DNA of 64,000 bases from Olsenella profusa (GTDB taxonomy: Bacteria > Actinomycetota > Coriobacteriia > Coriobacteriales > Atopobiaceae): contig NZ_JACSNQ010000008.1 in NCBI RefSeq assembly GCF_016900315.1, forward strand, positions 1 to 64,000, written 5' to 3'. Below, piece after piece: positions 1-64,000 of the stretch. Made by a program: the position numbers and the translations under genes. Under the pieces are notes generated by a model that saw nothing but the letters and a program-made list of their open reading frames with translations, did not search any database and had not been told where the DNA came from. Every line of letters begins with the position of its first letter. The stretch's first letter is position 1.

Positions 1-47
1 ACCCCCAACGCCCCCGTCCCTCCCACCTGGGAGTGAGTCGACGACGC

Positions 48-110
48 GAGGGGACAGCCCCTTCGTGTCATAAACTTTAGAATGAGATGAGGGGACGGCC
101 CCCTCGTGTC
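48..110. repeat. Two REP-like GGGGAC palindromes
   Basis: Two copies of a short imperfect palindrome, GAGGGGACAGCCCCTTCGTG at 48-67 and GAGGGGACGGCCCCCTCGTG at 89-108, lie in the same orientation about 40 bp apart, just past the 3' end of the minus-strand gene that stops at 113. The same core recurs at 4695-4721 and 4886-4916 beside a transposase relic, which supports a REP/BIME-type reading. Confidence 0.6.
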
Positions 111-112
111 TC

Positions 113-1396
113 CTAGCAGGCGGCGGTGCCGCACATGAGCTCGATGATCGTGCGGTCGGTCTCGCGCATGCCGTCGTGCGCGAGCACGCCGACGTTGCGG
201 ATGGTGTTCTCCACGCCCTTGACCACGATGCCGTCGCCGCCGTAGAACTGCTCGCCCTGGCGCTGCATCTGCATGCCCAGAAGGCCCGCCTCCACCGCGC
301 TCGCGATTTTGGCCGCGCAGCTCGCCTTGGCGCCGTCGCAGACCATGCCCGAGTCGATGGCGATGGCGTTGACCACCGTGTGGGCGACCTCGTGGAAGCG
401 CCCGCCGTAGAGGTAGGTGATGCCGGCCGCCGCGCCGGCGCCCGCGCTCGTGGCGCCGCAGTAGGCGGAGAGCCGGCCGATGCCGGTCTTGAGGTGGATG
501 GTCACGAGGTTGGAGACGACCAGCGCGCGCAGCAGCTCGTCGTGGGAGGCGCCCAGCTCGCGCGCGTAGACCACCACCGGCACGCTTGCGGTGAGCCCCT
601 GGTTGCCGCTTCCGGAGTTGATCACCACCGGCAGCTCGCAGCCGCTCATGCGGGCGTCCGAGCCGGCCGCGGCCCAGGCCTTGGCGCGGTTTGCCACGCC
701 GTCGCCGTACGCGGAGAGAAGGACGCTGCCCACGTTGGCCCCCCAGTCCCCGGAGAGCCCCGCCTCGGCGATCGCGACGTTGCAGCTGACCTGGCGCTCG
801 AGCACGGGGCGCACGCCGTCGAGGTCTACCGTGTCGGCAAACTCTACGATGCCCTCCACGGAGAGACAGGAGCGGTCCGTGGCCGTGCCACCGTCGGCTG
901 CCTCCTCGTAGGGGCGGTCCAGCAGGACCTCGCCGTCACGCTCCACGCGGATTACGTTGGTGTGCGCGCCGGCGATCTCACAGAACGCCGTGTGGCCGCC
1001 CGCCCCCACGCGCACCTGGATGTCGAAGATCCACGGGCGCTCGGACGGGCGTACCGTGACCTCGTGGCTGGTGAGAAACGCGCGCATCTCGTCCACCTGC
1101 CCCTCGGTGACGCCGCTCAGGACCTCGAGCTCCGCCGCCGCGTCCCCGGCGACGACGCCGGCGGCCGCGGCTGCCTCGATGCCGCGGGAGCCACCCGTGT
1201 GGGGGACGGTCACGCTCTTGACGTTCTTGATGATGTTCGCCGAGGCGGCCACGTCCACGCGCTCCGGGAGCGCACCGAGCGCCTCGCGCGCCCGTGCCGC
1301 GCAGTAGGCGACGGCGATGGGCTCGGTGCAGCCCATCGCGCAGACGAGCTCCTCTTCGAGAATGGCGACGTAGGCGTCGTAGATCGTGCGGTCCAT
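113..1396 (-). CDS. L-cysteine desulfidase / serine dehydratase-alpha family protein (CyuA/YhaM, UPF0597)
   Basis: 427-residue protein of the UPF0597/CyuA family, iron-sulfur enzymes that in characterised members release sulfide and ammonia from L-cysteine to give pyruvate. The N-terminus carries CAMGCTEPIAVAY (Cys23 in a CTEP motif), the middle GCELPVVINSGSGNQG, and the C-terminal part CDGAKASC; these cysteines are the expected cluster ligands. The start at 1396 is chosen because AGAAGGGGAG precedes ATG at good spacing; an upstream in-frame start would add 28 non-conserved residues. It is transcribed divergently from an amino-acid ABC importer at 1678, so the importer may supply its substrate, but that is inference. 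Substrate specificity (cysteine versus another amino acid) cannot be read from sequence. Confidence 0.85.
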   Translation of the reverse strand: MDRTIYDAYVAILEEELVCAMGCTEPIAVAYCAARAREALGALPERVDVAASANIIKNVKSVTVPHTGGSRGIEAAAAAGVVAGDAAAELEVLSGVTEGQVDEMRAFLTSHEVTVRPSERPWIFDIQVRVGAGGHTAFCEIAGAHTNVIRVERDGEVLLDRPYEEAADGGTATDRSCLSVEGIVEFADTVDLDGVRPVLERQVSCNVAIAEAGLSGDWGANVGSVLLSAYGDGVANRAKAWAAAGSDARMSGCELPVVINSGSGNQGLTASVPVVVYARELGASHDELLRALVVSNLVTIHLKTGIGRLSAYCGATSAGAGAAAGITYLYGGRFHEVAHTVVNAIAIDSGMVCDGAKASCAAKIASAVEAGLLGMQMQRQGEQFYGGDGIVVKGVENTIRNVGVLAHDGMRETDRTIIELMCGTAAC

Positions 1397-1677
1397 GGCT
1401 CCCCTTCTGTGAACAGCCAACTGGAGAGAGGCCCCCCCTTTGGCTTGCGGTCTCGATGAGCCAGGGGGAACCTGCCCCACGTCGGCTCACCCGTTACGGC
1501 GATGTTACCCACCAACCCATAAGCCTAAGGTTCTTCTCGCCGCGCGGTATCCTCCCACGCGTGCACGTAACTTTCTCGCATAAGGGCGGGCGCGCCTGGT
1601 TGCAAGGGGGAGGGGAATGGGTCCTCTCCGGTTGCGGGGCACGGAAGGGGACTAACACAAAAGGGAAAGGAACCACC

Positions 1678-2616
1678 ATGAAGGCCACCCCCACGCACGT
1701 GTACGTATCCAACAGAGTCTCTCGCCGCGACTTCCTGAAGCTCTCGGGCGTCGTAGCGGGTATGGGAAGCCTGGTAGTCCTTTCCGGCTGCGGCCCCGCC
1801 GCGCAGGACGCCCCCGCCGACGACTCCACCGAGCCCGCCGCCGACGCCTCGACCGACGAGGTCACCCTCGGTGACGGCCAGACGCTGCGCGTGGGCATGG
1901 AGGCCGCCTACCCTCCGTACAACTGGCAGGTTGAGGAGGAGTCCGAGTACACCATCCCCATCGACAACGTGGACGGCGCCTTCGCCGACGGCTATGACGT
2001 CCAGGCGGCCAAGATCATCGCCGAGGGCCTCGGGATGGACGCCGTGGCGGTCAAGCTCTCCTTCGACGGCCTGATCGACGCGCTCAACAACGGCCAGATC
2101 GACATCATCTGCGCCGGCATGTCCGTCACCCCCGAGCGCGAGGGCGCCGCTCTCTTCTCCGACTCCTACATCGACGACGACATCGTCATGATCACCAAGG
2201 CCGACTCGCAGTGGGCCGGCGCCACCACCTTCGCCGACCTTGCCGGCGCCGCCATCATGGGCCAGGCTGCCACGATGTACGACGACGTGATCGAACAGGT
2301 CGTCGAGGCCGAGCCGAGCGTCACGCACCTCACGCCCGCCGAGACCGTGCCCCTGGTCGTCCAGAACCTCGAGAGCGGCACCGCCGACGTCATCACCTAC
2401 TCCATGCTCTCGGTGCCCAAGCTCCTTGAGACCTATCCCGACTTCGTCGAGCTCGAAATGACCGACAAGTTCGAAGGCTCCGTCATGCCCGACAACGCGG
2501 CCATCGCCAACGGCCAGGACGCGGCGTTGGATAAGGTCAACGAGATCATCGCCGGCATTCCCGAGGACGAGCGCCAGGAGATGTGGAACGCCTGCATGGA
2601 TCGCCAGCCGGCGTAG
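1678..2616 (+). CDS. Amino-acid ABC transporter substrate-binding lipoprotein (Tat-type leader)
   Basis: 312-residue family-3 solute-binding protein for polar amino acids. The leader has a textbook Tat motif SRRDFLK (residues 15-21) followed by a hydrophobic stretch and the lipobox LSGC with Cys38 as the lipidation site, then a Pro/Asp-rich linker. The mature part begins TLRVGMEAAYPPYNW and contains FDGLIDALNNGQIDIICAGM, characteristic of the fold. GGGAAAGGAACC precedes the chosen ATG. It heads an operon with the permease (2718) and ATPase (3932). Upstream, GTTCTTCTCGCC at 1530-1541 is followed by TATCCT (1548-1553), a possible -10 box. The ligand is unknown; divergence from a cysteine desulfidase-like gene makes cysteine/cystine one guess. 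Confidence 0.9.
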   Translation: MKATPTHVYVSNRVSRRDFLKLSGVVAGMGSLVVLSGCGPAAQDAPADDSTEPAADASTDEVTLGDGQTLRVGMEAAYPPYNWQVEEESEYTIPIDNVDGAFADGYDVQAAKIIAEGLGMDAVAVKLSFDGLIDALNNGQIDIICAGMSVTPEREGAALFSDSYIDDDIVMITKADSQWAGATTFADLAGAAIMGQAATMYDDVIEQVVEAEPSVTHLTPAETVPLVVQNLESGTADVITYSMLSVPKLLETYPDFVELEMTDKFEGSVMPDNAAIANGQDAALDKVNEIIAGIPEDERQEMWNACMDRQPA

Positions 2617-2653
2617 GTGCGGCCGGCAGCCTGCCAGCAACCTGCTAGCCCGG

Positions 2654-2687
2654 GGGCGCGCGCCGCTTTGGTCTGCGGCGCGCGCCC
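2654..2687 (+). other. Intra-operon GC hairpin after the binding-protein gene
   Basis: Perfect 13-bp inverted repeat (2654-2666 / 2675-2687) with an 8-nt loop in the 101-nt gap between binding protein and permease. There is no T-run, so it is more likely a transcript-stabilising or partial attenuating hairpin that raises binding-protein expression than a full terminator. Confidence 0.6.
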
Positions 2688-2717
2688 GCACGCGTGTCTT
2701 CAAAGGAGGACCCCAAG

Positions 2718-3929
2718 ATGAGTTCCGCTGCCACGGACGAGCGTGCGGAGGGGAGGGGACGGGGCCGCATCGCCTCGTTTCTCCTTGACGACCATCGCTA
2801 CGTCCTGCTCGGCACGAGCGCCATGGCCCTCGTGGGCATGCTGCTCTCGAGCTCCCCGCGCCCCGCGCTGAGCTTCCTCGCGCCCGCGTTCACCGTCGAG
2901 CTCGTGCTGTACTACGTTCTTGCCGCCTGGCTCGTGCTCTCTGCCGTGGCGCTCGTGTACAAGCTCACCCACTGGAGGACCTATGCCGAGGTCGCGCCCT
3001 TCGTGCGCCCCGGCGCCCGTCGCGCCCTGCGCTACCTCTCGTACGTCATCTGGGCGGTGGCGCTCGTCTTCGTGGCCGACCGCGTGGTCATGGGCTTCGC
3101 CTCGGCCTGGCAGGTGGCCACGACCGCGGCGGACCGCCCCGCGGACGAGTTCCTCACCAACCTGCTCTGGATGTTCTGGACGGGGCGCCAGACCTACCTC
3201 ACGGGCATCTACACCACGATCGCGCTCGCGGTGTTCGGCACGGTGATCGCCTTCTTCCTGGCGCTGCTGCTCGTGTTCTGCCGCATCCAGGCCGTCGACC
3301 GCCCCGACAACGACTTCGTCCGCTTCTGGAAGGTCGTGGGGCGCGGTTTCGCCAAGGTCTACAGCACCGTGGTGCGCGGAACGCCCATGATGGTCCAGGG
3401 CATGATCATCTACTACGGCGTCGTCGGCTTCATCCAGGCGACGGGCAGCTACAGCGGTGCCGAGCTCAACCGGATCTGGTCTCCGTTCATCGCAGGCCTC
3501 GTGACCGTGTCGCTCAACTCCACCGCCTATATGATGGAGGTCCTGCGCGGCGGCATCGCCGCGGTCGACTCCGGCCAGATGGAGGCGGCGCGGTCCCTGG
3601 GCCTCTCGCAGTGGCAGGCCATGCGCAAGGTGGTCTTCCCCCAGGGCATCAAGAACTCGATCCCGGGCCTCTCCAACGAGCTCGTCATCAACATCAAGGA
3701 CTCCTCCGTCCTGTCGATGATCAGCGTGTTTGACCTCACCTTCGCCGCACGCACCATCGGCGGCAACTACTACGAGTACTTCCCGGCCTACCTCGTGGCG
3801 GCGGTGATCTACCTGGTGCTGACCTCCATCGCGACCTCGCTGCTTGGTCGGGGGGCCCGGCACTTCGACGTCAAGCCCCAGCCCGTGGGCGGCACCGCCG
3901 ACCAGGGCCTCGTGTCGGGGGAGGAGTGA
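2718..3929 (+). CDS. Amino-acid ABC transporter permease (HisM/GlnP type, N-terminally extended)
   Basis: 403-residue inner-membrane permease of the polar amino-acid uptake family. The C-terminal half is the usual ~220-residue permease domain, beginning near [30 protein letters not shown] and containing the ATPase-docking EAA loop [20 protein letters not shown]. The N-terminal ~150 residues add about three extra hydrophobic segments not needed by the family core, so the protein is nearly twice the common length. ATG at 2718 is preceded by AAAGGAGGA at 2702-2710; an in-frame codon at 2694 lies before that site and is not favoured. The stop is 2 nt before the ATPase ATG. Confidence 0.9.
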
Positions 3930-3931
3930 GC

Positions 3932-4696
3932 ATGGCTGAGAACACCGGCGCGACGCGCGCCACCGAGCCGATGATCCGCGTGGAGGGGCTGCGCAAGTCC
4001 TTCGGTTCGCTCGAGGTCCTGCGCGACATCAACCTCTCCGTCATGCCCGGCGAGGTGGTCACCATCATCGGGCCCTCGGGCTCCGGCAAGTCCACGCTCC
4101 TGCGCTGCCTCAACCTGCTCGAGACGCCCGACGCCGGCCACGTGTGGTTCCACGGCTCCGACCTCACCGCCGAGCACGTGGACGTGAACCGGCTGCGCGC
4201 GCGGATCGGGATGGTCTTCCAGGGCTTCAACCTGTTCAACAACATGAACGTGCTCGACAACTGCACCCTCGCGCCCGTGACGCTCAGGAAGATGGGCAGG
4301 GCCGAGGCCGAGCGCGTGGCGCTGGAGCACCTGGAGTCGGTGGGGCTGGCCGACTTCGCGCACGCCGACGTGACGCGCCTGTCCGGCGGCCAGAAGCAGC
4401 GCGTGGCCATCGCGCGCGCCCTCTGCATGAACCCGGAGATCATGCTCTTTGACGAGCCGACCTCTGCGCTCGACCCGGAGATCGTCGGCGAGGTGCTCGA
4501 GGTCATGCGGCGCCTGGCCGCCGACGGCATGACGATGGTCGTCGTCACGCACGAGATGGCCTTCGCGCGCGGCGTCTCCGACCGCGTGGTCTTCATGGAT
4601 GGCGGCGTCATCGCCGAGGAGGGCGCGCCCGAGAAGATCTTCTCGGCGCCCGAGCATCCGCGTACCCGCGAGTTCCTTGCCCGCTACCTTGGGTGA
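3932..4696 (+). CDS. Amino-acid ABC transporter ATP-binding protein
   Basis: 254-residue cytoplasmic ATPase of the GlnQ/HisP class that powers the importer encoded just upstream. It shows Walker [10 protein letters not shown], the Q-loop in [18 protein letters not shown], the signature LSGGQKQR, Walker [15 protein letters not shown] and the switch histidine in VVVTHEM. The ATG at 3932 follows GGGGAGGA at 3917-3924. A GTG at 3926 overlapping the permease stop would add two residues and cannot be excluded. Last gene of the three-gene importer operon. Confidence 0.93.
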
Positions 4697-4721
4697 TGCG
4701 AGGGGGCGGCCCCTTCGTACC
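4695..4721 (+). repeat. REP-like palindrome, left copy
   Basis: Imperfect palindrome GCGAGGGGGCGGCCCCTTCG overlapping the end of the ABC ATPase gene. Compared with the copy at 4886-4916 it lies in the opposite orientation (TGATGCGA at its left end matches the reverse complement of the other copy's right end), so the two form an inverted pair around the transposase relic. Confidence 0.6.
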
Positions 4722-4889
4722 ATTATCGGGCGGCAGGTCCTGGGCAAGGTGGAGCCCCGGGAGTTCAAGGCCGTAGAGCGCCCCCGCCGCAATGCGCTAC
4801 TCTTGAGTCTCAAGGAGGCCGGCCTGTCGGTCTCGCAGATAGAGCGGCTGATCGGCATCGGCCGAAACGTGACAGCTCGAGCAAAATGA
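4719..4889 (+). pseudogene. C-terminal relic of a Y1/REP-associated transposase (RAYT)-like protein
   Basis: An open reading segment of about 56 codons ending at TGA 4887-4889 encodes a basic helix-turn-helix tail: RNALLLSLKEAGLSVSQIE followed by RLIGIGRNVTARAK. Tails of this kind are found at the C-terminus of many Y1/IS200-like REP-associated transposases; assignment is from pattern memory, not a search. No start codon, catalytic HUH motif or tyrosine is present, so this is a remnant. Its position between inverted REP palindromes at 4695-4721 and 4886-4916 is what a decayed RAYT/BIME unit would leave. Confidence 0.5.
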
Positions 4890-4916
4890 TACGGAGGGAC
4901 CGTCCCTTCGCATCAT
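4886..4916 (-). repeat. REP-like palindrome, right copy
   Basis: Near-perfect palindrome: ATGATACG and CGCATCAT flank a GAGGGAC / GTCCCTT core. It ends 12 bp before the nadE start, so it lies in the nadE leader and could also affect nadE translation or transcript folding. Confidence 0.65.
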
Positions 4917-4928
4917 GGGGAGGAAGCC

Positions 4929-6869
4929 ATGAGGGACGGGTTCGTGGAGGTCGCAGCGGTGACGCCGGAGGTCCGCGTGGCGGACGTCCCCTTCAACGTG
5001 GAGTCGTGCGCGACGGCGGCCCGCCAGGCTGCCGAGAAGGACGGCGCCGCTGTCATCGTGCTGCCGGAGCTCGCGCTCACGGCCTATACCTGCGAGGACC
5101 TCTTCTGGCAGGAGGCCCTGTTGCGCTCCGCCGAGTCCGGCCTCGCCGACCTTGCCGCCCGCACCGCCGACCTCGACGCGCTCATATTCGTGGGCGTGCC
5201 CGTGCGCGCGGGCGGCAAGCTCTACAACTGTGCGGCGGCCGTCTGCCGCGGGGAGCTTCTGGGCCTAGTGCCCAAGACGCACATCCCCACCTACAACGAG
5301 TTCTACGAGGGGCGCCACTTCGTGTCCGGCCCGACCCGTCCCGTGAGCGTCTCGTTTGCGGGCGAGAAGGACGTGCCGCTGGGCACCAGCCTGCTCTTTG
5401 CCTGCACGGAGCTGCCCGAGCTCGTGGTGGCAGCGGAGGTCTGCGAGGACCTCTGGGTGCCCAACCCGCCCTCGACCGCGCATGCGCAGGCCGGCGCCAC
5501 GCTGGTCTGCAACCTCAGCGCGTCCAACGCCGTCGTGGGCAAGGCGGACTACCGCCGCAGCCTGGTGACCAGCCAGAGCGCGCGCCTCGTCTGCGGCTAC
5601 GTCTACGCGAGCGCCGGTGCCGGCGAGTCAACGCAGGACCTCGTCTTCTCCGGGCACGACCTCGTGGCCGAGAACGGCCGTCTGCTTGCGGAGGGAGCCC
5701 CCTTCGGCACGGGCCGCGCCGTCTCCGAGGTCGACGTCCGCTACCTCGTGCAGGAGCGCACCCGCATGTCCACCTTCGAGGCGGCGCCCGCGCCCGAGGC
5801 GGCGGGCTACGCGTGCGTGCCCTTCTCGCTGGGTGCCGACGCCGCCACGCGCGAGACCACGCTCACCCGCTGGGTGGACCCGCACCCCTTTGTCCCGGCC
5901 GACCCCGCCCACCGCGCGGAGCGCTGCGAGGACGTCTTCAACATCCAGGCGCACGGCCTCGCCAAGCGGCTCTCCCACACGCGCTCGACGCACGCGGTGA
6001 TCGGCCTTTCGGGCGGGCTCGACTCCACGCTTGCGCTGCTCGTGACCGTGCGCGCCTTCGACCTGCTGGGGCTTGACCGCGCGGGCGTCATCGCCGTGAC
6101 CATGCCGGGCTTTGGCACCACGGACCGCACCTACAACAACGCCTGCGAGCTCGCCCGCACCGTGGGCGCCGAGCTGCGCGAGATCGGCATCGCCGCCTCC
6201 GTGCGCCAGCACTTCGCCGACATCGGCCACGACGAGGCCGTCCACGACGTCACCTACGAGAACTCTCAGGCCCGCGAGCGCACGCAGATCCTCATGGACG
6301 TGGCCAACCAGGAGGGCGGCCTCGTCATCGGTACCGGCGACCTTTCCGAGCTGGCCCTGGGCTGGGCCACCTATAACGGCGACCACATGTCCATGTACGC
6401 CGTCAACGCGAGCGTGCCCAAGACGCTGGTGCGCCATCTCGTGCGCTACGTGGCCGACACGTGCGGGAACGAGGCCGAGTCCAAGGTTCTTCTCGACGTG
6501 CTGGACACGCCGGTCTCGCCGGAGCTTCTGCCCGCCACGGGTGACGGCAAAATCGCGCAGAAGACGGAGGACCTCGTGGGCCCCTACGAGCTGCACGACT
6601 TCTTCCTCTACGAGGTGCTGCGCCGTGGGACCAGCCCGCGCAAGGTCTATCGCCTTGCCCGCTACGCCCTGGGCGAGAAGTACGACGACGCCACGATCCT
6701 CGCCTGGCTCAAGGTCTTCTACCGGCGCTACTTTGCCCAGCAGTTCAAGCGCAGCTGCCTGCCCGACGGTCCCAAGGTGGGCTCAGCGGCCGTGAGCCCG
6801 CGCGGCGACCTGCGCATGCCGTCGGACGCCTGCTCGACGCTCTGGCTCGCTGAGCTCGAGGAGCTGTAA
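4929..6869 (+). CDS. nadE: Glutamine-dependent NAD+ synthetase
   Basis: 646-residue two-domain enzyme that amidates deamido-NAD (NaAD) to NAD+ using glutamine and ATP. The N-terminal ~300 residues are a nitrilase-fold glutaminase with the expected Glu (VLPELALTAY), Lys (PKTHIPTYNEFYEGR) and Cys (EVCEDLWVP) triad. The C-terminal ~320 residues are the NAD synthetase domain with the P-loop GLSGGLDSTLALL, plus GTGDLSELALGWATYNGDHM. Length matches the long bacterial form that ends with KRSCLPDGPKVG. ATG is preceded by GGGGAGGAAGCC. Single-gene unit; convergent with the lipoprotein gene at 7095. Confidence 0.95.
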   Translation: MRDGFVEVAAVTPEVRVADVPFNVESCATAARQAAEKDGAAVIVLPELALTAYTCEDLFWQEALLRSAESGLADLAARTADLDALIFVGVPVRAGGKLYNCAAAVCRGELLGLVPKTHIPTYNEFYEGRHFVSGPTRPVSVSFAGEKDVPLGTSLLFACTELPELVVAAEVCEDLWVPNPPSTAHAQAGATLVCNLSASNAVVGKADYRRSLVTSQSARLVCGYVYASAGAGESTQDLVFSGHDLVAENGRLLAEGAPFGTGRAVSEVDVRYLVQERTRMSTFEAAPAPEAAGYACVPFSLGADAATRETTLTRWVDPHPFVPADPAHRAERCEDVFNIQAHGLAKRLSHTRSTHAVIGLSGGLDSTLALLVTVRAFDLLGLDRAGVIAVTMPGFGTTDRTYNNACELARTVGAELREIGIAASVRQHFADIGHDEAVHDVTYENSQARERTQILMDVANQEGGLVIGTGDLSELALGWATYNGDHMSMYAVNASVPKTLVRHLVRYVADTCGNEAESKVLLDVLDTPVSPELLPATGDGKIAQKTEDLVGPYELHDFFLYEVLRRGTSPRKVYRLARYALGEKYDDATILAWLKVFYRRYFAQQFKRSCLPDGPKVGSAAVSPRGDLRMPSDACSTLWLAELEEL

Positions 6870-6917
6870 ATTGGGGACGGGTCCATTCTCACTGAAAGAT
6901 TGGACCCGTCCCCAATT
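6869..6917. terminator. 17-bp perfect inverted repeat between convergent genes
   Basis: Arms 6869-6885 and 6901-6917 (AATTGGGGACGGGTCCA and its exact complement) with a 15-nt loop. It overlaps the last base of the nadE stop codon and lies between two converging genes. It has the GGGAC core of the REP family but a longer stem, and it lacks a clear T-run. It could act as a bidirectional terminator or be a REP variant. Confidence 0.55.
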
Positions 6918-6926
6918 CACACAACT

Positions 6927-7049
6927 CGTTGTAGGCAGTTTTTTCGAAAGCCCTCAAGTATCAGGGGATGACGACTTCGCAAAATAGCAGGTAGAAAGCG
7001 TGACCTTTCGGATCGTACTTCGACGCCTCGAAAAAAACTGCCTACAACG
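6927..7049. mobile_element. 123-bp MITE-like element with terminal inverted repeats
   Basis: The ends CGTTGTAGGCAGTTTTTTCG (6927-6946) and its complement (7028-7049, with one extra A in the A-run) form ~21-bp terminal inverted repeats around about 80 bp of non-coding DNA. There is no open frame inside. The T/A-rich ends could also work as back-to-back terminators. No target duplication was identified. The size and structure fit a non-autonomous miniature element. Confidence 0.5.
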
Positions 7050-7094
7050 CGAGCTCGCCGCAAGGCAAGCCCGCCGCAAAGAGGGACCCCTGCC

Positions 7095-8276
7095 TCATCG
7101 AACGGTAAAGATGTAGAGGGCCTCGCCCGCGTCGAAGTGGGCCTCGACGGCATAGCGCCAGCCGGGCTCGACGGTGAAGACGACGTCTCCGTTAACAATC
7201 TCGTGTTCGTTGGCGGTCCAGGCGTCGCCCTCGACGGCGTCGATTTCGACAGCCTGGGCCGACCCCGCCGCCTCTGCCGCCGTCTCGAGCTCGTCCTCGG
7301 GCCAGCGCACGATGCCGGCCGCCGTGCAGGGAACGTCAAAGCTCACGGTGACCTCGGTGGGCCCGCCCACGCGCGCGTCGGGCAGGTCGCTCGCCTCCAG
7401 TTGGACGGGGTGCGGCGCGTCCGCGACGACGGTCGCCATCTCGCCGTTCTCCTCGTAGCTCCAGGTGTAGCCGCACGTCTCGAGCATGACGGAGGTCGCG
7501 GCGAGCTCGGTTGCGTACTCGAGCGAGGCCAGCGGCGGCTCGGCCGGGTCCTTGGGCTGCCAGATCTGCGTGACCAGCTCGTCGTACTTCTCGGCGTCCG
7601 CGGGTGTGCCCTCCTCGATCACCTCGATATCCGTGATGCCCGGGTACTGCGCCGGATAGCTCTCCAGCATGATGCCGTTGCCGGTCACGCGCACGACGTT
7701 GCCGGCCGTGAGCTCGGGCGTACCCTCGGGCAGGGTGGGGTAGTAGGGGGTCTCGGTGCGCTGGTCCATAAAGAGGACCTGGCCATCGCCAAACGTGACC
7801 ACCATCGCGGTGGAGGTGAGCGCTTCATAGGCCGCGTCCGCAGGGGTCTCGAAGACGTAGCCCGCGTCCCCGCCGTCAAACTGCGCGAGTACGAGGTAGC
7901 GCCAGCCGGGCTCGACCTCAAAGGAGACGGCGCCGTCGGAGAGGGAGCACGTGACGTCCTCGCCGGCGGGGTCATCGGCGTAGCGGGTGACCGTGGCGTT
8001 CGTCGCTGGCTGCGAGAAGGACGCGCGCACCTCTGCCGCCGCAGAGACCTCGATGTCGGGCACCTCGTCGTCGGAGAGCTCAGCGGGCGCGACGGGGTCG
8101 CTGGCAACGCCGTCCCAGGTGTAGCCGTGCGTGAGCATGGCGGCATTGACCACGGCGGTTTCCGCCTCCAACCGGACGGTGCCGGTGGGCGGCTCCTCGT
8201 GCGCGCAGCCGGCGAGAAGAACGGCGAGCGCGCAGGCGCATAGGGCCCTGAATGGGTGCGGGACGTGGCTCTTCAT
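7095..8276 (-). CDS. Lipoprotein with two repeated domains, unknown function
   Basis: 393-residue secreted lipoprotein. The leader ends in LAVLLAGC, a clear lipobox, so the protein is anchored on the outer face of the membrane. The mature part is an internal duplication: each half has a segment like LTHGYTWDG / LETCGYTWSY, a block like VPDIEVSAAAEVRASF / LPDARVGGPTEVTVSF, and ends in GWRYLVLAQFDGGDAGYVF / GWRYAVEAHFDAGEALYIF. The pattern suggests two beta-rich modules in tandem. I do not recognise a named family. GGAGGG precedes ATG at 8276. It is monocistronic and convergent with nadE. Confidence 0.8.
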   Translation of the reverse strand: MKSHVPHPFRALCACALAVLLAGCAHEEPPTGTVRLEAETAVVNAAMLTHGYTWDGVASDPVAPAELSDDEVPDIEVSAAAEVRASFSQPATNATVTRYADDPAGEDVTCSLSDGAVSFEVEPGWRYLVLAQFDGGDAGYVFETPADAAYEALTSTAMVVTFGDGQVLFMDQRTETPYYPTLPEGTPELTAGNVVRVTGNGIMLESYPAQYPGITDIEVIEEGTPADAEKYDELVTQIWQPKDPAEPPLASLEYATELAATSVMLETCGYTWSYEENGEMATVVADAPHPVQLEASDLPDARVGGPTEVTVSFDVPCTAAGIVRWPEDELETAAEAAGSAQAVEIDAVEGDAWTANEHEIVNGDVVFTVEPGWRYAVEAHFDAGEALYIFTVR

Positions 8277-8520
8277 GGGTCTGCCCTCCGGGTCTTTGCC
8301 TCGTAGGGCACATCATACTAGAAGGGGTGGTGAGACGTGTTCTTCTCGTCTGCCTCTCAGGCCCTCAGAAAATCTAAGTGCGTCTTGGAAGATTTTTTTA
8401 CCTGTGGTGGTATAAGTCGACGCGTCTGGGTATGATTCTGAACGTTGGATAGCGCGGTGCCCACATGGCCGCACCGCAACACCGCGCCCGCGCGGGCGCC
8501 TCAGAAGGAGGTTCTTGAAC

Positions 8521-8811
8521 ATGACTCTCAAGCCGCTTGGTGATCGCGTTCTCGTGAAGCCGGCCCCCAAGGAGGAGAAGACCTCGACGGGTCTCTACAT
8601 TTCGAGTGGCGCCCAGGAGAAGCCGCAGCGCGGCCAGGTCATTGCCGTGGGTGCCGGCAAGCTCAACGACAAGGGCGAGCGCATCGCCCTCGACGTCAAG
8701 CCGGGTGACGAGGTCTACTACGGCAAGTTCGGCGGCAACGAGGTCAAGATCGACGGCGAGGACTTCCTGCTCCTGCGCGCCGACGACATCTACGCCATCA
8801 TCGAGGACTAG
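8521..8811 (+). CDS. groES: Co-chaperonin GroES
   Basis: 96-residue (10-kDa) chaperonin cap, [14 protein letters not shown] at the start, with a mobile-loop region ([19 protein letters not shown]) and the C-terminal [16 protein letters not shown] typical of the family. It closes the GroEL folding chamber. AGAAGGAGG at 8503-8511 sets ATG 8521; a TTG six bases upstream is less likely. Upstream, TATGAT at 8431-8436 is a plausible -10 box. I looked for CIRCE (HrcA) and HAIR (HspR) operators in 8277-8520 and saw neither, so the heat-shock control is not evident. Confidence 0.95.
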
Positions 8812-8822
8812 CAACGAAAACC

Positions 8823-10504
<1,682 letters not shown>

Positions 10505-10538
10505 GGTCCGCGCCCGAGCTCGTCTGACCTGACTGTTC

Positions 10539-10609
10539 GGCGCCCCGGTCGTTCCCTCGAGAAGTACGTCTCGCACGGCTTCTCCCCCGGAACGGTCGGG
10601 GCGCCTTTT
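10539..10609 (+). terminator. groESL terminator
   Basis: Long inverted repeat GGCGCCCCGGTCGTTCC (10539-10555) / GGAACGGTCGGGGCGCC (10589-10605), two mismatches, followed by TTTT. The loop holds a second small hairpin (CGAGAAGTACGTCTCG). It starts 35 bp after the groEL stop. Confidence 0.8.
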
Positions 10610-10675
10610 GCGTACGGGCGCTGCGAGGCTGGCGTCGGGTGCGCCCGTTTGCTTGGCATGCCCGTTGCGTGTACC

Positions 10676-10859
10676 CCCAAGTGCGCCCTCTTGTCAGGTG
10701 CACTGCTCAAGTGCACCCGTCTGTAGACGAAAAGGGCCTTAAGTGCACCCAAATCGGCGATAAAGCAGTCAAGTGCACCGAGGGGCGGGTGCACTTGAGG
10801 AGTACACCTAGAGGGCGGGTGCACTTGACGGGTGCACCTGACAAGAGGGCGCACTTGGG
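10676..10859. repeat. Palindromic array of AAGTGCACCC / GGGTGCACTT boxes
   Basis: Eight ~11-bp boxes. Four read (C)AAGTGCACCC or a one-base variant (near 10679, 10709, 10741, 10771) and four are inverted, GGGTGCACTTG or variants (10787, 10817, 10830, 10848). The outermost boxes are part of a perfect 27-bp inverted repeat (10676-10702 / 10833-10859). The whole 184 bp is therefore one large palindrome of smaller palindromes. No convincing gene lies within. It sits between groEL and an XRE-family regulator gene, so operator function is possible. Confidence 0.75.
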
Positions 10860-10887
10860 CAGCGCTCGCCCCGCGTCGCCCGGCAGT

Positions 10888-10902
10888 ACAACCACCGGTT
10901 GT
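10888..10902 (+). promoter_or_regulatory. Possible operator upstream of the XRE regulator
   Basis: Inverted repeat ACAACC-N3-GGTTGT about 100 bp before the regulator start, close to AT-richer sequence (GTAGAATGGGGTATC) that could hold a -10 box. Weak, position-based call for an autoregulatory site. Confidence 0.3.
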
Positions 10903-11002
10903 CTCCGCAGGTAGAATGGGGTATCTGGATAGTTGGTGGAACTCAACCGGGCGTGCTGGCAGAGTGGGGCTTGTCAGAGAAGCCCCGACGAAAGGATCAA
11001 CG

Positions 11003-11533
11003 ATGGGCGAGAAGAACGAGACCCTGGGACGTCGAATCGCGCGGCTGCGCCTTGAGCACGGCATGACTCAGGAGAGCCTGGCCGGCAGGCTGGGCGTGAC
11101 CGCGCAGGCCGTGAGCAAGTGGGAGAACGACCTCAGCGCGCCCGACATCTCGCTGCTATCTGCGCTTGCGCGTACGCTTGACGTGACGGTTGACGAGCTG
11201 CTGGGCTCAGGCAAGCCCGAGCCTCCGGCGGGCTTGCCTGAGCCTGCGAAGGTCGAGCCCGGCCCTGTCGTTCAAGACGGTGCCAGGCCCCGCAAGCTGC
11301 ACCTTCACGTGGAGAGCGCGGACGGCGACGACGTCAACATCAACGTGCCGCTGGGCATGGCGAGCGCGGTCCTCAAGGTCGGCTCCAAGTTCCCCGGCGC
11401 CGCCAGCCTCGACGTCGACGGTACCGGCATAGACCCCGAGCTTCTCGTCGAGGCCGTCAAGCACGGCGAGAAGGGAACGCTTCTCGAGGTCGACACCGGA
11501 GACGGCGACCACGTGACCATCTCACTTGAGTAG
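11003..11533 (+). CDS. XRE-family transcriptional regulator with C-terminal SHOCT-like/DUF-type domain
   Basis: 176-residue protein. Residues ~7-67 are a Cro/CI-type helix-turn-helix (RIARLRLEHGMTQESLAGRL, VTAQAVSKWENDLSAPDISL, ending DVTVDELLG). A Pro-rich linker follows, then a C-terminal ~75-residue domain KLHLHVESADGDDVNINVPL...GDHVTISLE resembling the module found in YvlB/LiaX-type proteins; that likeness is from memory. The linker DNA holds a perfect 15-bp inverted repeat (11204-11218 / 11230-11244). The start is supported by GAAAGGATC. A truncated nucleotidyltransferase gene starts 21 bp after its stop and may have been co-transcribed. Confidence 0.8.
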   Translation: MGEKNETLGRRIARLRLEHGMTQESLAGRLGVTAQAVSKWENDLSAPDISLLSALARTLDVTVDELLGSGKPEPPAGLPEPAKVEPGPVVQDGARPRKLHLHVESADGDDVNINVPLGMASAVLKVGSKFPGAASLDVDGTGIDPELLVEAVKHGEKGTLLEVDTGDGDHVTISLE

Positions 11534-11545
11534 ACGTTCGGCTAG

Positions 11546-11605
11546 GGAGGGACGATGCCAGAAGAGACGACGCCTGGAGGGACGATGCCAGAAGAGACGA
11601 CACCG
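11546..11605 (+). repeat. 30-bp tandem duplication of a ribosome-binding site and start codon
   Basis: Two adjacent 30-bp units (11546-11575 and 11576-11605) differ only in their last few bases. Each contains GGAGGGACGATGCCAGAAGA, a strong Shine-Dalgarno plus an ATG, so the downstream nucleotidyltransferase remnant has two in-frame starts (11555, 11585) each with its own binding site. Confidence 0.9.
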
Positions 11606-11881
11606 CGCAGAGGGCGTTCCACGGGAGTGGCGCGGCTTGACCAGGCAATCTCGCGCATCGCCGGGGCCGCGGTTGCGGACGGGCTGTGCGAGGCGGTCGT
11701 CCTCAAGGGATCGATTGGCCGCGGTGACGCGGACGAGTTCTCTGACGTGGACCTCTATCTCGTCGTCTCTCCCCAGAATCGCGATGTCGTGCTCGGGCGA
11801 CGCAATCAGTACCTTGCTGCCAACGGGGACGTCGTGTTTGTCGAGGACGTCGACTTTGGGCTGCCCCAGGTACCGTCAAGA
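11555..11881 (+). pseudogene. Nucleotidyltransferase (MNT/Pol-beta-like), truncated by an IS256-family insertion
   Basis: About 108 codons of a minimal nucleotidyltransferase: VVLKGSIGRGDADEFSDVDL carries the GS-x9-DxD signature that binds metal and nucleotide. The frame runs into the left end of an insertion sequence at about 11882 and then stops after unrelated codons. No C-terminal continuation was found beyond the right end of the element, so insertion was probably accompanied by deletion, or the rest was lost later. Without its remaining fold the product is unlikely to work. In intact form such genes occur as antitoxin-like or aminoglycoside-type transferases; the specific role is unknown. 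Confidence 0.75.
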
Positions 11882-13195
11882 TTCTTGCGCACTTTCCGAC
11901 AGCCCCATAGGCCCGCCGTCCGGTGCGGCTACCCCTCCAGCAGAGTCACGTCCAGGTAGCGACGAGAGCCCCACTCGCTCTCGGCCACGTACTTGAGCCT
12001 GGCGGTCACGAGCATGAGGGCGCTCCTCCCGTCGGGGAAGGTGCCCACGACCCTCGTCCTGCGCCGGATCTCGCGGTTGAGCCTCTCGATGGCGTTGTTG
12101 GTGCGTATGCGCCGCCAGTGCTCGCGTGGGAACCGCGTGTAGGCCAGGGTCTCGGCGTAGCCGTCCCTCACGACCTTGGCGGCCTCCCCGAGCTTGGACT
12201 TCTCGAGCTCGGATGCGACCTCGAGGGCCTTGGCCTCGGACGCCTCGCGCGACTCCATGGCGTGGATGGCCTTGAGCATGGCCGCGACCTTCGGCCGCTT
12301 GGACTTGGGCACCTTCGCGAGCACGTTCCTGTAGAAGTGGACCGTGCAGCGCTGGTAGGCCGCGCCGGGGAAGACCTCCGCGATGGAGCCGACCATGCCG
12401 GCCGCCTTGTCGCCGGTGAACATCCTCACGCCGCGCAGCCCGCGCGACTTCAGCCACGAGAGGAACTCCCGCCAGCACTCCGCCGACTCCGTGAACCCCT
12501 CGGCGGCACCGATGACCTCGCGGAAGCCGTCGTCGTTCACGCCTATGGCCACCATCACGGCCACGTTCTCGTAGCTCCCGCCCCAGGATCTCTTGAGGTA
12601 TATCCCGTCGACGTAGACGTAGGGGTACGCCCGGTCGAGCGGCCTGTTGCGCCACTCCTCGACCGACGCGAACGCCTTCTCGTTGAGGTTGGAGACGGTC
12701 GACGCCGAGACGCTCGAGCCCCAGAGGATCTCGGAGACGTCCTCGATGCGCCTGGTGGAGACGCCCGCGAGGTACATTTCTATCATGGCCTCCTCGACGC
12801 TCGTCTCGCGGCGCCGGTAGCGCTCGATGATCGCCGTGGTGAACCGCATGCCCTTGAGCTTGGGCATGCGGATCGTGACCTCGCCGGACGTCGTCGTGAG
12901 CTTTCGCTCGTAGTGGCCGGCGCGGTACGCCTCGCGCCCTGCCGTCCGCTCGTAGCGCTCGGCGCCCACGAGGTCGTCGGCCTCCTCGTCCAGGAGGCCG
13001 TTCAGCATCTCCTCGACGGTACTCCTGACGAGCTCGCGAAGGTCGGTCTTCAGGCTCTCCTCGTTGAATGTTACGATTGGCTCGGGCATGGTCTACCTCC
13101 AGCATGTTTCTTGTCTAGGCAACTCGAATCATACCGGGGCGGGCCGTGCCCTCCTTCCTATCTGGACGCTATGCCGCTGTCAAAGTGCGCAAGAA
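11882..13195 (-). mobile_element. IS256-family insertion sequence
   Basis: About 1.31 kb, bounded by inverted ends: left TTCTTGCGCACTTTCCGACA (11882-11901), right the complement of TTCTTGCGCACTTTGACAGC (13176-13195), matching apart from a 2-base insertion. It contains one transposase gene on the minus strand. The 8-9 bp flanks do not match each other (CGTCAAGA versus ATTGTACG), so no target duplication remains, consistent with a rearrangement after insertion. Confidence 0.85.
11929..13089 (-). CDS. IS256-family (Mutator-type) transposase
   Basis: 386-residue DDE transposase that appears full length. The three acidic residues lie in the expected contexts: YVDGIYLKRSWGG, RMFTGDKAAGMVGS and TNNAIERLNREIRRRTRVVG. 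The N-terminal part includes VEEMLNGLLDEEADDLVGAERYER, typical of the family. GGAGGTAGACC precedes the start. Product would move the element bounded at 11882-13195 by cut-and-paste/copy-out via a circle in known members. Intact reading frame implies the element may still be active. Confidence 0.93.
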   Translation of the reverse strand: MPEPIVTFNEESLKTDLRELVRSTVEEMLNGLLDEEADDLVGAERYERTAGREAYRAGHYERKLTTTSGEVTIRMPKLKGMRFTTAIIERYRRRETSVEEAMIEMYLAGVSTRRIEDVSEILWGSSVSASTVSNLNEKAFASVEEWRNRPLDRAYPYVYVDGIYLKRSWGGSYENVAVMVAIGVNDDGFREVIGAAEGFTESAECWREFLSWLKSRGLRGVRMFTGDKAAGMVGSIAEVFPGAAYQRCTVHFYRNVLAKVPKSKRPKVAAMLKAIHAMESREASEAKALEVASELEKSKLGEAAKVVRDGYAETLAYTRFPREHWRRIRTNNAIERLNREIRRRTRVVGTFPDGRSALMLVTARLKYVAESEWGSRRYLDVTLLEG

Positions 13196-13296
13196 ATTGT
13201 ACGTTACCGTACGCTTTCTCGATTTGCATTCTGATGATTTTTGGGTGTTGTATATAGTCCGATGACCCACATATAGCAAGCGACGAACCTGAACCC

Positions 13297-13521
13297 ATGG
13301 ACGAGACCCGCCTCAAAATAGCCTTCGGCAGCCGATGCTGGCAGCTGCGCGACCAAACCGGCCTGAGCCAGGAGCGGCTTGCGCTGAGCATCGGGATGGA
13401 CCGGTCCTACTACGCGTCCATCGAGACGGGCGCGCGCAACGTCACCCTGGTCAACATGTCCAAGATCGCGAACGGGCTCGGCGTGAGCCTCTCCGAGCTG
13501 CTCAGGGGCGTCGAGCGCTGA
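13297..13521 (+). CDS. Small XRE-family DNA-binding protein
   Basis: 74-residue protein that is almost entirely a Cro/CI helix-turn-helix: RCWQLRDQTGLSQERLALSI, then MDRSYYASIETGARNVTLVN and KIANGLGVSLSELLRG. The size and sequence resemble controller proteins of restriction-modification systems and stand-alone phage-type repressors; no restriction or methylase gene is nearby. The upstream 100 bp are AT-richer than the surroundings and hold GTACGTTACCGTAC (13199-13212), a partial dyad that may be an operator. No strong Shine-Dalgarno is seen. It may be a leftover of the mobile region disrupted by the IS element. Confidence 0.75.
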   Translation: MDETRLKIAFGSRCWQLRDQTGLSQERLALSIGMDRSYYASIETGARNVTLVNMSKIANGLGVSLSELLRGVER

Positions 13522-13522
13522 C

Positions 13523-13582
13523 GGCGAGAAGGGCTGCCCCGCTGCGCAGGTCGCGAGAGCCGGGCCGACCGTTCTTCTCGCC
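13523..13582. terminator. Inverted GGCGAGAAG / CTTCTCGCC pair between convergent genes
   Basis: GGCGAGAAG at 13523-13531 pairs with CTTCTCGCC at 13574-13582 across a GC-rich loop, in the 66-nt gap between the small XRE gene and the LCP gene. The arms are copies of the GTTCTTCTCGCC motif that recurs across the window. A shared bidirectional terminator is plausible. Confidence 0.45.
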
Positions 13583-13587
13583 TGCGC

Positions 13588-15108
13588 TTATTCCGCTGAC
13601 TCGGGCTCGGGGACGTCTGCGGTGGTGAGCCCGGCGTCGGCCGCAAGCGCCTCGTAGTCGCGCGGCCCCGCCGCGTTGCTCGCCGAGCCGAGGCGCTCGT
13701 CCTCGGCCTGCTGCTGCGGGACCTCCGCCGAGATGTCGTTGGGGTCGAGCCCCGCGTCCACGAGCTGCATCATCTGACGCCACTCCTCGTACATGGTGGC
13801 CACGTACGAGACGCCGTCCTGGGAGAGCGTGTAGCTCGGCGTGATGCACGAGTAGATGCTCAGCCCGTGGCCCGACCCCTGCAGCTCGAGCGCGTACGAG
13901 ATGATGTCCGGGACGGAGAGGTCCGTGGAGATGGACTGCGCCAGCTGGGAGATGAGACGGGGCATGTCCGTGGGGCTTGCCGCGAGCACCTTCTGGACGA
14001 TGGCACTCAGAATCTGGCGCTGCGCCTGCGCGCGGCTGAAGTCGCCGCCGGAGACGCTGTAGCGCTCGCGCGCGTACGCGAGGGCCTCCGCACCAGTGAG
14101 CGTCTGCTCCCCCGCCGAGAAGGACGCGCCGCCGTTGCCCGCGGGGATGTCCTCGGGTATGTCCACCGTCACGCCGCCGAGCGCGTCGACCACGCTCTCG
14201 AGCCCCTCGAAGTCGACCTCAACGTAGTGCGCGATGTCCACCCCGGCAAACTCGGACACGGCACGGACCGCGGACGCGGGGCCGTAGTTGTACGCTGCGT
14301 TAATCTTCTCGACGCTCCCCGAGGAGGTGATCATGGTGTCCCTGGGTATGGACACGAGCGTCACCGTCGCGTTTGCGGGGTCAACCCTCGCCAGGATGAT
14401 GACGTCCGAGCGCGACGCCGTGTCCCCCTCGCGCGCGTCGGAGCCTATGACCAGGGCGTAGAAGGCCGACGAGTCTGCAACGGGCTCGGACTCCTCCGGC
14501 TTCACGAGCGCCTCCTCGAGATCAGCACGGTCCGCCTCGTCCACGCCCATCGACCGGTTGAGGTCGCCCACCCACACGGCAATGGCCACCGCCACGACCA
14601 CGATCGCGGCAAGGACAAAGGCGAGAAGGACCTTGGCAGCAAGGGGCACCCGGCGGCGCCTGCGGCGCGGGCCGGCTTTTGCCTCCCCCGCCGCGGTGCC
14701 GTTTGCGGTGATTTTGGAGCCGGCGGCGTCAACGTTGGCGGCGTTGGCGGGGCCCGACCCCCGGGAGCTCACGGGGCGCAGACGGCGCGCGACCGAGCTC
14801 TCTGGCTCAAGGTCCTGCTGAAAGGTCTCCTCAAAGCGGCCCCGCCGGAAGTGGCGCGGCGTCACCGAGGGCTTGAGCGGCTCCGCGGTGCCCAGGGGAT
14901 CCTGGGGGGTGCCGGAGGGGTCCGGGCCGTGGCCGAGCGGCGTGGCCGTGGCGCCCTCGAGGTCCTCGCGCGTGCGCGGCGTGGTCGGAGTGTGGGTGGG
15001 GGCGGTTGCGTGGCTGGGGGTGGTTGTGCCGGCGTCGGTTGTGCCGGCGTCGGCGGCGTGGCGCGGGTTCGAGGCGTGACGCGGGCTGTCCGTATTGTCC
15101 TGGCTCAT
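13588..15108 (-). CDS. LytR-CpsA-Psr (LCP) family cell-wall glycopolymer ligase
   Basis: 506-residue membrane protein. The first ~180 residues are a long Pro/Thr/His-rich cytoplasmic tail, then a basic stretch and one transmembrane segment (KVLLAFVLAAIVVVAVAIAV), then the extracellular LCP domain starting AFYALVIGSDAREGDTASRS. Conserved pieces include RSDVIILARVDP, VSIPRDTMI, INAAYNYGPA, DALGGVTVDIPED and LAYARERYS. LCP enzymes transfer lipid-linked glycopolymers such as capsule or teichoic acid to peptidoglycan. The polysaccharide locus 4 kb away is a natural partner, by inference. The start is at MSQDN; an upstream in-frame codon has no conserved sequence. Confidence 0.88.
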   Translation of the reverse strand: MSQDNTDSPRHASNPRHAADAGTTDAGTTTPSHATAPTHTPTTPRTREDLEGATATPLGHGPDPSGTPQDPLGTAEPLKPSVTPRHFRRGRFEETFQQDLEPESSVARRLRPVSSRGSGPANAANVDAAGSKITANGTAAGEAKAGPRRRRRRVPLAAKVLLAFVLAAIVVVAVAIAVWVGDLNRSMGVDEADRADLEEALVKPEESEPVADSSAFYALVIGSDAREGDTASRSDVIILARVDPANATVTLVSIPRDTMITSSGSVEKINAAYNYGPASAVRAVSEFAGVDIAHYVEVDFEGLESVVDALGGVTVDIPEDIPAGNGGASFSAGEQTLTGAEALAYARERYSVSGGDFSRAQAQRQILSAIVQKVLAASPTDMPRLISQLAQSISTDLSVPDIISYALELQGSGHGLSIYSCITPSYTLSQDGVSYVATMYEEWRQMMQLVDAGLDPNDISAEVPQQQAEDERLGSASNAAGPRDYEALAADAGLTTADVPEPESAE

Positions 15109-15304
15109 GGGACCACTTCGATTCTGTCTGGGGCGGCTCCTGGAACAGCCCGTCCCTGCTCGCTGGCGGCGCCGCAACGTTCACGGGCGCGTGAATACCG
15201 ACATTGTACGTGGAGGGACGAGACGCGCAAGCGTGGGCGGTACGAAGACGCGGAACGAGGGCATGGCGGAGACGGGCGGGACCCTTGTCCCGTCCCTATG
15301 GCTC

Positions 15305-15348
15305 GCTTAAAGTCACGCTTCTGGCAAGAAAAACATGACTTTGAGCGA
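15305..15348 (+). repeat. Solitary AGTCACGC hairpin unit
   Basis: AAAGTCACGCTTCTGGCAAG followed by AAAAACATGACTTT forms an imperfect hairpin with flanking CTCGCTT / GAGCGA. It is clearly related to the six-unit 62-bp-period array at 59420-59761, so that family also occurs as a single copy here. Confidence 0.6.
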
Positions 15349-15433
15349 CTTCACCGACCTGCGCTACGACGTCAAGGGCGAGCTCTACGAGTTCTATCTC
15401 AAGGGAATGCTGGGAGGTAGCACCCATGCCTAG
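15335..15433 (+). pseudogene. Short open frame, probable C-terminal remnant of an unknown protein
   Basis: 32 codons: MTLSDFTDLRYDVKGELYEF continuing YLKGMLGGSTHA to TAG. The composition looks protein-like (acidic/aromatic helix), but the start lies inside a hairpin repeat unit, so it is more likely the tail of a lost gene than a real start. I do not recognise the family. A Shine-Dalgarno-like GGGAGGT near its end precedes an ATG at 15426, suggesting a second gene once followed. Confidence 0.35.
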
Positions 15434-15511
15434 GTCTCGGAAGCGCCCCTCTCGCCAGCCTTGGACGCGCATTCCGTCTATGCCGACGGCCAGCCGACGC
15501 GTGGCAGCTCG

Positions 15512-15773
15512 CTACCTTTCCGGTCCGCGGAACAGCTCGTCATACGTCCCCATACGGACAAAGCGAACATCCGGGTTGGTCCTGTGCGGCAGGTGCAGGA
15601 CGACGACATCGACCGCGCCGTCCGACAGGTGGAAGTCGACATCATCATTCCGCCTCAAGCCAGGCGATGAAGCCTTCGGCGCTGTCGAAGCGCAGATCGT
15701 TATCTTCAATGAGCCCGGCCCTCAGGCGCTCGCAGAACCTCACGGTCGTCGATCTCATCGTCGCAGTTGCCAT
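15512..15773 (-). pseudogene. Small hypothetical protein gene split by a frameshift
   Basis: ATG at 15773 follows a perfect AAGGAGG. The first frame gives 42 residues (MRSTTVRFCERLRAGLIEDN then DLRFDSAEGFIAWLEAE) and stops at TGATGA. A one-base shift at that point opens a second frame with protein-like sequence (DDVDFHLSDGAVDVVVLHLP, HRTNPDVRFVRMGTYDELFR) ending at 15512. Joined, they make a plausible ~85-residue protein. The site GCGGAATGATGATG could be a real inactivating mutation, a sequencing error or programmed shifting. No family recognised. Confidence 0.5.
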
Positions 15774-16166
15774 GGCGGCCTCCTTATGTTGCGAGAATGG
15801 TTATTTGATAGCAGAGGACGCCGATGTGCAGTTGAAGAATTGCATTGCGCAATAGGTTTTGGCGTTGTAGAGGAGTGCCTCACACAACCCTTTCGCGCAT
15901 CGTGAGACGTGGAGCTTGCGGGATTAGAAGGACAGGGCTGCTGAGAAAATCACATCTGTGTTGAGGAACCCGCAACGACCACCGTTCCGTAAGCGCACGC
16001 GCCCTCAACGCACACGCCAGGCAGGCGTCCAAGGGAGCTGGCCTGTCATTGCCCGTCATTCACCGTCTGCCCATAGTATCGTCCGGTCTCCTCACGGGTA
16101 TGACTAACTCACGGCTCGGCGGTCAAACCGCGTACCGAGGGCAGCGCCGCTCCGAGAGGGGAGGTG
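15774..16166. other. Non-coding accessory stretch, no gene seen
   Basis: AT-richer than the surroundings at the left (promoter-like TATCAAATAACC upstream of the 15773 start on the minus strand), then mixed sequence. No open frame with a credible ribosome site and no RNA fold that I recognise. Confidence 0.4.
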
Positions 16167-16172
16167 ATGCCG

Positions 16173-16286
16173 ATGGACGTATCTGAGGTCGTTGCGTTAC
16201 TGACCAGCTGCGTTTCGCTGGCCCTGGCGATAGTAAGGCTCGTTCGAGAGGTGCGTAGGAGGTCCGACGAAAGTGAGGGCCGCTGA
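16173..16286 (+). CDS. Small hydrophobic peptide, type I toxin-like
   Basis: 37-residue open frame: MDVSEVVALLTSCVSLALAI then VRLVREVRRRSDESEGR. One hydrophobic helix (residues ~5-23) is followed by a basic then polar tail, the layout of type I toxins and the putative holin-like toxin group. A perfect GGGAGGTGA lies at 16159-16167 with ATG choices at 16167 and 16173. The stop codon is inside a hairpin GGGCCGCT (16277-16284) / AGCGGCCC (16298-16305), and highly structured mRNA is usual for such genes. No antisense RNA promoter was identified. Function is inferred from architecture only. Confidence 0.45.
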   Translation: MDVSEVVALLTSCVSLALAIVRLVREVRRRSDESEGR

Positions 16287-16364
16287 CGCGTAGCGTAAGC
16301 GGCCCAATACCCAGTAGCGGCACTGCCTAGGTCCCACAACGTAGGCGGCCGTCGAGCCTATTGT

Positions 16365-16672
16365 ACCCACTCCCACCCGACGCAATGCGCGTCAAAAGCT
16401 CGTGGCGTAAAGTTGTTGTTGACTGGCCCGTCAGCTCGCCCTGAACCGAATCCCTGCCCACGTTGGCGAGAGGGGCAGAGACGGGGGTGCACGCGTTAGC
16501 AATCGGGGCATCTTTAATCCCAGAGGGCCAAAGATGCCGCGAATCCTAACCAGGAGGGGCCGAAACCCGCTAAGATGCGCCGATTCTCAACGCCCCTGGC
16601 AGAGGGGCCGACTGCGCGCCGGGGACGCCCCACTCCCATCCGGCACAATACGCATCAAAAGCTGTGAAAGTG
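16365..16672. repeat. Intergenic direct and inverted repeats
   Basis: A ~45-bp direct repeat occurs at about 16366-16412 and 16627-16672 (shared pieces: CCCACTCCCA, then CAATNCGC, then GTCAAAAGCT or ATCAAAAGCT). Between them lies a hairpin GCATCTTT (16509-16516) / AAAGATGC (16530-16537) and imperfectly repeated blocks ending GAGGGGCC. No gene is visible; this could be a structured RNA or decayed element. Confidence 0.45.
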
Positions 16673-16742
16673 TTTGCGGGCACCGTCCATACTCTCGCAC
16701 ACCTTCCGACAGCGCTATAAGCCCCAGTGTAAACGGGGGTCT

Positions 16743-18978
16743 CTACCACCACACGTCGCCCGCGGTGTACCAGCCGGACAGGTCGCCAACAACCGTAGGG
16801 CCCTCCCCCTCGGTTACCGGGTCAAGGCGAATCTGGCGCTCATCGCCAGAGGTGAACTGCCGAACGACGTAGGTTGCCTGGCCATAGTCCTTGCCGCCGA
16901 GCGACGTCAGGCTGAAGGTGATGTTGTCCCCGTCGAGGCTGAAGGTACCCGTCCCCTCGGCACCACCATACCCGTAGAGCCAGCGGGTCACCGTACCGTC
17001 GGGAGCGAGCGCAAGGCACACGACGCCGGCGTTTGCCATGGGGTCGTCGAGCATCCAGACTCCCGTGCCGGAAGTGAGCCATGCGAGCGTGTCGGATGCA
17101 AGCGAGGCGTCCTCATCCCCTTGCGCGGTAAGCTCATCGGAGGAGGTGGGCGTGTCCTCGGGGACATAGGTCCCGTCGAGCTCCGCGATACCACAGGCTA
17201 GGTCGAACGAGCCGTCGTCGTTCAACGTAATCGCGAGCGTGACGTTGCCATAGTCAAGAGACTCGACCGCAATCGAGCCCTCTCCCCCGTCGAACGCGAC
17301 CATAACCGGCTGGTAGTTGGTGAGGCTGAGCATGCGATAGCCGGCCTCCGCCTCATGGCTGAAGGTGAGGCCACCGTCGGCGGGCGCGACGTCAAACGTG
17401 GACCACGTGCGCTCCGTGTCTCCCACGCGCCGATAAGTGCCCGAGAAGCCCGTGAGGTCAACCTCACCGCTTGCCACGTCTCCCGCACAGCCGCACTCGC
17501 ACGTTCCCGTGAGCGCCCTGTCGGCAAGGCCATAGAACATGCCCTCGTACTTCTCGATAAGTTCGATCATTTGGGAGCGCGTCTGCTGCTGCGCCGCTGC
17601 AGCGTCAACGATTGCCTGGGCGCCCTCCTGGTTCATCCAGGGACGGTTTCCCACGGCATCGGCCCAGCTCGACGCCTCGTCAAGCGCAAACAGCTCGAAG
17701 CTCAGATAAGCCTTCCAGCCCTTGACGAACTCAGCCGCGGAAGGTGCCTCGCCGCCCTGCACGAGCTCGCCATTCGTCGCCAAGAACGCGTCGCTCAGCC
17801 CCTGCCTGAGGTACTGGCAGCATATAGGTGACAAGCATGCCCATGTTGGCGTCCGCGTCCTCACCCGTGGAGAAGACGAGGTCGAGCCCGTCCATCCCGA
17901 GCGACAAGATCGGGTTGTCCCCGCTGAGGGCATCCCACACGCGGCTCATGACCACGTCAGCCGCCGCGGCGGTCATCTGCGACGCAGCGAGCTCCACTCC
18001 GTCCTCGTCAAACACGAGGCTCTCGTCAACCGCACTTCGATATGCATCGAGCACACGGTCTGCTGCCGCAGCGAAGTCGTTGTTTCCCGCCTCGGCAGCC
18101 CGGTCGCGCGCGCCCTCGAGCAGTACGATGCGCGCCTCGTCGGCACCAAGTGCGGCATCGATGCCAGACCACGCCTCGCCAAAGCGCGCCGCGGACTGGG
18201 CGGCGAACCACCCATCGCCCACCGCGTCGGAGAACGCGCCGAGCGCGGCAGAGTCCCCCGAAACGTGCGCGCCGAGGTCCTCTCCCGTGAGGCCCTTCCA
18301 GCCATCGAGGAACCGGTCGTACTCGGAGGCGAGGTCGGCCTCGTTCTCCGCCGTCATGCTGAACAGCGTCGTCAGAATGCCCGCGGCGGAATCCGCCGTT
18401 CCCGCGTCGTCAAGGTCAAGGCCTTCCTCGGCCGCAGCGTCCTCCGAGCCGGAAACAGCGCTCACAGAGTCCTCGTCAAACGCCAGCCAACTGAGGATCG
18501 CGGCCTCGTACAGATGCTGCGAGGACAGATCCGAGGGACCGTTGTAGAGGCTGTTCAGGAATGCCGCCGAGAGAGCAAGCCCAGTGTCCTCTGAAATCTG
18601 CTCGCCGATCTTTTCGTACTCGGGCGCAGAGAAGTCCAGGAAGGTGGAGTAGAGCGAATCGCCGCCCGACGTCGTCGCCTGCGCGACCCAGGGGTACATG
18701 CCAAGCTCCAAGGCACGACGGGCCTGCGCACACGCGTCATCCGGGCAGTCATCACCACACGTGCAGGCGAGCGGCGTCCCCGGCTTGAGCGTGACGGCAA
18801 GCTCGAGAGACGCGGGCTCAGCCTGTGGAGGCTCGCTTGCGTTGGCATCGGGTTCCGCATTCGGGATACCGGACGGAGCGCAGCCAACAAGCACCAGGAG
18901 CAGGCATGCAGCGAGAACCGCCAGTTCGGCCTTTGCTGTTACAGTCTGCATTGCTCTGCCCAGGGCACCTCTGCACAT
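16743..18978 (-). pseudogene. Large lipoprotein gene with a single frameshift, unknown function
   Basis: Two minus-strand frames join into one protein of about 740 residues. The 5' part (18978 to ~17820) starts with a lipoprotein leader (LAACLLLVLVGC) and is helical and acidic, with a Cys cluster LACTCGDDCPDDACAQAR. The 3' part (to 16743) continues the helical region (YLRQGLSDAFLATNGELVQG), has a second Cys cluster TGTCECGCAGDV, then a beta-rich C-terminal region with repeated FSG/GT-type strands. The frame changes near 17815-17830, where the first frame reads LVTYMLPVPQ and the second ICCQYLRQGL. A start at 18978 has GGAGG upstream; 18951 is the alternative. No family recognised. It may be a true pseudogene or one base error. 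Confidence 0.7.
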
Positions 18979-19171
18979 CACGGCCTCCGCTTGTTGCTTA
19001 ACGACGTTCCTGTGCAAAAGCTTAATGCATTGCCGTTGCGGTTTGAGCTAGCCTGCGAGGGCGGAGGCTCTGCCGTAGGCATTCAGTTATATAGCGAACT
19101 GAATAGGGCGGCATTTAGACAAGCGCGCTGAATCAGATGTAAGGCGACTTTTAGTTTTTAGACACAGCATT

Positions 19172-20425
19172 TTAGTCTCTCCGGAACAGGTCGCGGGTGT
19201 AGACCTTATCCGCCACGTCCGCGAGCTCGTCCGACCAGCGGTTCGCGACGATGACGTCGCAGCGGGACTTGAACGCCCCGAGGTCGGAGGTGACCTCGGA
19301 CCCGAAGAACTCGTCGCCCCTGAACGTGGGCTCGTAGACCACCACGGGCACGCCCTTGGCCTTGACGCGCTTCATGACGCCCTGGACGGAGGAGGCGCGG
19401 AAGTTGTCCGAGCCGCTCTTCATGGTCAGGCGGTAGACGCCCACCACGGGCTTGGGAACGCCTGCGTAGACAAGCCCAGCGACCCTCTTGAGCACTTCGT
19501 CGGCCACGAAGTCCTTGCGGGTGGCGTTGGAGTCCACGATGGCCCGGATGAGGTCCTGGGGGACGTCGCGGTAGTTGGCGAGGAGCTGGCGGGTGTCCTT
19601 CGGCAGGCAGTAGCCGCCGTAGCCGAAGGAGGGGTTGTCGTAGAAGTCGCCGATGCGCGGGTCGAGCGACACGCCCCGGATGACGTCCGCCGTCGATAGC
19701 CCCTTGGTGGCGCAGTAGGTGTCGAGCTCGTTGAAGTAGGAGACGCGCAGCGCCAGGTAGGTGTTGGCGAAGAGCTTCACGGCCTCGGCCTCCGTGCAGC
19801 CGAGGACGAGCTTGGGAATTCCCACCGTTCCATCGGCGTTCTTGCGGGACCTTTCGACTGGGTCCGCCCCCTCCTCGAGTAGCGATGCGAACCGCTCCGC
19901 CGCCGCTACGGCATCAGCATCATCCTTTGGCGCCCCAACCACGATGCGGCTCGGGTGCAGATTGTCATAGAGAGCGTGTCCCTCGCGCAGGAACTCGGGA
20001 GAGAAGATGATCTTAGAATCCCCCCGCTCCTCGCGAATACGCTCCGTATATCCAACGGGAATAGTCGACTTGATGACGATCCAAGCATCCTGGTTCACCG
20101 AGCGCGCAGCATCCATCGCGGCCTCCACGGCACTGGTGTCGAAGGAGTTGGTGTCCGTATCGTAGTTAGTAGGGCAGGCCACCACCACGTAGCAGGCATC
20201 TCCGTAAGCCTCGGCGGCATCCGTTGTCGCCTCGAAGGAGAGGCCCATCTCCTCCTTATTGGACAGGAACCGTTCGATCTCCGCGTCCCGGATGGGCGAG
20301 ACGCTCCTTCGGAGCATCTCGACCTTCTCGGGCACGATGTCAAGGGCTTTCACGTTGTTGTACTGACTCAACAGCAAGGCGACGGAAAGGCCGACGTAAC
20401 CAGTGCCCGCAACCGCAATTTGCAT
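19172..20425 (-). CDS. ugd: UDP-glucose/UDP-hexose 6-dehydrogenase
   Basis: 417-residue NAD-dependent nucleotide-sugar dehydrogenase that oxidises UDP-glucose (or a related UDP-sugar) to the uronic acid. The N-terminus is a Rossmann motif [20 protein letters not shown]; the catalytic cysteine is in [16 protein letters not shown], and [15 protein letters not shown] is typical of the short UDP-Glc dehydrogenase class. AAGGAGA lies before ATG 20425. It is the last gene of the polysaccharide locus, so the predicted polymer probably contains a uronic acid. It is GC-rich like the chromosome, unlike the AT-rich genes just upstream. Confidence 0.93.
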
Positions 20426-20525
20426 ATCAGTTCTCCTTAACTTAATATTTCTGCTGCAGAACTCATCGTCTATGGTGGCTTTAATCCGTTGCTGACGGAA
20501 CCGAATATATACAGCTAGCCAAACG

Positions 20526-22019
20526 TCACTGTGTTCGGGCAAATAATCCCTTTACAAGATTCTTTTCATAGTCATCGAATGCGAACATCCAGCAAGTCAT
20601 TGCGTACACAAGAAACGCTATCACGCCGCATATGACAAATCCGGCCCAGCCCTCAACTGGAAGAAGCGCAGACACAACGCAACCCCCTGTCAGTGTAATC
20701 ACTGCCGGAGCCAACCATCTCAAGAATGTCTGGATGAAGAACGAGGAAAGGTCTATTCCGAGTTTCATCTTGTATAGAACGTTCTCACCAAGCGTCCTCA
20801 AGAAGTACGCAACGCAAATCGAAACGCATCCCCCAAAAGCTCCGAGAAAACGAGTAAGCACGAATCCCAGTGCGATGTTACAGGCAGCCATTCCAATGAA
20901 CACGATCGACTTTTCCTTCACATGGCCGGAAGCCGTTATTGCCGTCCCGCCTATTAACTGCGGAAGCTCGAACACAGAAGGCAAAATGAGAAGAACCGTG
21001 CATGCCCACAGAGGCTCGTATCCCTCCCCCATCCAGCAATCGACAAATCGCGTCCCGATCGCAAGGAAGCAAACGAAGATGAAGCCGATGATGTAAAGTT
21101 GGATTCTTCCTATGCGGATCATCAGACTCTGAAGCCCTTCGTCCTCCCCGGCTAGGGATCGCGAGACCTTTGGCATGAACATGCCGTTCAGGGCAGCCGC
21201 GACGGTATAGACGTATCCCTCGAGGGACGATGCAAGTCCGAATAGCGTCACTTCGATTGTTGATGAGGTCATAGCAATAATCGACGGCATGATGGAGAAA
21301 ATAAGCCTCTGACAAATCTGCGAAACGGTAACCCACACCGAGAAGCCAATCACCTGCCCGGCAGTCCCGGAGTCCCAGCTGCCGACGTTGACGGTCACGT
21401 CGGTCCATTTTGAAACGATGAATAGCTTAACTAGCGTAACGGCAACGCTGACAAGCGCGTTTACAGCGACCAGGGCGTAAACCCCCCACCCAAGGAGCAG
21501 CGCCACGACGATTAGAGCGACAGTTCCGACCTTCTGCGCAAGATTGCAGAGGTTCAGTGCGACGAAGCGCTCCTTCGCTGTAAGGATGCCAGAAAGTGGT
21601 GAGAACGGAAAGGAGAAGAGGCTGTAGAGGGCTACGATGAGGTAGAGCCCTCTGAATACCTGCAGCTGATGCGGGCCAAGCCCCGCGTAAATTGCGTCGA
21701 TATTGATATATATGATAAGCAACACGATGGCAATCGCGGCAGTGATGATCAAGTAAACTTTGAATACGATGCCGAGAAACCCTGCGACGAGCTCGTCCCT
21801 CCCCTCAGCGTAGTACTTCGACATGAACCTCGAGACTGCATCCCCGAGGCCGAAGTCGAGCAGGAAGAAGTTGACGACGGAGATGGCAAGCGTGTACAGG
21901 CCGTAGTCATCGGAGCCGATGCAGGAGATCATCCAGGGCGTGTAGAGCAGACCCGCCAGCGTATTGAACGCGACGGCAGCATACGAAATTGCCGCACCGG
22001 CCTTTAGCTGGCTATACAT
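20526..22019 (-). CDS. wzx: Polysaccharide flippase (Wzx-like, MOP superfamily)
   Basis: 497-residue integral membrane protein with about 12-14 hydrophobic segments, starting [20 protein letters not shown], the N-terminal pattern of lipid-linked repeat-unit flippases. It would move undecaprenyl-linked oligosaccharide across the membrane. Hydrophobic profile and a neighbouring Wzy make a Wzx/Wzy-dependent pathway likely. Its start overlaps the wzy stop by 8 nt. Confidence 0.85.
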
Positions 22020-23229
22020 TATTCATTCCCCGGATGCTGCATTTTTTATCTGCTCTACTTTCTACTCCATCAAGATATCCGCAAAGAATCCAAAACATAA
22101 ACGAGCAAGTACCCGGTCCAAAAGGCGGAAAACCCTCAAGAAGCGATTCGACAATGTAGAAAACTGTGAGACATGCCAAAAATCGAAACAAGTGACGGCA
22201 GGACTTCGGAATACCTTCTATCCGTGAGCCCCTTGAGAGGTTAAGAATGACGCGAGGCACCCAAAATCCCATCAGCAAGAAAAAACCAATGATGCCCAAA
22301 TTTGCGAGCAGGTTGATATACATGTTGTCGACGTAGTAGTCACCTAGACCGAACAGCTCCCGACCATTGATGCTCTCAAGCGCCTTTTCCCATAGACCCA
22401 ATCTTCCGCTGGACATGGCGTTCGCATCGGCACCCTCATATTTATCCAGAAAAAAGGCGTGCACAAAAAACTCTCGCCATTCCGAAGAGAAAATAAGCGT
22501 AAGAATTATTACGATGCATGCAAAAAGCAGCAGCTTCTTCTTTCTTCGCAAAACCAGTAGAAATACGAAAGCGCAACAAATAGCGAGAAAGGCTGTCCGA
22601 CACTGAATCAACAGGGAACATATCGACAGGCTAAAACTGATTAGCAAATTGAATGCTTGCCAGCGTAACTGCTTTGACTCATCAAATGCGTTGACCAGAA
22701 GGATTATTGCCGCAACTCCAACGATTTGGCCCAAGCTGTTTTTGCTCTCAAAGAGATACGTCATGCTCGATAGCCATTCAGAAAAACCGGGGAAATAGCT
22801 TACCAAGGCCCAACAAAGATATATGCAGGAGGCCAAAACATAAGCTATCTGAATACTCGTCCAACCAGAATCCAGAGAGATCAAATTTCGGCAAAGTGTG
22901 CCAATCAGGTACATAAGCAGGCATTTCAAGTAAAGCTGGAAAAAACCAGTTAAATAGCCAATTTCGCCAAATACCAGATAGCAACAAGAGCAATACACTG
23001 CAAGCAGGACCGCAATAAATACGGTCGCAAAAGTCATGCCGGAAAACCTAATATCATTTCGCTGGTGTACACATAGATAAATTACAAGAACAATCCAAAG
23101 CGTCGTATAGGCAATAGAAAGACGTGAATCAATCTGAGCGATAACCGTCACAAAGGATCCTATTGCTACAGCAAGACATACTTTATTATCAGTTAATTTA
23201 CAAGGGGTGACTCGCGTAAACGGCATCAT
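22012..23229 (-). CDS. wzy: Polysaccharide polymerase (Wzy-like, O-antigen ligase family)
   Basis: 405-residue, very hydrophobic protein with about ten membrane segments and a large extracytoplasmic loop near the C-terminal third (SGRLGLWEKALESINGRELF, GLGDYYVDNMYINLLANLGI), a layout shared by Wzy polymerases and WaaL-type ligases. Wzy links repeat units on the outer membrane face. Clearly AT-richer than the flanking chromosome. It starts 2 nt after the glycosyltransferase stop, so translation is probably coupled. Sequence conservation in this family is low; the call rests on topology and context. Confidence 0.75.
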   Translation of the reverse strand: MMPFTRVTPCKLTDNKVCLAVAIGSFVTVIAQIDSRLSIAYTTLWIVLVIYLCVHQRNDIRFSGMTFATVFIAVLLAVYCSCCYLVFGEIGYLTGFFQLYLKCLLMYLIGTLCRNLISLDSGWTSIQIAYVLASCIYLCWALVSYFPGFSEWLSSMTYLFESKNSLGQIVGVAAIILLVNAFDESKQLRWQAFNLLISFSLSICSLLIQCRTAFLAICCAFVFLLVLRRKKKLLLFACIVIILTLIFSSEWREFFVHAFFLDKYEGADANAMSSGRLGLWEKALESINGRELFGLGDYYVDNMYINLLANLGIIGFFLLMGFWVPRVILNLSRGSRIEGIPKSCRHLFRFLACLTVFYIVESLLEGFPPFGPGTCSFMFWILCGYLDGVESRADKKCSIRGMNNV

Positions 23230-23231
23230 GT

Positions 23232-24392
23232 CTATTCAGCCAGTTCTATTGAGCGCTTTGCGATATCCGAATAAAGGAAAGATTTTGCCGCACATGACGC
23301 GTTATGTTTAATTTGAGACGCAAAACTATCAGACGAAGAGACTCTCATAATTGCTCTGACAATCTCCTCAGCTCCACCGCTGTCAAGAAACATCACATTA
23401 TCATTGATATTTACATGCTCGGTACCCGGCCAACGTTTCACAATGAGGGGCTTTCCCATCGCTGCAGCTTGCTCCCAGTAGACTGAATGCCTTCCCGGAA
23501 AACAGACAACATCTGCCGCAGCAAAATAGTCATAAGACTCAGAAGCATTGGCCCAAGATACATGAACCATCTTATCCGAATCAAACTTTTCGTCAAACTC
23601 CTCCTTCATCTCTGAAGCAATCGGTCCAAACACTAACAGTTTTATGTGCTCGTCCATTAAGCGCACTGCATCCATAAGCTGAAGTGTTTGACGCTTTTCT
23701 GTATCTATTTTTCCACCAGTCACTACGACAAAATCATCATCAGTAAATCTAAAACGATTACGGATTGATATACGAACTGGCGAATTGCTCGCACGCTCAA
23801 CCTCATCGTCGTCAGCGCCCATCACGAGCAAGGCACATTTAGCGCGTGGTAAATCATAATTTTCTACAAGAAAATCAACACGAGCGGGGAGAACTCCCCA
23901 GAACATGCTTGTATAAGGTGCAACAAGCTTTGCACACCGTTTCCAAATTAAGCGGTGAAGAACATGCTTTGAAAGCCAATTACGTGCGCTGTTGCTATAG
24001 TCTGCATGATTGTCAACATAAACTTTAATGCCAGGATGGTTCTCAAGATATGCAACCACAATATCTATATCAAGAAATTGACACCCATGGATGAAAAGAA
24101 TATTAGGAGCCGCTTTTTCTAGAGCATCCGCGAGCCCAATAAACCGATTGAGTTTGCGATAAATCTGCATTGGTGATTTATACGCCAAACGCGTAACTGG
24201 TATATTATACTCATTCAAATAGCTAGTTGGTTTAGGTAGAATGATGTCAAGACCACCCTTGTCAAAGCTTAGCAGCGATGCAATAACTTCGACGTCATAT
24301 CCTAGCCGCTTATGCCATTTAGGAAGCATGTTCTCTTGATAAGTAAACCCATCGGGAAAAAAGCATGCTAGACAAAGATGCACAATTTTCAA
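23232..24392 (-). CDS. Glycosyltransferase (GT4-like, GT-B fold)
   Basis: 386-residue cytoplasmic transferase. It starts MKIVHLCLACFFPDGFTYQE, with FVVVTGGKIDTEKRQTLQLM as the donor-domain entry and an acidic region ADVVCFPGRHSVYWEQAAAM, where the terminal E near the Glu-x7-Glu site suits GT4. The start codon appears to be TTG overlapping the acetyltransferase stop (TTGA). The sugar added is not predictable. AT-rich, suggesting transfer. Confidence 0.8.
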   Translation of the reverse strand: MKIVHLCLACFFPDGFTYQENMLPKWHKRLGYDVEVIASLLSFDKGGLDIILPKPTSYLNEYNIPVTRLAYKSPMQIYRKLNRFIGLADALEKAAPNILFIHGCQFLDIDIVVAYLENHPGIKVYVDNHADYSNSARNWLSKHVLHRLIWKRCAKLVAPYTSMFWGVLPARVDFLVENYDLPRAKCALLVMGADDDEVERASNSPVRISIRNRFRFTDDDFVVVTGGKIDTEKRQTLQLMDAVRLMDEHIKLLVFGPIASEMKEEFDEKFDSDKMVHVSWANASESYDYFAAADVVCFPGRHSVYWEQAAAMGKPLIVKRWPGTEHVNINDNVMFLDSGGAEEIVRAIMRVSSSDSFASQIKHNASCAAKSFLYSDIAKRSIELAE

Positions 24393-25006
24393 AGTAGCCC
24401 CTCGCTTTCTAGCAAGGCCTTTGGGTTAGCGAACAACGCAGCATTCTCATATAGCCGATCATCATCCCAGTCCCACCATTTGAGTTTGAGCAAGCCATTC
24501 ACTACATCATCGGAAAAACGTCTATGGATCTCTTTAGCAGGCGCGCCCACAACAACCGCGTAAGGCCTCACATCATGAGTGACAACTGAGTGTGCACCTA
24601 CAACGGCGCCGTCCCCTATACTGACGCCACCTCTAATAAAGACACCTTCACCAATCCAGACATCATTTCCGATTACAACTCTTTCGGAATCTTCGAATTC
24701 AGCCTGTGCAAAATTCTTATTAAAGATATTCTTGCCCGCCAGAAATATGGGCGAAGTTGATACTTGATGTACTGGATGTTCGCCTCCTCCAATCGCACAA
24801 TAGCTCGCAATCGAACAAAAGCTGCCTATGACGGTATTGCAGACAGAATTATTCGCACCCATATAACTATATTTTCCCAATGCAACCATTATGCAATTAG
24901 AGCCAGACCCTATCCGTCCTCGCCTGTCAATTTCACAGTCTCGCAAAGCGGGTCGATATATATATTTAATCATTTTGTTAACTATTAGTCCAAGATTGAA
25001 CTTCAC
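24389..25006 (-). CDS. CatB-like sugar O-acetyltransferase (left-handed beta-helix)
   Basis: 205-residue hexapeptide-repeat acyltransferase: repeats such as IGSFCSIASYCAIGGGEHPV, VIGNDVWIGEGVFIRGGVSI and DGAVVGAHSVVTHDV, followed by YAVVVGAPAKEIHRRF. HPVHQVSTSP carries the family's catalytic histidine region. It probably acetylates a sugar of the repeat unit, using acetyl-CoA. The GTG start at 25006 is chosen, with an internal ATG 11 codons on as an alternative. Overlaps the next gene by 4 nt. Confidence 0.85.
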   Translation of the reverse strand: MKFNLGLIVNKMIKYIYRPALRDCEIDRRGRIGSGSNCIMVALGKYSYMGANNSVCNTVIGSFCSIASYCAIGGGEHPVHQVSTSPIFLAGKNIFNKNFAQAEFEDSERVVIGNDVWIGEGVFIRGGVSIGDGAVVGAHSVVTHDVRPYAVVVGAPAKEIHRRFSDDVVNGLLKLKWWDWDDDRLYENAALFANPKALLESEGLL

Positions 25007-25018
25007 TTTCGTGTGCCC

Positions 25019-26008
25019 CTATCTCCCAGACAAAATATTTATTTTATTGATTACAAACCAGATAGGACGAATGCCAACGAGAAATAGTAACCAATTAGAG
25101 AGCGTTAGCTTGCCCCCTCCGCTTTCTGTACGAACTCTAAGCAAGTCCCACTCTTTGGGATACGGCCAGAGTCCCATATTTCGAAGCATCTGAAATGGGC
25201 TGTCCTTAAATCCAGCGCGAAGGCGATAATATATATATCCAGCCGTAGCACGAGCAGACCATTTTATAATTCGTTGACTTTCGTTTTGAAAAGTACCTTC
25301 ATGTAAGATTTTCTGCAAGTTAGTAGCAATTCTCAACATGCTTTCAGCGCATATGGAGAAATCTCTGGTAGCCATTGCCGAGCGCTGGCTTTGTCTATAA
25401 AAATAGCATCGATCTTCCACAACAAGGCATCTCGGCCGATGAAGTCTTACACACTGTACGAAAAACGTATCTTCTTCGTACTTCAGCTCAGTATCAAAAG
25501 TCATATTTCCGAATTCAGCTGATGAAAAAATGTATCTCCATACGCTTCCAGACAGAGTCATCTCATCTACATAATATTTCGATATATCCATCGGCTTAAC
25601 ATATTTAAATTCAAAGCCATTTTTAAAGTTGAACTGGGCAACTGTACAATGCAATTCGCGCATTAAATCACAGATGATTTTAAGCGAACCTGGGACAACT
25701 ACATCATCAGCATCAACAAACTGGAAATAAGAACCAGTCACTTGACTTAATCCCAAGTTTCTTGCTGCTGATACTCCAGCATTAGCCTGATGAAATGTTC
25801 GAATATTTAGATGTACTTTTGACCATTTTCTTATAATTTCTACTGAGCTATCTGTTGAACCATCATCTATACAGAGAACCTCGAACTCATCGTCTTTGAA
25901 CCCCTGCATAAAAATGCTTCGCAGACAATCATCTAGATACTGATTTGCATTATATACAGGTATGATTATTGAGAGAACAGGCTTATTTATCATTTGGATT
26001 TTGCCCAT
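25019..26008 (-). CDS. Family 2 glycosyltransferase
   Basis: About 329 residues of a GT-A enzyme: VLSIIIPVYNANQYLDDCLR, VLCIDDGSTDSSVEIIRKWS and FQFVDADDVVVPGSLKII hold the nucleotide-binding Asp residues and the DxD-type metal motif. AAAAGGAACTC precedes ATG 26008; starts at 26023 and 25993 are alternatives, all overlapping the end of the preceding gene. It would add a sugar to the lipid-linked repeat. AT-rich. Confidence 0.85.
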   Translation of the reverse strand: MGKIQMINKPVLSIIIPVYNANQYLDDCLRSIFMQGFKDDEFEVLCIDDGSTDSSVEIIRKWSKVHLNIRTFHQANAGVSAARNLGLSQVTGSYFQFVDADDVVVPGSLKIICDLMRELHCTVAQFNFKNGFEFKYVKPMDISKYYVDEMTLSGSVWRYIFSSAEFGNMTFDTELKYEEDTFFVQCVRLHRPRCLVVEDRCYFYRQSQRSAMATRDFSICAESMLRIATNLQKILHEGTFQNESQRIIKWSARATAGYIYYRLRAGFKDSPFQMLRNMGLWPYPKEWDLLRVRTESGGGKLTLSNWLLFLVGIRPIWFVINKINILSGR

Positions 26009-26849
26009 TGAGTTCCTTTTCATAAATTTTTGCGTCTACGAGAAACCGATACCAATAGGCTTGGAGAAACGCATACATCTTGCCAGGTTTGCCATCCAGA
26101 AAACCAAAACGGAAGTAATAGCGATAAATGAAATATAGGTGAGCCCGCAAAAACAATGGCAGCTTGTAATACAGGTTATCTCTTAGGGATTTCGTCCTCT
26201 CAGCTTCCCCGTAGAGAGTCGCGAGCTCAGGATTGTTTTCACGCACGTAAAAATAATCAGTGACTTCTCGCGTTGAATAATTATTGTGCTTAATCGTCCA
26301 GCTTGAAAGATCCTTGAAATCATAGTGAAGGCAATCATGCTCTAAATTGACAGATCGTCCTTCTGATAAGACTATATGCTCACCCATGGCCCGATCTTCA
26401 TAGCGACCAAAACCATTCTTAAAAATTGTCAAGTTATAAAAGGGATAGACACCTCCATGAGTGAGAAAACGGCCCATAAAAAATATCTTAAACTTCATGA
26501 CTAGACCGTTAACATTATCCTCAGCGTGCTCTTCGCAAGCTTGTTCGATTTCGCAAGCAAGCTCAGGGGTTACTACTTCATCAGCATCAATACGGTATAT
26601 CCATTTTGTATCAATGGGAATATTGTCTATTGCCCAGTTGAACTGCGCGGCATAGTGAATCCACTCGTGCTCATAAACCTCAGCGCCGTAAGAAAGAGCA
26701 ATTTCCTTCGAAGAGTCAGTGCTGCCCGAATCAACAACCACGATGCGCTTCACAAGGCCTTTTATCGAATCAAGGCAGTTTGGCAGATTCTTTTCCTCAT
26801 TTTTGACTAGCACTATTGCTGTCATGTCGCAGGGTGTCTTTATATCCAT
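25983..26849 (-). CDS. Family 2 glycosyltransferase (WaaE/KdtX-like)
   Basis: 288-residue GT-A protein: TAIVLVKNEEKNLPNCLDSI, IVVVDSGSTDSSKEIALSYG, EVYEHEWIHYAAQFNWAID and YRIDADEVVTPELA match the WaaE/LpsA-type subgroup. The ATG at 26849 overlaps the wecB-like stop in TAATG, with GGAGGAAAG upstream; the upstream in-frame ATG at 26867 is less likely. Donor and acceptor are unknown. Confidence 0.85.
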   Translation of the reverse strand: MDIKTPCDMTAIVLVKNEEKNLPNCLDSIKGLVKRIVVVDSGSTDSSKEIALSYGAEVYEHEWIHYAAQFNWAIDNIPIDTKWIYRIDADEVVTPELACEIEQACEEHAEDNVNGLVMKFKIFFMGRFLTHGGVYPFYNLTIFKNGFGRYEDRAMGEHIVLSEGRSVNLEHDCLHYDFKDLSSWTIKHNNYSTREVTDYFYVRENNPELATLYGEAERTKSLRDNLYYKLPLFLRAHLYFIYRYYFRFGFLDGKPGKMYAFLQAYWYRFLVDAKIYEKELNGQNPNDK

Positions 26850-28033
26850 TAGAAAGCTTTCCTCCACACCATTTTGTCCACGATGCCGGTGTAAGACTGG
26901 ACGATCTTCACGACCTTAGTTGAGACGGTCTCGCCAGCATAGTCCGGTACGGGCGCCTCTGGATGACTTCCCTCCTCCTCGAGTGCCACAGCGGTGCGCA
27001 CCGCCTGCAGAAGCCCCCTCTCGGTAATTCCCGCGAGGGTGAAGCACCCCTTCTCGAGCGCCTCAGGGCGCTCAGTAGAGGTTCGGATGCACACCGCAGG
27101 GAACGGGCGTCCCACGCTGGCGAAGAAGCTCGACTCTTCGGGCAGGGTGCCGGAGTCCGAAACCACGCAGAATGCGTTCATCTGCAGGCAGTTGTAGTCG
27201 TGGAAGCCCATGGGTTCGTGCATGCGCACGCGCGGGTCGAGCTTGAAGCCGGTCTCCTCGAGGCGCTTCCTGGAGCGCGGGTGGCAGCTGTAGAGTATCG
27301 GCATGTCGTAGGCCTTCGCGAGCGCGTTGATCGCGGAGAAGAGGGACTCGAAGTTCGCCTTAGTGTCGATGTTCTCCTCGCGGTGGGCGGAGAGAAGCAT
27401 GTAGCGCTTGGGCTCGAGGCCCAGCTCGTCGAGGACGTTCGACGCCTCGATCTTCCCGAGGTTCCTGTGAAGGACCTCGGCCATGGGGCTTCCCGTGACG
27501 AACGTGCGCTCAGGTGCGCAACCCGTGTCCTTCAGATAGCGGCGCGCGTGCTCGGAGTAGGCCAGGTTCACGTCCGATATCACGTCCACGATGCGGCGGT
27601 TCGTCTCCTCGGGCAGGCACTCGTCCTTGCAGCGGTTGCCCGCCTCCATGTGGAAGATGGGGATGTGAAGCCTCTTCGCGGGGATGGCGGAAAGGCAGGA
27701 GTTAGTATCCCCTAGGATCAGCAGCGCGTCGGGTTTAACATGCACCATGAGCTTGTAGGAGCGGTCGATGATGTTGCCGATGCTCTCGCCGAGGTCGCCG
27801 CCCGCGCAGTCAAGGTAGACGTCGGGGTCATCGAGTTCGAGGTCGCGGAAGAAGATGCCGTTCAGGGTGTAGTCGTAGTTCTGACCCGTGTGTGCCAACA
27901 GGCAGTCGAAGTGCCGCCTGCACTTCTTGATGACCTCTGAGAGGCGGATGACCTCGGGGCGAGTGCCCACGATGATGAGGAGCTTCAGGCGGCCGTCGCC
28001 CTTGAAGGAGACATCCGAGTAGTCGATGGGCAT
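26849..28033 (-). CDS. capG: UDP-GlcNAc 2-epimerase-type enzyme (CapG/WbjD-like; L-FucNAc pathway)
   Basis: 394-residue non-hydrolysing UDP-HexNAc 2-epimerase: KLLIIVGTRPEVIRLSEVIK, HTGQNYDY, GDTNSCLSAIPAKRLHIPIF, HMEAGNRC and PEETNRRIVD are family hallmarks. In Staphylococcus (Cap5G) and Pseudomonas (WbjD) this class converts the CapF product, UDP-2-acetamido-2,6-dideoxy-L-talose, to UDP-N-acetyl-L-fucosamine. Being directly downstream of CapE- and CapF-like genes supports that role over plain ManNAc synthesis. GAGGAGGTATA precedes the ATG. Confidence 0.85.
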   Translation of the reverse strand: MPIDYSDVSFKGDGRLKLLIIVGTRPEVIRLSEVIKKCRRHFDCLLAHTGQNYDYTLNGIFFRDLELDDPDVYLDCAGGDLGESIGNIIDRSYKLMVHVKPDALLILGDTNSCLSAIPAKRLHIPIFHMEAGNRCKDECLPEETNRRIVDVISDVNLAYSEHARRYLKDTGCAPERTFVTGSPMAEVLHRNLGKIEASNVLDELGLEPKRYMLLSAHREENIDTKANFESLFSAINALAKAYDMPILYSCHPRSRKRLEETGFKLDPRVRMHEPMGFHDYNCLQMNAFCVVSDSGTLPEESSFFASVGRPFPAVCIRTSTERPEALEKGCFTLAGITERGLLQAVRTAVALEEEGSHPEAPVPDYAGETVSTKVVKIVQSYTGIVDKMVWRKAF

Positions 28034-28034
28034 G

Positions 28035-29258
28035 CTATACCTCCTCGTAATAGGTGTCGGGTGCCTCGGGGTCGAACGGCTCGTTGGCCCACATGACGGT
28101 CACGAGGTCGTCTGTCTCGGAGAGGTTCGTGATGGAGTGCGTCATGCCGGGCGCCATGTCTACGACGACCGGCTCCGCGCCGGAGACGCGGTACTCCTCC
28201 ACCGGGTACGGCTCGCCCTCGGCGTCCGTCCCGATGCGGCGCAGGCGGATGAGCGCCTCGCCCGACACCACAAGGAAGCGCTCCCACTTGGACTGGTGCC
28301 AGTGGTTGCCTTTGGTGATCCCGGGCTTGGAAACATTGACGGAGACCTGCCCCCTGTCAGGGGTGCGCAGGAACTCCGTGAAGGAGCCGCGTTCGTCCAC
28401 GTTCGCATGAAGCGGATAGGCGAGGCATCCCCCATCGTAATAGCTCTCGAAGGTGCTCCAGAGCTTCTTTGAGAGGGAGCCCTCCGTCAGATCGGGCACG
28501 GAGAGGTCCTCACGGCTCTGCCGGAACGATTCGAGCATGGAGACGATCTCCCCAAGCGTCGCACGGTCAGTCGGACCAGCGTGGCAGAACTCCCCCTCAG
28601 GGTCGAGCACGGCTCGAACTCCGTCATAGCGGCAGCGGGTAATGTTGCTGATCAGTGCCTCGAGCATAGCGTCGACGAGGTCGCCCACCCAGAGGAGCTC
28701 GAGTTCCGTGGATGGGTCGTCCACGTGGAACGGCCTGCCATTCGATATAGCGTCGCAGAACGTGGCGACAGCCGAGTTGTAGCGCGGGCGGCACCACTTG
28801 CCGTAGAGGTTCGGGAACCGGTAGACCAGGACCGGGGCCCCGGTGCGCTCGGAGTACTCCCGGAATAGTTTTTCTCCCGCGAGCTTGGACTCGCCATAGG
28901 GGGAGTTGGCATAGCGGCCCTCGAGCGTCGCCTGGACCGAGCTCGAGAGCATGACCGGGCAGCGGTTGCCGTGGTGCTCCAGCAGGCCCAACAGCTCCGA
29001 GGCGAACCCGAAGTTGCCCCGCATGAAGTCCGCGGGGTCCTCCGGGCGGTTCACGCCCGCCAGGTTGAAGACGAAGTCGGCCTCGGAACAGTAGAGCGAG
29101 AGCTCCTCGCGGGAGCCGTCACGGTCGTACTCGAAGACCGTGAGGGGCAGCAGGGACTGGTAGCGCAGGCGGCGGTCCTTGCCGTCGCGGACGTTCTTGA
29201 GCGCCTCGCAGAGGTTCCTGCCCACGAACCCCTTGGCGCCGGTGACGAGAACCTTCAC
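28035..29258 (-). CDS. capF: CapF/WbjC-like bifunctional epimerase-reductase with cupin domain
   Basis: 407-residue two-domain protein. The N-terminal ~280 residues are a short-chain dehydrogenase (MKVLVTGAKGFVGRNLCEAL, and SPYGESKLAGEKLF with the YxxxK pair). The C-terminal ~120 residues are a cupin (ERGSFTEFLRTPDRGQVSVN, ITKGNHWHQSKWERFLVVSG with metal-binding His). CapF epimerises at C3 and then reduces at C4 to give UDP-2-acetamido-2,6-dideoxy-L-talose. It abuts capG (1 nt) and overlaps capE by 1 nt. Confidence 0.92.
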   Translation of the reverse strand: MKVLVTGAKGFVGRNLCEALKNVRDGKDRRLRYQSLLPLTVFEYDRDGSREELSLYCSEADFVFNLAGVNRPEDPADFMRGNFGFASELLGLLEHHGNRCPVMLSSSVQATLEGRYANSPYGESKLAGEKLFREYSERTGAPVLVYRFPNLYGKWCRPRYNSAVATFCDAISNGRPFHVDDPSTELELLWVGDLVDAMLEALISNITRCRYDGVRAVLDPEGEFCHAGPTDRATLGEIVSMLESFRQSREDLSVPDLTEGSLSKKLWSTFESYYDGGCLAYPLHANVDERGSFTEFLRTPDRGQVSVNVSKPGITKGNHWHQSKWERFLVVSGEALIRLRRIGTDAEGEPYPVEEYRVSGAEPVVVDMAPGMTHSITNLSETDDLVTVMWANEPFDPEAPDTYYEEV

Positions 29259-30316
29259 TACTGCACCGCCTCGTTCTCGCGGCCCTCGAGGGCGAGCCGC
29301 ACGTACTCGGCGGTCTTGATCTTCTCGATGGTTTCCTCGACGTTGAGTCTGCGCGTGTTGTGGCTCGTGTAGGGCTCATCCGCTTGAGTCTTGACCTCGC
29401 CCTCCACGACGAACTGATCGTAGTTGAGATCGCGCGAGTCGCATCTCACGCGGAAGTACTCGCCCATGTCCTCGGCACGGAGCCTCTCCTCTCGGGTCAT
29501 GAGGGTCTCGTAAAGCTTCTCGCCATGACGCGTGCCGATAATCTGGGTGCCCGTGTGGCCGAACACCTCCTGGACCGCCTCGGCGAGGTCACCGATGGTG
29601 GATGCCGGCGCCTTCTGGATGAAGAGGTCGCCCGGCTCCGCGTGCTCGAAGGCGAACTGCACGAGGTCCACCGCTTCATCGAGGTTCATGAGGAAGCGGG
29701 TCATGTGAGGGTCGGTCACCGTGAGAGGCTCTCCCTTGCGGATGCGGTCGATGAAGAGCGGGATCACGCTGCCGCGAGAGCACATGACGTTGCCATAGCG
29801 GGTGCAGCAGATGGTGGTGCGTCCGGCGCCGTTGCGAGCGTTGGCGTAGATGATGGACTCCATCATGGCCTTGGACTTGCCCATGGCGTTGATGGGGTAA
29901 GCGGCCTTGTCCGTGGAGAGACAGACCACGCGGTCCACGCCCTCGTCGATGGCGGCGTGGAGCACGTTGTCGGTGCCGATGACGTTGGTGCGCACCGCCT
30001 CCATGGGAAAGAACTCGCAAGAGGGAACCTGTTTGAGCGCGGCCGCGTGGAAGATGTAGTCCACGCCGTGCATGGCGTCGCGCACGCTCTGGGCGTTGCG
30101 CACATCGCCGATGAAGAAGCGGACCTTGTGCGCCTCTTCTGGATAGCGCTCCTGGAGCATGTGGCGCATGTCATCCTGTTTCTTCTCGTCACGCGAGAAG
30201 ATGCGGATCTCACCGATGTCACTCTTCAGAAAGTGCTTGAGCACGGTATTGCCAAAACTGCCCGTACCACCCGTAATCATGAGGGTCTTGCCGGAAAAGG
30301 CAGAGAAATCAGCCAT
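29258..30316 (-). CDS. capE: UDP-GlcNAc 4,6-dehydratase/5-epimerase (CapE/WbjB-like)
   Basis: 352-residue NAD(P)-dependent SDR enzyme: MITGGTGSFGNTVLKHFL binds the cofactor, KKQDDMRHMLQERYPE and FHAAALKQVPSCEFFPMEAV are typical of the FlaA1/CapE group, and CLSTDKAAYPINAMGKSKAM holds the catalytic Tyr/Met-Lys region. It carries out the first step from UDP-GlcNAc to the 4-keto-6-deoxy sugar with C5 inversion. First of the three L-FucNAc genes. Confidence 0.92.
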   Translation of the reverse strand: MADFSAFSGKTLMITGGTGSFGNTVLKHFLKSDIGEIRIFSRDEKKQDDMRHMLQERYPEEAHKVRFFIGDVRNAQSVRDAMHGVDYIFHAAALKQVPSCEFFPMEAVRTNVIGTDNVLHAAIDEGVDRVVCLSTDKAAYPINAMGKSKAMMESIIYANARNGAGRTTICCTRYGNVMCSRGSVIPLFIDRIRKGEPLTVTDPHMTRFLMNLDEAVDLVQFAFEHAEPGDLFIQKAPASTIGDLAEAVQEVFGHTGTQIIGTRHGEKLYETLMTREERLRAEDMGEYFRVRCDSRDLNYDQFVVEGEVKTQADEPYTSHNTRRLNVEETIEKIKTAEYVRLALEGRENEAVQ

Positions 30317-31537
30317 TTAGTTAACCTCCGCAAGTTGTGAGAGAAGGCTTTCCAGCCTCTCGAAGAACCGTTCTTTGGTGAAGCGCTTCTGGTAATAGGA
30401 GCGAGAGGCTGCCCCCATACGCTCGCGAGAATCGACCGGCAGAGCCGCAAACTGACGCACGATCTCCGCCAGCCCCCAAGCGTCTGCAGTCCCACACGTG
30501 AGACCACACCCGGCCTCGTCTATGACGCGCTTTGTCTCACCAGACAGCGCAGCAAGTATGGGCTTGCCCGCGGCGAGATAGGTCGTTGCCTTTCTGGGAA
30601 GGGTATAGGTTGCCATCGGGCTGTCCTCAAACGTGACGAGCATGGCATCCGAGGCGGAATAGTACGCAGGCATGTCCTCGAGTGGCCTTCGACCATGAAA
30701 CGTAACGCTTCGAACGCCGAGCTCATCCGCGCGGGCTTCGCAGCTTGCCAACTGCGAGCCGGACCCGACAACGTGAAACGCAACCTCTGGCTCATCCACA
30801 AGCAGGGCGGCAGCTTCGACAATGGTTATGACCGACTGAGCCTGACCAACGTTTCCCGCAAAAGTGAGGTTGATCTTTGATGGGTCATAGCCCTCAGGAA
30901 CCGGGAGCCCTTCAGTCGTAGAAAACGAGTCCTCGGCAAACTGGGGGAGATAGGCGGAGTCCTCACGCACGATACCAAGTTCGTTGCGGAAGTACTCATC
31001 GAACAGAGGCGATGTGACCGCAATGCGGTCAGCCTGACGATAGATTCGCTTAGAGACGGCCGTCATCCACTTATACGGGAGAGAGTCATCGGAAAACCCG
31101 CCGGCCGTCAAACTCACCGGCCACAGGTCAAAGCAATAGAGCAGCATCTTCTTGTGGTGCTGGCGCGCATAGACAAGCCCGGGGTCGACTTGCATGACCG
31201 GTGAGAACTGATAGCCCAGCACGACGTCAAAGTCGTCCTTGAGCTTTCCCGCCAGCTTGTTGGCGTTGTACCAGAAGGAGAGGTAGTTCAGCACTCTGTT
31301 CTTTGCCCCGGAAAGACGGGGGTGCAGCTTTACGCGCAGAACGCGTACGCCGTTTATCAGCTGATCCCAACGCGCAGGGTCTCGCCAGTCCCTAGGAATG
31401 TCGTTATCGGGCATACCCGTGTTTGGCAGGGCGGTAATGACTGTCACCCCATGGCCACGCCTAGCCAACTCCTCGCAAACCTCGCTGGTATTGAAGGGCT
31501 CTGGCCAATAATGCTGGCACACGACGAGGACGCGCAT
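30317..31537 (-). CDS. wbuB: Glycosyltransferase, WbuB-like (candidate L-FucNAc transferase)
   Basis: 406-residue GT4 enzyme: MRVLVVCQHYWPEPFNTSEV, LARRGHGVTVITALPNTGMP, the donor-site NLTFAGNVGQAQSVITIVEA and a C-terminal YLAAGKPILAALSGETKRVI. WbuB proteins transfer FucNAc in Escherichia and Klebsiella surface polysaccharides, and this gene is next to the FucNAc biosynthesis set, so FucNAc is the likely donor. It overlaps the phosphoglycosyl transferase by 1 nt (TAATG). The specificity is inference. Confidence 0.8.
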   Translation of the reverse strand: MRVLVVCQHYWPEPFNTSEVCEELARRGHGVTVITALPNTGMPDNDIPRDWRDPARWDQLINGVRVLRVKLHPRLSGAKNRVLNYLSFWYNANKLAGKLKDDFDVVLGYQFSPVMQVDPGLVYARQHHKKMLLYCFDLWPVSLTAGGFSDDSLPYKWMTAVSKRIYRQADRIAVTSPLFDEYFRNELGIVREDSAYLPQFAEDSFSTTEGLPVPEGYDPSKINLTFAGNVGQAQSVITIVEAAALLVDEPEVAFHVVGSGSQLASCEARADELGVRSVTFHGRRPLEDMPAYYSASDAMLVTFEDSPMATYTLPRKATTYLAAGKPILAALSGETKRVIDEAGCGLTCGTADAWGLAEIVRQFAALPVDSRERMGAASRSYYQKRFTKERFFERLESLLSQLAEVN

Positions 31538-32319
31538 TACCGCGCCCCCTCCCCCGACTTCACCACGCCGAGCGTGCGCAGGATGAGCTTGAGATCCAGT
31601 CCCAAGCTCCGATGCTCGATATACTCCAGGTCAAGCACGACCTTCTCCTTGGGCAGCAGGTCATAGCCGCCCGTCACCTGAGCAAGGCCGGAGAGGCCGG
31701 GGCGCACCTTCGTGCGCCAACGCCAGCCGTGAATGCGCTTCTCGAACTCACGACAGAAGGCCGGGCGCTCCGGACGCGGGCCGATGAGACTCATATCGCC
31801 CTTGACGATGTTCCAGAACTGCGGAATCTCGTCCACGCGGGTTTTTCTCATCACGCGCCCAAAGGGCGTCACTCGTGGGTCGTCGCCCGCTGCCCAGCGT
31901 GCGCCGCGAGCCTCCGCGTCAACGTACATGGAGCGGAACTTGTAGATGTTGAACTCGCGTCCGTTCTTGCCCACGCGGCGCTGAGCGTAGATGACGGGGC
32001 CCGGCGACTCGCTCTTGATCTTGAGGGCAATGACAGCCATCGGAATCGCCAGGACAACAAGTGCACAGCTGCAGGACACTATGTCAAAGGCACGCTTGAC
32101 AAAGCGGTAGCCCAGCCCTCCCGCAACGCGCGGCTCGCTGAGCTCAATCACGTCATCGCCGGGCAGAAGCTTTCTAATCACGTCCAAGGGGATGCCCACC
32201 GCCGTGAGGTCGGGCTCGTGCTTGCCCGCCTCGCTGAGCACGGCCGCCTCGCGTCGGGACGCAAGGTCCAGCCCCACGTCCTTCTCGCTGGCGTCAATCG
32301 CTCTTTCTGACAATCTCAA
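31537..32319 (-). CDS. Initiating polyisoprenyl-phosphate sugar transferase (monotopic PGT)
   Basis: 260-residue small-form phosphoglycosyl transferase: one membrane segment (FDIVSCSCALVVLAIPMAVI, residues ~85-110) and a catalytic domain with IYAQRRVGKNGREFNIYKFR, the DE pair in RKTRVDEIPQFWNIVKGDMS, LIGPRPERPAF and VRPGLSGLAQVTGGY. It puts the first sugar phosphate on undecaprenyl phosphate and thus starts repeat-unit synthesis. The start is TTG at 32319, overlapping the antiterminator gene by 26 nt. Confidence 0.92.
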   Translation of the reverse strand: MRLSERAIDASEKDVGLDLASRREAAVLSEAGKHEPDLTAVGIPLDVIRKLLPGDDVIELSEPRVAGGLGYRFVKRAFDIVSCSCALVVLAIPMAVIALKIKSESPGPVIYAQRRVGKNGREFNIYKFRSMYVDAEARGARWAAGDDPRVTPFGRVMRKTRVDEIPQFWNIVKGDMSLIGPRPERPAFCREFEKRIHGWRWRTKVRPGLSGLAQVTGGYDLLPKEKVVLDLEYIEHRSLGLDLKLILRTLGVVKSGEGAR

Positions 32320-32809
32320 GACCTACCTTGATCGTCTTTGTTCTGCCGAACATGCGCATGTCCAGGTAGACAACCCGCTTGTAGCGGTTGATCTTGCTGA
32401 TGAGGCCCTCGTGGCCCACGAGGGGGCCGTCGGTCACGATCACGCGGTCTCCCTCTATCACGCCCACGCTCATCTCCACGGTCTTGGAGACGGGCTCGAG
32501 CAGGGCGTTCAGCCAGGAGACCTCTTCGGGGCTCAGGGGGGTGATTCTCTCGTCGTTCTTTCCCAAAAGGCGCGTGAACTGCGGCACGGCCCTCAGACGG
32601 TCGGAGACGCCCAGCACGTCATCAGTGGTGATGAAGAGATAACCCGGGAAGAGCAGCTCGGTCACGCTCACCCACTCGCCGTCCACGCGGCGCTTGACCT
32701 CCCGGCGCGGGATGAAGCACTCCCCCACCAGGTCACCCAGCAGCCTCATGACAAGCGTGCGCACGCGGCTCTCCAGGCCACCCGTGACCTGGATGACGTA
32801 CATGGACAT
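32294..32809 (-). CDS. NusG-paralogue transcription antiterminator (LoaP/UpxY type)
   Basis: 171-residue NusG-like protein. The N-terminal NGN domain (YVIQVTGGLESRVRTLVMRL, LLFPGYLFITTDDVLGVSD) binds RNA polymerase; the C-terminal KOW domain (VGVIEGDRVIVTDGPLVGHE, GLISKINRYKRVVYLDMRMF) completes it. Specialised NusG copies of this size in polysaccharide loci prevent premature termination across the long operon (LoaP, UpxY, RfaH as precedents). ATG 32809 follows GGAGGTG. It precedes the initiating transferase and follows a strong hairpin at 32987-33044, the kind of leader element LoaP is known to use. Confidence 0.88.
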   Translation of the reverse strand: MSMYVIQVTGGLESRVRTLVMRLLGDLVGECFIPRREVKRRVDGEWVSVTELLFPGYLFITTDDVLGVSDRLRAVPQFTRLLGKNDERITPLSPEEVSWLNALLEPVSKTVEMSVGVIEGDRVIVTDGPLVGHEGLISKINRYKRVVYLDMRMFGRTKTIKVGLEIVRKSD

Positions 32810-32986
32810 ACGGCACCTCCACAGGCAAGGCCCCTGGTCGCGCTGGCAAAAACGGCCATGCACTGCCACCCGGGCGCTTGCTCGAGAAAAAAGCGACGAT
32901 ATTCACCCTCCGCAAGCCCCGGCAACGAACCCTGGGAAACGATTGCCTACCTGCGAATATGTGCGCCCGCGGCGCAGGCTGGGAGA

Positions 32987-33044
32987 CCAGAGCCTCCTTC
33001 GCCGCTCTCACGCGCTCCCATGAGCGCGGCGAAGGGGTCTCTGG
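32987..33044 (-). promoter_or_regulatory. Long hairpin upstream of the antiterminator gene
   Basis: Arms 32987-33008 and 33023-33044 are nearly complementary over 22 bp (CCAGAGCCTCCTTCGCCGCT against the complement of CGGCGAAGGGGTCTCTGG, about two to three mismatches) with a 14-nt loop. It lies between the phosphatase and antiterminator genes in the same direction of transcription and has no T-run. Candidate antiterminator recognition hairpin, or an intra-operon attenuator. Confidence 0.5.
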
Positions 33045-33053
33045 GGCCCGCCG

Positions 33054-33713
33054 CTACGGCACCCCGGCGTGGGCGCCGCGCGTGGGGTAGTCGCGCACGG
33101 CCTCGGCCAGGAGCGCGTAGTGCTCCGGTCGGTGCGCGTCGCTCGCTATGTAGCGGTAGAGAAGCTGGTCGAACATCTTCCGCGCAGGACGCCTCTCACG
33201 GCCCAGCCGCCCGCCGGCCACGAAGTCCGCGGACGCCTGCAGCTTGCATCCCATACGCACCAGGCGCGCGGCAAGCCCCACGTTGCGCTGGATGGCGCGG
33301 TAGCGCTCCGGGTGCGCGATGATCACGTCGTAGCCCATGCCCTGGAGCTCGAAGATCGTGCGCTCGTAGCCGGCGAAGCTCGCCTCGGAGCAGCCGGGGT
33401 CAAGCTCCAGCAGGAACTCGTTGGTGCCGTCAAAGGCCAGCCGCGGCGCCCACTCGGACACACCCAGCTCAACGAGCTTGGCGTGCGCCACCTCGAAGCC
33501 CATCTGCAGCGGGAAGCCGCCGGCGTGGGCGCGGAGGTCCTCGTAGGCGGCCCACATGGCGTCGTAGTCAAAGTAGGGGTCGCGCGCGTGCGGCGTGCAG
33601 ACGATGGAGGTGACGCCGGCGGCACGGGCCGCCTCCAGCATGTCGAGGCTCATTGCCAGGTCACGGGCGCCGTCGTCAACTCCCGGTAGAATGTGGCTGT
33701 GGATGTCTCGCAT
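33054..33713 (-). CDS. cpsB: PHP-family tyrosine-protein phosphatase (CpsB/Wzh-like)
   Basis: 219-residue metallophosphatase. The PHP metal-binding motifs are visible: MRDIHSHILPGVDDGA, IVCTPHARDPYF, FLLELDP, VIIAHPERY and YIASDAHRPEHY. In capsule loci it dephosphorylates the partner BY-kinase, here encoded immediately upstream at 33775. The start at MRDIH is chosen because the family begins there and a GGGGGAGACG lies upstream. Confidence 0.92.
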   Translation of the reverse strand: MRDIHSHILPGVDDGARDLAMSLDMLEAARAAGVTSIVCTPHARDPYFDYDAMWAAYEDLRAHAGGFPLQMGFEVAHAKLVELGVSEWAPRLAFDGTNEFLLELDPGCSEASFAGYERTIFELQGMGYDVIIAHPERYRAIQRNVGLAARLVRMGCKLQASADFVAGGRLGRERRPARKMFDQLLYRYIASDAHRPEHYALLAEAVRDYPTRGAHAGVP

Positions 33714-33774
33714 GTCCGTCTCCCCCTTCCTCTGCCCGAGGTCCCTTCTCGCCCCGCCTGCGCCGGCCGAGCTG

Positions 33775-34623
33775 CTAGTCGTCCGTGCGGGTCCTTGGCT
33801 GGTAGCCAGCGATGAACTGCGCGGTGGAGTCAGGAGACACGGCGTGCTGCTGGGGCTGCGGGATGGGCCGGAGCCCGGACGCGGCCTGCGCCTGCTGGCG
33901 CGTGGGGGCCGCCTGGGCGGTGGCGCGGGAGATCTGGTCCTCGGCCGCAGAGCGCGAGGGCTCGCTGCCGTAGTGGGAGTAGTAGCCGTACCCCGCGGAC
34001 TCGTTGTCACAGCAGTTGAGAACGGCGCCCACCAGGTTGACGTCCGCCTGGCGGAGCTGGGTGTAGGCGGCCACGAGCTCGTCACGACGCACGAAGTTCT
34101 CGCGCACCACGAGGACCGTGGCGTCCGCCACGGAGCCCAGCACGGCCGCGTCAACGAAGGCGCCCACCGGCGGGGTGTCCATGACCACGTAGCCAAAGCT
34201 CTTGCGGACCCCCTGGAGCAGGCCGCGGAAGCGCTTGGAGGAGAGGATGTCCGTGGGGTTGGGGATGCCCGGCTCGGCGTCCAGGAAGAAGAGCCCCTGG
34301 GTCTTGGTGGGGACCACGGACTCGTCGAGGTCCGCCTCGCCGGAGAGCACGGCGTAGATGCCGTGACGGCCGTGCACGTCAAGCATCGCCGCGAGCGAGC
34401 GCTTGCGCATGTCGCACTCGATGAGCAGCACGCGCTTGCCGCTTGCCGCCAGGGCGCGCGCAAGCTCAACGGAGACGAAGGACTTTCCCTCGTTGGGGAC
34501 AGACGACGTCACCACGATGCTGCTGACGGGGTTGTCCACGGAGGCAAAGCGGATGTTTGCCGCAAGCGTCTTGGCGGCGTTCTGGACGGCTACGCGGCTC
34601 GAGCCCTTCTTCTTTCCCGGCAT
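33775..34623 (-). CDS. cpsD: Bacterial tyrosine kinase (CpsD/Wze-like)
   Basis: 282-residue cytoplasmic BY-kinase. Walker A is SSVPNEGKSFVSVELARALA, Walker A' LLIECDMRKRSL, Walker B YVVMDTPPVGAFVDA. A tyrosine cluster SAGYGYYSHYGSEPS suits autophosphorylation, but it is followed by an unusual ~60-residue Gln/Pro/Ala-rich tail (QAAPTRQQAQAASGLRPIPQ) instead of ending there. The separate Wzz-like partner at 34625 is the typical Gram-positive split form. It controls polymer length and export together with CpsB. Confidence 0.93.
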   Translation of the reverse strand: MPGKKKGSSRVAVQNAAKTLAANIRFASVDNPVSSIVVTSSVPNEGKSFVSVELARALAASGKRVLLIECDMRKRSLAAMLDVHGRHGIYAVLSGEADLDESVVPTKTQGLFFLDAEPGIPNPTDILSSKRFRGLLQGVRKSFGYVVMDTPPVGAFVDAAVLGSVADATVLVVRENFVRRDELVAAYTQLRQADVNLVGAVLNCCDNESAGYGYYSHYGSEPSRSAAEDQISRATAQAAPTRQQAQAASGLRPIPQPQQHAVSPDSTAQFIAGYQPRTRTDD

Positions 34624-34624
34624 G

Positions 34625-35290
34625 CTAGCGCCCCTCCCTCATAGTCGGAATGCGGCCGATGACCGGGAGCTCAAGCAGGGCCTCGACCTCCTCCTGGCTT
34701 CTGACCTTGGTGTTGAGCATGTCGGCAATAACCACGACGGCGACGGCCGCAAACAGGCCCGCCATGAAGGCCACGGCCACGTAGAGCACGCGGTTGGGGC
34801 CGCTGGGGGCCGCAGGCGTGGTGGCGGCGTCGATGGCGTTGACGCTCTCCACGTTCATGACCTCGCGGGCGATCTCGGACACGTTGTCGACCATGCCGTT
34901 GGCGATGTCCGCCGCGGTCTGCGGGTCCGGCCCGGTGACGGAGAGACCGATCACGCGCGAGGTGGTCTCGCTGGTGACGGAGGTCTCATAGCCGTCGAGG
35001 TTCTCCAGGCCGAGGTCGGAGGCGGTCTCGCTGAGGACGCGGTCGCTCGTGAGCAGCGTGGAGACGTCGTTGGAGATCATCTGGGAGGCGTTGAGGTCCG
35101 TAGAGAGGTTGCTGCTCCCCGTGTCCTGCTCCTCGCCCTGTGCCAGCACGTACATGCTGGCCGTAGCCGTGTAGGTGTTGTGCATGAACGCGAACGCGTA
35201 GACGCCCATGACGAGCGCGCACACGACGGGCAGCGCCAGCACCAGACCCAGGTGCTTCCTCAGCAGGTGGAGCAGTTCCAGCAGGGTCAT
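34625..35290 (-). CDS. cpsC: Chain-length/co-polymerase protein (CpsC/Wzz-like)
   Basis: 221-residue membrane adaptor for the BY-kinase. It starts MTLLELLHLLRKHLGLVLAL with a first membrane helix near residues 18-38, an extracellular Wzz domain (TATASMYVLAQGEEQDTGSS; VIGLSVTGPDPQTAADIANG) and a second helix near residues 165-187 (VLYVAVAFMAGLFAAVAVVV), ending in NTKVRSQEEVEALLELPVIG. First gene of the locus. ATG 35290 follows GGGAGGT; an upstream in-frame stretch to 35434 overlaps the promoter region and is rejected. Confidence 0.9.
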   Translation of the reverse strand: MTLLELLHLLRKHLGLVLALPVVCALVMGVYAFAFMHNTYTATASMYVLAQGEEQDTGSSNLSTDLNASQMISNDVSTLLTSDRVLSETASDLGLENLDGYETSVTSETTSRVIGLSVTGPDPQTAADIANGMVDNVSEIAREVMNVESVNAIDAATTPAAPSGPNRVLYVAVAFMAGLFAAVAVVVIADMLNTKVRSQEEVEALLELPVIGRIPTMREGR

Positions 35291-35350
35291 CCCCCGTACC
35301 TCCCATTCCACCGGGGGCAGGCCCCAGTCCACTTTCGTGCCATTCGTGCC

Positions 35351-35391
35351 GGTACGCAACATCGTGGTACGCGACGTTGTATTTATACAAC
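35351..35391 (-). promoter_or_regulatory. Candidate promoter/operator of the polysaccharide operon
   Basis: A palindrome GTTGTATTTATACAAC (35376-35391, 7-bp arms) contains TATAAA on the minus strand, a possible -10 box with no good -35. Next to it are two direct repeats GGTACGC (35351-35357 and 35366-35372, 15 bp apart). The arrangement suggests control by a DNA-binding protein about 85 bp before the first gene. Confidence 0.5.
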
Positions 35392-35505
35392 ACATTGTTG
35401 GGGGGAGGGTATCGCATTTGTTAACGCCACACAATCGGGGCGCAAGGACGTCGCGGACGGGTCGGCGCCGTCATGTGCCAGCATGGCCTGGCGGGCACGA
35501 AGAAG

Positions 35506-35544
35506 GGCCGAGAAGGACCCGCGACTGCAGGTTCTTCTCGGCCC
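35506..35544 (-). terminator. metK terminator-like hairpin
   Basis: GGGCCGAGAAGGAC (35506-35519) pairs with GTTCTTCTCGGCCC (35531-35544), one mismatch, followed on the minus strand by TTCTTCG. It lies ~50 nt past the metK stop. The stem is again a GAGAAG/CTTCTC motif pair. Confidence 0.6.
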
Positions 35545-35591
35545 CTTGGTGTCTGTGGGCGCCGGGCGCGCACCCGGCTGTAAGGGCTCCC

Positions 35592-36878
35592 CTACCGGAG
35601 CTCATCCACCGCGGCGCGCAGCTCGTCCACGCGGTCGGTGGCCTCCCAGGTGAAGTCCGGGTCCTCGCGACCAAAGTGGCCGTAGGCGGCGGTCTTCTCG
35701 AAGATGGGGCGGCGCAGGCGCAGGTCGCGGATGATGGCGCCCGGGCGCAGGTCGAAGACGCGCTCCACGGCGGCCTCGATCACGGAGTCCGGCACCGTGC
35801 CCGTGCCGAAGGTATCAACCATGATTGAGAGCGGGTGGGAGACGCCGATGGCGTAGGCCAGCTCGATCTCGCAGCGGTGCGCGAGGCCCGCGGCCACCAC
35901 GTTCTTGGCCACCCAGCGCGCGGCGTAGGCGGCCGAACGGTCCACCTTGGTGCAGTCCTTGCCGGAGAAGCAGCCGCCGCCGTGGCGACCCATGCCGCCG
36001 TAGGTGTCCACGATGATCTTGCGGCCGGTAAGTCCGGTGTCGCCCATGGGGCCGCCCACCACGAAGCGCCCGGTGGGGTTCACATAGATGTCCGCCTTGT
36101 CCCACTTGATGCCCGCCGCGTCGAGCACCGGCGCAATCACGTGGCGGGTCATGTCCGCGCGCACCTGGGACATGTCCTCCACGTCCTCGGCGTGCTGCGT
36201 GGAGACCACCACGGCCGTGACCTCGACGGGGCGGCCGTCCTCGTAGCGCACGGTCACCTGGGTCTTGCCGTCCGGCCGCAGGTACGGCACCGTGCCGTCC
36301 TTGCGCACCTGCGCCAGGCGCTCGGCCATGCGGCTCGCCAGGTAGTGCGGCATGGGCATGAGGACGTCGGTCTCGTCCGTGGCGTAGCCGAACATCATGC
36401 CCTGGTCGCCCGCGCCCACGAGGTCGAGCGGGTCGGTGGTACGGCCGGCCTGCGCGTCGTAGGACTCGTCGACGCCGGCGGCGATGTCCGGGCTCTGCTC
36501 GTGGATGAGATTGAGCACGCCGCAGGTGTCGCAGTCGAAGCCGTACTTGGCGCGGTCGTAGCCGATGCGGCGGATGACCTCGCGCGCGATCTTCTGGACG
36601 TCGACGTAGGCCTCGGTGCGGATCTCGCCGGCCACGATCACGGTGCCGGTGGTGACGAAGGTCTCGCACGCGCAGCGCACGTTGTCGACGCTGGCGGGCA
36701 CGCCCGAGGGCGAGACGTACCCCTTGGCCTCGAGCTCCGCCTCCTTGGCGAGAAGGGCGTCGAGGATGGCGTCGGAGATCTGGTCGCAGATCTTGTCCGG
36801 GTGGCCCTCCGTCACGCTCTCGGAGGTGAAGAGGTAGCTGCGGGGCGTGGCGCTGGTGGAACGAGAGGTGTCTTGCAT
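35592..36878 (-). CDS. metK: S-adenosylmethionine synthetase
   Basis: 428-residue enzyme making SAM from methionine and ATP. Recognised pieces: [40 protein letters not shown] (ATP site), [20 protein letters not shown] and [20 protein letters not shown]. The usual motif is [19 protein letters not shown]; here both Ala and Pro are Cys ([14 protein letters not shown]). AAGGAG precedes ATG 36878; a GTG three codons upstream has no spacing from that site. Single-gene transcript; a 13-codon open frame in the leader (36891-36932) whose stop overlaps the Shine-Dalgarno is noted but unsupported. Confidence 0.96.
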
Positions 36879-37053
36879 GTGAGTCACTCCTTAGGCGGTT
36901 TCCCCGACGGCCGTTACCATTCCGTCGGGCATGCGACAAAGCCCTCTTATCCTACCCGCTGCGGCTGCGCGTAACGGGTCAAAGGCCATTCCCTACAAAG
37001 TCCCTCGCATTCGCCCGCGCACGGCGGGCTGCAGGCAGCGGCGAGGCGGTCGC

Positions 37054-37683
37054 CTAGACGTCAGGGCCTGCCGCCGCGGTCGAGCCCGCGCCCGCAAACC
37101 TCTTCCGCCCGGCATCGGTCCCGGTCCCGCAGAGCGCGAGACCCAGGACGTCCTCGGCGGTTGCCCGCACGTCCACCCGCTCAAAGACCAGGAAGGCACC
37201 CGCGACCGCCGCCGCGGCGAGGCGCGCGTTGACCTCGGGGCGCACGAGCCCCTCCACCTTTGCGCGCTCGATCTGGGCCTCCAGCACGTCCACTATGCGC
37301 GCGAGGCGCGGCCCCTCGACCGGAGCGGAGCCGGCGCCCGCCCCGGCAACGGCAAGCATGAGCGGGCCTCCCGGGCGCGTGGCCTCAGCGAGGGCGTCGA
37401 GCAGGCCGGCGATGGAGTCCGCCGCCGAGGGGGCCGTGGAGACGATCCTCTCGACGCTCGCCACCAGGTCGTCAACCGCACGGTCCAGCACCGCGCGAAC
37501 GAGCTCCGCGCGGTCGGAGAAGTAGTAGTAGAGCGAGCCCTTGGACATGCTGCAGCGAGCGGAGACCTCCGCCATCTGAAAGTCCGCCGAGCCGCGCTCC
37601 GCCATGAGGGAGGTCGCGGCCGCCATGATCTTCTCGCGCGTGGCCGCGCTCTTGGGCGTTGCCGTGCCGGACCTTGCCGCCAT
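37054..37683 (-). CDS. TetR-family regulator
   Basis: 209-residue repressor-like protein. The N-terminal DNA-binding region reads SAATREKIMAAATSLMAERG, VSARCSMSKGSLYYYFSDRA; the rest is a helical ligand/dimer domain that is Ala-rich. It is divergent from the two YhgE/Pip genes with a shared control region containing GTTCAA-N5-TTGAAC, so it very likely regulates them and itself. ATG 37683 follows GAGAAGGA. The inducer is unknown. Confidence 0.88.
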   Translation of the reverse strand: MAARSGTATPKSAATREKIMAAATSLMAERGSADFQMAEVSARCSMSKGSLYYYFSDRAELVRAVLDRAVDDLVASVERIVSTAPSAADSIAGLLDALAEATRPGGPLMLAVAGAGAGSAPVEGPRLARIVDVLEAQIERAKVEGLVRPEVNARLAAAAVAGAFLVFERVDVRATAEDVLGLALCGTGTDAGRKRFAGAGSTAAAGPDV

Positions 37684-37750
37684 GTCCTTCTCCGTTCCCT
37701 CGTGCCGCGCCGCGGGGCGCAGTCGTACCAACGCGTCAATCTTAGCATCT

Positions 37751-37796
37751 GTTCAACTGTTTTGAACTTGACTCAAAATTATTGGACTCCTGAATA
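37751..37796 (+). promoter_or_regulatory. TetR operator and promoter for the YhgE operon
   Basis: Inverted repeat GTTCAACTGTTTTGAAC (37751-37767; 6-bp arms, 5-nt centre) directly abuts TTGACT (37768-37773), which with TGAATA (37791-37796) at 17-bp spacing makes a sigma-70-type promoter for the rightward genes. Binding at the repeat would block RNA polymerase. Confidence 0.6.
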
Positions 37797-37863
37797 AAAC
37801 TCGCCCCGCGGGGTACCTCTTGAGCCATTGAACGCGTAACACGTCTCGCTCAAGGGAGCTCTC

Positions 37864-40470
37864 ATGAGAACCATCGCGCGCATCCTCGGCCGTGACCTCA
37901 AGCGCCTGGTGTCAAGCCCCGTCGCCCTGGTGGTTGCGGTCGGGGTCTGCCTCGTCCCCGCGCTCTACGCGTGGGTGAACATCCTGGCCAACTGGGACCC
38001 GTACCAGAACACCTCCACCGTGCCCGTGGCCGTTGTCGTGGAGGACAAAGGCGCCGAGGTCCCCGGCATGGGAGAGGTCAACGCCGGCGACATGGTAAGG
38101 GAGAGGCTCGAGGAGAACCACCAGCTCGGGTGGACCTTCGTGGACCAGGACGAGGCGCTCGAGGGCGTCCGCGCCGGCCGCTACTACGCCGCCTTTGTCA
38201 TACCGCCCGACTTCACCTCGACCCTCGCGGGCGTGCTGGACGGCCACCCCACGCAGGCCTGCATTGGCTACTACGTCAACGAGAAGGCCAACGCGGTGGC
38301 GCCCAAGGTGACGGACACGGGGGCGACCACGCTCGAGGACCAGATCGCCGGGCAGTTTGTGTCGCTCGCCGGTAAGACCGTCACCCAGAGGCTCCAGGGC
38401 GCGGTGGGGTCCGCCGCGGGGGATGTCGACGGGGCGAGGTCATCCGCGCTGAAGAGCCTCCGAGCCACGCAGGGGCGCCTCGACGACCTGGCGGACTCCC
38501 TCGAGGACGCGGGCGGGACCGTGGATGCGGCCCGCGAGGCCGTGGGCCGCGCGCGTGAGACGCTCTCCGCCACGGCGGACGCGGCGGGAGGGCTCGCCTC
38601 GTCGATGGACTCCGCGCTCGGGTCGCTCGCCGGCGCGCGCGAGGGGCTGCGCTCCTTTGCCCGCGGCCTTGACGACAGGCTGGGCGAGGGCGCCTCCGCG
38701 ATCTCCGGACTGTCCTCGACGGCGAGCCAGGACATCGGCCGCATCGCCGGGGACGTGGGCTGGGCGCAGGGGCGCCTCGACGCGGCGCTCTCGCGCCTGC
38801 GGGCGGCAAACGACGACGTGACGGGCATGGCGGAGTCGCTCGGGGCGGCGCGCGACGAGGTCGCCTCCCTCGAGCCTGCCGACGACGCGCAGCGCGCCCT
38901 CCAGCAGCAGGTGGTCTCCGCGCTCGACGAGCAGGTGTCGCTTCTCGAGGGGCTTGCCAGCGGACAGGCCTCCGCCCTCGACGAGCTCCAGGGGATAAGC
39001 AACGAGGTGAGCGACGGGGCCAAGAGCGTGGACGGGCTCGCCACCTCGGTGAACGACGCCGTCCAGGCGGGCACGGGCTCGATCGACGCCCTGCGAACGG
39101 ACCTCGCCACGGGCGCGGCGCCCGAGCTCTCCTCCGCGCTCGACGCCCTCGCGGACGCGGGCGGTCGCCTTGCCGGCGGAACCGGCTCGCTCGTGCCGAT
39201 GATCGAGCAGGCGGACGCCGGGTTGGCCCAGCTCGACGCGCTTCTCGCCCAGAGCCAGTCAACCCTGGCGGACACCGCCGACTCCCTGAGGGGCTCCGCC
39301 GATCGCATGGGCGCGCTGGCAGACGACCTCGCCGCCGTGCAGAGCGCCCGTGCCCTGCCCGCCATGGGCGACGTCCTCTCCCTCGACCCCACCTCCACGG
39401 GCGCGGCGCTGGGCTCGCCGGTCCAGATGGTCGACGAGCCGGTGTTCCCCGTTGCCAACTACGGCTCCGGGGTGGCGCCGTTCTACACCAACCTCGCGCT
39501 GTGGGTGGGCGGCTTCGTGCTCGTGGCCATCTACAAGCTGGAGGTGGACCGCGAGGGCCTGGGCGACGAATCGGGCGACGTCGAGGTCACGCCCACGCAG
39601 GCCTTCTTTGGGCGCTGGCTCCTGCTCGCCCTCCTGGGCCAGGTGCAGGCCCTGACGTGCTGCGTGGGCGACCTGGCACTCGGCGTCCAGTGCGTCTCCC
39701 CCGTTGCGTTTGTGCTCGCGGGCATGGCGGCGTCGCTGGTCTACGTGCTCGTGGTCTACTCGCTCGCCGTGGCGCTCAAGCACGTTGGCAAGGCGCTCGC
39801 GGTGCTGCTGGTGGTGCTGCAGATCCCCGGGGCGTCCGGCCTCTACCCCATCCAGATGCAGCCCGCCTTCTTCCGAGCGCTGGGGCCGTGGCTCCCCTTC
39901 ACCTACGGGATCGGCGCCATGCGCGAGGCGGTGGCGGGCTTCTATGGCACAAACTACGCGCGCGACCTCGCCGTCCTTGCGCTCTTTGCCGTTCCCGCGC
40001 TGCTTCTGGGCGTGGTTGCCAGAAGGAGGCTCCTCGGGGCAAACGCGCTCTTTGACCGCAAGATGGCCCAGACGGACCTCCTTGTGACCGAGCGTGACGG
40101 CGAGAAGGACGCCGGGCGCCTGGCGCTCCTGGTGGACGCGCTCGCCTCCTCCCCCGCCCACCGCGAGGCGTTCCTGGCACGGGCCGCGCGCTTTGAGCTG
40201 GCGTACCCGCGCCGCGTGCGGCGCGGCGTCGTGGCGCTGCTGGCCGTGCCGCTGGCCCTTCTCGCCCTGCTCTTTGCCCATCCGGCAAAGCTGTTGCTGC
40301 TGAGCCTGTGGGTGGTCTCCCTGGTTGCCGCGAGCGCGTACCTCATCTGGCTGGAGTACGTGCACGAGCGGCTGGCGGAGCGCGCCGGGCTGGCACGGAT
40401 GGACAGAGACGAGCTGGTCGCGCTGGCCGAGGACGCCGCGCGGGCCGAGAAGGGAGGCGAGGCGCGATGA
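37864..40470 (+). CDS. YhgE/Pip-domain membrane protein (first copy)
   Basis: 868-residue protein of the YhgE/Pip (phage-infection protein) family, related in layout to EsaA-type and ABC-2-like proteins. The N-terminal membrane anchor is followed by VCLVPALYAWVNILANWDPY, the family hallmark, and YYAAFVIPPDFTSTLAGVLD. The centre (~residues 190-490) is a long Ala/Ser/Asp-rich coiled coil. The C-terminal third has about six membrane helices from FYTNLALWVGGFVLVAIYKL on, then an extra C-terminal membrane/helical extension. Function unproven; involvement in export or phage adsorption is suggested for relatives. The stop overlaps the next start (ATGA). Confidence 0.88.
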   Translation: MRTIARILGRDLKRLVSSPVALVVAVGVCLVPALYAWVNILANWDPYQNTSTVPVAVVVEDKGAEVPGMGEVNAGDMVRERLEENHQLGWTFVDQDEALEGVRAGRYYAAFVIPPDFTSTLAGVLDGHPTQACIGYYVNEKANAVAPKVTDTGATTLEDQIAGQFVSLAGKTVTQRLQGAVGSAAGDVDGARSSALKSLRATQGRLDDLADSLEDAGGTVDAAREAVGRARETLSATADAAGGLASSMDSALGSLAGAREGLRSFARGLDDRLGEGASAISGLSSTASQDIGRIAGDVGWAQGRLDAALSRLRAANDDVTGMAESLGAARDEVASLEPADDAQRALQQQVVSALDEQVSLLEGLASGQASALDELQGISNEVSDGAKSVDGLATSVNDAVQAGTGSIDALRTDLATGAAPELSSALDALADAGGRLAGGTGSLVPMIEQADAGLAQLDALLAQSQSTLADTADSLRGSADRMGALADDLAAVQSARALPAMGDVLSLDPTSTGAALGSPVQMVDEPVFPVANYGSGVAPFYTNLALWVGGFVLVAIYKLEVDREGLGDESGDVEVTPTQAFFGRWLLLALLGQVQALTCCVGDLALGVQCVSPVAFVLAGMAASLVYVLVVYSLAVALKHVGKALAVLLVVLQIPGASGLYPIQMQPAFFRALGPWLPFTYGIGAMREAVAGFYGTNYARDLAVLALFAVPALLLGVVARRRLLGANALFDRKMAQTDLLVTERDGEKDAGRLALLVDALASSPAHREAFLARAARFELAYPRRVRRGVVALLAVPLALLALLFAHPAKLLLLSLWVVSLVAASAYLIWLEYVHERLAERAGLARMDRDELVALAEDAARAEKGGEAR

Positions 40471-42695
40471 GAGGGGTCTGGGAGCTTGTGCGTCGCGACG
40501 CGCGTCACGTGCGGGCCAACGCCATCGCACTAGTGGTCTTTGTGGGAATCGTCGCCGTGCCGTCCTTCTACGCGTGGTTCAACATCGCGGGCAGCTGGGA
40601 CCCGTACGGCAACACGGGCAACATCCGCGTGGCCGTTGCCAACGAGGACGAGGGCTACTCCGGGGAGCTGGTGCCCCTGACCGTCAACATGGGCGAGCGC
40701 GTGGTGGCCGAGCTGCAGGGTTCCGACTCCATTGGGTACGTGGTCACCTCGGAGGCCGACGCCGTCGAGGGCGTGCGCTCGGGCGAGTACTACGCGGCCG
40801 TGGTGATTCCGCCGGACTTCTCGCGCGACATGATGACCACCTTCTCCGCCGATCCCGTCCGTGCCGAGGTGCGCTTCTACCAGAACGAGAAGGCAAACGC
40901 CATCGCCACCATTGTCACCGACAAGGCGTCCTCGGCCGTGATGGCGCAGATCGACTCCGGATTTGCCGAGGCGGTGAGCGCCGTTGGCGCGGGCGCCCTC
41001 AAGGAGCTGGGCTCCGCGCTCGACGACGACGCGGTGACGGGCCTCGCGGCGCGCCTCGACGCCGCGGTGACGGACTCCGCCGACGCGCTCTCCGGAACGG
41101 CGGGCTCCGTGAGGGACTTCGCGGACCTGCTCGAGTCGACGCGCGGGCTTCTGGGCAGCGGCGCGGGGGTGGCCGACGCAGCGCTCTCCCCCACGGCGGA
41201 CGCCGGCGAGGTGCTCGGCGAGACGGCGTCGGGCCTTGCGGGGACCGGGTCGGCGATAGACGACGCGGAGACGTCCGTGGCCGGCGCGCTCGAGTCCGCG
41301 GGCGCGGGGCTCGACGGCGTGGACGCGGCGATAGACGACGCACTCGACGTCGCGGGCGCGCAGGAGGCAAGGATTCAGAAGGGCCTCTCCGCCGCGCGGG
41401 ACGCCGTGGGCGAGCAGATCGATGCACTCGAGCGGCTGGACGGCGCGCTTGGGGAGCAGCTCGACCTCATGCGCGAGCTCGAGGGGACGCTTCCCGAGGG
41501 CAGCCCCGTGCGCGAGGGGCTCGGCAGCGCGATTGCGGGCGTGGGCGGTCTGCGCGACCGCGTTGACCAGGCGCTCGTTGAGCTGCGCGACCTCTCTGAC
41601 GGGCTGGGCCGGACGATGGGCGACCTCGACGCCGGGGCAGCGGACGCCGAGGAGGCGCGCGAGCGGCTTAAGGGCCTCGTGGACGAGGCGCGCACGGCGG
41701 TGGGCGGCGCGGGGCAGCTCTACGACGACGAGGTGCGCGGCAGCCTCGGGAACCTTGCTGGGCAGGTGGCCGAGGCCGCCGAGCAGGCGGACGCGATCGA
41801 GGGAAACCTCGCCGGGACCCTTGCGGCCGTGGGCTCCGCGGCAAAGGACGCGAGCGACGGGCTCGCCGGGGCGCGCGACGACCTCGACGAGACCGCGGAC
41901 AGCCTGGACGCGGCGGCCGAGAAGCTCGATGGCCTGCACGAGCGGCTGCGCTCCGCGCTTGACTCGGGCGACGCGCGGCAAGTGAGGGAGGTTCTGGCGT
42001 CTGGCCCGGAGGGGCTCGCCGAGTTTGTGGCGGCGCCGGTCTCGGTCGAGCGCACGGCGGTGTTTCCCGTTGAGAACAACGGCTCGGCCATGGCGCCCTT
42101 CTACACGACGCTTGCCATCTGGATCGGCGGGGTCGTGCTCGCGGCGCTGGTGCGCGCGAAGCCCTCCGAGGCCGCGCTCGAGGAGACGGGCTGCTCGCAC
42201 GCGCAGGCCTACGTGGGACGCCTTGCGCTCTTTGTTGTCGTGGGGCTGGCCCAGGCGGCGCTCATCTGCGGCGGAGACCTCTTCTACCTGGGAGTTCAGT
42301 GCGAGCACCCGTGGCTCATGCTGCTTGCGTGCCTGGCGTCGTCGCTCGTCTACGTCAACTTGATCTTCTCGCTCACGGCGTCCTTTGGCGACGTGGGCAA
42401 GGCCGTTGCCGTGGTGCTCATGGTGGTCCAGGTGGCCGGCTCGGGCGGCACGTTCCCGCCCGAGATGCTGCCCGCTCCGTTCCAGGCGGTCTACTCGTGG
42501 CTGCCGTTTGTGCACAGCGAGGCGGCGCTGCGGGCGGCGATGTTTGGAGTCTGGGACGGAGACTTCTGGCGCGAGCTGGGCGTTCTTCTCGCCTACCTGG
42601 CGCCGGCGCTGCTCCTGGGCCTGGTGCTGCGCCGTCCCGTGATCCGCCTGAACGAGTGGTTTGAGCACCGCCTGGAGCGCACGCGCCTCATGTGA
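40467..42695 (+). CDS. YhgE/Pip-domain membrane protein (second copy)
   Basis: 742-residue paralogue of the preceding gene: VGIVAVPSFYAWFNIAGSWD, YYAAVVIPPDFSRDMMTTFS, RFYQNEKANAIATIVTDKAS, a long coiled coil, then the C-terminal membrane domain starting FYTTLAIWIGGVVLAALVRA. The pair probably works as a heteromeric complex because they are translationally coupled. Codon/base use matches the chromosome. GAGGCGCG precedes the ATG, which overlaps the upstream stop. Confidence 0.88.
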   Translation: MRGVWELVRRDARHVRANAIALVVFVGIVAVPSFYAWFNIAGSWDPYGNTGNIRVAVANEDEGYSGELVPLTVNMGERVVAELQGSDSIGYVVTSEADAVEGVRSGEYYAAVVIPPDFSRDMMTTFSADPVRAEVRFYQNEKANAIATIVTDKASSAVMAQIDSGFAEAVSAVGAGALKELGSALDDDAVTGLAARLDAAVTDSADALSGTAGSVRDFADLLESTRGLLGSGAGVADAALSPTADAGEVLGETASGLAGTGSAIDDAETSVAGALESAGAGLDGVDAAIDDALDVAGAQEARIQKGLSAARDAVGEQIDALERLDGALGEQLDLMRELEGTLPEGSPVREGLGSAIAGVGGLRDRVDQALVELRDLSDGLGRTMGDLDAGAADAEEARERLKGLVDEARTAVGGAGQLYDDEVRGSLGNLAGQVAEAAEQADAIEGNLAGTLAAVGSAAKDASDGLAGARDDLDETADSLDAAAEKLDGLHERLRSALDSGDARQVREVLASGPEGLAEFVAAPVSVERTAVFPVENNGSAMAPFYTTLAIWIGGVVLAALVRAKPSEAALEETGCSHAQAYVGRLALFVVVGLAQAALICGGDLFYLGVQCEHPWLMLLACLASSLVYVNLIFSLTASFGDVGKAVAVVLMVVQVAGSGGTFPPEMLPAPFQAVYSWLPFVHSEAALRAAMFGVWDGDFWRELGVLLAYLAPALLLGLVLRRPVIRLNEWFEHRLERTRLM

Positions 42696-42742
42696 GGCCG
42701 CGCGGGCGACGCGCGGTGCCGGTGGAGCCGAGAAACCCGCTC

Positions 42743-42996
42743 GGTTGCGACGAACTCGCCGGGCGCGAGCCCAAAATCGGCCATGGTTGCGACGGACTCG
42801 CCGGACGCGAGCCCAAAATCGGCCGCGGTTGCGACGAAATCAGGGCGATCGCGTCGCAACCACGACGGATTCCAGGCTCATCACGGGCCGCGACCGGGCA
42901 TCACCGTCGCAGTCGCCGGCGATTCCAGGCTCACCGCATCGCCGTGCGTCGCAGGCGCCGCCGATTCCGGGCTCACCGCGTCACCGCGCAGACATC
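42743..42996. repeat. 42-bp-period array arranged as a large palindrome
   Basis: Two units of exactly 42 bp (42743-42784, 42785-42826) start GGTTGCGACG and contain GCGAGCCCAAAATCGGCC; a third partial unit starts at 42827 and folds into CGTCGCAACC (to 42861). From there to about 42996 further diverged units (GGATTCCAGGCTCA, CGATTCCAGGCTCACCG, CGATTCCGGGCTCACCG) run in the opposite orientation. No gene seen in the 380-bp gap between the YhgE operon and gltX. Confidence 0.7.
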
Positions 42997-43010
42997 GTCG
43001 GGACGTCGCC

Positions 43011-43035
43011 GTTCTTCTCGCCGGCGCTGTATACT
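43011..43035 (+). promoter_or_regulatory. Candidate gltX promoter with GTTCTTCTCGCC motif
   Basis: GTTCTTCTCGCC at 43011-43022 is followed after 7 nt by TATACT (43030-43035), a good -10 box 41 nt before the gltX start. A similar motif-to-TATCCT spacing of 6 nt is seen at 1530-1553. There is no usual -35. Confidence 0.45.
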
Positions 43036-43075
43036 AAGTGCGTATGTGACGATAAGAACCACCGAGAGGAACCTC

Positions 43076-44554
43076 ATGTCCGAGACCCCCGTTCGCGTGC
43101 GCTTTGCGCCCTCCCCCACCGGCAAGCTCCACGTGGGCGGCGCGCGCACCGCGATCTACAACTGGGCCTTTGCCCGCGCCAACCACGGCACCTTCATCCT
43201 GCGCATCGACGACACGGACCCCACTCGCTCCACCGAGGAGAACACGCAGATCATCCTGCGCGCCATGCGCTGGCTGGGGCTTGACTGGGACGAGGGCCCC
43301 GAGGCGGGCGGACCGTACGGCCCCTACAAGCAGACCGAGCGCGCCGAGCTCTACCGCGCCGCCGCCCAGCGTCTGTGGGACGAGGGCAAGGCCTACCCGT
43401 GCTTCTGCACGCCCGAGCAGCTCGCGGCCGACCGCGAGGCCGCGCAGGCGCGCAAGGACCCCTTCCAGGGCTACAACCGCCGCTGCCGCGGCCTCTCCCG
43501 CGAGGAGGCCCAGGCGCGCATCGACGCCGGCGAGTCCTACGTCCTGCGCATCAAGGTCCCCGAGGACCGCGGCGACGTGGTGGTCCACGACGCGGTGCAC
43601 GGCGAGGTCACCTTCAACGCGCGCGAGCTCGACGACTTCGTGATCTTCCGCTCCGACGGCACGCCCACCTACAACTTCGCGACCGTCGTGGACGACGCGG
43701 CCATGAAGATCACCCACGTCATCCGCGGTGACGACCACCTCTCCAACACCCCGCGCCAGGTCATCGTCTACGAGGCTCTCGGCGCACCGGTGCCCACCTT
43801 TGCCCACATCTCGATGATCCTGGGCGCCGACGGTAAGAAGCTCTCCAAGCGCCACGGCGCCACCAACGTGGAGGAGTACCGCGACGCCGGTTACCTCTCC
43901 GACGCCTTCGTCAACTACCTGGCGCTGCTGGGCTGGTCGCTCGACGGCGAGACCACGATCGTGCCGCGCGACGTGCTGGCGCGCGAGTTCTCGCTCGACC
44001 ACGTCTCCAAGAACCCAGCGACCTTCGACCCCAAGAAGCTCGACTGGATCCAGGCCGAGTACGTCCGCGCGATGTCCGACGACGAGTTCTGCGAGAAGAT
44101 CCTGCTGCCCTCGCTTGCCGCCGCGGGCGTGGACGCCGGCGACCACGGCTCGGCCTGGTGGCGCGCGCTCGCGCAGATCGTCCGGCCGCGCACCAAGATG
44201 CCGGCCGACGCCGCACAGGTGGCGGCCCCCGTCTTTGCCACGGCCGCGACGCTTGCCTATGACGAGAAGTCCGTGGCCAAGGGCCTTGCCAAGGAGGGCA
44301 TGGGCGCGGTCGTGGACGCGGCGCGCGAGGCCCTGGGGGCGCTCGGCGAGGACGAGTGGCGCCCGGAGCGCATCGACGCCGCGCTGGAGGAGCTGCCCGA
44401 GCGGCTCGACCTGAAGAAGCGCCTGGTCTTCCAGGCCGTGCGCGTGGCCGTCTGCGGCAACATGGTCTCGCCGCCGCTCGGGGAGACGATGGCGCTCGTC
44501 GGCCGCGAGGACTGCCTCGCACGCCTGGCGCGCGGCCGCGAGCTGGCGCTGTAG
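43076..44554 (+). CDS. gltX: Glutamyl-tRNA synthetase
   Basis: 492-residue class I aminoacyl-tRNA synthetase. It has RFAPSPTGKLHVGGARTAIY (HIGH-type motif HVGG), GDDHLSNTPRQVIVYEALGA and DGKKLSKRHGATNVEEYRDA (KMSKS-type), then a C-terminal anticodon-binding domain. In bacteria without GlnRS the enzyme also charges tRNA-Gln for later transamidation; which applies here is not visible. AGAGGA lies 5 nt before ATG 43076. The upstream in-frame region is the repeat array and is not coding. Confidence 0.96.
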   Translation: MSETPVRVRFAPSPTGKLHVGGARTAIYNWAFARANHGTFILRIDDTDPTRSTEENTQIILRAMRWLGLDWDEGPEAGGPYGPYKQTERAELYRAAAQRLWDEGKAYPCFCTPEQLAADREAAQARKDPFQGYNRRCRGLSREEAQARIDAGESYVLRIKVPEDRGDVVVHDAVHGEVTFNARELDDFVIFRSDGTPTYNFATVVDDAAMKITHVIRGDDHLSNTPRQVIVYEALGAPVPTFAHISMILGADGKKLSKRHGATNVEEYRDAGYLSDAFVNYLALLGWSLDGETTIVPRDVLAREFSLDHVSKNPATFDPKKLDWIQAEYVRAMSDDEFCEKILLPSLAAAGVDAGDHGSAWWRALAQIVRPRTKMPADAAQVAAPVFATAATLAYDEKSVAKGLAKEGMGAVVDAAREALGALGEDEWRPERIDAALEELPERLDLKKRLVFQAVRVAVCGNMVSPPLGETMALVGREDCLARLARGRELAL

Positions 44555-44575
44555 CCAGCGCACCCGCAACAAGGC

Positions 44576-44622
44576 GGCGCCGAGAAGAACCACGATCACA
44601 GGTTCTTCTCGGCGCCGTTTTT
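44576..44622 (+). terminator. gltX terminator
   Basis: Perfect 15-bp stem GGCGCCGAGAAGAAC (44576-44590) / GTTCTTCTCGGCGCC (44602-44616), 11-nt loop, then GTTTTTT. A textbook intrinsic terminator 21 nt after the gltX stop, whose stem again is the GAGAAGAAC motif. Confidence 0.9.
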
Positions 44623-44660
44623 TGTGTCAGGTGCTTCTTGGCCCTGCGTTCTTCTCGGCT

Positions 44661-44957
44661 GCGCACTGTTTTCGGACGGAAACACGTCCCGGACCGTCCT
44701 AAAACAGTGCGCCACCAGACCCGCGCACCGTCTCCGGACGGAAACACGTCCCGGACCGTCCTAAAACGGTGCGTCATCAGACCTACGCACCGTCTCCGGA
44801 CGAAACCATTCTCCAGAACGTCCGAAAACGGTACGCGGGAGCTGCGCACCGTTTTCGGTCGGAACCACATCCCAAACCGTCCTGGAACAGTACGCCGCAT
44901 GACCTACGCACCGTCTCCGGACGAAATCAGCCCTCAGACCGTCCGGAAACAGTGCGC
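44661..44957 (+). repeat. Tandem hairpin array, five units (family A)
   Basis: Five ~52-bp palindromic units at 44661-44712, 44723-44773, 44786-44836, 44844-44895 and 44907-44957, separated by 7-12 bp (period about 60). Each runs GCGCACCGTNTYCGGACGG ... CCGTCCNRAAACGGTGCGC or close. The middle is asymmetric (GGACGAAA...CAGACCGTCC in units 3 and 5), giving an orientation. It lies between convergent gltX and pcp and is bracketed by motif copies GTTCTTCTCGGC (44649) and GGCGAGAAGAAC (44984). Confidence 0.85.
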
Positions 44958-45006
44958 AGCCGGCCACCAGCCACCGACCACCAGGCGAGAAGAACCGTCG
45001 GGCAGC

Positions 45007-45651
45007 CTACTGCTCGGTGCCCTCGCCGGCCACAAGCGGCTCGTTTCCGCCCGTGACTGCGGCCTCGAGCATGGCCGTGAGGCCCGCGACCATCATGTCG
45101 ACGCTCATCGAGGCCGTGCCCTCGCCCATCGAGGCGGTCTGCTCGGTGGCGTAGGGCACGTGGACGAAGCCGCCGCGCACGCCGGGGTGGCGCGTCGCGA
45201 GCATGTGCATCAGCTCGTAGAGCACCTCGTTGCAGCAGTACGTGCCGGCCGTGTAAGAGACGGCCGCGGGCACCCCCGCCGCACGCGCCGCGTCGACCAT
45301 CGCAAAGACGGGCAGCGTGGCGAAGTAGGCGTCCGGGCCCTCGGGCTCCAGGCGGCCCACCGGCTGGTTGCCCTCGTTGTCCGGGATGCGCGCGTTGGCG
45401 AAGTTGATGCCCACGAACTCGGGCGTGATGTGGCTGCGACCACCCGCCTGGCCCACACAGAGCACGAGGTCGGGCCGCTCGGCGTCGATGGCCGCCTCCA
45501 CGGCCGCGGCGTCCTTGCCAAAGACCACCGGAATCTGCGTGCGCGCCACCTCGGCGCCCGCGATCTCCTGCGGCAGACGGCTCACGGCCTCCCAGGCCGG
45601 GTTGATCGTGGCACCGCCGAAGGGCTCGAAGCCCGTAACCAGAACCTTCAT
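45007..45651 (-). CDS. pcp: Pyroglutamyl peptidase I
   Basis: 214-residue cysteine peptidase (C15) that removes N-terminal 5-oxoproline from peptides. It begins MKVLVTGFEPFGGATINPAW. Catalytic elements: the Glu region (PEFVGINFANARIPDNEGNQ), the Cys in SYTAGTYCCNEVLYELMHML and the His in GGFVHVPYATEQ. Full length. It is downstream of the DUF979/DUF969 transporter genes in the same direction, linking peptide cleavage to 5-oxoproline transport. Confidence 0.95.
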   Translation of the reverse strand: MKVLVTGFEPFGGATINPAWEAVSRLPQEIAGAEVARTQIPVVFGKDAAAVEAAIDAERPDLVLCVGQAGGRSHITPEFVGINFANARIPDNEGNQPVGRLEPEGPDAYFATLPVFAMVDAARAAGVPAAVSYTAGTYCCNEVLYELMHMLATRHPGVRGGFVHVPYATEQTASMGEGTASMSVDMMVAGLTAMLEAAVTGGNEPLVAGEGTEQ

Positions 45652-45835
45652 CGAAACCTCCTCGCGGGGACGGACGGGGCGGTGAGCCGGGTGTGCGGGT
45701 CAGGCGCAGGCCACGGCGCACCGGGCGCGCGGGACAAGCCACGGCCCGGCGCACCGGGCGCGAGCCAGCCGCAGATCACGGCGCAAAGCCCGCGGCCAAC
45801 AACGCCCGCAAACCCGGCGCCGCCCCGTCGCGTCC

Positions 45836-46795
45836 CTACAACGTCATGACGATCATGTACACAATCTGGACCACAAGCATGATGAGCGCGATGGGCACCT
45901 GCTTCTTGATGACGCCGTAGGAGTCCTTCATCTCAAGGATCGCCACCGGCACGATGTTGAAGTTGGCCGCCATCGGCGTCATGAGCGTGCCGCAGAAACC
46001 GCAGGTCAGCGCCACCGAGCCGATGAGGGCCGGGTCGGCGCCCAGGGCCAGCACGAACGGCGCGCCGATGCCCACGGTCATCACCGTGATGGCGCCGTAG
46101 GCGTTGCCCATGACCATCGTGAAGACGGCCATGCCGATCGCGTAGACGATGATGCCCACCACGACGTTGCCCTCCGGGATGATGCTGGAGACCAGGTTGG
46201 AGATCACCGTGCCCACGCCGGCCGCCGTGAAGATGGAGCCAAGGGCCGCCAGCAGCACCGGCAGCATGGAAAGCGGGCCCACCGTGTCGAGCATGCGGCG
46301 GGAGTCGTCTAGGAAGACGCGCGGGCTGTTCTTGCGCGAGAAGACCATGAGCAGGATGCCGCCCACGACCACGCCGAAGGTGAGGCCCACGAGCGAGCTG
46401 ATGTTAGTGAACAGGGCGAAGATGAGCGCCATCACGCCGAGGGAGAGGGCCGGGGCAAAGATCTTCATGCCGATCTTGTCGTAGTTGGCCTGCATCTCGG
46501 TCTGCGTGGGCTCGCCGCCCGTGCCGCGGCCGACCTGACGGAAGATCGCCGGGATGACCATGACCACCACGAGCACGCCCACCCACGTGGACGGGATCCA
46601 GCGGCCCACCACGAAGAGCAGGCCGAGCACGCACCAGAAGACGGCCGAGCCGACGCGCTTCTCGTTGGTCTTGTCCGTCAGGTTGCGCAGGCCCGCGTAG
46701 ATGGCCACCACGCCGATCAGGATGTAGACGACCTCGAGCAGCTTATCGGAGAGCGTCACGTCGGCGCTCTGGAAGAACTGGATGAACTCCGCCAT
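45836..46795 (-). CDS. 5-oxoproline transporter, DUF979 family subunit
   Basis: 319-residue membrane protein with about nine helices: VVYILIGVVAIYAGLRNLTD, PALSLGVMALIFALFTNISS, VMGNAYGAITVMTVGIGAPF, ALTCGFCGTLMTPMAANFNI. DUF979 proteins pair with DUF969 proteins and frequently with pcp, and the pair is named as a 5-oxoproline transporter on that basis; I know of no structure-level proof. It starts 2 nt past the DUF969 stop, so the two are co-translated. Confidence 0.85.
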   Translation of the reverse strand: MAEFIQFFQSADVTLSDKLLEVVYILIGVVAIYAGLRNLTDKTNEKRVGSAVFWCVLGLLFVVGRWIPSTWVGVLVVVMVIPAIFRQVGRGTGGEPTQTEMQANYDKIGMKIFAPALSLGVMALIFALFTNISSLVGLTFGVVVGGILLMVFSRKNSPRVFLDDSRRMLDTVGPLSMLPVLLAALGSIFTAAGVGTVISNLVSSIIPEGNVVVGIIVYAIGMAVFTMVMGNAYGAITVMTVGIGAPFVLALGADPALIGSVALTCGFCGTLMTPMAANFNIVPVAILEMKDSYGVIKKQVPIALIMLVVQIVYMIVMTL

Positions 46796-46797
46796 GG

Positions 46798-47577
46798 CTA
46801 CTCACCGTCCTTCGTGGTCGCGGCGGGCGCGGAGGAGTCGACGGCCGCTGCGGCAGCGCCGTCCTTCTCGCCGTCCGCCGGGGCGCCCGCGCCCGCCAGC
46901 TTGGTGCGCCTGCGCATGAGGCGCCGGTCGAGCACGTTGTAGTAGACGATCGCCACAATCATGGCCACCACGGCCACCGGGATCTGCACCGCGGCAAGGT
47001 CGACGAGGCTCACGTCGTAGCCGAGGCCGGCAAGCGTGCCCTGCACGAGCAGACCGCCCGAGCCGCCCACAAAGAGGACCTGGCCGAAGAACCACGCCAC
47101 GTTGTCGATGCCGGCCGAGATGCCCTTGAGCTCCTCGAGGTGCCTGTCGGAGATCTTCTTGCCGTCACGCTCCACGGCCGCCTGCTCCATCGGCATGATG
47201 ACGGGGCGGACGAAGCCGGCCACGCCACCGAAGTTGACGTTGAAGGCCGCGAAGATCACACGCACCACGCCGTAGGCCGACGCGATGATGCCGGCCGAGG
47301 CGTTCTTGAGCTTGCGGATGAGCGCCGCGGCGGCCTGGCGCAGGCCGTTTCGCTCGAGGGTGCCCGTGATCACGAACGTCATGATGAAGATGCACATGCT
47401 CCGGTTGGAAACGAAGCTCGTGCCGAGGGTATCGAGAAACGACACCGGGTCCATGCCCCCCACCACGGCGGTCACCACGGCGGCCACCATAATGATGAGG
47501 ATCGAGTCGAGCTTGAGCGCAAACCCGACCACGACGATGACGATTCCCAGCAGCTTGAGAAGCTCTGCGGGATCCAT
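46798..47577 (-). CDS. 5-oxoproline transporter, DUF969 family subunit
   Basis: 259-residue membrane protein: MDPAELLKLLGIVIVVVGFA, LKLDSILIIMVAAVVTAVVG, FIMTFVITGTLERNGLRQAA, NVNFGGVAGFVRPVIMPMEQ and WFFGQVLFVGGSGGLLVQGT are the DUF969 pattern. An Ala/Asp-rich C-terminal tail of ~30 residues is cytoplasmic and probably disordered. GAAGGAGGACGA precedes the ATG. First gene of the predicted DUF969-DUF979-pcp operon. Confidence 0.85.
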   Translation of the reverse strand: MDPAELLKLLGIVIVVVGFALKLDSILIIMVAAVVTAVVGGMDPVSFLDTLGTSFVSNRSMCIFIMTFVITGTLERNGLRQAAAALIRKLKNASAGIIASAYGVVRVIFAAFNVNFGGVAGFVRPVIMPMEQAAVERDGKKISDRHLEELKGISAGIDNVAWFFGQVLFVGGSGGLLVQGTLAGLGYDVSLVDLAAVQIPVAVVAMIVAIVYYNVLDRRLMRRRTKLAGAGAPADGEKDGAAAAAVDSSAPAATTKDGE

Positions 47578-47948
47578 TCGTCCTCCTTCTTACCTGAAAA
47601 CCCACTTACCTGAAAACCCAACAATAGGTAGGTATCCTATACAAGTGACGCCGCGGCGCCAGGGAACGTGCGGAAACGGAAACATGGGCGGCACCAATGC
47701 CACCGGCTGGCGGTGAGCGGCGGACGACGCGGCGGCAAGAAGAACCCGGGGGCCGGGGGCCGGGCGACTGGTGCGGCCGCGCCGGAGTCGAGCGGCCACC
47801 GCAGGTCCTTCTCGCGAGGACCGAGCCGCTGCCGCAGGTCCTTCTCGCCAGCGCTGACGCGGCCCTTGCACACGCCCGGGCGCACTTGTCGTAAGCTAGG
47901 CCTGAAGACCCGCCGCCGGCTCCGTGCCGGCCCCACGAAGGAGCGCCC
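47578..47948. other. Divergent control region between the DUF969 and serine ammonia-lyase genes
   Basis: 371 bp without a gene. It holds the 16-bp tandem repeat at 47589-47620, an AT-rich ATAGGTAGGTATCCTATAC (47624-47642) that could hold a minus-strand promoter, and two CCGCAGGTCCTTCTCGC repeats near 47800 and 47833 that are variants of the window-wide motif. No riboswitch recognised. Confidence 0.5.
47589..47620 (-). repeat. 16-bp tandem repeat in the DUF969 leader
   Basis: Two perfect copies of CTTACCTGAAAACCCA (47589-47604, 47605-47620) immediately upstream of the DUF969 ribosome site. On the transcript this reads TGGGTTTTCAGGTAAG twice. Could be an operator or a replication slip product. 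Confidence 0.75.
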
Positions 47949-49550
47949 ATGTCAGCCACGCCGCAGACCCTCGCCACCACCTCGGCCTTCGAGGTGCTCG
48001 GCCCCGTGATGGTGGGGCCCTCCTCCTCCCACACCGCCGGCGCCCTGCGCTGCGCGCGCGTGGCGGCCTCGCTTCTGGAGGGGCGCGTGGTGCACGTGCG
48101 CTTCACGCTGTGGAACTCCTTCGCCCACACCTACCACGGCCACGGCACCGATCGCGCGCTCGTGGCGGGCATCCTCGGGCTCGACACCGACGACGAGCGG
48201 ATCCGCGACGCCTTTGACCTGGCGCGCGAGGCCGGGCTGGACTTCTCCTTCACGACCGCCCCCGACGACGCCTCCGTCCACCCCAACACCGTGGACATCG
48301 ACATGGAGGACGAGGGCGGCGCCCGCTGCCAGGTGCGCGGCGAGAGCCTCGGCGGCGGCAAGATGCGCATCAGCCGCATCGACGGGGTGGGCGTGGACAT
48401 CACCGGCGCCTACACCACGCTCTTCGTGGCGCACCGCGACGCGCCGGGACTTCTGGCGTCGCTCACCCACCTGCTCGCGATGGCCGAGGTCAACATCGCC
48501 TTCCTGCGCACCTACCGCACCGAGCAGGGCGGCCAGGCCTACTCCGTCTTCGAGACCGACGGCGCGCCGGACGACTCCGTGCTGCCGATGGTGCGCCGCC
48601 TGCGCGACGTGAACTTCGCCACCTTCATCCGGGTGCCGGGCTCCATGGCGGCGGCGCCCGGCGTCACGGCAGAGGAGCTCTTCGACGACGGGGCGCAGCT
48701 GCTTGCCGCCTGCGCCGAGCGCGGGCTCTCCATCGGCGGCGTGATGGAGCTGCGCGAGCGCGGGCTCACCGGCCGGGAGGCGGCCGAGGCGTCCATGCGC
48801 CGGGTGATCGAGGTCATGCGCGCGGAGACGAGCGAGCCCATCGAGCGGCCGGCGCGCTCGCTCGGCGGCTTCATCGGCGGCGAGGCGCGCGCCGTGAGCG
48901 AGGGGGCCGCGCGCTGGGCGGGCCCGCTCATGGGGGACGTGCAGACACAGGCGGTGGCCCGCGCGATGGCGGTGCTCGAGCGCTCCGCGGCGATGGGCGT
49001 GATCGTGGCCGCACCGACGGCGGGCTCGGCGGGCGTGGTCCCGGGCTGCGTGCTCGCCGTGGCCGACGCGGTCGACGCCGGCGAGAAGGACGTGGCGTCG
49101 GCGCTCTGGTGCGCCGCCGCGGTGGGCCTCAACATCCAGACGCACGCGTGCGTGGCCGGGGCCGAGGGCGGCTGCCAGGCAGAGGTGGGCAGCGCGTCGG
49201 CGATGGCCGCGGCGGCGCTCGTGGAGCTTCTGGGCGGCACGCCGGAGGTGGCGCTGACGGCGGCCTCCCTTGCGATCTCCAACCTGCTGGGGCTCGTGTG
49301 TGACCCGGTGGGCGGCCTCGTGGAGGTGCCCTGCCAGGCGAGAAACGCCATCGGCGTGGCGGCCGCCTTCTCCGCGGCCCAGCTCGCCCTCTCCGGTGTG
49401 AGGTCGCTCGTGCCGTTTGACGAGGTGGTCCGCGCGATGGCCGAGGTGGGCCGCGCGCTGCCGGCCACGCTGCGCGAGACGGCGGCCGGCGGGCTTGCCG
49501 CCACGCCGAGCGCGCGGGCGGCCTGCACGCGCTGCGCCGGGTGCGCGTAG
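47949..49550 (+). CDS. sdaA: L-serine ammonia-lyase, fused beta-alpha form
   Basis: 533-residue iron-sulfur enzyme converting L-serine to pyruvate and ammonia. Residues ~10-240 are the beta part (EVLGPVMVGPSSSHTAGALR; an ACT-like module LFVAHRDAPGLLASLTHLLA). Residues ~245-530 are the alpha part: GVIVAAPTAGSAGVVPGCVL, NIQTHACVAGAEGGCQAEVG and LVCDPVGGLVEVPCQARNAI supply the cluster cysteines. Single-chain forms occur in many Gram-positives and enterobacteria. AAGGAG precedes the ATG. Fits amino-acid fermentation. Confidence 0.95.
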   Translation: MSATPQTLATTSAFEVLGPVMVGPSSSHTAGALRCARVAASLLEGRVVHVRFTLWNSFAHTYHGHGTDRALVAGILGLDTDDERIRDAFDLAREAGLDFSFTTAPDDASVHPNTVDIDMEDEGGARCQVRGESLGGGKMRISRIDGVGVDITGAYTTLFVAHRDAPGLLASLTHLLAMAEVNIAFLRTYRTEQGGQAYSVFETDGAPDDSVLPMVRRLRDVNFATFIRVPGSMAAAPGVTAEELFDDGAQLLAACAERGLSIGGVMELRERGLTGREAAEASMRRVIEVMRAETSEPIERPARSLGGFIGGEARAVSEGAARWAGPLMGDVQTQAVARAMAVLERSAAMGVIVAAPTAGSAGVVPGCVLAVADAVDAGEKDVASALWCAAAVGLNIQTHACVAGAEGGCQAEVGSASAMAAAALVELLGGTPEVALTAASLAISNLLGLVCDPVGGLVEVPCQARNAIGVAAAFSAAQLALSGVRSLVPFDEVVRAMAEVGRALPATLRETAAGGLAATPSARAACTRCAGCA

Positions 49551-49653
49551 GTTCGGCGCGGGCGCGGCGGGCCTGAGGTTCTTCTCGCCGGGCGGGCCGT
49601 GTCGAGCTGCGACGTTTCACATCGGGCACGTCGTCCCACGTCGGGCACCGTCG

Positions 49654-49970
49654 GGCACCGTTTTCGGACGGTCTGTTGACTAGTTTCGTCCGGAAACAGT
49701 GCGCGGTCCGGAGGCCGCACTGTTGTTGGACGGTCTGGAGCCGAATTCCGTCCGCAGACGGTGCGCGACCTACGCGGCCGATCGTCAACACTGTTTCCGG
49801 ACGGTCTGCGTCCCAATTTCGACCGGAAACGGTACGTGACCTACGCGGCCGGCCGGGGGCACCGTTTTCGGACGGTCTGTGGCCCGATTCCGTCCAGAAA
49901 CGGTGCGCGGTCCGGAGGCCGCACTGTTGTTGGACGGTCTGGAGCCGGATTCCGTCCAGAAATGGTGCGC
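49654..49970 (-). repeat. Tandem hairpin array, five units (family A, inverted orientation)
   Basis: Five units at about 49654-49704, 49715-49766, 49786-49837, 49858-49908 and 49919-49970. Consensus CACCGTTTTCGGACGGTCTG ... TTCGTCCGGAAACRGTGCGC. By the asymmetric centre (GACGGTCTG ... TTCGTCC) they are the reverse complement of the 44661-44957 array. Units 2 and 5 are almost identical including the preceding GGTCCGGAGGC, so a local duplication occurred. It sits between convergent sdaA and the kinase-like gene, with GTTCTTCTCGCC at 49578-49589 beside it. Confidence 0.85.
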
Positions 49971-50022
49971 AGCCGCCCGCAGGCGGCGCGCAGCCAGGCA
50001 AGACGCAGCCCCAGGGCGCCCC

Positions 50023-50715
50023 CTACCCGCGGCGGGCGAGGGCCTCGAGCTTGGCGCGGTACGCCGCCTCGATGATCTCGCAGCAGCCCTCGCGCCCGAA
50101 CGCCGAGCGGTCCACAACGAGGTTCTTGTGGTCGTGAAGCAGGCACTTGCCGGCGGAGTAGCGCTTGTAGAACGCCTCGCGCTCGCGCTGGCGCTGCTTG
50201 ACGAGGCGCGCGCCCTTGGCCTTGGTGAGCCCGCGCTTGGCGCGCACGATCTCCACGCGGTCCTCGAAGGGCGCCGTCACGAGCACGGAGACCAGGTTGG
50301 GGTTGCCGCGCAGGATGTACTCCGAGAGACGCCCCACGATGATGCAGCTGCGTGAGTTGCCAAGGTCGGTGATCACGCGCGCCACGGCGTCGAAGAGCTC
50401 GTCTGAGCGGGTGCGCGCGTCCACGCGGTCGGGCAGGAAGGCGCCCGCCTCGGCCGCCGGGCGCTCGTCGTAGGCGGCGAGGTCATCGACGGTGGCGCCC
50501 CCGCGCAGCGCCGCGCGGACCAGGATCTCGTTGTCGTAGAGGGGGATGCCGAGGCGCACGGAGAGCATCTTGCCAATCTCGTGGCCCTCGGCGCCGAAGT
50601 CGCGCGCGATGGTGATGACCACCGGGTCGATGCGGGCGGGGGCCTGCGTCTCGGAGGGCTCCGGGGCGGCGCTGCCGGCGGGCGCGCCTTCGGGGGCTGT
50701 GGGCTGCATGGTCAT
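50023..50715 (-). CDS. Cytidylate kinase-like family protein
   Basis: 230-residue P-loop kinase-like protein. The N-terminal ~35 residues are Pro/Ala/Glu-rich, then PVVITIARDFGAEGHEIGKM replaces a classic P-loop, followed by LGIPLYDNEILVRAALRGGA, SCIIVGRLSEYILRGNPNLV and a lid-like basic helix RLVKQRQREREAFYKRYSAG. This is the cytidylate-kinase-like group (AAA/Cmk2-type) whose substrate is unknown, distinct from the essential Cmk. ATG 50715 has GGAGGATCC upstream. It is last in the direction of the Glu-type ABC operon. Confidence 0.8.
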   Translation of the reverse strand: MTMQPTAPEGAPAGSAAPEPSETQAPARIDPVVITIARDFGAEGHEIGKMLSVRLGIPLYDNEILVRAALRGGATVDDLAAYDERPAAEAGAFLPDRVDARTRSDELFDAVARVITDLGNSRSCIIVGRLSEYILRGNPNLVSVLVTAPFEDRVEIVRAKRGLTKAKGARLVKQRQREREAFYKRYSAGKCLLHDHKNLVVDRSAFGREGCCEIIEAAYRAKLEALARRG

Positions 50716-50844
50716 GGATCCTCCCTTTGGGTTGGGGCGGACGGGACTCGGCGGACGAACGCGGGGCGCGCCGGACGGGCGCGGCGGGCGGACGGGGCGC
50801 ACCAGACGGACACGACAGGCGAGAAGAACGGGCGAACCGCTCCC

Positions 50845-51492
50845 CTACGCCGCCACCAGACGGCGCTGGTAGGCGCGCACCAGAAGCGAGATGCCGAAGT
50901 TCAGCGCAAAGTACAGCAGGAACACGAAGCCGTACAGCAGGAGCACCTGGTTGAGGTTGGTGGTGTAGCCCATCACGACCTTGGCCGAGAACATGAACTC
51001 GGCGACGTTGATGCCCGCGAGGTACGAGGAGTCCTTGATGACCGTGGTGCACTGGCTGAAGAGCGCAGGGATGATGGTGCGGAAGGTCTGCGGCAGGATG
51101 ACGTAGCGCATCGTCGAGAAGAACCCGAAGCCCTGGCTCTGCGCGGCCTCGAACTGGCTCTTGGGAATCGAGTTGAAGCCGCCGCGGACGATCTCGGCAA
51201 TGACCGCGGAGGTGAAGATCGTGAACGCCAGCACCGAGACGAAGACGTCGGAGCCCTTGACCGTGAAGTAGATGAAGAGGATCCACAGCAGGTTCGGCGT
51301 GCAGCGGAAGAGCTCGATGTAGCCCGAGACGATCCAGCGGAAGATGCTGAGCCTCCCCCGGCAGAACTGCTTGACCATGGCCAGGACGGTGCCCAGGATG
51401 ATCGAGAACACGATGGCCAGGGCAGAGATCTCAAGCGTCTTGACGAAGCCCGCCAGGATGAAGGTGACGTTGGCCTGGGTAAAGATCTCCAT
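50845..51492 (-). CDS. Glutamate/amino-acid ABC transporter permease (GluD-like)
   Basis: 215-residue permease: VTFILAGFVKTLEISALAIV, ELFRCTPNLLWILFIYFTVK, and the EAA loop EAAQSQGFGFFSTMRYVILP. Two permeases form the membrane channel. GGAGGCG precedes the ATG, 4 nt past the stop of the other permease. Confidence 0.9.
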   Translation of the reverse strand: MEIFTQANVTFILAGFVKTLEISALAIVFSIILGTVLAMVKQFCRGRLSIFRWIVSGYIELFRCTPNLLWILFIYFTVKGSDVFVSVLAFTIFTSAVIAEIVRGGFNSIPKSQFEAAQSQGFGFFSTMRYVILPQTFRTIIPALFSQCTTVIKDSSYLAGINVAEFMFSAKVVMGYTTNLNQVLLLYGFVFLLYFALNFGISLLVRAYQRRLVAA

Positions 51493-51496
51493 GAGT

Positions 51497-52243
51497 CTAC
51501 GCCTCCTTCACGGGCTCGGGGGTGATGCCGGGGATGACCTTGGCACGCGGCTTGCGCTTGGCTCGCTTCTCCAGGTACTGGACGAGAAGGGCCAGCGGGA
51601 AGCAGATGATGAAGTACAGCACGCACGCCATGATGTAGCCCTGCAGGTAGCCGTAGGTCGACACGAAGTTGTCGGCGTTGTACATGAGGTCGCCGCCGGC
51701 GATGAGGGCCAGGACCGACGTGTTCTTGACGAGGTTGAGCGCCTGGTTGCAGAGCGGGGGCAGGATCACCTTGAAGGTCTGCGGCAGGATGATGTACGCG
51801 TAGGCCTGCGGACGCGTGAAGCCCTGGCTGCGGGCCGCCTCCATCTGGCCGCGGGGGACGCTCTCGATGCCGGTGCGGATGACCTCGGAGACGTAGGCCG
51901 CGTGGTAGAGGCCCACACCCACCGCGCCGATCACGAACGACGAGATGCGCACCGGGCTCGGGGCGCCCGTGAGCGCCTGGAGGACGCGCGGGCCCGCCAT
52001 GTAGTAGAAGAAGACCTGCACGGGCAGGGGCGTGTTCTGGAAGAACTCCACGTACACGCGGCTCACGGCGCGCAGCACGCGCGAGCGCGTCGTGGAGAAG
52101 ACGCCGAGGATCGTCCCCAGCACCAGCGATATGACCAGGCCCACGACGACGACCTGCAGCGTGAAGAGGAAGCCGTCCCAAAACGGCCCCATGCTGTCAA
52201 GCGTTATGGTCCATCGCCGGGCGTCGAACAAGCCGTCGAGCAT
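51497..52243 (-). CDS. Glutamate/amino-acid ABC transporter permease (GluC-like)
   Basis: 248-residue permease: FTLQVVVVGLVISLVLGTIL, EFFQNTPLPVQVFFYYMAGP and the EAA loop EAARSQGFTRPQAYAYIILP. The C-terminal tail is basic. Upstream is a hairpin after the binding-protein gene. GGGAGGGGC precedes ATG 52243. Gene order ATPase-SBP-permease-permease matches gluABCD of Corynebacterium, so glutamate or glutamine is the likely substrate. Confidence 0.9.
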   Translation of the reverse strand: MLDGLFDARRWTITLDSMGPFWDGFLFTLQVVVVGLVISLVLGTILGVFSTTRSRVLRAVSRVYVEFFQNTPLPVQVFFYYMAGPRVLQALTGAPSPVRISSFVIGAVGVGLYHAAYVSEVIRTGIESVPRGQMEAARSQGFTRPQAYAYIILPQTFKVILPPLCNQALNLVKNTSVLALIAGGDLMYNADNFVSTYGYLQGYIMACVLYFIICFPLALLVQYLEKRAKRKPRAKVIPGITPEPVKEA

Positions 52244-52341
52244 GCGTGCCCCTCCCGAATGACGTGTGTCCTACCTCGCCGCGGCCCGCACGTCGTGCCC
52301 GGGCCGCGCCTGACCGCCGGGGCATGCAAGAGCCCGGCAGC

Positions 52342-52375
52342 AGCCCCGGCCCGCCGCAAGCGAGGGGCCGGGGCT
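52342..52375 (-). other. Intra-operon hairpin after the binding-protein gene
   Basis: Perfect 11-bp stem AGCCCCGGCCC (52342-52352) / GGGCCGGGGCT (52365-52375) starting 17 nt after the binding-protein stop, no T-run. Same layout as the hairpin at 2654-2687 in the other importer. Confidence 0.6.
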
Positions 52376-52391
52376 CCGTGTGCTGGAAAGC

Positions 52392-53255
52392 CTACGCGCT
52401 GGCGCCGAGCCAGGTCTGGATCTCCTCGTCCATCCAGCCGTTGTCGAGGAGCTCGTTGACGGTGTCGTCCACCACGGCGCTGAGGTCGGAGCCCTTCTTG
52501 GTGGCCACGCCGTACTCCTGCGTGCCGAACTCGATCTCGGGCTGGACGAGCTCCTTCTGGTCGTTCATGTAGGTGTTGAGCGTCGAGCGGTCCATGGCAA
52601 AGGCGTCGACGTTGCCGGACTCGAGGGCCGAGTTGATCGACGGGTAGTCCGGGTACTCCTGGAAGGTCGGCGTGGCGCTGATCTCCTGATCGGAGAGCAT
52701 CTGGGTCACGGCGTCCTTGGTCGTGGAGCCCTGGGAGACGCCGATGATCTTGCCGTCGAGGTCCGCCATCGAGGTGATGCCGGAGCTCTTCATGACCATG
52801 ATGCCCACCGAGTCGGTGCGGTACGGGGTCGAGAAGTCGTAGTCCTCCTGGCGCTCCGGGGTGATGGTGTAGGTGGCGACGATGACGTCGAGGGTGTCGT
52901 TGTCGATGAGCGGGCCGCGCGTCTTGGGCGTGACGGCCGTGAACTCGCAGAGGCCCTGCTCCTTGGCCTCGTCGTAGGTGACGTCGAGGACGGCGGCCGC
53001 GAGCTGGTAGCAGAGGTCGATCTCCAGGCCCTCGTACTGGTTGGTCTCGGTGTTGAGGAAGCCGTAGCCCAGGACGTCCTGCTTGACGCCGCAGGCGAGC
53101 TTGCCGCGGTCCTTGATGGCAGCGAGCTTGGAGCCGGAGTCGTCGGAGCCGCCCTCGCCGGAGCCGGAGTCGCTGCAGCCAACGAGGCCGAGGCCGGCAA
53201 CGGAGGCCAGGGCGCCAAAGGCGCCGAGGAACTGGCGACGAGTCATGTCCTTCAT
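52392..53255 (-). CDS. Glutamate-type ABC transporter substrate-binding lipoprotein (Tat leader)
   Basis: 287-residue family-3 binding protein. The leader has TRRQFLG (Tat-type twin Arg) and lipobox LVGC, then a Ser/Gly-rich linker. Mature motifs: GKLACGVKQDVLGYGFLNTE, YEGLEIDLCYQLAAAVLDVT and FAVTPKTRGPLIDNDTLDVI-type strand (AVTPKTRGPLIDNDTLDVIV) are of the glutamate/aspartate-binding group. It delivers ligand to the two permeases downstream. Confidence 0.9.
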   Translation of the reverse strand: MKDMTRRQFLGAFGALASVAGLGLVGCSDSGSGEGGSDDSGSKLAAIKDRGKLACGVKQDVLGYGFLNTETNQYEGLEIDLCYQLAAAVLDVTYDEAKEQGLCEFTAVTPKTRGPLIDNDTLDVIVATYTITPERQEDYDFSTPYRTDSVGIMVMKSSGITSMADLDGKIIGVSQGSTTKDAVTQMLSDQEISATPTFQEYPDYPSINSALESGNVDAFAMDRSTLNTYMNDQKELVQPEIEFGTQEYGVATKKGSDLSAVVDDTVNELLDNGWMDEEIQTWLGASA

Positions 53256-53353
53256 GGTGATACCCCTTTCGTCGGTATCTGCTTATCGCCCGCCAGGGGA
53301 CGGGCTCGCTCACCGGCCCGCGCGCGGCGGCCCGGAAATGCGCAGGCTTTTGG

Positions 53354-54085
53354 CTAGTGCAGAATCTTGTTGAGGAACTCCCGGCAGCGCGGGTTCTCCG
53401 GGTTCTCGAAGAAGTGCTCGGGCGTGCCCACCTCGAGGATGCGCCCGTCCTCCATGAAGACCACGCGGTCGGCCACCTGACGGGCAAATCCCATCTCGTG
53501 GGTCACGCAGATCATCGTGATGTTCTCCTGCGCGAGCTCGATCATGACGTCGAGCACCTCCTGAATCATCTCCGGGTCGAGGGCGGAGGTGGGCTCGTCA
53601 AAGAGGATGATCGGCTGCTTGGTGCACATGGCGCGCGCGATGGCGACGCGCTGCTGCTGGCCGCCGGAGAGGTTCTGCGGGTACTCACCGGCCTTCTCGG
53701 CCAGGCCGACGCGCTTGAGCGCCGCCATGGCGGTCGCGTTGGCCTCCTCCTTGGACTTCTTCTGGAGCTTGATCGGGGCGAGCGTGAGGTTGCCGAGCAC
53801 CGTCATGTTGGGATAGAGGTTGAACTGCTGGAACACCATCGAGGAGTACTTGCGGGCCATCTCCAGGTGGTTCTTGCGCGTGAGCTGCGTGCCGTCGATG
53901 GAGACGGTGCCCGAGGTGGGCTCCTCGAGGTAGTTGACGCATCGGATGAGCGTGGACTTGCCCGACCCCGAGGGCCCGATGATGACGACCTTCTCGCCGG
54001 CGGCAACCGTGAGGTTGATGTCCTTGAGTACGTGAAGGTCCCCGAAGTACTTGTTGAGGCCCTTGATTTCGATCATGTCGGCCAT
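53354..54085 (-). CDS. Glutamate-type ABC transporter ATP-binding protein (GluA-like)
   Basis: 243-residue ATPase: Walker [21 protein letters not shown], signature [15 protein letters not shown], Walker [21 protein letters not shown] and [20 protein letters not shown]. First gene of the operon. GGGAGGTAGCG precedes ATG 54085. Very similar in layout to the ATPase at 3932. Confidence 0.93.
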
Positions 54086-54371
54086 GTGGCGCTACCTCCC
54101 CTTCGGCCGTGCAGGCTTGTGCGCCAGCGGCGGCCGCGGCGCGAGTAACGGCTTTTGACTCTAGCTCATGGCACCCATTCACAGTCATTCTTGATACCGA
54201 GGGGATACAAACGGGTCCCGACCGGAAACACGCAACCTGCGACGAAACCGGGGCGAAACCGCCCTTTTACCGTCCCGCCATCTTCGGGAGACGGGACTGC
54301 GGACCCGCGGACGGGCGGCGCGGGGCTGCATCGGGGCACGACGCCGGGCCGGTACCGCGCGCGGCGGGCGC
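54086..54371. other. Upstream region of the Glu-type importer, no gene
   Basis: About 290 bp between the importer and the tRNA terminator. AT-richer part at 54160-54235. No open frame with a ribosome site and no clear promoter pair; a TAGAGT (minus strand, near 54160) is a weak -10 candidate. Confidence 0.35.
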
Positions 54372-54402
54372 AAAAAAAACCCGGGTCCGTACGGAACCCG
54401 GG
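54372..54402 (-). terminator. tRNA operon terminator
   Basis: On the minus strand CCCGGGTTCCGT pairs with ACGGACCCGGG, then eight T residues (A-run at 54372-54379). It lies 10 nt after the distal tRNA-Glu. Confidence 0.93.
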
Positions 54403-54411
54403 AGCGACGTT

Positions 54412-54488
54412 TGGTAGCCCGTACCAGATTCGAACTGGTGATCTCCGCCTTGAGAGGGCGGCGTCCTGAACCGCTAGACGAACGGGCC
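54412..54488 (-). tRNA. tRNA-Glu (CTC), copy 2 in transcript order
   Basis: Cloverleaf readable on the minus strand: acceptor GGCCCGT/ACGGGCT, D arm CGTCTAGCGG, anticodon stem CCGCC/GGCGG with loop CTCTCAA (anticodon CTC, reads GAG), T loop TTCGAAT, CCA encoded. Identical to the next copy. Confidence 0.95.
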
Positions 54489-54491
54489 AAA

Positions 54492-54568
54492 TGGTAGCCC
54501 GTACCAGATTCGAACTGGTGATCTCCGCCTTGAGAGGGCGGCGTCCTGAACCGCTAGACGAACGGGCC
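54492..54568 (-). tRNA. tRNA-Glu (CTC), copy 1
   Basis: Same 77-nt sequence as the gene at 54412-54488 and only 3 nt apart from it, including encoded CCA and anticodon CTC. Recent tandem duplication or gene conversion keeps them identical. Confidence 0.95.
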
Positions 54569-54591
54569 ACATATGCGATTGAGTGGGCAAA

Positions 54592-54665
54592 TGGCTGGGA
54601 CTGAGAGAGTCGAACTCCCGTTGACGGAACCAGAATCCGCTGTCCTACCACTAGACGAAGTCCCA
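54592..54665 (-). tRNA. tRNA-Gln (CTG)
   Basis: Minus-strand cloverleaf: acceptor TGGGACT/AGTCCCA, D arm TCGTCTAGTGGTAGGAC, anticodon stem GCGGA/TCCGT with loop TTCTGGT (anticodon CTG, reads CAG), T loop TTCGACT, CCA encoded. First gene in the three-tRNA transcript. Confidence 0.95.
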
Positions 54666-54701
54666 ATTTGCCACTTCGAGCGCCTCTCAGCGCGAAGAAG
54701 T

Positions 54702-54730
54702 ACTATACGGGATTCCCCTCTCCCGTGCAA
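54702..54730 (-). promoter_or_regulatory. tRNA operon promoter
   Basis: Minus-strand TTGCAC (54725-54730) and TATAGT (54702-54707) with exactly 17 bp between, ~37 nt before the tRNA-Gln 5' end. The best sigma-70-type promoter in the window. Confidence 0.8.
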
Positions 54731-54899
54731 CCGAGAATTGTGGAGAAGTTTTGCGAAGCCCCCTCAGGCCCGCCCCACGGCGAGAAGGACCCGCAGCGGC
54801 CAGGCCGACGCCGCACAGGCCGGCTGAGCCACGCCGGCCGGTACCGCACGGGACGCCCCCTGTCAGGTCACACCCCGCCAGGTGACGCGTCCCTTTCCC

Positions 54900-56300
54900 C
54901 TACCAGCGCAGCCAGGCGAGAAGCGCCTCGCGCTCGTTGGGCAGCTCGTCGTCCATGACGGCCTCGAGCAGCTGCGCGAGCACCATCCCCACGCCCGGCC
55001 CTGGCTCGATCCCGCGCTCGCGCATCACGTCGGCGCCGGTCACGGCCAGGTCCCTCACGCGCCACGCCCCGCCGGACCCGAGCTCGGCGCGCAGGGCGGA
55101 GGTCATCGCATCCAGGTCGGCGGCGTAGCCCATGCACCGTGGCGCCTTGGCCACGGCGTCCGAGCGCTTGAGGTCCAGCAGCGCAAACGCCAGCGGGCGC
55201 GCCTGTCCCGGGGCAAGGCGCTCCAGCTCGGCGAGCATCCGCCGCATGGAGCGGCGCGTCGGCGAGATCTCGAAGTCATGCAGGCGCACGAGCGCCGTGG
55301 TGGCGCGCGTCACCTCGCCGGGCAGCGCCAGGCGGCCCATCACGGAGCGCGCCACGCGCGCGCCGGCCTCGGGGTGGCCGAAGAAGTGGCCGCGCCCGGA
55401 GACGTCCTCGCTCCAGCAGGCCGGCTTGGCCACGTCGTGCAGCAGCGCCGCCCACCTCAGCGTGGGCAGGGGCGCGCCGCCGGAGAACTCCTCGACCGCC
55501 GCGCAGACGCGCGCCGTGTGCTCGAGCACGTCGTAGGCGTGGTAGGGGCTCTTCTGGTCGAAGCCCTCCATCGGCGCGAGCTCCGGCACCGCGGCCGCCA
55601 TCACGGCGAACTCGTGGCGCAGCGCCCACGCCGTGCGTCCCGTGGCAAGGATCCCGTCAAGCTCCTGGCCGACCCGCTCACTCGCGATGGCCGAGAGCCC
55701 GCCCGCGCACCGCCGGAGCGCCGCCTGCGTGGCCGGCTCGATCCGCGCGTCCAACCGGCAGGCAAAGCGCACCGCCCTGAGCACGCGCAGGGCGTCCTCG
55801 CCGAAGCGCCGGTCGGGGTCTCCCACCGCGCGGATGACGCGCGCCGCCAGGTCCTTCTCGCCGCCAAACGGGTCGAGCAGGCCGCGTATGGGGTGGAAGG
55901 CCATCGCGTTGACGGTAAAGTCGCGCCGGGCCAGGTCCTCGCGCACGTCGGTCACAAAGCGCACCTCGTCAGGGTGGCGCAGGTCGCTGTAGCCGCCCTC
56001 CACGCGGTAGGTGGTGGTCTCCACGGGCTGGCCTGCCACCACGGCCGTGACCGTGCCGTGCGCCGTGCCCGTCTCGTGCACCTCGATGCCGGCCGAGCGC
56101 AGCACGCGGGCCGTCTGCTGCCAGGGGGCCGAGGTGGTCACGTCAACGTCGTGGCCCGGTCGGCCGAGCAGGGCGTCGCGCACCCAGCCGCCGACGACCC
56201 ACGCCTCGAAGCCAGCCGCCTCCAGCGCCTCGAGCACCCGGCGCGCGTAGCCGGGAAGCTCGCGCGCGAGGCGCTCCGTGACCGTGGCGTCTGCGTCCAT
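54900..56300 (-). CDS. cca: CCA-adding tRNA nucleotidyltransferase
   Basis: 466-residue class II nucleotidyltransferase with HD domain. N-terminal head: AWVVGGWVRDALLGRPGHDV then DVTT (metal DxD), ARRDFTVNAMAFHPIRGLLD and the RRFGEDALRVLRAVRFACRL neck. Then an HD domain with LLHDVAKPACW. It repairs or adds the 3' CCA; the tRNA genes 300 bp away encode CCA themselves, so repair is the likely main role for those. Start at MDADAT follows GGAGGGAGGCTCGC. Divergent from pepC. Confidence 0.93.
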   Translation of the reverse strand: MDADATVTERLARELPGYARRVLEALEAAGFEAWVVGGWVRDALLGRPGHDVDVTTSAPWQQTARVLRSAGIEVHETGTAHGTVTAVVAGQPVETTTYRVEGGYSDLRHPDEVRFVTDVREDLARRDFTVNAMAFHPIRGLLDPFGGEKDLAARVIRAVGDPDRRFGEDALRVLRAVRFACRLDARIEPATQAALRRCAGGLSAIASERVGQELDGILATGRTAWALRHEFAVMAAAVPELAPMEGFDQKSPYHAYDVLEHTARVCAAVEEFSGGAPLPTLRWAALLHDVAKPACWSEDVSGRGHFFGHPEAGARVARSVMGRLALPGEVTRATTALVRLHDFEISPTRRSMRRMLAELERLAPGQARPLAFALLDLKRSDAVAKAPRCMGYAADLDAMTSALRAELGSGGAWRVRDLAVTGADVMRERGIEPGPGVGMVLAQLLEAVMDDELPNEREALLAWLRW

Positions 56301-56430
56301 GCGAGCCTCCCTCCGGCCGTTCTTCTCGCCAGTCGTCCGATTCTAACACGCGCGCTCGAGCCCCAAACCAGGCGGGCGGAGCCCGGCCCATCACGCGCGT
56401 CCTCTCCACCGAACTTCTGTCCGGGCCGAG

Positions 56431-56439
56431 TGCTATCCT
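56431..56439 (+). promoter_or_regulatory. Extended -10 promoter for the pepC pair
   Basis: TGCTATCCT: a TGN extension directly before TATCCT, 40 nt upstream of the first pepC start. No strong -35 is seen. Confidence 0.45.
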
Positions 56440-56479
56440 CAGACGCGTTCGAGAAAGCCACCAGACAGGAGGTATCCCC

Positions 56480-57838
56480 ATGGACGAGATGAGGTCCGTT
56501 ACCGCCGACGACCTCGCCGCCGCCCGCGCCGACTTCTTCGCCGAGCGCGCCAACGTCGTGGCCAAAAACGCCGTCAGCTCAAACGGCGTCCGCGCCGCCG
56601 CGCGCGTGCCGGAGGGCGTGGCCAAAAACGCCCTGACCTTCGACATTGAGGTCAGCCAGGGCAAGCGCTGCAACCAGGAGCGCTCCGGCCGCTGTTGGAT
56701 GTTCGCGAGCCTGAACACCATGCGCTACCGCACGATCAAGAAGTACAACCTCAAGACCTTCGAGCTCAGCCAGTGCTACCCGCTGTTCTGGGACAAGCTC
56801 GAGAAGAGCAACTGGTTCCTCGAGAACATCCTGGACACGCTCGAGGAGCCGCTCGACGGGCGCCTCGTGAGCTACCTGCTGCGCGACCCCATCGGCGACG
56901 GCGGGCAGTGGGACATGTTCAAGAGCCTCGTCAAGAAGTACGGCGTGGCGCCCAAGGAGGCCATGCCCGAGACCGCCTGCTCCCGGAGCACCGGCGAGAT
57001 GGACTCCTACCTCACCCGCTACCTGCGCGGCGCCGCGCGTCGCCTGCGCGAGAGCGCCCAGGCCGGCGTGGGCGCGGAGGACCTCGGCGCCATGAAGAAG
57101 GAGATGATGGGCGACGTCTATCACCTCCTCGTAACCTGCCTCGGCGAGCCGCCGGCGTCCTTCGAGGTGCGCCTGCGCGACAAGGACGACAAGCTCGTGC
57201 TCTCCGGCACCTTCACGCCGCAGGAGTTCTTTAAGACCGCCGTCGGCATGAACGTGGACGACTACGTGAGCCTCATCTCCGCCCCCACCGCCGACAAGCC
57301 CTTCGGCCACACCTACACCGTGAGCCGCCTGGGCAACGTGGTGGAGGACGGCGGCGTGCGCTACCTCAACCTCCCGATCGAGCGCCTCAAGGAGTGCGCC
57401 GTGGCGCAGCTGCGCGACGACCTGCCCGTGTGGTTCGGCTGCGACGTGGGCCAGAGCTACGTCCGCGAGGAGGGCATCATGGACACCGCCGCGCTCGACG
57501 TCGACGCGCTGTTCGGCTTCCCCGTGGAGGGCTGCCTCGACCGCGCCGAGCGCCTGGACTACGGCGAGTCCCTCATGACCCACGCGATGGTCCTCGAGGG
57601 CGTCGACCTTGACGCCGAGGGCCACCCCACGCTCTGGAAGGTCGAGAACAGCTGGGGCGCCGACCACGGTCGCGACGGCTTCGACACCCTCTCCGACCCG
57701 TGGTTCGACGAGTACGTCTACCAGATCGTCGTTGACAAGAAGTACCTGACGGACGAGGAGCGCGCCACCTACGAGACCGAGGAGGCCCGCGTGCTGGCCC
57801 CCTGGGACCCGATGGGCTCGCTCGCCCGCGTGCGCTAA
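56480..57838 (+). CDS. pepC: Aminopeptidase C (C1B family, bleomycin hydrolase type), copy 1
   Basis: 452-residue cytoplasmic cysteine aminopeptidase that trims peptides from the N-terminus, normally as a hexamer. Catalytic Cys72 is in KRCNQERSGRCWMFASLNTM, the His in GESLMTHAMVLEGVDLDAEG and the Asn in WKVENSWGADHGRDGF. It ends PWDPMGSLARVR, close to the family's usual WDPMGALA end. GGAGGTATCCCC lies before the ATG. Tandem with a second copy 10 nt downstream. Confidence 0.95.
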   Translation: MDEMRSVTADDLAAARADFFAERANVVAKNAVSSNGVRAAARVPEGVAKNALTFDIEVSQGKRCNQERSGRCWMFASLNTMRYRTIKKYNLKTFELSQCYPLFWDKLEKSNWFLENILDTLEEPLDGRLVSYLLRDPIGDGGQWDMFKSLVKKYGVAPKEAMPETACSRSTGEMDSYLTRYLRGAARRLRESAQAGVGAEDLGAMKKEMMGDVYHLLVTCLGEPPASFEVRLRDKDDKLVLSGTFTPQEFFKTAVGMNVDDYVSLISAPTADKPFGHTYTVSRLGNVVEDGGVRYLNLPIERLKECAVAQLRDDLPVWFGCDVGQSYVREEGIMDTAALDVDALFGFPVEGCLDRAERLDYGESLMTHAMVLEGVDLDAEGHPTLWKVENSWGADHGRDGFDTLSDPWFDEYVYQIVVDKKYLTDEERATYETEEARVLAPWDPMGSLARVR

Positions 57839-57848
57839 GGAGGGCCGC

Positions 57849-59300
57849 ATGACCGACTACACCGCCGGCGCCATCGCGCCGGCAACCGCCGACGAGCTCA
57901 CCCGCTCCTTCTCGGCCGACCGCGCCAACCGCGTGGCGAGAAACGCCGTGACCTCGATGAACGTGCACGCCGCCGCGCGCAACGTCTCGACCCTGCGCAC
58001 CTACCACGACACCTTCGGTGTCTCCCGCGTGCGCACCGGCAAGGTCACCAACCAGCGCCACTCCGGCCGCTGCTGGATGTTCTCCGCCTTCAACGTGGCC
58101 CGCGCCGCCACGATGGACCTGCTCGACGTCGACGACTTCGAGTTCTCCCAGGTCTTCGGCTACTTCTACGACAAGCTCGAGAAGTTCAACGTGGGGCTTG
58201 AGTACGTCATCGAGACCGCCGCGCTGCCGATCGACTCGCGCGAGGTGGCGGGCCTGCTCGGCCACTGCATGGGTGACGGCAACTACTATCCCGCCGCGAT
58301 GAACATCATCCGCAAGTGGGGCCTCGTGCCCAAGGACGCCATGCCGGAGAACGCCTGCTCCAAGGACTCCGACCAGATGAACGCCCAGCTCCAGCGTCTC
58401 TTCCGCAAGAGCGCGATGGAGCTGCGCCACATGGCCGAGCGCGGCGCGGGCACCGACGAGCTGCGCGCCGCCAAGGAGGGCATGGTCGTCGACTGCCACC
58501 ACGTCCTGTCCGTGTGCCTCGGTGAGCCGCCGCTCACCATCGACGTGGAGATTCCGGTGGGCAAGAACTGCCGCATCGAGGCCACGCGCCTCGTGGAGCA
58601 GACCGGCGACGACCGCGCCGCCTGCGAGCAGGACGCGCCGCGCCGCCTGCTCGTGGACCGCGGCATCACCCCGCGCGAGTTCGCCGAGCGCTACGTGCCG
58701 TTCGACCCGTCCGACTACGTGCAGCTCGAGCACATCCCGGGCGCGAGCCGCCCGTTCGGCCACGTCTACCACCGTCGCTTCTCCGACACGATGGCCGGCG
58801 GCACGCCCGTGAAGTTCCTGAACGTGCCGTTCGAGGTGCTCGAGGACGCGGCCGTGGCGTCGCTCAAGGCCGGCGTGCCCTGCGAGATGGCCTGCGACGT
58901 GAGCCAGCAGTTCCCGCGCAAGATCGAGGACTTCCCCGGCGTGCTGGCCTGCGACACGATGGACTACGAGGGCCTCTTTGGCGTCGACCTCTCCATGAGC
59001 CGCGTGGACATGATCGACTCCCACGAGACGTGCAACACTCACGCCATGACCTTCCAAGGCGTGGAGCTCGGCGCCGACGGGCGGCCCGTGGCCTGGCGCA
59101 TCGAGAACAGCTGGGGCGAGGACAGCTGCAAGAACGGTTACCTCGTGGCCAGCGCCGACTGGTACCGCACCTACGGCGGCGAGGTCGTGGTAAGGCGCGA
59201 GTTCGTGCCGGCCGAGTACCTCGAGCTCTGGGACAACGCCGAGGTCGAGGAGGTCGACCCCTGGACCGAGGTGGGCGCCGCCCTGGCCCCGCGCGACTAG
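57849..59300 (+). CDS. pepC2: Aminopeptidase C (C1B family), divergent copy 2
   Basis: 483-residue paralogue. Catalytic Cys75 is in NQRHSGRCWMFSAFNVARAA, His in ETCNTHAMTFQGVELGADGR, Asn in AWRIENSWGEDSCKNGYLVA. It has an insertion around GKNCRIEATRLVEQTGDDRA and an altered C-terminus (VDPWTEVGAALAPRD), which in this family lies in the active site and sets exo/endo activity, so its specificity may differ from copy 1. AAGGAGG precedes the ATG. Confidence 0.93.
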   Translation: MTDYTAGAIAPATADELTRSFSADRANRVARNAVTSMNVHAAARNVSTLRTYHDTFGVSRVRTGKVTNQRHSGRCWMFSAFNVARAATMDLLDVDDFEFSQVFGYFYDKLEKFNVGLEYVIETAALPIDSREVAGLLGHCMGDGNYYPAAMNIIRKWGLVPKDAMPENACSKDSDQMNAQLQRLFRKSAMELRHMAERGAGTDELRAAKEGMVVDCHHVLSVCLGEPPLTIDVEIPVGKNCRIEATRLVEQTGDDRAACEQDAPRRLLVDRGITPREFAERYVPFDPSDYVQLEHIPGASRPFGHVYHRRFSDTMAGGTPVKFLNVPFEVLEDAAVASLKAGVPCEMACDVSQQFPRKIEDFPGVLACDTMDYEGLFGVDLSMSRVDMIDSHETCNTHAMTFQGVELGADGRPVAWRIENSWGEDSCKNGYLVASADWYRTYGGEVVVRREFVPAEYLELWDNAEVEEVDPWTEVGAALAPRD

Positions 59301-59328
59301 CTCGACAAGGCAGATTGGCGCTCTTCCG

Positions 59329-59368
59329 GGCGGCCGCCGCGCTTCACCTACGCGGCGGCCGCCTTTTT
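59329..59368 (+). terminator. pepC operon terminator
   Basis: Perfect 13-bp stem GGCGGCCGCCGCG (59329-59341) / CGCGGCGGCCGCC (59351-59363), 9-nt loop, then TTTTT. 29 nt after the second pepC stop. Confidence 0.92.
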
Positions 59369-59419
59369 GTGCCCCGCCCTCGGAGCGCCGGCTGGCGGGC
59401 GACACGTTCTTCTCGCCAG

Positions 59420-59761
59420 AAGTCACGCTTTGCTGGTTCAAAACGTGACTTCGGGCGAGCTGAGACGTCATGGCTCGTCTGAAGTCACGCTCTTCTCGTC
59501 TAAAACGTGATTTTGAACGAGGTTGCTTCCTGCGGCTCGCTCGAAGTCACACTCCTCCGGTTCAAAATGTGACTATGAGCGAGGTGAGGTGGTATGACTC
59601 GTCTGAAGTCACGCTTTTTCGGCTCAAGGCGTGACAAAGCGCGAGCTGGTTCCTCGCAGCTCACTCGAAGTCACGCTTTTTCGGCTCAAGGCGTGACAAA
59701 GCGCGAGCTGGCTCCTCGCAGCTCACTCGAAGTCACGTTCTTTCGGCTCAAGGCGTGACTT
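59420..59761. repeat. Six-unit hairpin array with exact 62-bp period (family B)
   Basis: Units begin at 59420, 59482, 59544, 59606, 59668 and 59730, every step exactly 62 bp. Each holds a ~32-bp hairpin AAGTCACGCTTTTTCGGCTC / AAGGCGTGACTT (variants in units 1-3). The linkers keep CTCGTCTG or CTCACTCG before and GCGAGC after. Units 4-6 are nearly identical, so amplification went on recently. It lies between convergent pepC2 and yigZ; GTTCTTCTCGCC precedes it at 59406-59417. A solitary relative is at 15305-15348. Confidence 0.9.
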
Positions 59762-59774
59762 CGGGCGAGCCGAG

Positions 59775-59828
59775 GCCGGATCGCCGGGACCCGGACCGCC
59801 GAGCCGGATCGCCGGGACCCGGACCGCC
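59775..59828. repeat. 28-bp direct repeat
   Basis: GCCGGATCGCCGGGACCCGG followed by ACCGCC occurs at 59775-59800 and 59803-59828. Probably a slippage product in the GC-rich tail of the hairpin array. Confidence 0.75.
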
Positions 59829-59855
59829 GGGCCGGGCCGCCGCGCCGGACCGTCG

Positions 59856-60527
59856 CTAGAACTCCGCGAAGCGCGGCTCTCCGGCGCGCGCGAGCTCCTC
59901 GCCCGCCGCGAGCTCGCGGACCGCCGCCAGAAACGGCCCCTCGTCGCCGGCGCGAAACACGCAGCTCAGCTGCACGTCCTCCGCAAAGAGCGCGTCGGCC
60001 ACCTTGCCGCCCGCGTCTAGGCACATCCGACGAATCCGCTCGTAGAGCGCGTAGGGCAGCTGCACCGTCACCGGCACCACGAGCGTCATCTCGACGACGG
60101 AGCCCTCCCACTGGGCCGCCGCCACCGCCTCCTGGGCCGCGGCGGTGTAGGCGCGCACGAGCCCGCCCGGCCCGAGGAGCGTGCCGCCGAAGTAGCGCGT
60201 CACCACGCAGCAGACGTCGGCCAGCCCCGCGCCGCGCAGGACCTCGAGCACCGGCATCCCGGAGGTGCGGCTGGGCTCGCCGTCGTCGGAGCAGCGCTCG
60301 CGGCCGTCGGCAAGGATCCAGGCGGGGACGTTGTGGCGTGCGTCATGGTGGCACGCACGAACGGCGGCAAGAAACGCCTCGGCCTCCGCCTCGCTCCCCA
60401 CGTGCGCGAGCTGCGCGATGAAGCGGCTACGCCGGTCCTCGAACTCGCCGGCGACCTCGACGCCCGCGCGCAGCGTGAGGTAGGAGCCCTGCGCGCCCCT
60501 GTCGGCGGGGGCGGTTGCACCCGTCAT
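59856..60527 (-). CDS. yigZ: YigZ/IMPACT family protein
   Basis: 223-residue protein: EFEDRRSRFIAQLAHVGSEA, HHDARHNVPAWILADGRERC, SDDGEPSRTSGMPVLEVLRG and VVTRYFGGTLLGPGGLVRAY are the UPF0029 N-terminal (IMPACT) motifs, followed by a ferredoxin-like C-terminal domain. Molecular function is unsettled (translation-related in eukaryote relatives). Its ATG overlaps the stop of the PTS gene (ATGA). Confidence 0.9.
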   Translation of the reverse strand: MTGATAPADRGAQGSYLTLRAGVEVAGEFEDRRSRFIAQLAHVGSEAEAEAFLAAVRACHHDARHNVPAWILADGRERCSDDGEPSRTSGMPVLEVLRGAGLADVCCVVTRYFGGTLLGPGGLVRAYTAAAQEAVAAAQWEGSVVEMTLVVPVTVQLPYALYERIRRMCLDAGGKVADALFAEDVQLSCVFRAGDEGPFLAAVRELAAGEELARAGEPRFAEF

Positions 60528-61057
60528 CGCCGCGCCCTCATCACCACGGCACCGGCAGCCACCTCGTCGCCGGCCGGGGCGCTCTCCTCCACGTGCGAGA
60601 GGTCCCCGGCGTTGGTCACCGTGACCAGCACGGTGTCGTCCAGCCCGCGCTCTCTCATGAGCCTTCGGTCGAACTCGATCAGCGGCTGTCCCGCGTGCAC
60701 GCGGTCTCCCTTGTGCGCGAAGGCCCGGAAACCGGTCCCGCCAAGGCTCACGCTGTCGAGCCCCACGTGAAGCAGCACCTCCACGCCGCTGTCGGCACGG
60801 ATGAGCAGCGCGTGCTTTGTCTCGACGTCGGCGGCAACGGTGCCGGAAACCGGCGAGAACACGACGCCCTCCTCCGGGCGGATGCCCAGCCCGCACCCGA
60901 GCATGCCCTGGGAGAAGGCGGGGTCGCCGACCTCCTCGAGCGACACCACCTGTCCCGAGACCGGAGCGCAGATAACCTGGGGATCCCCCTCGCACACGCG
61001 CGCCGGCTCGGGGACTGCCGTGCGGCGCAGGGGGTTCAGCTTTTCGAGAAGACCCAC
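60524..61057 (-). CDS. PTS glucose-type EIIA (Crr-like)
   Basis: 177-residue phosphocarrier. His97 in VEVLLHVGLDSVSLGG is the phosphorylation site and His82 (TKHALLI) the supporting one, 15 residues apart as in E. coli Crr. APVSGQVVSLEEVGDPAFSQ and FSPVSGTVAADV complete the fold. No EIIB/EIIC is in the window, so it may serve other permeases or regulation. Translationally coupled to yigZ. Confidence 0.92.
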   Translation of the reverse strand: MGLLEKLNPLRRTAVPEPARVCEGDPQVICAPVSGQVVSLEEVGDPAFSQGMLGCGLGIRPEEGVVFSPVSGTVAADVETKHALLIRADSGVEVLLHVGLDSVSLGGTGFRAFAHKGDRVHAGQPLIEFDRRLMRERGLDDTVLVTVTNAGDLSHVEESAPAGDEVAAGAVVMRARR

Positions 61058-61193
61058 AAGACCAACCTTTCAGCGGAGGGCCCCACCCCTCCGGACGAGC
61101 CTGCAAACGCCGACGGGCCGGACCATGCGTCCGCACGTCGCCTGCGTGCAGTATTGTAGAACACCTGAAGGTCGGTGGAGCTTTCTCGATTCA

Positions 61194-61202
61194 TGGTAGA
61201 AT
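61194..61202 (+). promoter_or_regulatory. Extended -10 promoter of rnpB
   Basis: TGGTAGAAT (TGN then TAGAAT) ends 7 nt before the predicted RNase P RNA 5' end. No recognisable -35. Confidence 0.6.
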
Positions 61203-61209
61203 CTCCCCT

Positions 61210-61571
61210 GCGAGGTGGGCCAGGCGACCGCGGGGCGCGCGAGCAGTCGCGCGCCATGAGGAAAGTCCGGGCTCCACAGGGCAGGAAGCCGGCTAACGGC
61301 CGGGCGGGGTAACCCGACGGAAAGCGCCGCAGAAAAGAAGACTCCCGCTGGCGCCCTCGGGCGTTGAGGGAAAAGCTGAAACGGTGGTGTAAGAGACCAC
61401 CAGCGTCGCGGCAACGCGGCGGCTTGGCAAGCCCCTTCCGGAGCAAACGCAAATAGGAGCGCCATGGTGTGGCCCGCACCGCGCTCGGGTTGCGCGCTTG
61501 AGGCGGACGGCGACGTCCGCTCTAGATAAATGGCCGCCCACGACAGAACCCGGCTTATCGGCCCACCTCGC
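61210..61571 (+). ncRNA. rnpB: RNase P RNA (class A)
   Basis: About 362-nt catalytic RNA for tRNA 5' processing. Conserved elements: P1 strand GCGAGGTGGGCC pairing with GGCCCACCTCGC at the 3' end, GAGGAAAGTCCGGGCTCCAC (CR I), CGGGGTAACCCGACGGAAAG, GGAAAAGCTGAAACGGTGGT and ACAGAACCCGGCTTATCGGC (CR V). Boundaries are set by the P1 helix. Confidence 0.95.
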
Positions 61572-61717
61572 CTTTCCCCAGATCACAAGCCACGAGCCCG
61601 CCCTCCGCGGAGGGCGCCAAGGCACAGCCCGGGCGTCGCAGGGGCGAGAAGCCCGCACGAGGTCGCCCGCGCGCCCGCGGAGGCCGCACCCCGCCACGTC
61701 CCAGCAGCCACAGGAAA

Positions 61718-61760
61718 GCCCCCGCCCTCAGAAGCGATCGCGCTTCCGGGAGGCGGGGGC
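61718..61760 (-). terminator. divIVA terminator-like hairpin
   Basis: GCCCCCGCCCT (61718-61728) pairs with AGGCGGGGGC (61751-61760), with an inner stem GAAGCG/CGCTTC. On the minus strand it is followed by TTTCCTG. It is 62 nt past the divIVA stop. Confidence 0.7.
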
Positions 61761-61822
61761 CACGCTGCTGTTGTCAAAACTGCCCAGGGAGCCGCCGGTG
61801 CCAGGCCGGCAGCCGCCAGAGG

Positions 61823-62506
61823 CTAGTCCAGGTCGCCGAAGTCGGCGGCGCTCACGGCCGGCGTCTGCACGGGGGTCGGCACGGCGACGGGCGTCGGCGC
61901 GGCAGTCGGCGTGGACGCCGGAGCGGCGACCGACGCGGCGGCAGAGCCGTTGGGCGCGGAGACGAGCATGGTCTGCGACGGGAACATGGCCTCGGCGTCG
62001 TCCATGAAGTGCTGGAGGAGCTTCTTGTACTCGGCGCGGAAGTCCTCGCGGGAGGTCTTGAGGCGGTCGATCTCGTCGAGCTCGTTCTGCTTCTCGGCGA
62101 GGGCCTGGCGGATGACCTCGCGGGCCTTGGCATCAGCCTCGTTGCGGATGCGGTCCGCGTTCTCGCGGGCATCAGCAATCAGCTTGTCGGCGGACTGCTG
62201 CGCCACGATGAGCACCTGGGAGATCTGGCGCTCGGAGGCGGTGAGGGCCTCGGAGGCGACCGGGGCGGCCACGGGGGCCGGCGCGGGGGCGGAGCCACGC
62301 TCCTCGAGGGTGGCGATCTGCGCCTGGGCGGCGGTGAGCTGCTGCTCGGTGGAGGTCAGGCGACCCTTGAGGTCGGCGATCTTCTGGAGCATCGCGTCAA
62401 CCTCGCTGGAGAGCTGCTCGAGGAAGGCGTCGACCTCCTCGGTGTCATAGCCGTGCTTGGAGGGAGAGAAGGTCTGCTGTTCGATGTCTGCGGGTGTGAT
62501 TGCCAT
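61823..62506 (-). CDS. divIVA: DivIVA-family cell division/polarity protein
   Basis: 227-residue coiled-coil protein. The N-terminus ITPADIEQQTFSPSKHGYDT then EEVDAFLEQL is the membrane-curvature-binding DivIVA lipid-binding region. Two coiled coils follow (residues ~35-65 and ~90-165), and the C-terminus is a Pro/Thr/Ala/Val-rich tail (TPTAAPTPVAVPTPVQTPAV). It recruits division and wall-growth proteins to poles and septum. Last gene of the block. Confidence 0.92.
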   Translation of the reverse strand: MAITPADIEQQTFSPSKHGYDTEEVDAFLEQLSSEVDAMLQKIADLKGRLTSTEQQLTAAQAQIATLEERGSAPAPAPVAAPVASEALTASERQISQVLIVAQQSADKLIADARENADRIRNEADAKAREVIRQALAEKQNELDEIDRLKTSREDFRAEYKKLLQHFMDDAEAMFPSQTMLVSAPNGSAAASVAAPASTPTAAPTPVAVPTPVQTPAVSAADFGDLD

Positions 62507-62566
62507 TCCGAATCCCTTTCCTTCGCAGCGCGCGGGGACGTCCCGCGCGACCGTACCAACAAAATA

Positions 62567-62830
62567 TTACAGAAGAAGCGAGAAGACCAGCCGCTCGATG
62601 ATGCCGAGCGCCAATATCGCCACAACTGGCGAAAAGTCGACGCCGCCCATCGGCGGGATGAGGCGCCGGAAGAGCCCCAGGTACGGCTCGACGAGCATTC
62701 CAAGGGCCCCGCGGATGTCGTCCATGACGCTGCCGGGGCGGATGGGGAACCACGACATGAGGCACCACACCACGATCAGCACCTCGTAGACGTTGAAGAG
62801 CCGCTGCACGAGCGAGAGTATCGAGATCAC
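62567..62830 (-). CDS. yggT: YggT family membrane protein
   Basis: 87-residue protein with two hydrophobic helices (VYEVLIVVWCLMSWF; VVAILALGIIERLVFSLLL), and EPYLGLFRRLIPPMGGVDFS, the YggT signature. Usually found between sepF and divIVA, as here. Role in division/osmotic tolerance is suggested but unproven. Confidence 0.9.
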   Translation of the reverse strand: MISILSLVQRLFNVYEVLIVVWCLMSWFPIRPGSVMDDIRGALGMLVEPYLGLFRRLIPPMGGVDFSPVVAILALGIIERLVFSLLL

Positions 62831-62860
62831 CTAGGGCCTTTCGTCCGCGTTCGTCAGTCG

Positions 62861-63694
62861 TCAGTTGCCGCCGGCGAGCTCGCGCGTGCGGGCGAGCGCC
62901 GCGTCGACGGCGGCGTAGGTCCCCGCGGCGAGGGGCGGCTCGAGCTCGAAGAGCGCTGCAGCCGTGGTCCCACCGGGCGAGGTCACGCGCTCCATATATT
63001 CCCGCGGGTGGACGCCCTCATTCAGGAGCTGCTCCGCGCACCCGCGCATCGTGGCCTCCACGAGCTCGCGGCACGCCGCCGCCGGAAGGCCCGCGCGCAC
63101 GCCGGCGCGCGTGAGCTCGTCCACAAAGAGCGAGAAGAACGCGGGCGCGGTGCCCACCACGGCACCGGCCACGTCGAGCTGGTCCTCGCGCATGACCGAG
63201 ACGGCCCCGAGCGCGGAGAAGAGCTCCGACACCAGCCGCACGTCGTCCTGGGTGGCGAGCGTCCCGGCGCTTATCGCCGAGGCGCCGGAGCGCACCTGGA
63301 CGGGCAGGTTGGGCATCACGCGCACCACGCGCGCGCCGGGGAGCGCCGCCTCCAGCGTGGCGAGCGTCACCCCCGCCGCGATGGAGATCACGAGCCTGCC
63401 GGCCACGCTCGGCGCGGCCGACTCGAGCACGCCGGGCAGCACCTGCGGCTTGACCGCAAGCACCACCACGTCGGGGGCCTCGGCGAGCAGCGTCCGCTCG
63501 TCGGGGAAGCACCGCACCCCGAGCTCCTCGAGCGCCACGCGCTTGCCCGCGCCGTGGTCGGCCACGAGCACGCGCTCGGCCGGCAGCACGCCGGCGTCGA
63601 CCAGGCCGCGCGCGATCGCGCCACCCATCGAGCCGCCGCCGACGATGCCGAGCGTCACGTCGGCCACCCTGCCCTCAACGTCCTTCTCGCCCAT
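62861..63694 (-). CDS. proC: Pyrroline-5-carboxylate reductase
   Basis: 277-residue enzyme for the last step of proline synthesis. LGIVGGGSMGGAIARGLVDA binds NAD(P)H; VRVMPNLPVQVRSGASAIS, VVGTAPAFFSLFVDELTRAG and EYMERVTSPGGTTAAALFEL are family motifs. It is within the sepF-yggT-divIVA block, as in many Gram-positives. MGEKD start follows GGGGGTGCCTCG. Confidence 0.93.
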   Translation of the reverse strand: MGEKDVEGRVADVTLGIVGGGSMGGAIARGLVDAGVLPAERVLVADHGAGKRVALEELGVRCFPDERTLLAEAPDVVVLAVKPQVLPGVLESAAPSVAGRLVISIAAGVTLATLEAALPGARVVRVMPNLPVQVRSGASAISAGTLATQDDVRLVSELFSALGAVSVMREDQLDVAGAVVGTAPAFFSLFVDELTRAGVRAGLPAAACRELVEATMRGCAEQLLNEGVHPREYMERVTSPGGTTAAALFELEPPLAAGTYAAVDAALARTRELAGGN

Positions 63695-63705
63695 CGAGGC
63701 ACCCC

Positions 63706-64000
63706 CTAGCGAACGAGGTCGCCGTCGGCGACGAGCTTGTCGATGTCGGTGGCCGTGAGCTTGATGCCGGCGGGCAGCACCGCGAAGACGCGGTCCCCAA
63801 GCTCCTCGATCTCGCCGTCGATGCCGTAGGAGAAGCCGAAGCAGAAGTCCAGGATGCGCTTGGCCGTCTCGATGTTGGTGTTGCGGAAGACGATGACCAC
63901 GGGCTGGTTGGTGCGCACGCGCCGCACGACGGTCTGGACGTCGTCGTAGGAGACGGGCTTGAGCACGTAGGGCGGCAGCTGGCCGGACGCCACGCGGGAG
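63706..64000 (-). CDS. sepF: Cell division protein SepF (5' end outside window)
   Basis: C-terminal ~98 residues visible: YVLKPVSYDDVQTVVRRVRT, PVVIVFRNTNIETAKRILDF, CFGFSYGIDGEIEELGDRVF and AVLPAGIKLTA are the SepF core that binds FtsZ and helps assemble the Z ring. The N-terminal membrane-binding helix and linker lie beyond position 64000. The block sepF-proC-yggT-divIVA is the usual actinobacterial/firmicute division cluster. Confidence 0.93.
   Translation of the reverse strand, partial: SRVASGQLPPYVLKPVSYDDVQTVVRRVRTNQPVVIVFRNTNIETAKRILDFCFGFSYGIDGEIEELGDRVFAVLPAGIKLTATDIDKLVADGDLVR

Follow-up and report, generated by a model that had tools for sequence, protein, structure and literature searches.

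In the BIME arrays of E. coli, units that are themselves hairpin-forming palindromes alternate in orientation and are separated by two alternating gap lengths. The REP/REPIN sequences associated with RAYT proteins in Pseudomonas and E. coli are species-specific inverted pairs found beside one gene, and form ordered tandem arrays in some genomes (PMC3116915). The operator bound by the AbiEi homologue Rv2827c has four inverted repeats of 23 bp; with gaps of 13 and 4, these make up a 63-bp repeat (23+13+23+4) (PMC7319586). Here we describe intergenic arrays of inverted sites with a 62-bp period in a 64,000-nucleotide stretch of DNA from the gut bacterium Olsenella profusa (the window). We suggest, with a probability of roughly 0.7, that the array first noticed there represents the cognate DNA sites of an undescribed two-component system, consisting of a protein and dispersed arrays.

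Geometry, conservation and spread of the arrays

The array (59412-59769, no strand assigned) comprises six 48-bp units starting at 59412, 59474, 59536, 59598, 59660 and 59722, with a start-to-start distance of exactly 62 bp in five of five intervals. Each unit holds two inverted half-sites (CTCG-N6-GTCACG, a 16-bp inner gap, then the inverse half-site) and is followed by a 14-bp linker; the half-site consensus of this family 1 was drawn from 85 units. The original prediction had recognised all six repeats and their exact period, its unit starts falling on AAGTCACG inside each 48-bp unit, and the lone relative it placed at 15305 is a solo unit at 15302-15349 (no strand assigned) with two core mismatches. 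The pattern AGTCACG-N{6,24}-CGTGACT has two exact matches in the window against 0.01 expected. A cysteine-peptidase-like gene lies to the left (57849-59300, + strand) and a YigZ-like gene to the right (59856-60520, - strand, 5' end approximate), both identified by eye; between the upstream gene and the array is a separate terminator-like inverted repeat followed by a run of T (59329-59363, + strand). The predicted position between convergent genes is therefore correct at this locus but does not extend to a rule: across the genome, co-oriented genes flank 18 of 22 arrays or solo units (home-made gene calls), on which ground a general link to convergent genes was rejected.

A second family, with the half-site GCAC-N6-CGGACG, matches family 1 in geometry despite its different half-site, and has two arrays within the window (neither assigned a strand), one at 44663-44955 with a 16-16-16-14 layout and a period of 62, the other, less regular, at 49640-49975 with periods of about 62-71. 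The genome of the window (G000; 2.07 Mb, 56 contigs) contains about 90 family-1 units in about 20 arrays (87 at no more than 3 mismatches, compared with 0 in the control). In the stretches of this genome that were read, 61 of 70 neighbours are spaced by 62 and 85 of 92 units have an inner gap of 16.

The units had at first been taken for hairpins, which is right only in a formal sense, as pairing of the arms is a result of the consensus shared by both half-sites. The half-site cores hardly vary among 84 distinct family-1 units, and most positions of the spacers are free to change; variable positions of the arms do not covary, showing no excess of complementary pairs, with several pairs below chance. 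Across six orthologous units of G000 and its close relative G022, cores differ at 3 of 120 positions and inner spacers plus linkers at 33 of 180, while in 57 adjacent units compared the cores differ by 4.6% and the spacers by 43-59%. Spacers free in sequence and fixed in length are the pattern expected of double-stranded protein sites held at a fixed phase, not of hairpins, in line with the earlier proposal that the geometry matters. Read from their sequence, family-1 units are best regarded as inverted pairs of independent half-sites of ~16-20 bp, not as base-paired hairpins.

Within the bacterial family searched, units at no more than 1 mismatch number 77 in G000, 46 in Olsenella An290 (G002), 41 in Atopobiaceae MAG BRZ_HB bin53 (G022), 4 in G029 and 2 in G014; the distribution is limited to these five genomes, a single match in G138 looking like chance. 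Absence from all related genomes, which the original prediction had named as fatal to it, is thus not what was found: two further species of the genus carry the unit in abundance and another two hold a few copies, a patchy occurrence in 5 of 31 species. An exact scan of 84,980 species' genomes, from which the window's own genome was possibly left out, found the unit in Olsenella An290, in the MAG BRZ_HB bin53 and in an uncultured Olsenella, with single matches elsewhere that look like chance. The statement that no described family was known agrees with an Rfam search at the window array and with searches of phage, plasmid and viral collections for the repeat, none of which gave a match; the latter led us to reject a phage or plasmid origin. 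Terminal repeats of insertion sequences were also rejected, given that ~480 kb of genome contained, outside arrays, a single isolated half-site with a moderate score and two that were weak.

Several other elements were seen in the window and its relatives. The motif GTTCTTCTCGCC occurs 11 times in the window (1530, 8211, 11006, 13571, 42582, 43011, 44984, 49578, 50818, 56319 and 59406) against 0 expected by shuffling, and is found at the edges and in the spacers of arrays as well as in some terminators; its complement GGCGAGAAGAAC is present genome-wide at 121 intergenic positions versus 38 in genes. It is possibly an uptake-signal-like or regulatory motif. An intergenic element with ends like GGGTGCACTTGACG and AGGTGCACCC lies at 10772-10839 of the window, as well as near 2933 and 5366 of locus L115, where the copies carry GTTCTTCTCGCC in the middle. 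Tandem GTACGTACCC-type repeats are found near 12100 of L115 and at about 7750-8470 of locus L162, where they occupy the site at which G022 has a family-1 array. The window also contains two identical tandem tRNA genes in 80-bp units (54412-54569) and the Corio-PBP sRNA (Rfam RF02945, 1561-1648).

A protein family among its own sites

Outside the window, two family-1 arrays of G000 lie 1.3 kb apart, and the sole recognisable gene between them encodes P0003 (contig C23:1044-2093). The homologous gene of Olsenella An290 likewise sits between two family-1 arrays, and that of G022 has a family-1 array on its 3' side, while a P0003 paralogue in G000 (C6:12875-13969, 42% identity) is located between family-2 arrays. 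That the same sites flank a gene of an undescribed family, whose many relatives are each surrounded by sites with a spelling of their own, points to a two-part genetic system that had gone unrecognised.

We compared the flanks of 70 homologue loci, in which half-site spelling varies by lineage. The 5' and 3' flanks share an 18-mer at 17 or more of 18 positions in 49 of 70 loci, compared with 26 of 840 mismatched pairs, with the limit that related genomes among the 70 loci are not independent; by group, sharing was seen in 35 of 54 loci of the genus and 14 of 16 from other genera. Some of the 21 loci lacking such an 18-mer show one-sided presence. Dyads were detected in 44 of 70 3' flanks, as opposed to 0-1 of 70 gene-body windows and 0 of 68 regions far downstream. 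Across different half-sites, same-strand repeat distances peak at 61 and 62, and a small group at 70-73 corresponds to about one helical turn more.

Three genomes with an at least 70% identical gene hold 77, 46 and 41 family-1 units, and all others hold no more than 4. Units of the GTGCGG family number 63, 42 and 24 in three genomes with the gene among similar repeats and no more than 2 in others, and those of the CCTCCC family 26, 8 and 7 in genomes with the gene and 0 in the other 27. The exception is G014, with 9 CCTCCC-family units, more than two of the gene-bearing genomes, and no homologue; such orphan arrays would be leftovers or transfers. By these counts, copy number follows the cognate gene in three families, with this one exception. 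Further to that, a plasmid collection searched at the protein level yielded Collinsella aerofaciens WP_148332043.1 (34% identity), whose gene is flanked on both sides by GTCTCGATCTGTAAC dyads with a wider period of about 81; this repeat occurs at 18 places in the same record and is absent from every other of 72,556 records. The gene-array pattern recurs independently in Collinsella aerofaciens, and we consider the pairing of gene and arrays well supported at the sequence level.

Proteins of the P0003 family (~350 aa) combine an AbiEi-like N-half with a PD-(D/E)XK-like C-half (E..D..ExDG..K motif). Of 140 genomes from the host's bacterial family, 92 have homologues, with up to seven matches per genome; homologues also occur in other families of Coriobacteriales and, remotely, in some other Actinomycetota. 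PADLOC AbiEi profiles matched 19 of 25 members at E <= 0.1 (best 9e-12), the match covering the N-half only and being weak for P0003 itself. Residues E215, D249, E263, D265 and K269 are kept in 69-70 of 70 homologues, a motif from which the C-half can be read as a PD-(D/E)XK-type, nuclease-like domain. No Pfam or NCBIfam family was found (25 members in the Pfam search), E. coli Vsr gave no profile match to the family, the PDB returned no sequence relative, and a predicted structure model of a family protein was of no use (pLDDT 39). dN/dS ranged from 0.10 to 0.30, dS being close to saturation where pairs are more distant.

A candidate two-part system and its rivals

We suggest that one component of the system would be the ~350-aa protein, with its AbiEi-like and PD-(D/E)XK-like halves, and the other the dispersed arrays of ~20-bp half-sites, set in alternating orientation every ~31 bp, or three helical turns. 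We infer that at each half-site the protein is bound to one face of the DNA and that its C-half nicks or cleaves, so that repair or recombination drives turnover and spread of units; arrays would then be multiplied in trans, in a way resembling that proposed for REPINs and RAYT proteins. P0003 would be the partner of family-1 arrays such as 59412-59769, and the paralogue at C6:12875-13969 that of the family-2 arrays of the window. More tentatively, at somewhat less than even odds, these pairs may form a class of self-spreading two-part elements in Coriobacteriales, in which an AbiEi-like nuclease multiplies its own site arrays in trans and specificity diversifies by lineage into many orthogonal protein-site pairs on one helical scaffold.

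Array sites are shared between species while the units turn over, and at two of them another species has family 1 where G000 has family 2; the expectation that arrays change by whole units was borne out. Between the gene pair that flanks the window array, G017 has a P0003-family homologue flanked left and right by arrays of its own, G019 and G006 hold related array sequence with no family gene seen there, and G022 is empty. No insertion footprint was recovered at this site: by eye, no alignment could be made between the G000 and G022 intergenic sequences, and hence no target duplication can be read. The sharing of sites, together with the conserved cores of orthologous units, the fixed helical phasing and the operator-binding repressor function of AbiEi and Rv2827c (PMC7319586), would fit a chromosomal factor whose binding to arrays organises DNA, or insulates or regulates neighbouring genes, with arrays kept by host selection and the C-half being no mobiliser. 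We regard this as unlikely, as a site that bears an array can be entirely empty in G022, family 1 is patchy within the genus, the nuclease-like motif is kept, and the genes next to arrays form no regulon, an idea rejected for that reason.

IS200-like Y1 transposase genes are found in most genomes of the genus, with up to 6 matches (L080-L107). Most of five Y1 loci examined lie between their own inverted repeats, and several hold GGGACAGG or similar; in G012, a CRISPR-looking array with a 61-bp period lies near a Y1 transposase gene (L081, 2135-3357). The presence of Y1 transposases in 28 of 40 genomes searched raises the alternative that the repeats are mobilised by something else, such as these RAYT-type enzymes, the P0003 gene merely occupying a repeat-rich spot. 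This is very improbable: the half-site was not found beside Y1 transposases, most of the five loci having their own hairpins, and the flanks of each homologue sharing that homologue's half-site would go unexplained. A RAYT as the partner was rejected, the PF01797 genes of these genomes having no half-site nearby. Least probable of all are hairpins formed by RNA or single-stranded DNA (terminators, sRNA or structural elements); the palindromic arms and intergenic position speak for them, but they are opposed by the absence of compensatory pairing in the 84 distinct units, the separate terminator-like repeat preceding the window array and the lack of an Rfam match.

If true, the two-component reading would amount to a REP-like system whose protein family is unrelated and as yet unnamed, and would provide numerous natural pairs of protein and DNA specificity that share a recurring geometry of sites. 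Under it, how the species-specific intergenic repeats of gut Coriobacteria arose becomes a testable question, and WP_148332043.1 of Collinsella aerofaciens provides a named protein from a named gut species.

Comparison with described systems

The ~61-bp period resembles that of type I-E CRISPR arrays; unlike these, the present loci are many short arrays with no constant direct repeat set between unique spacers, and a CRISPR reading was rejected as the conserved elements are inverted half-sites. BIMEs share the alternating inverted units and two alternating gap lengths, but differ in sequence, in partner proteins and in being built of hairpin-forming palindromes.

The AbiEi-like N-half recalls the operators of AbiE type IV toxin-antitoxin systems (AbiEi, Rv2827c), with their 23-bp inverted repeats, and the 63-bp repeat of the Rv2827c operator would explain the array geometry, giving an independent reason to expect such spacing. 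Unlike in AbiE, the gene has arrays to either side and others stand at ~20 places elsewhere in the genome, the protein has an extra nuclease-like C-half, and no toxin gene was identified beside the gene in the loci read (no second gene, as for an AbiEii-type toxin, was recognised by reading between the arrays of G000, An290 and G022).

The partner protein differs from RAYT in not being Y1/HUH by sequence (PF01797 was unmatched in 25 members), the half-site differs from REP in having no hairpin constraint and no covariation at variable positions, and the 61-62 period recurs across unrelated half-sites. As in REP/RAYT, dispersed intergenic inverted pairs have a species-specific sequence, each family is clustered beside one gene, and that gene is tied to cognate repeats dispersed genome-wide. 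Most likely, the arrays and their gene form a REP/RAYT-like two-component system with an unrelated protein.
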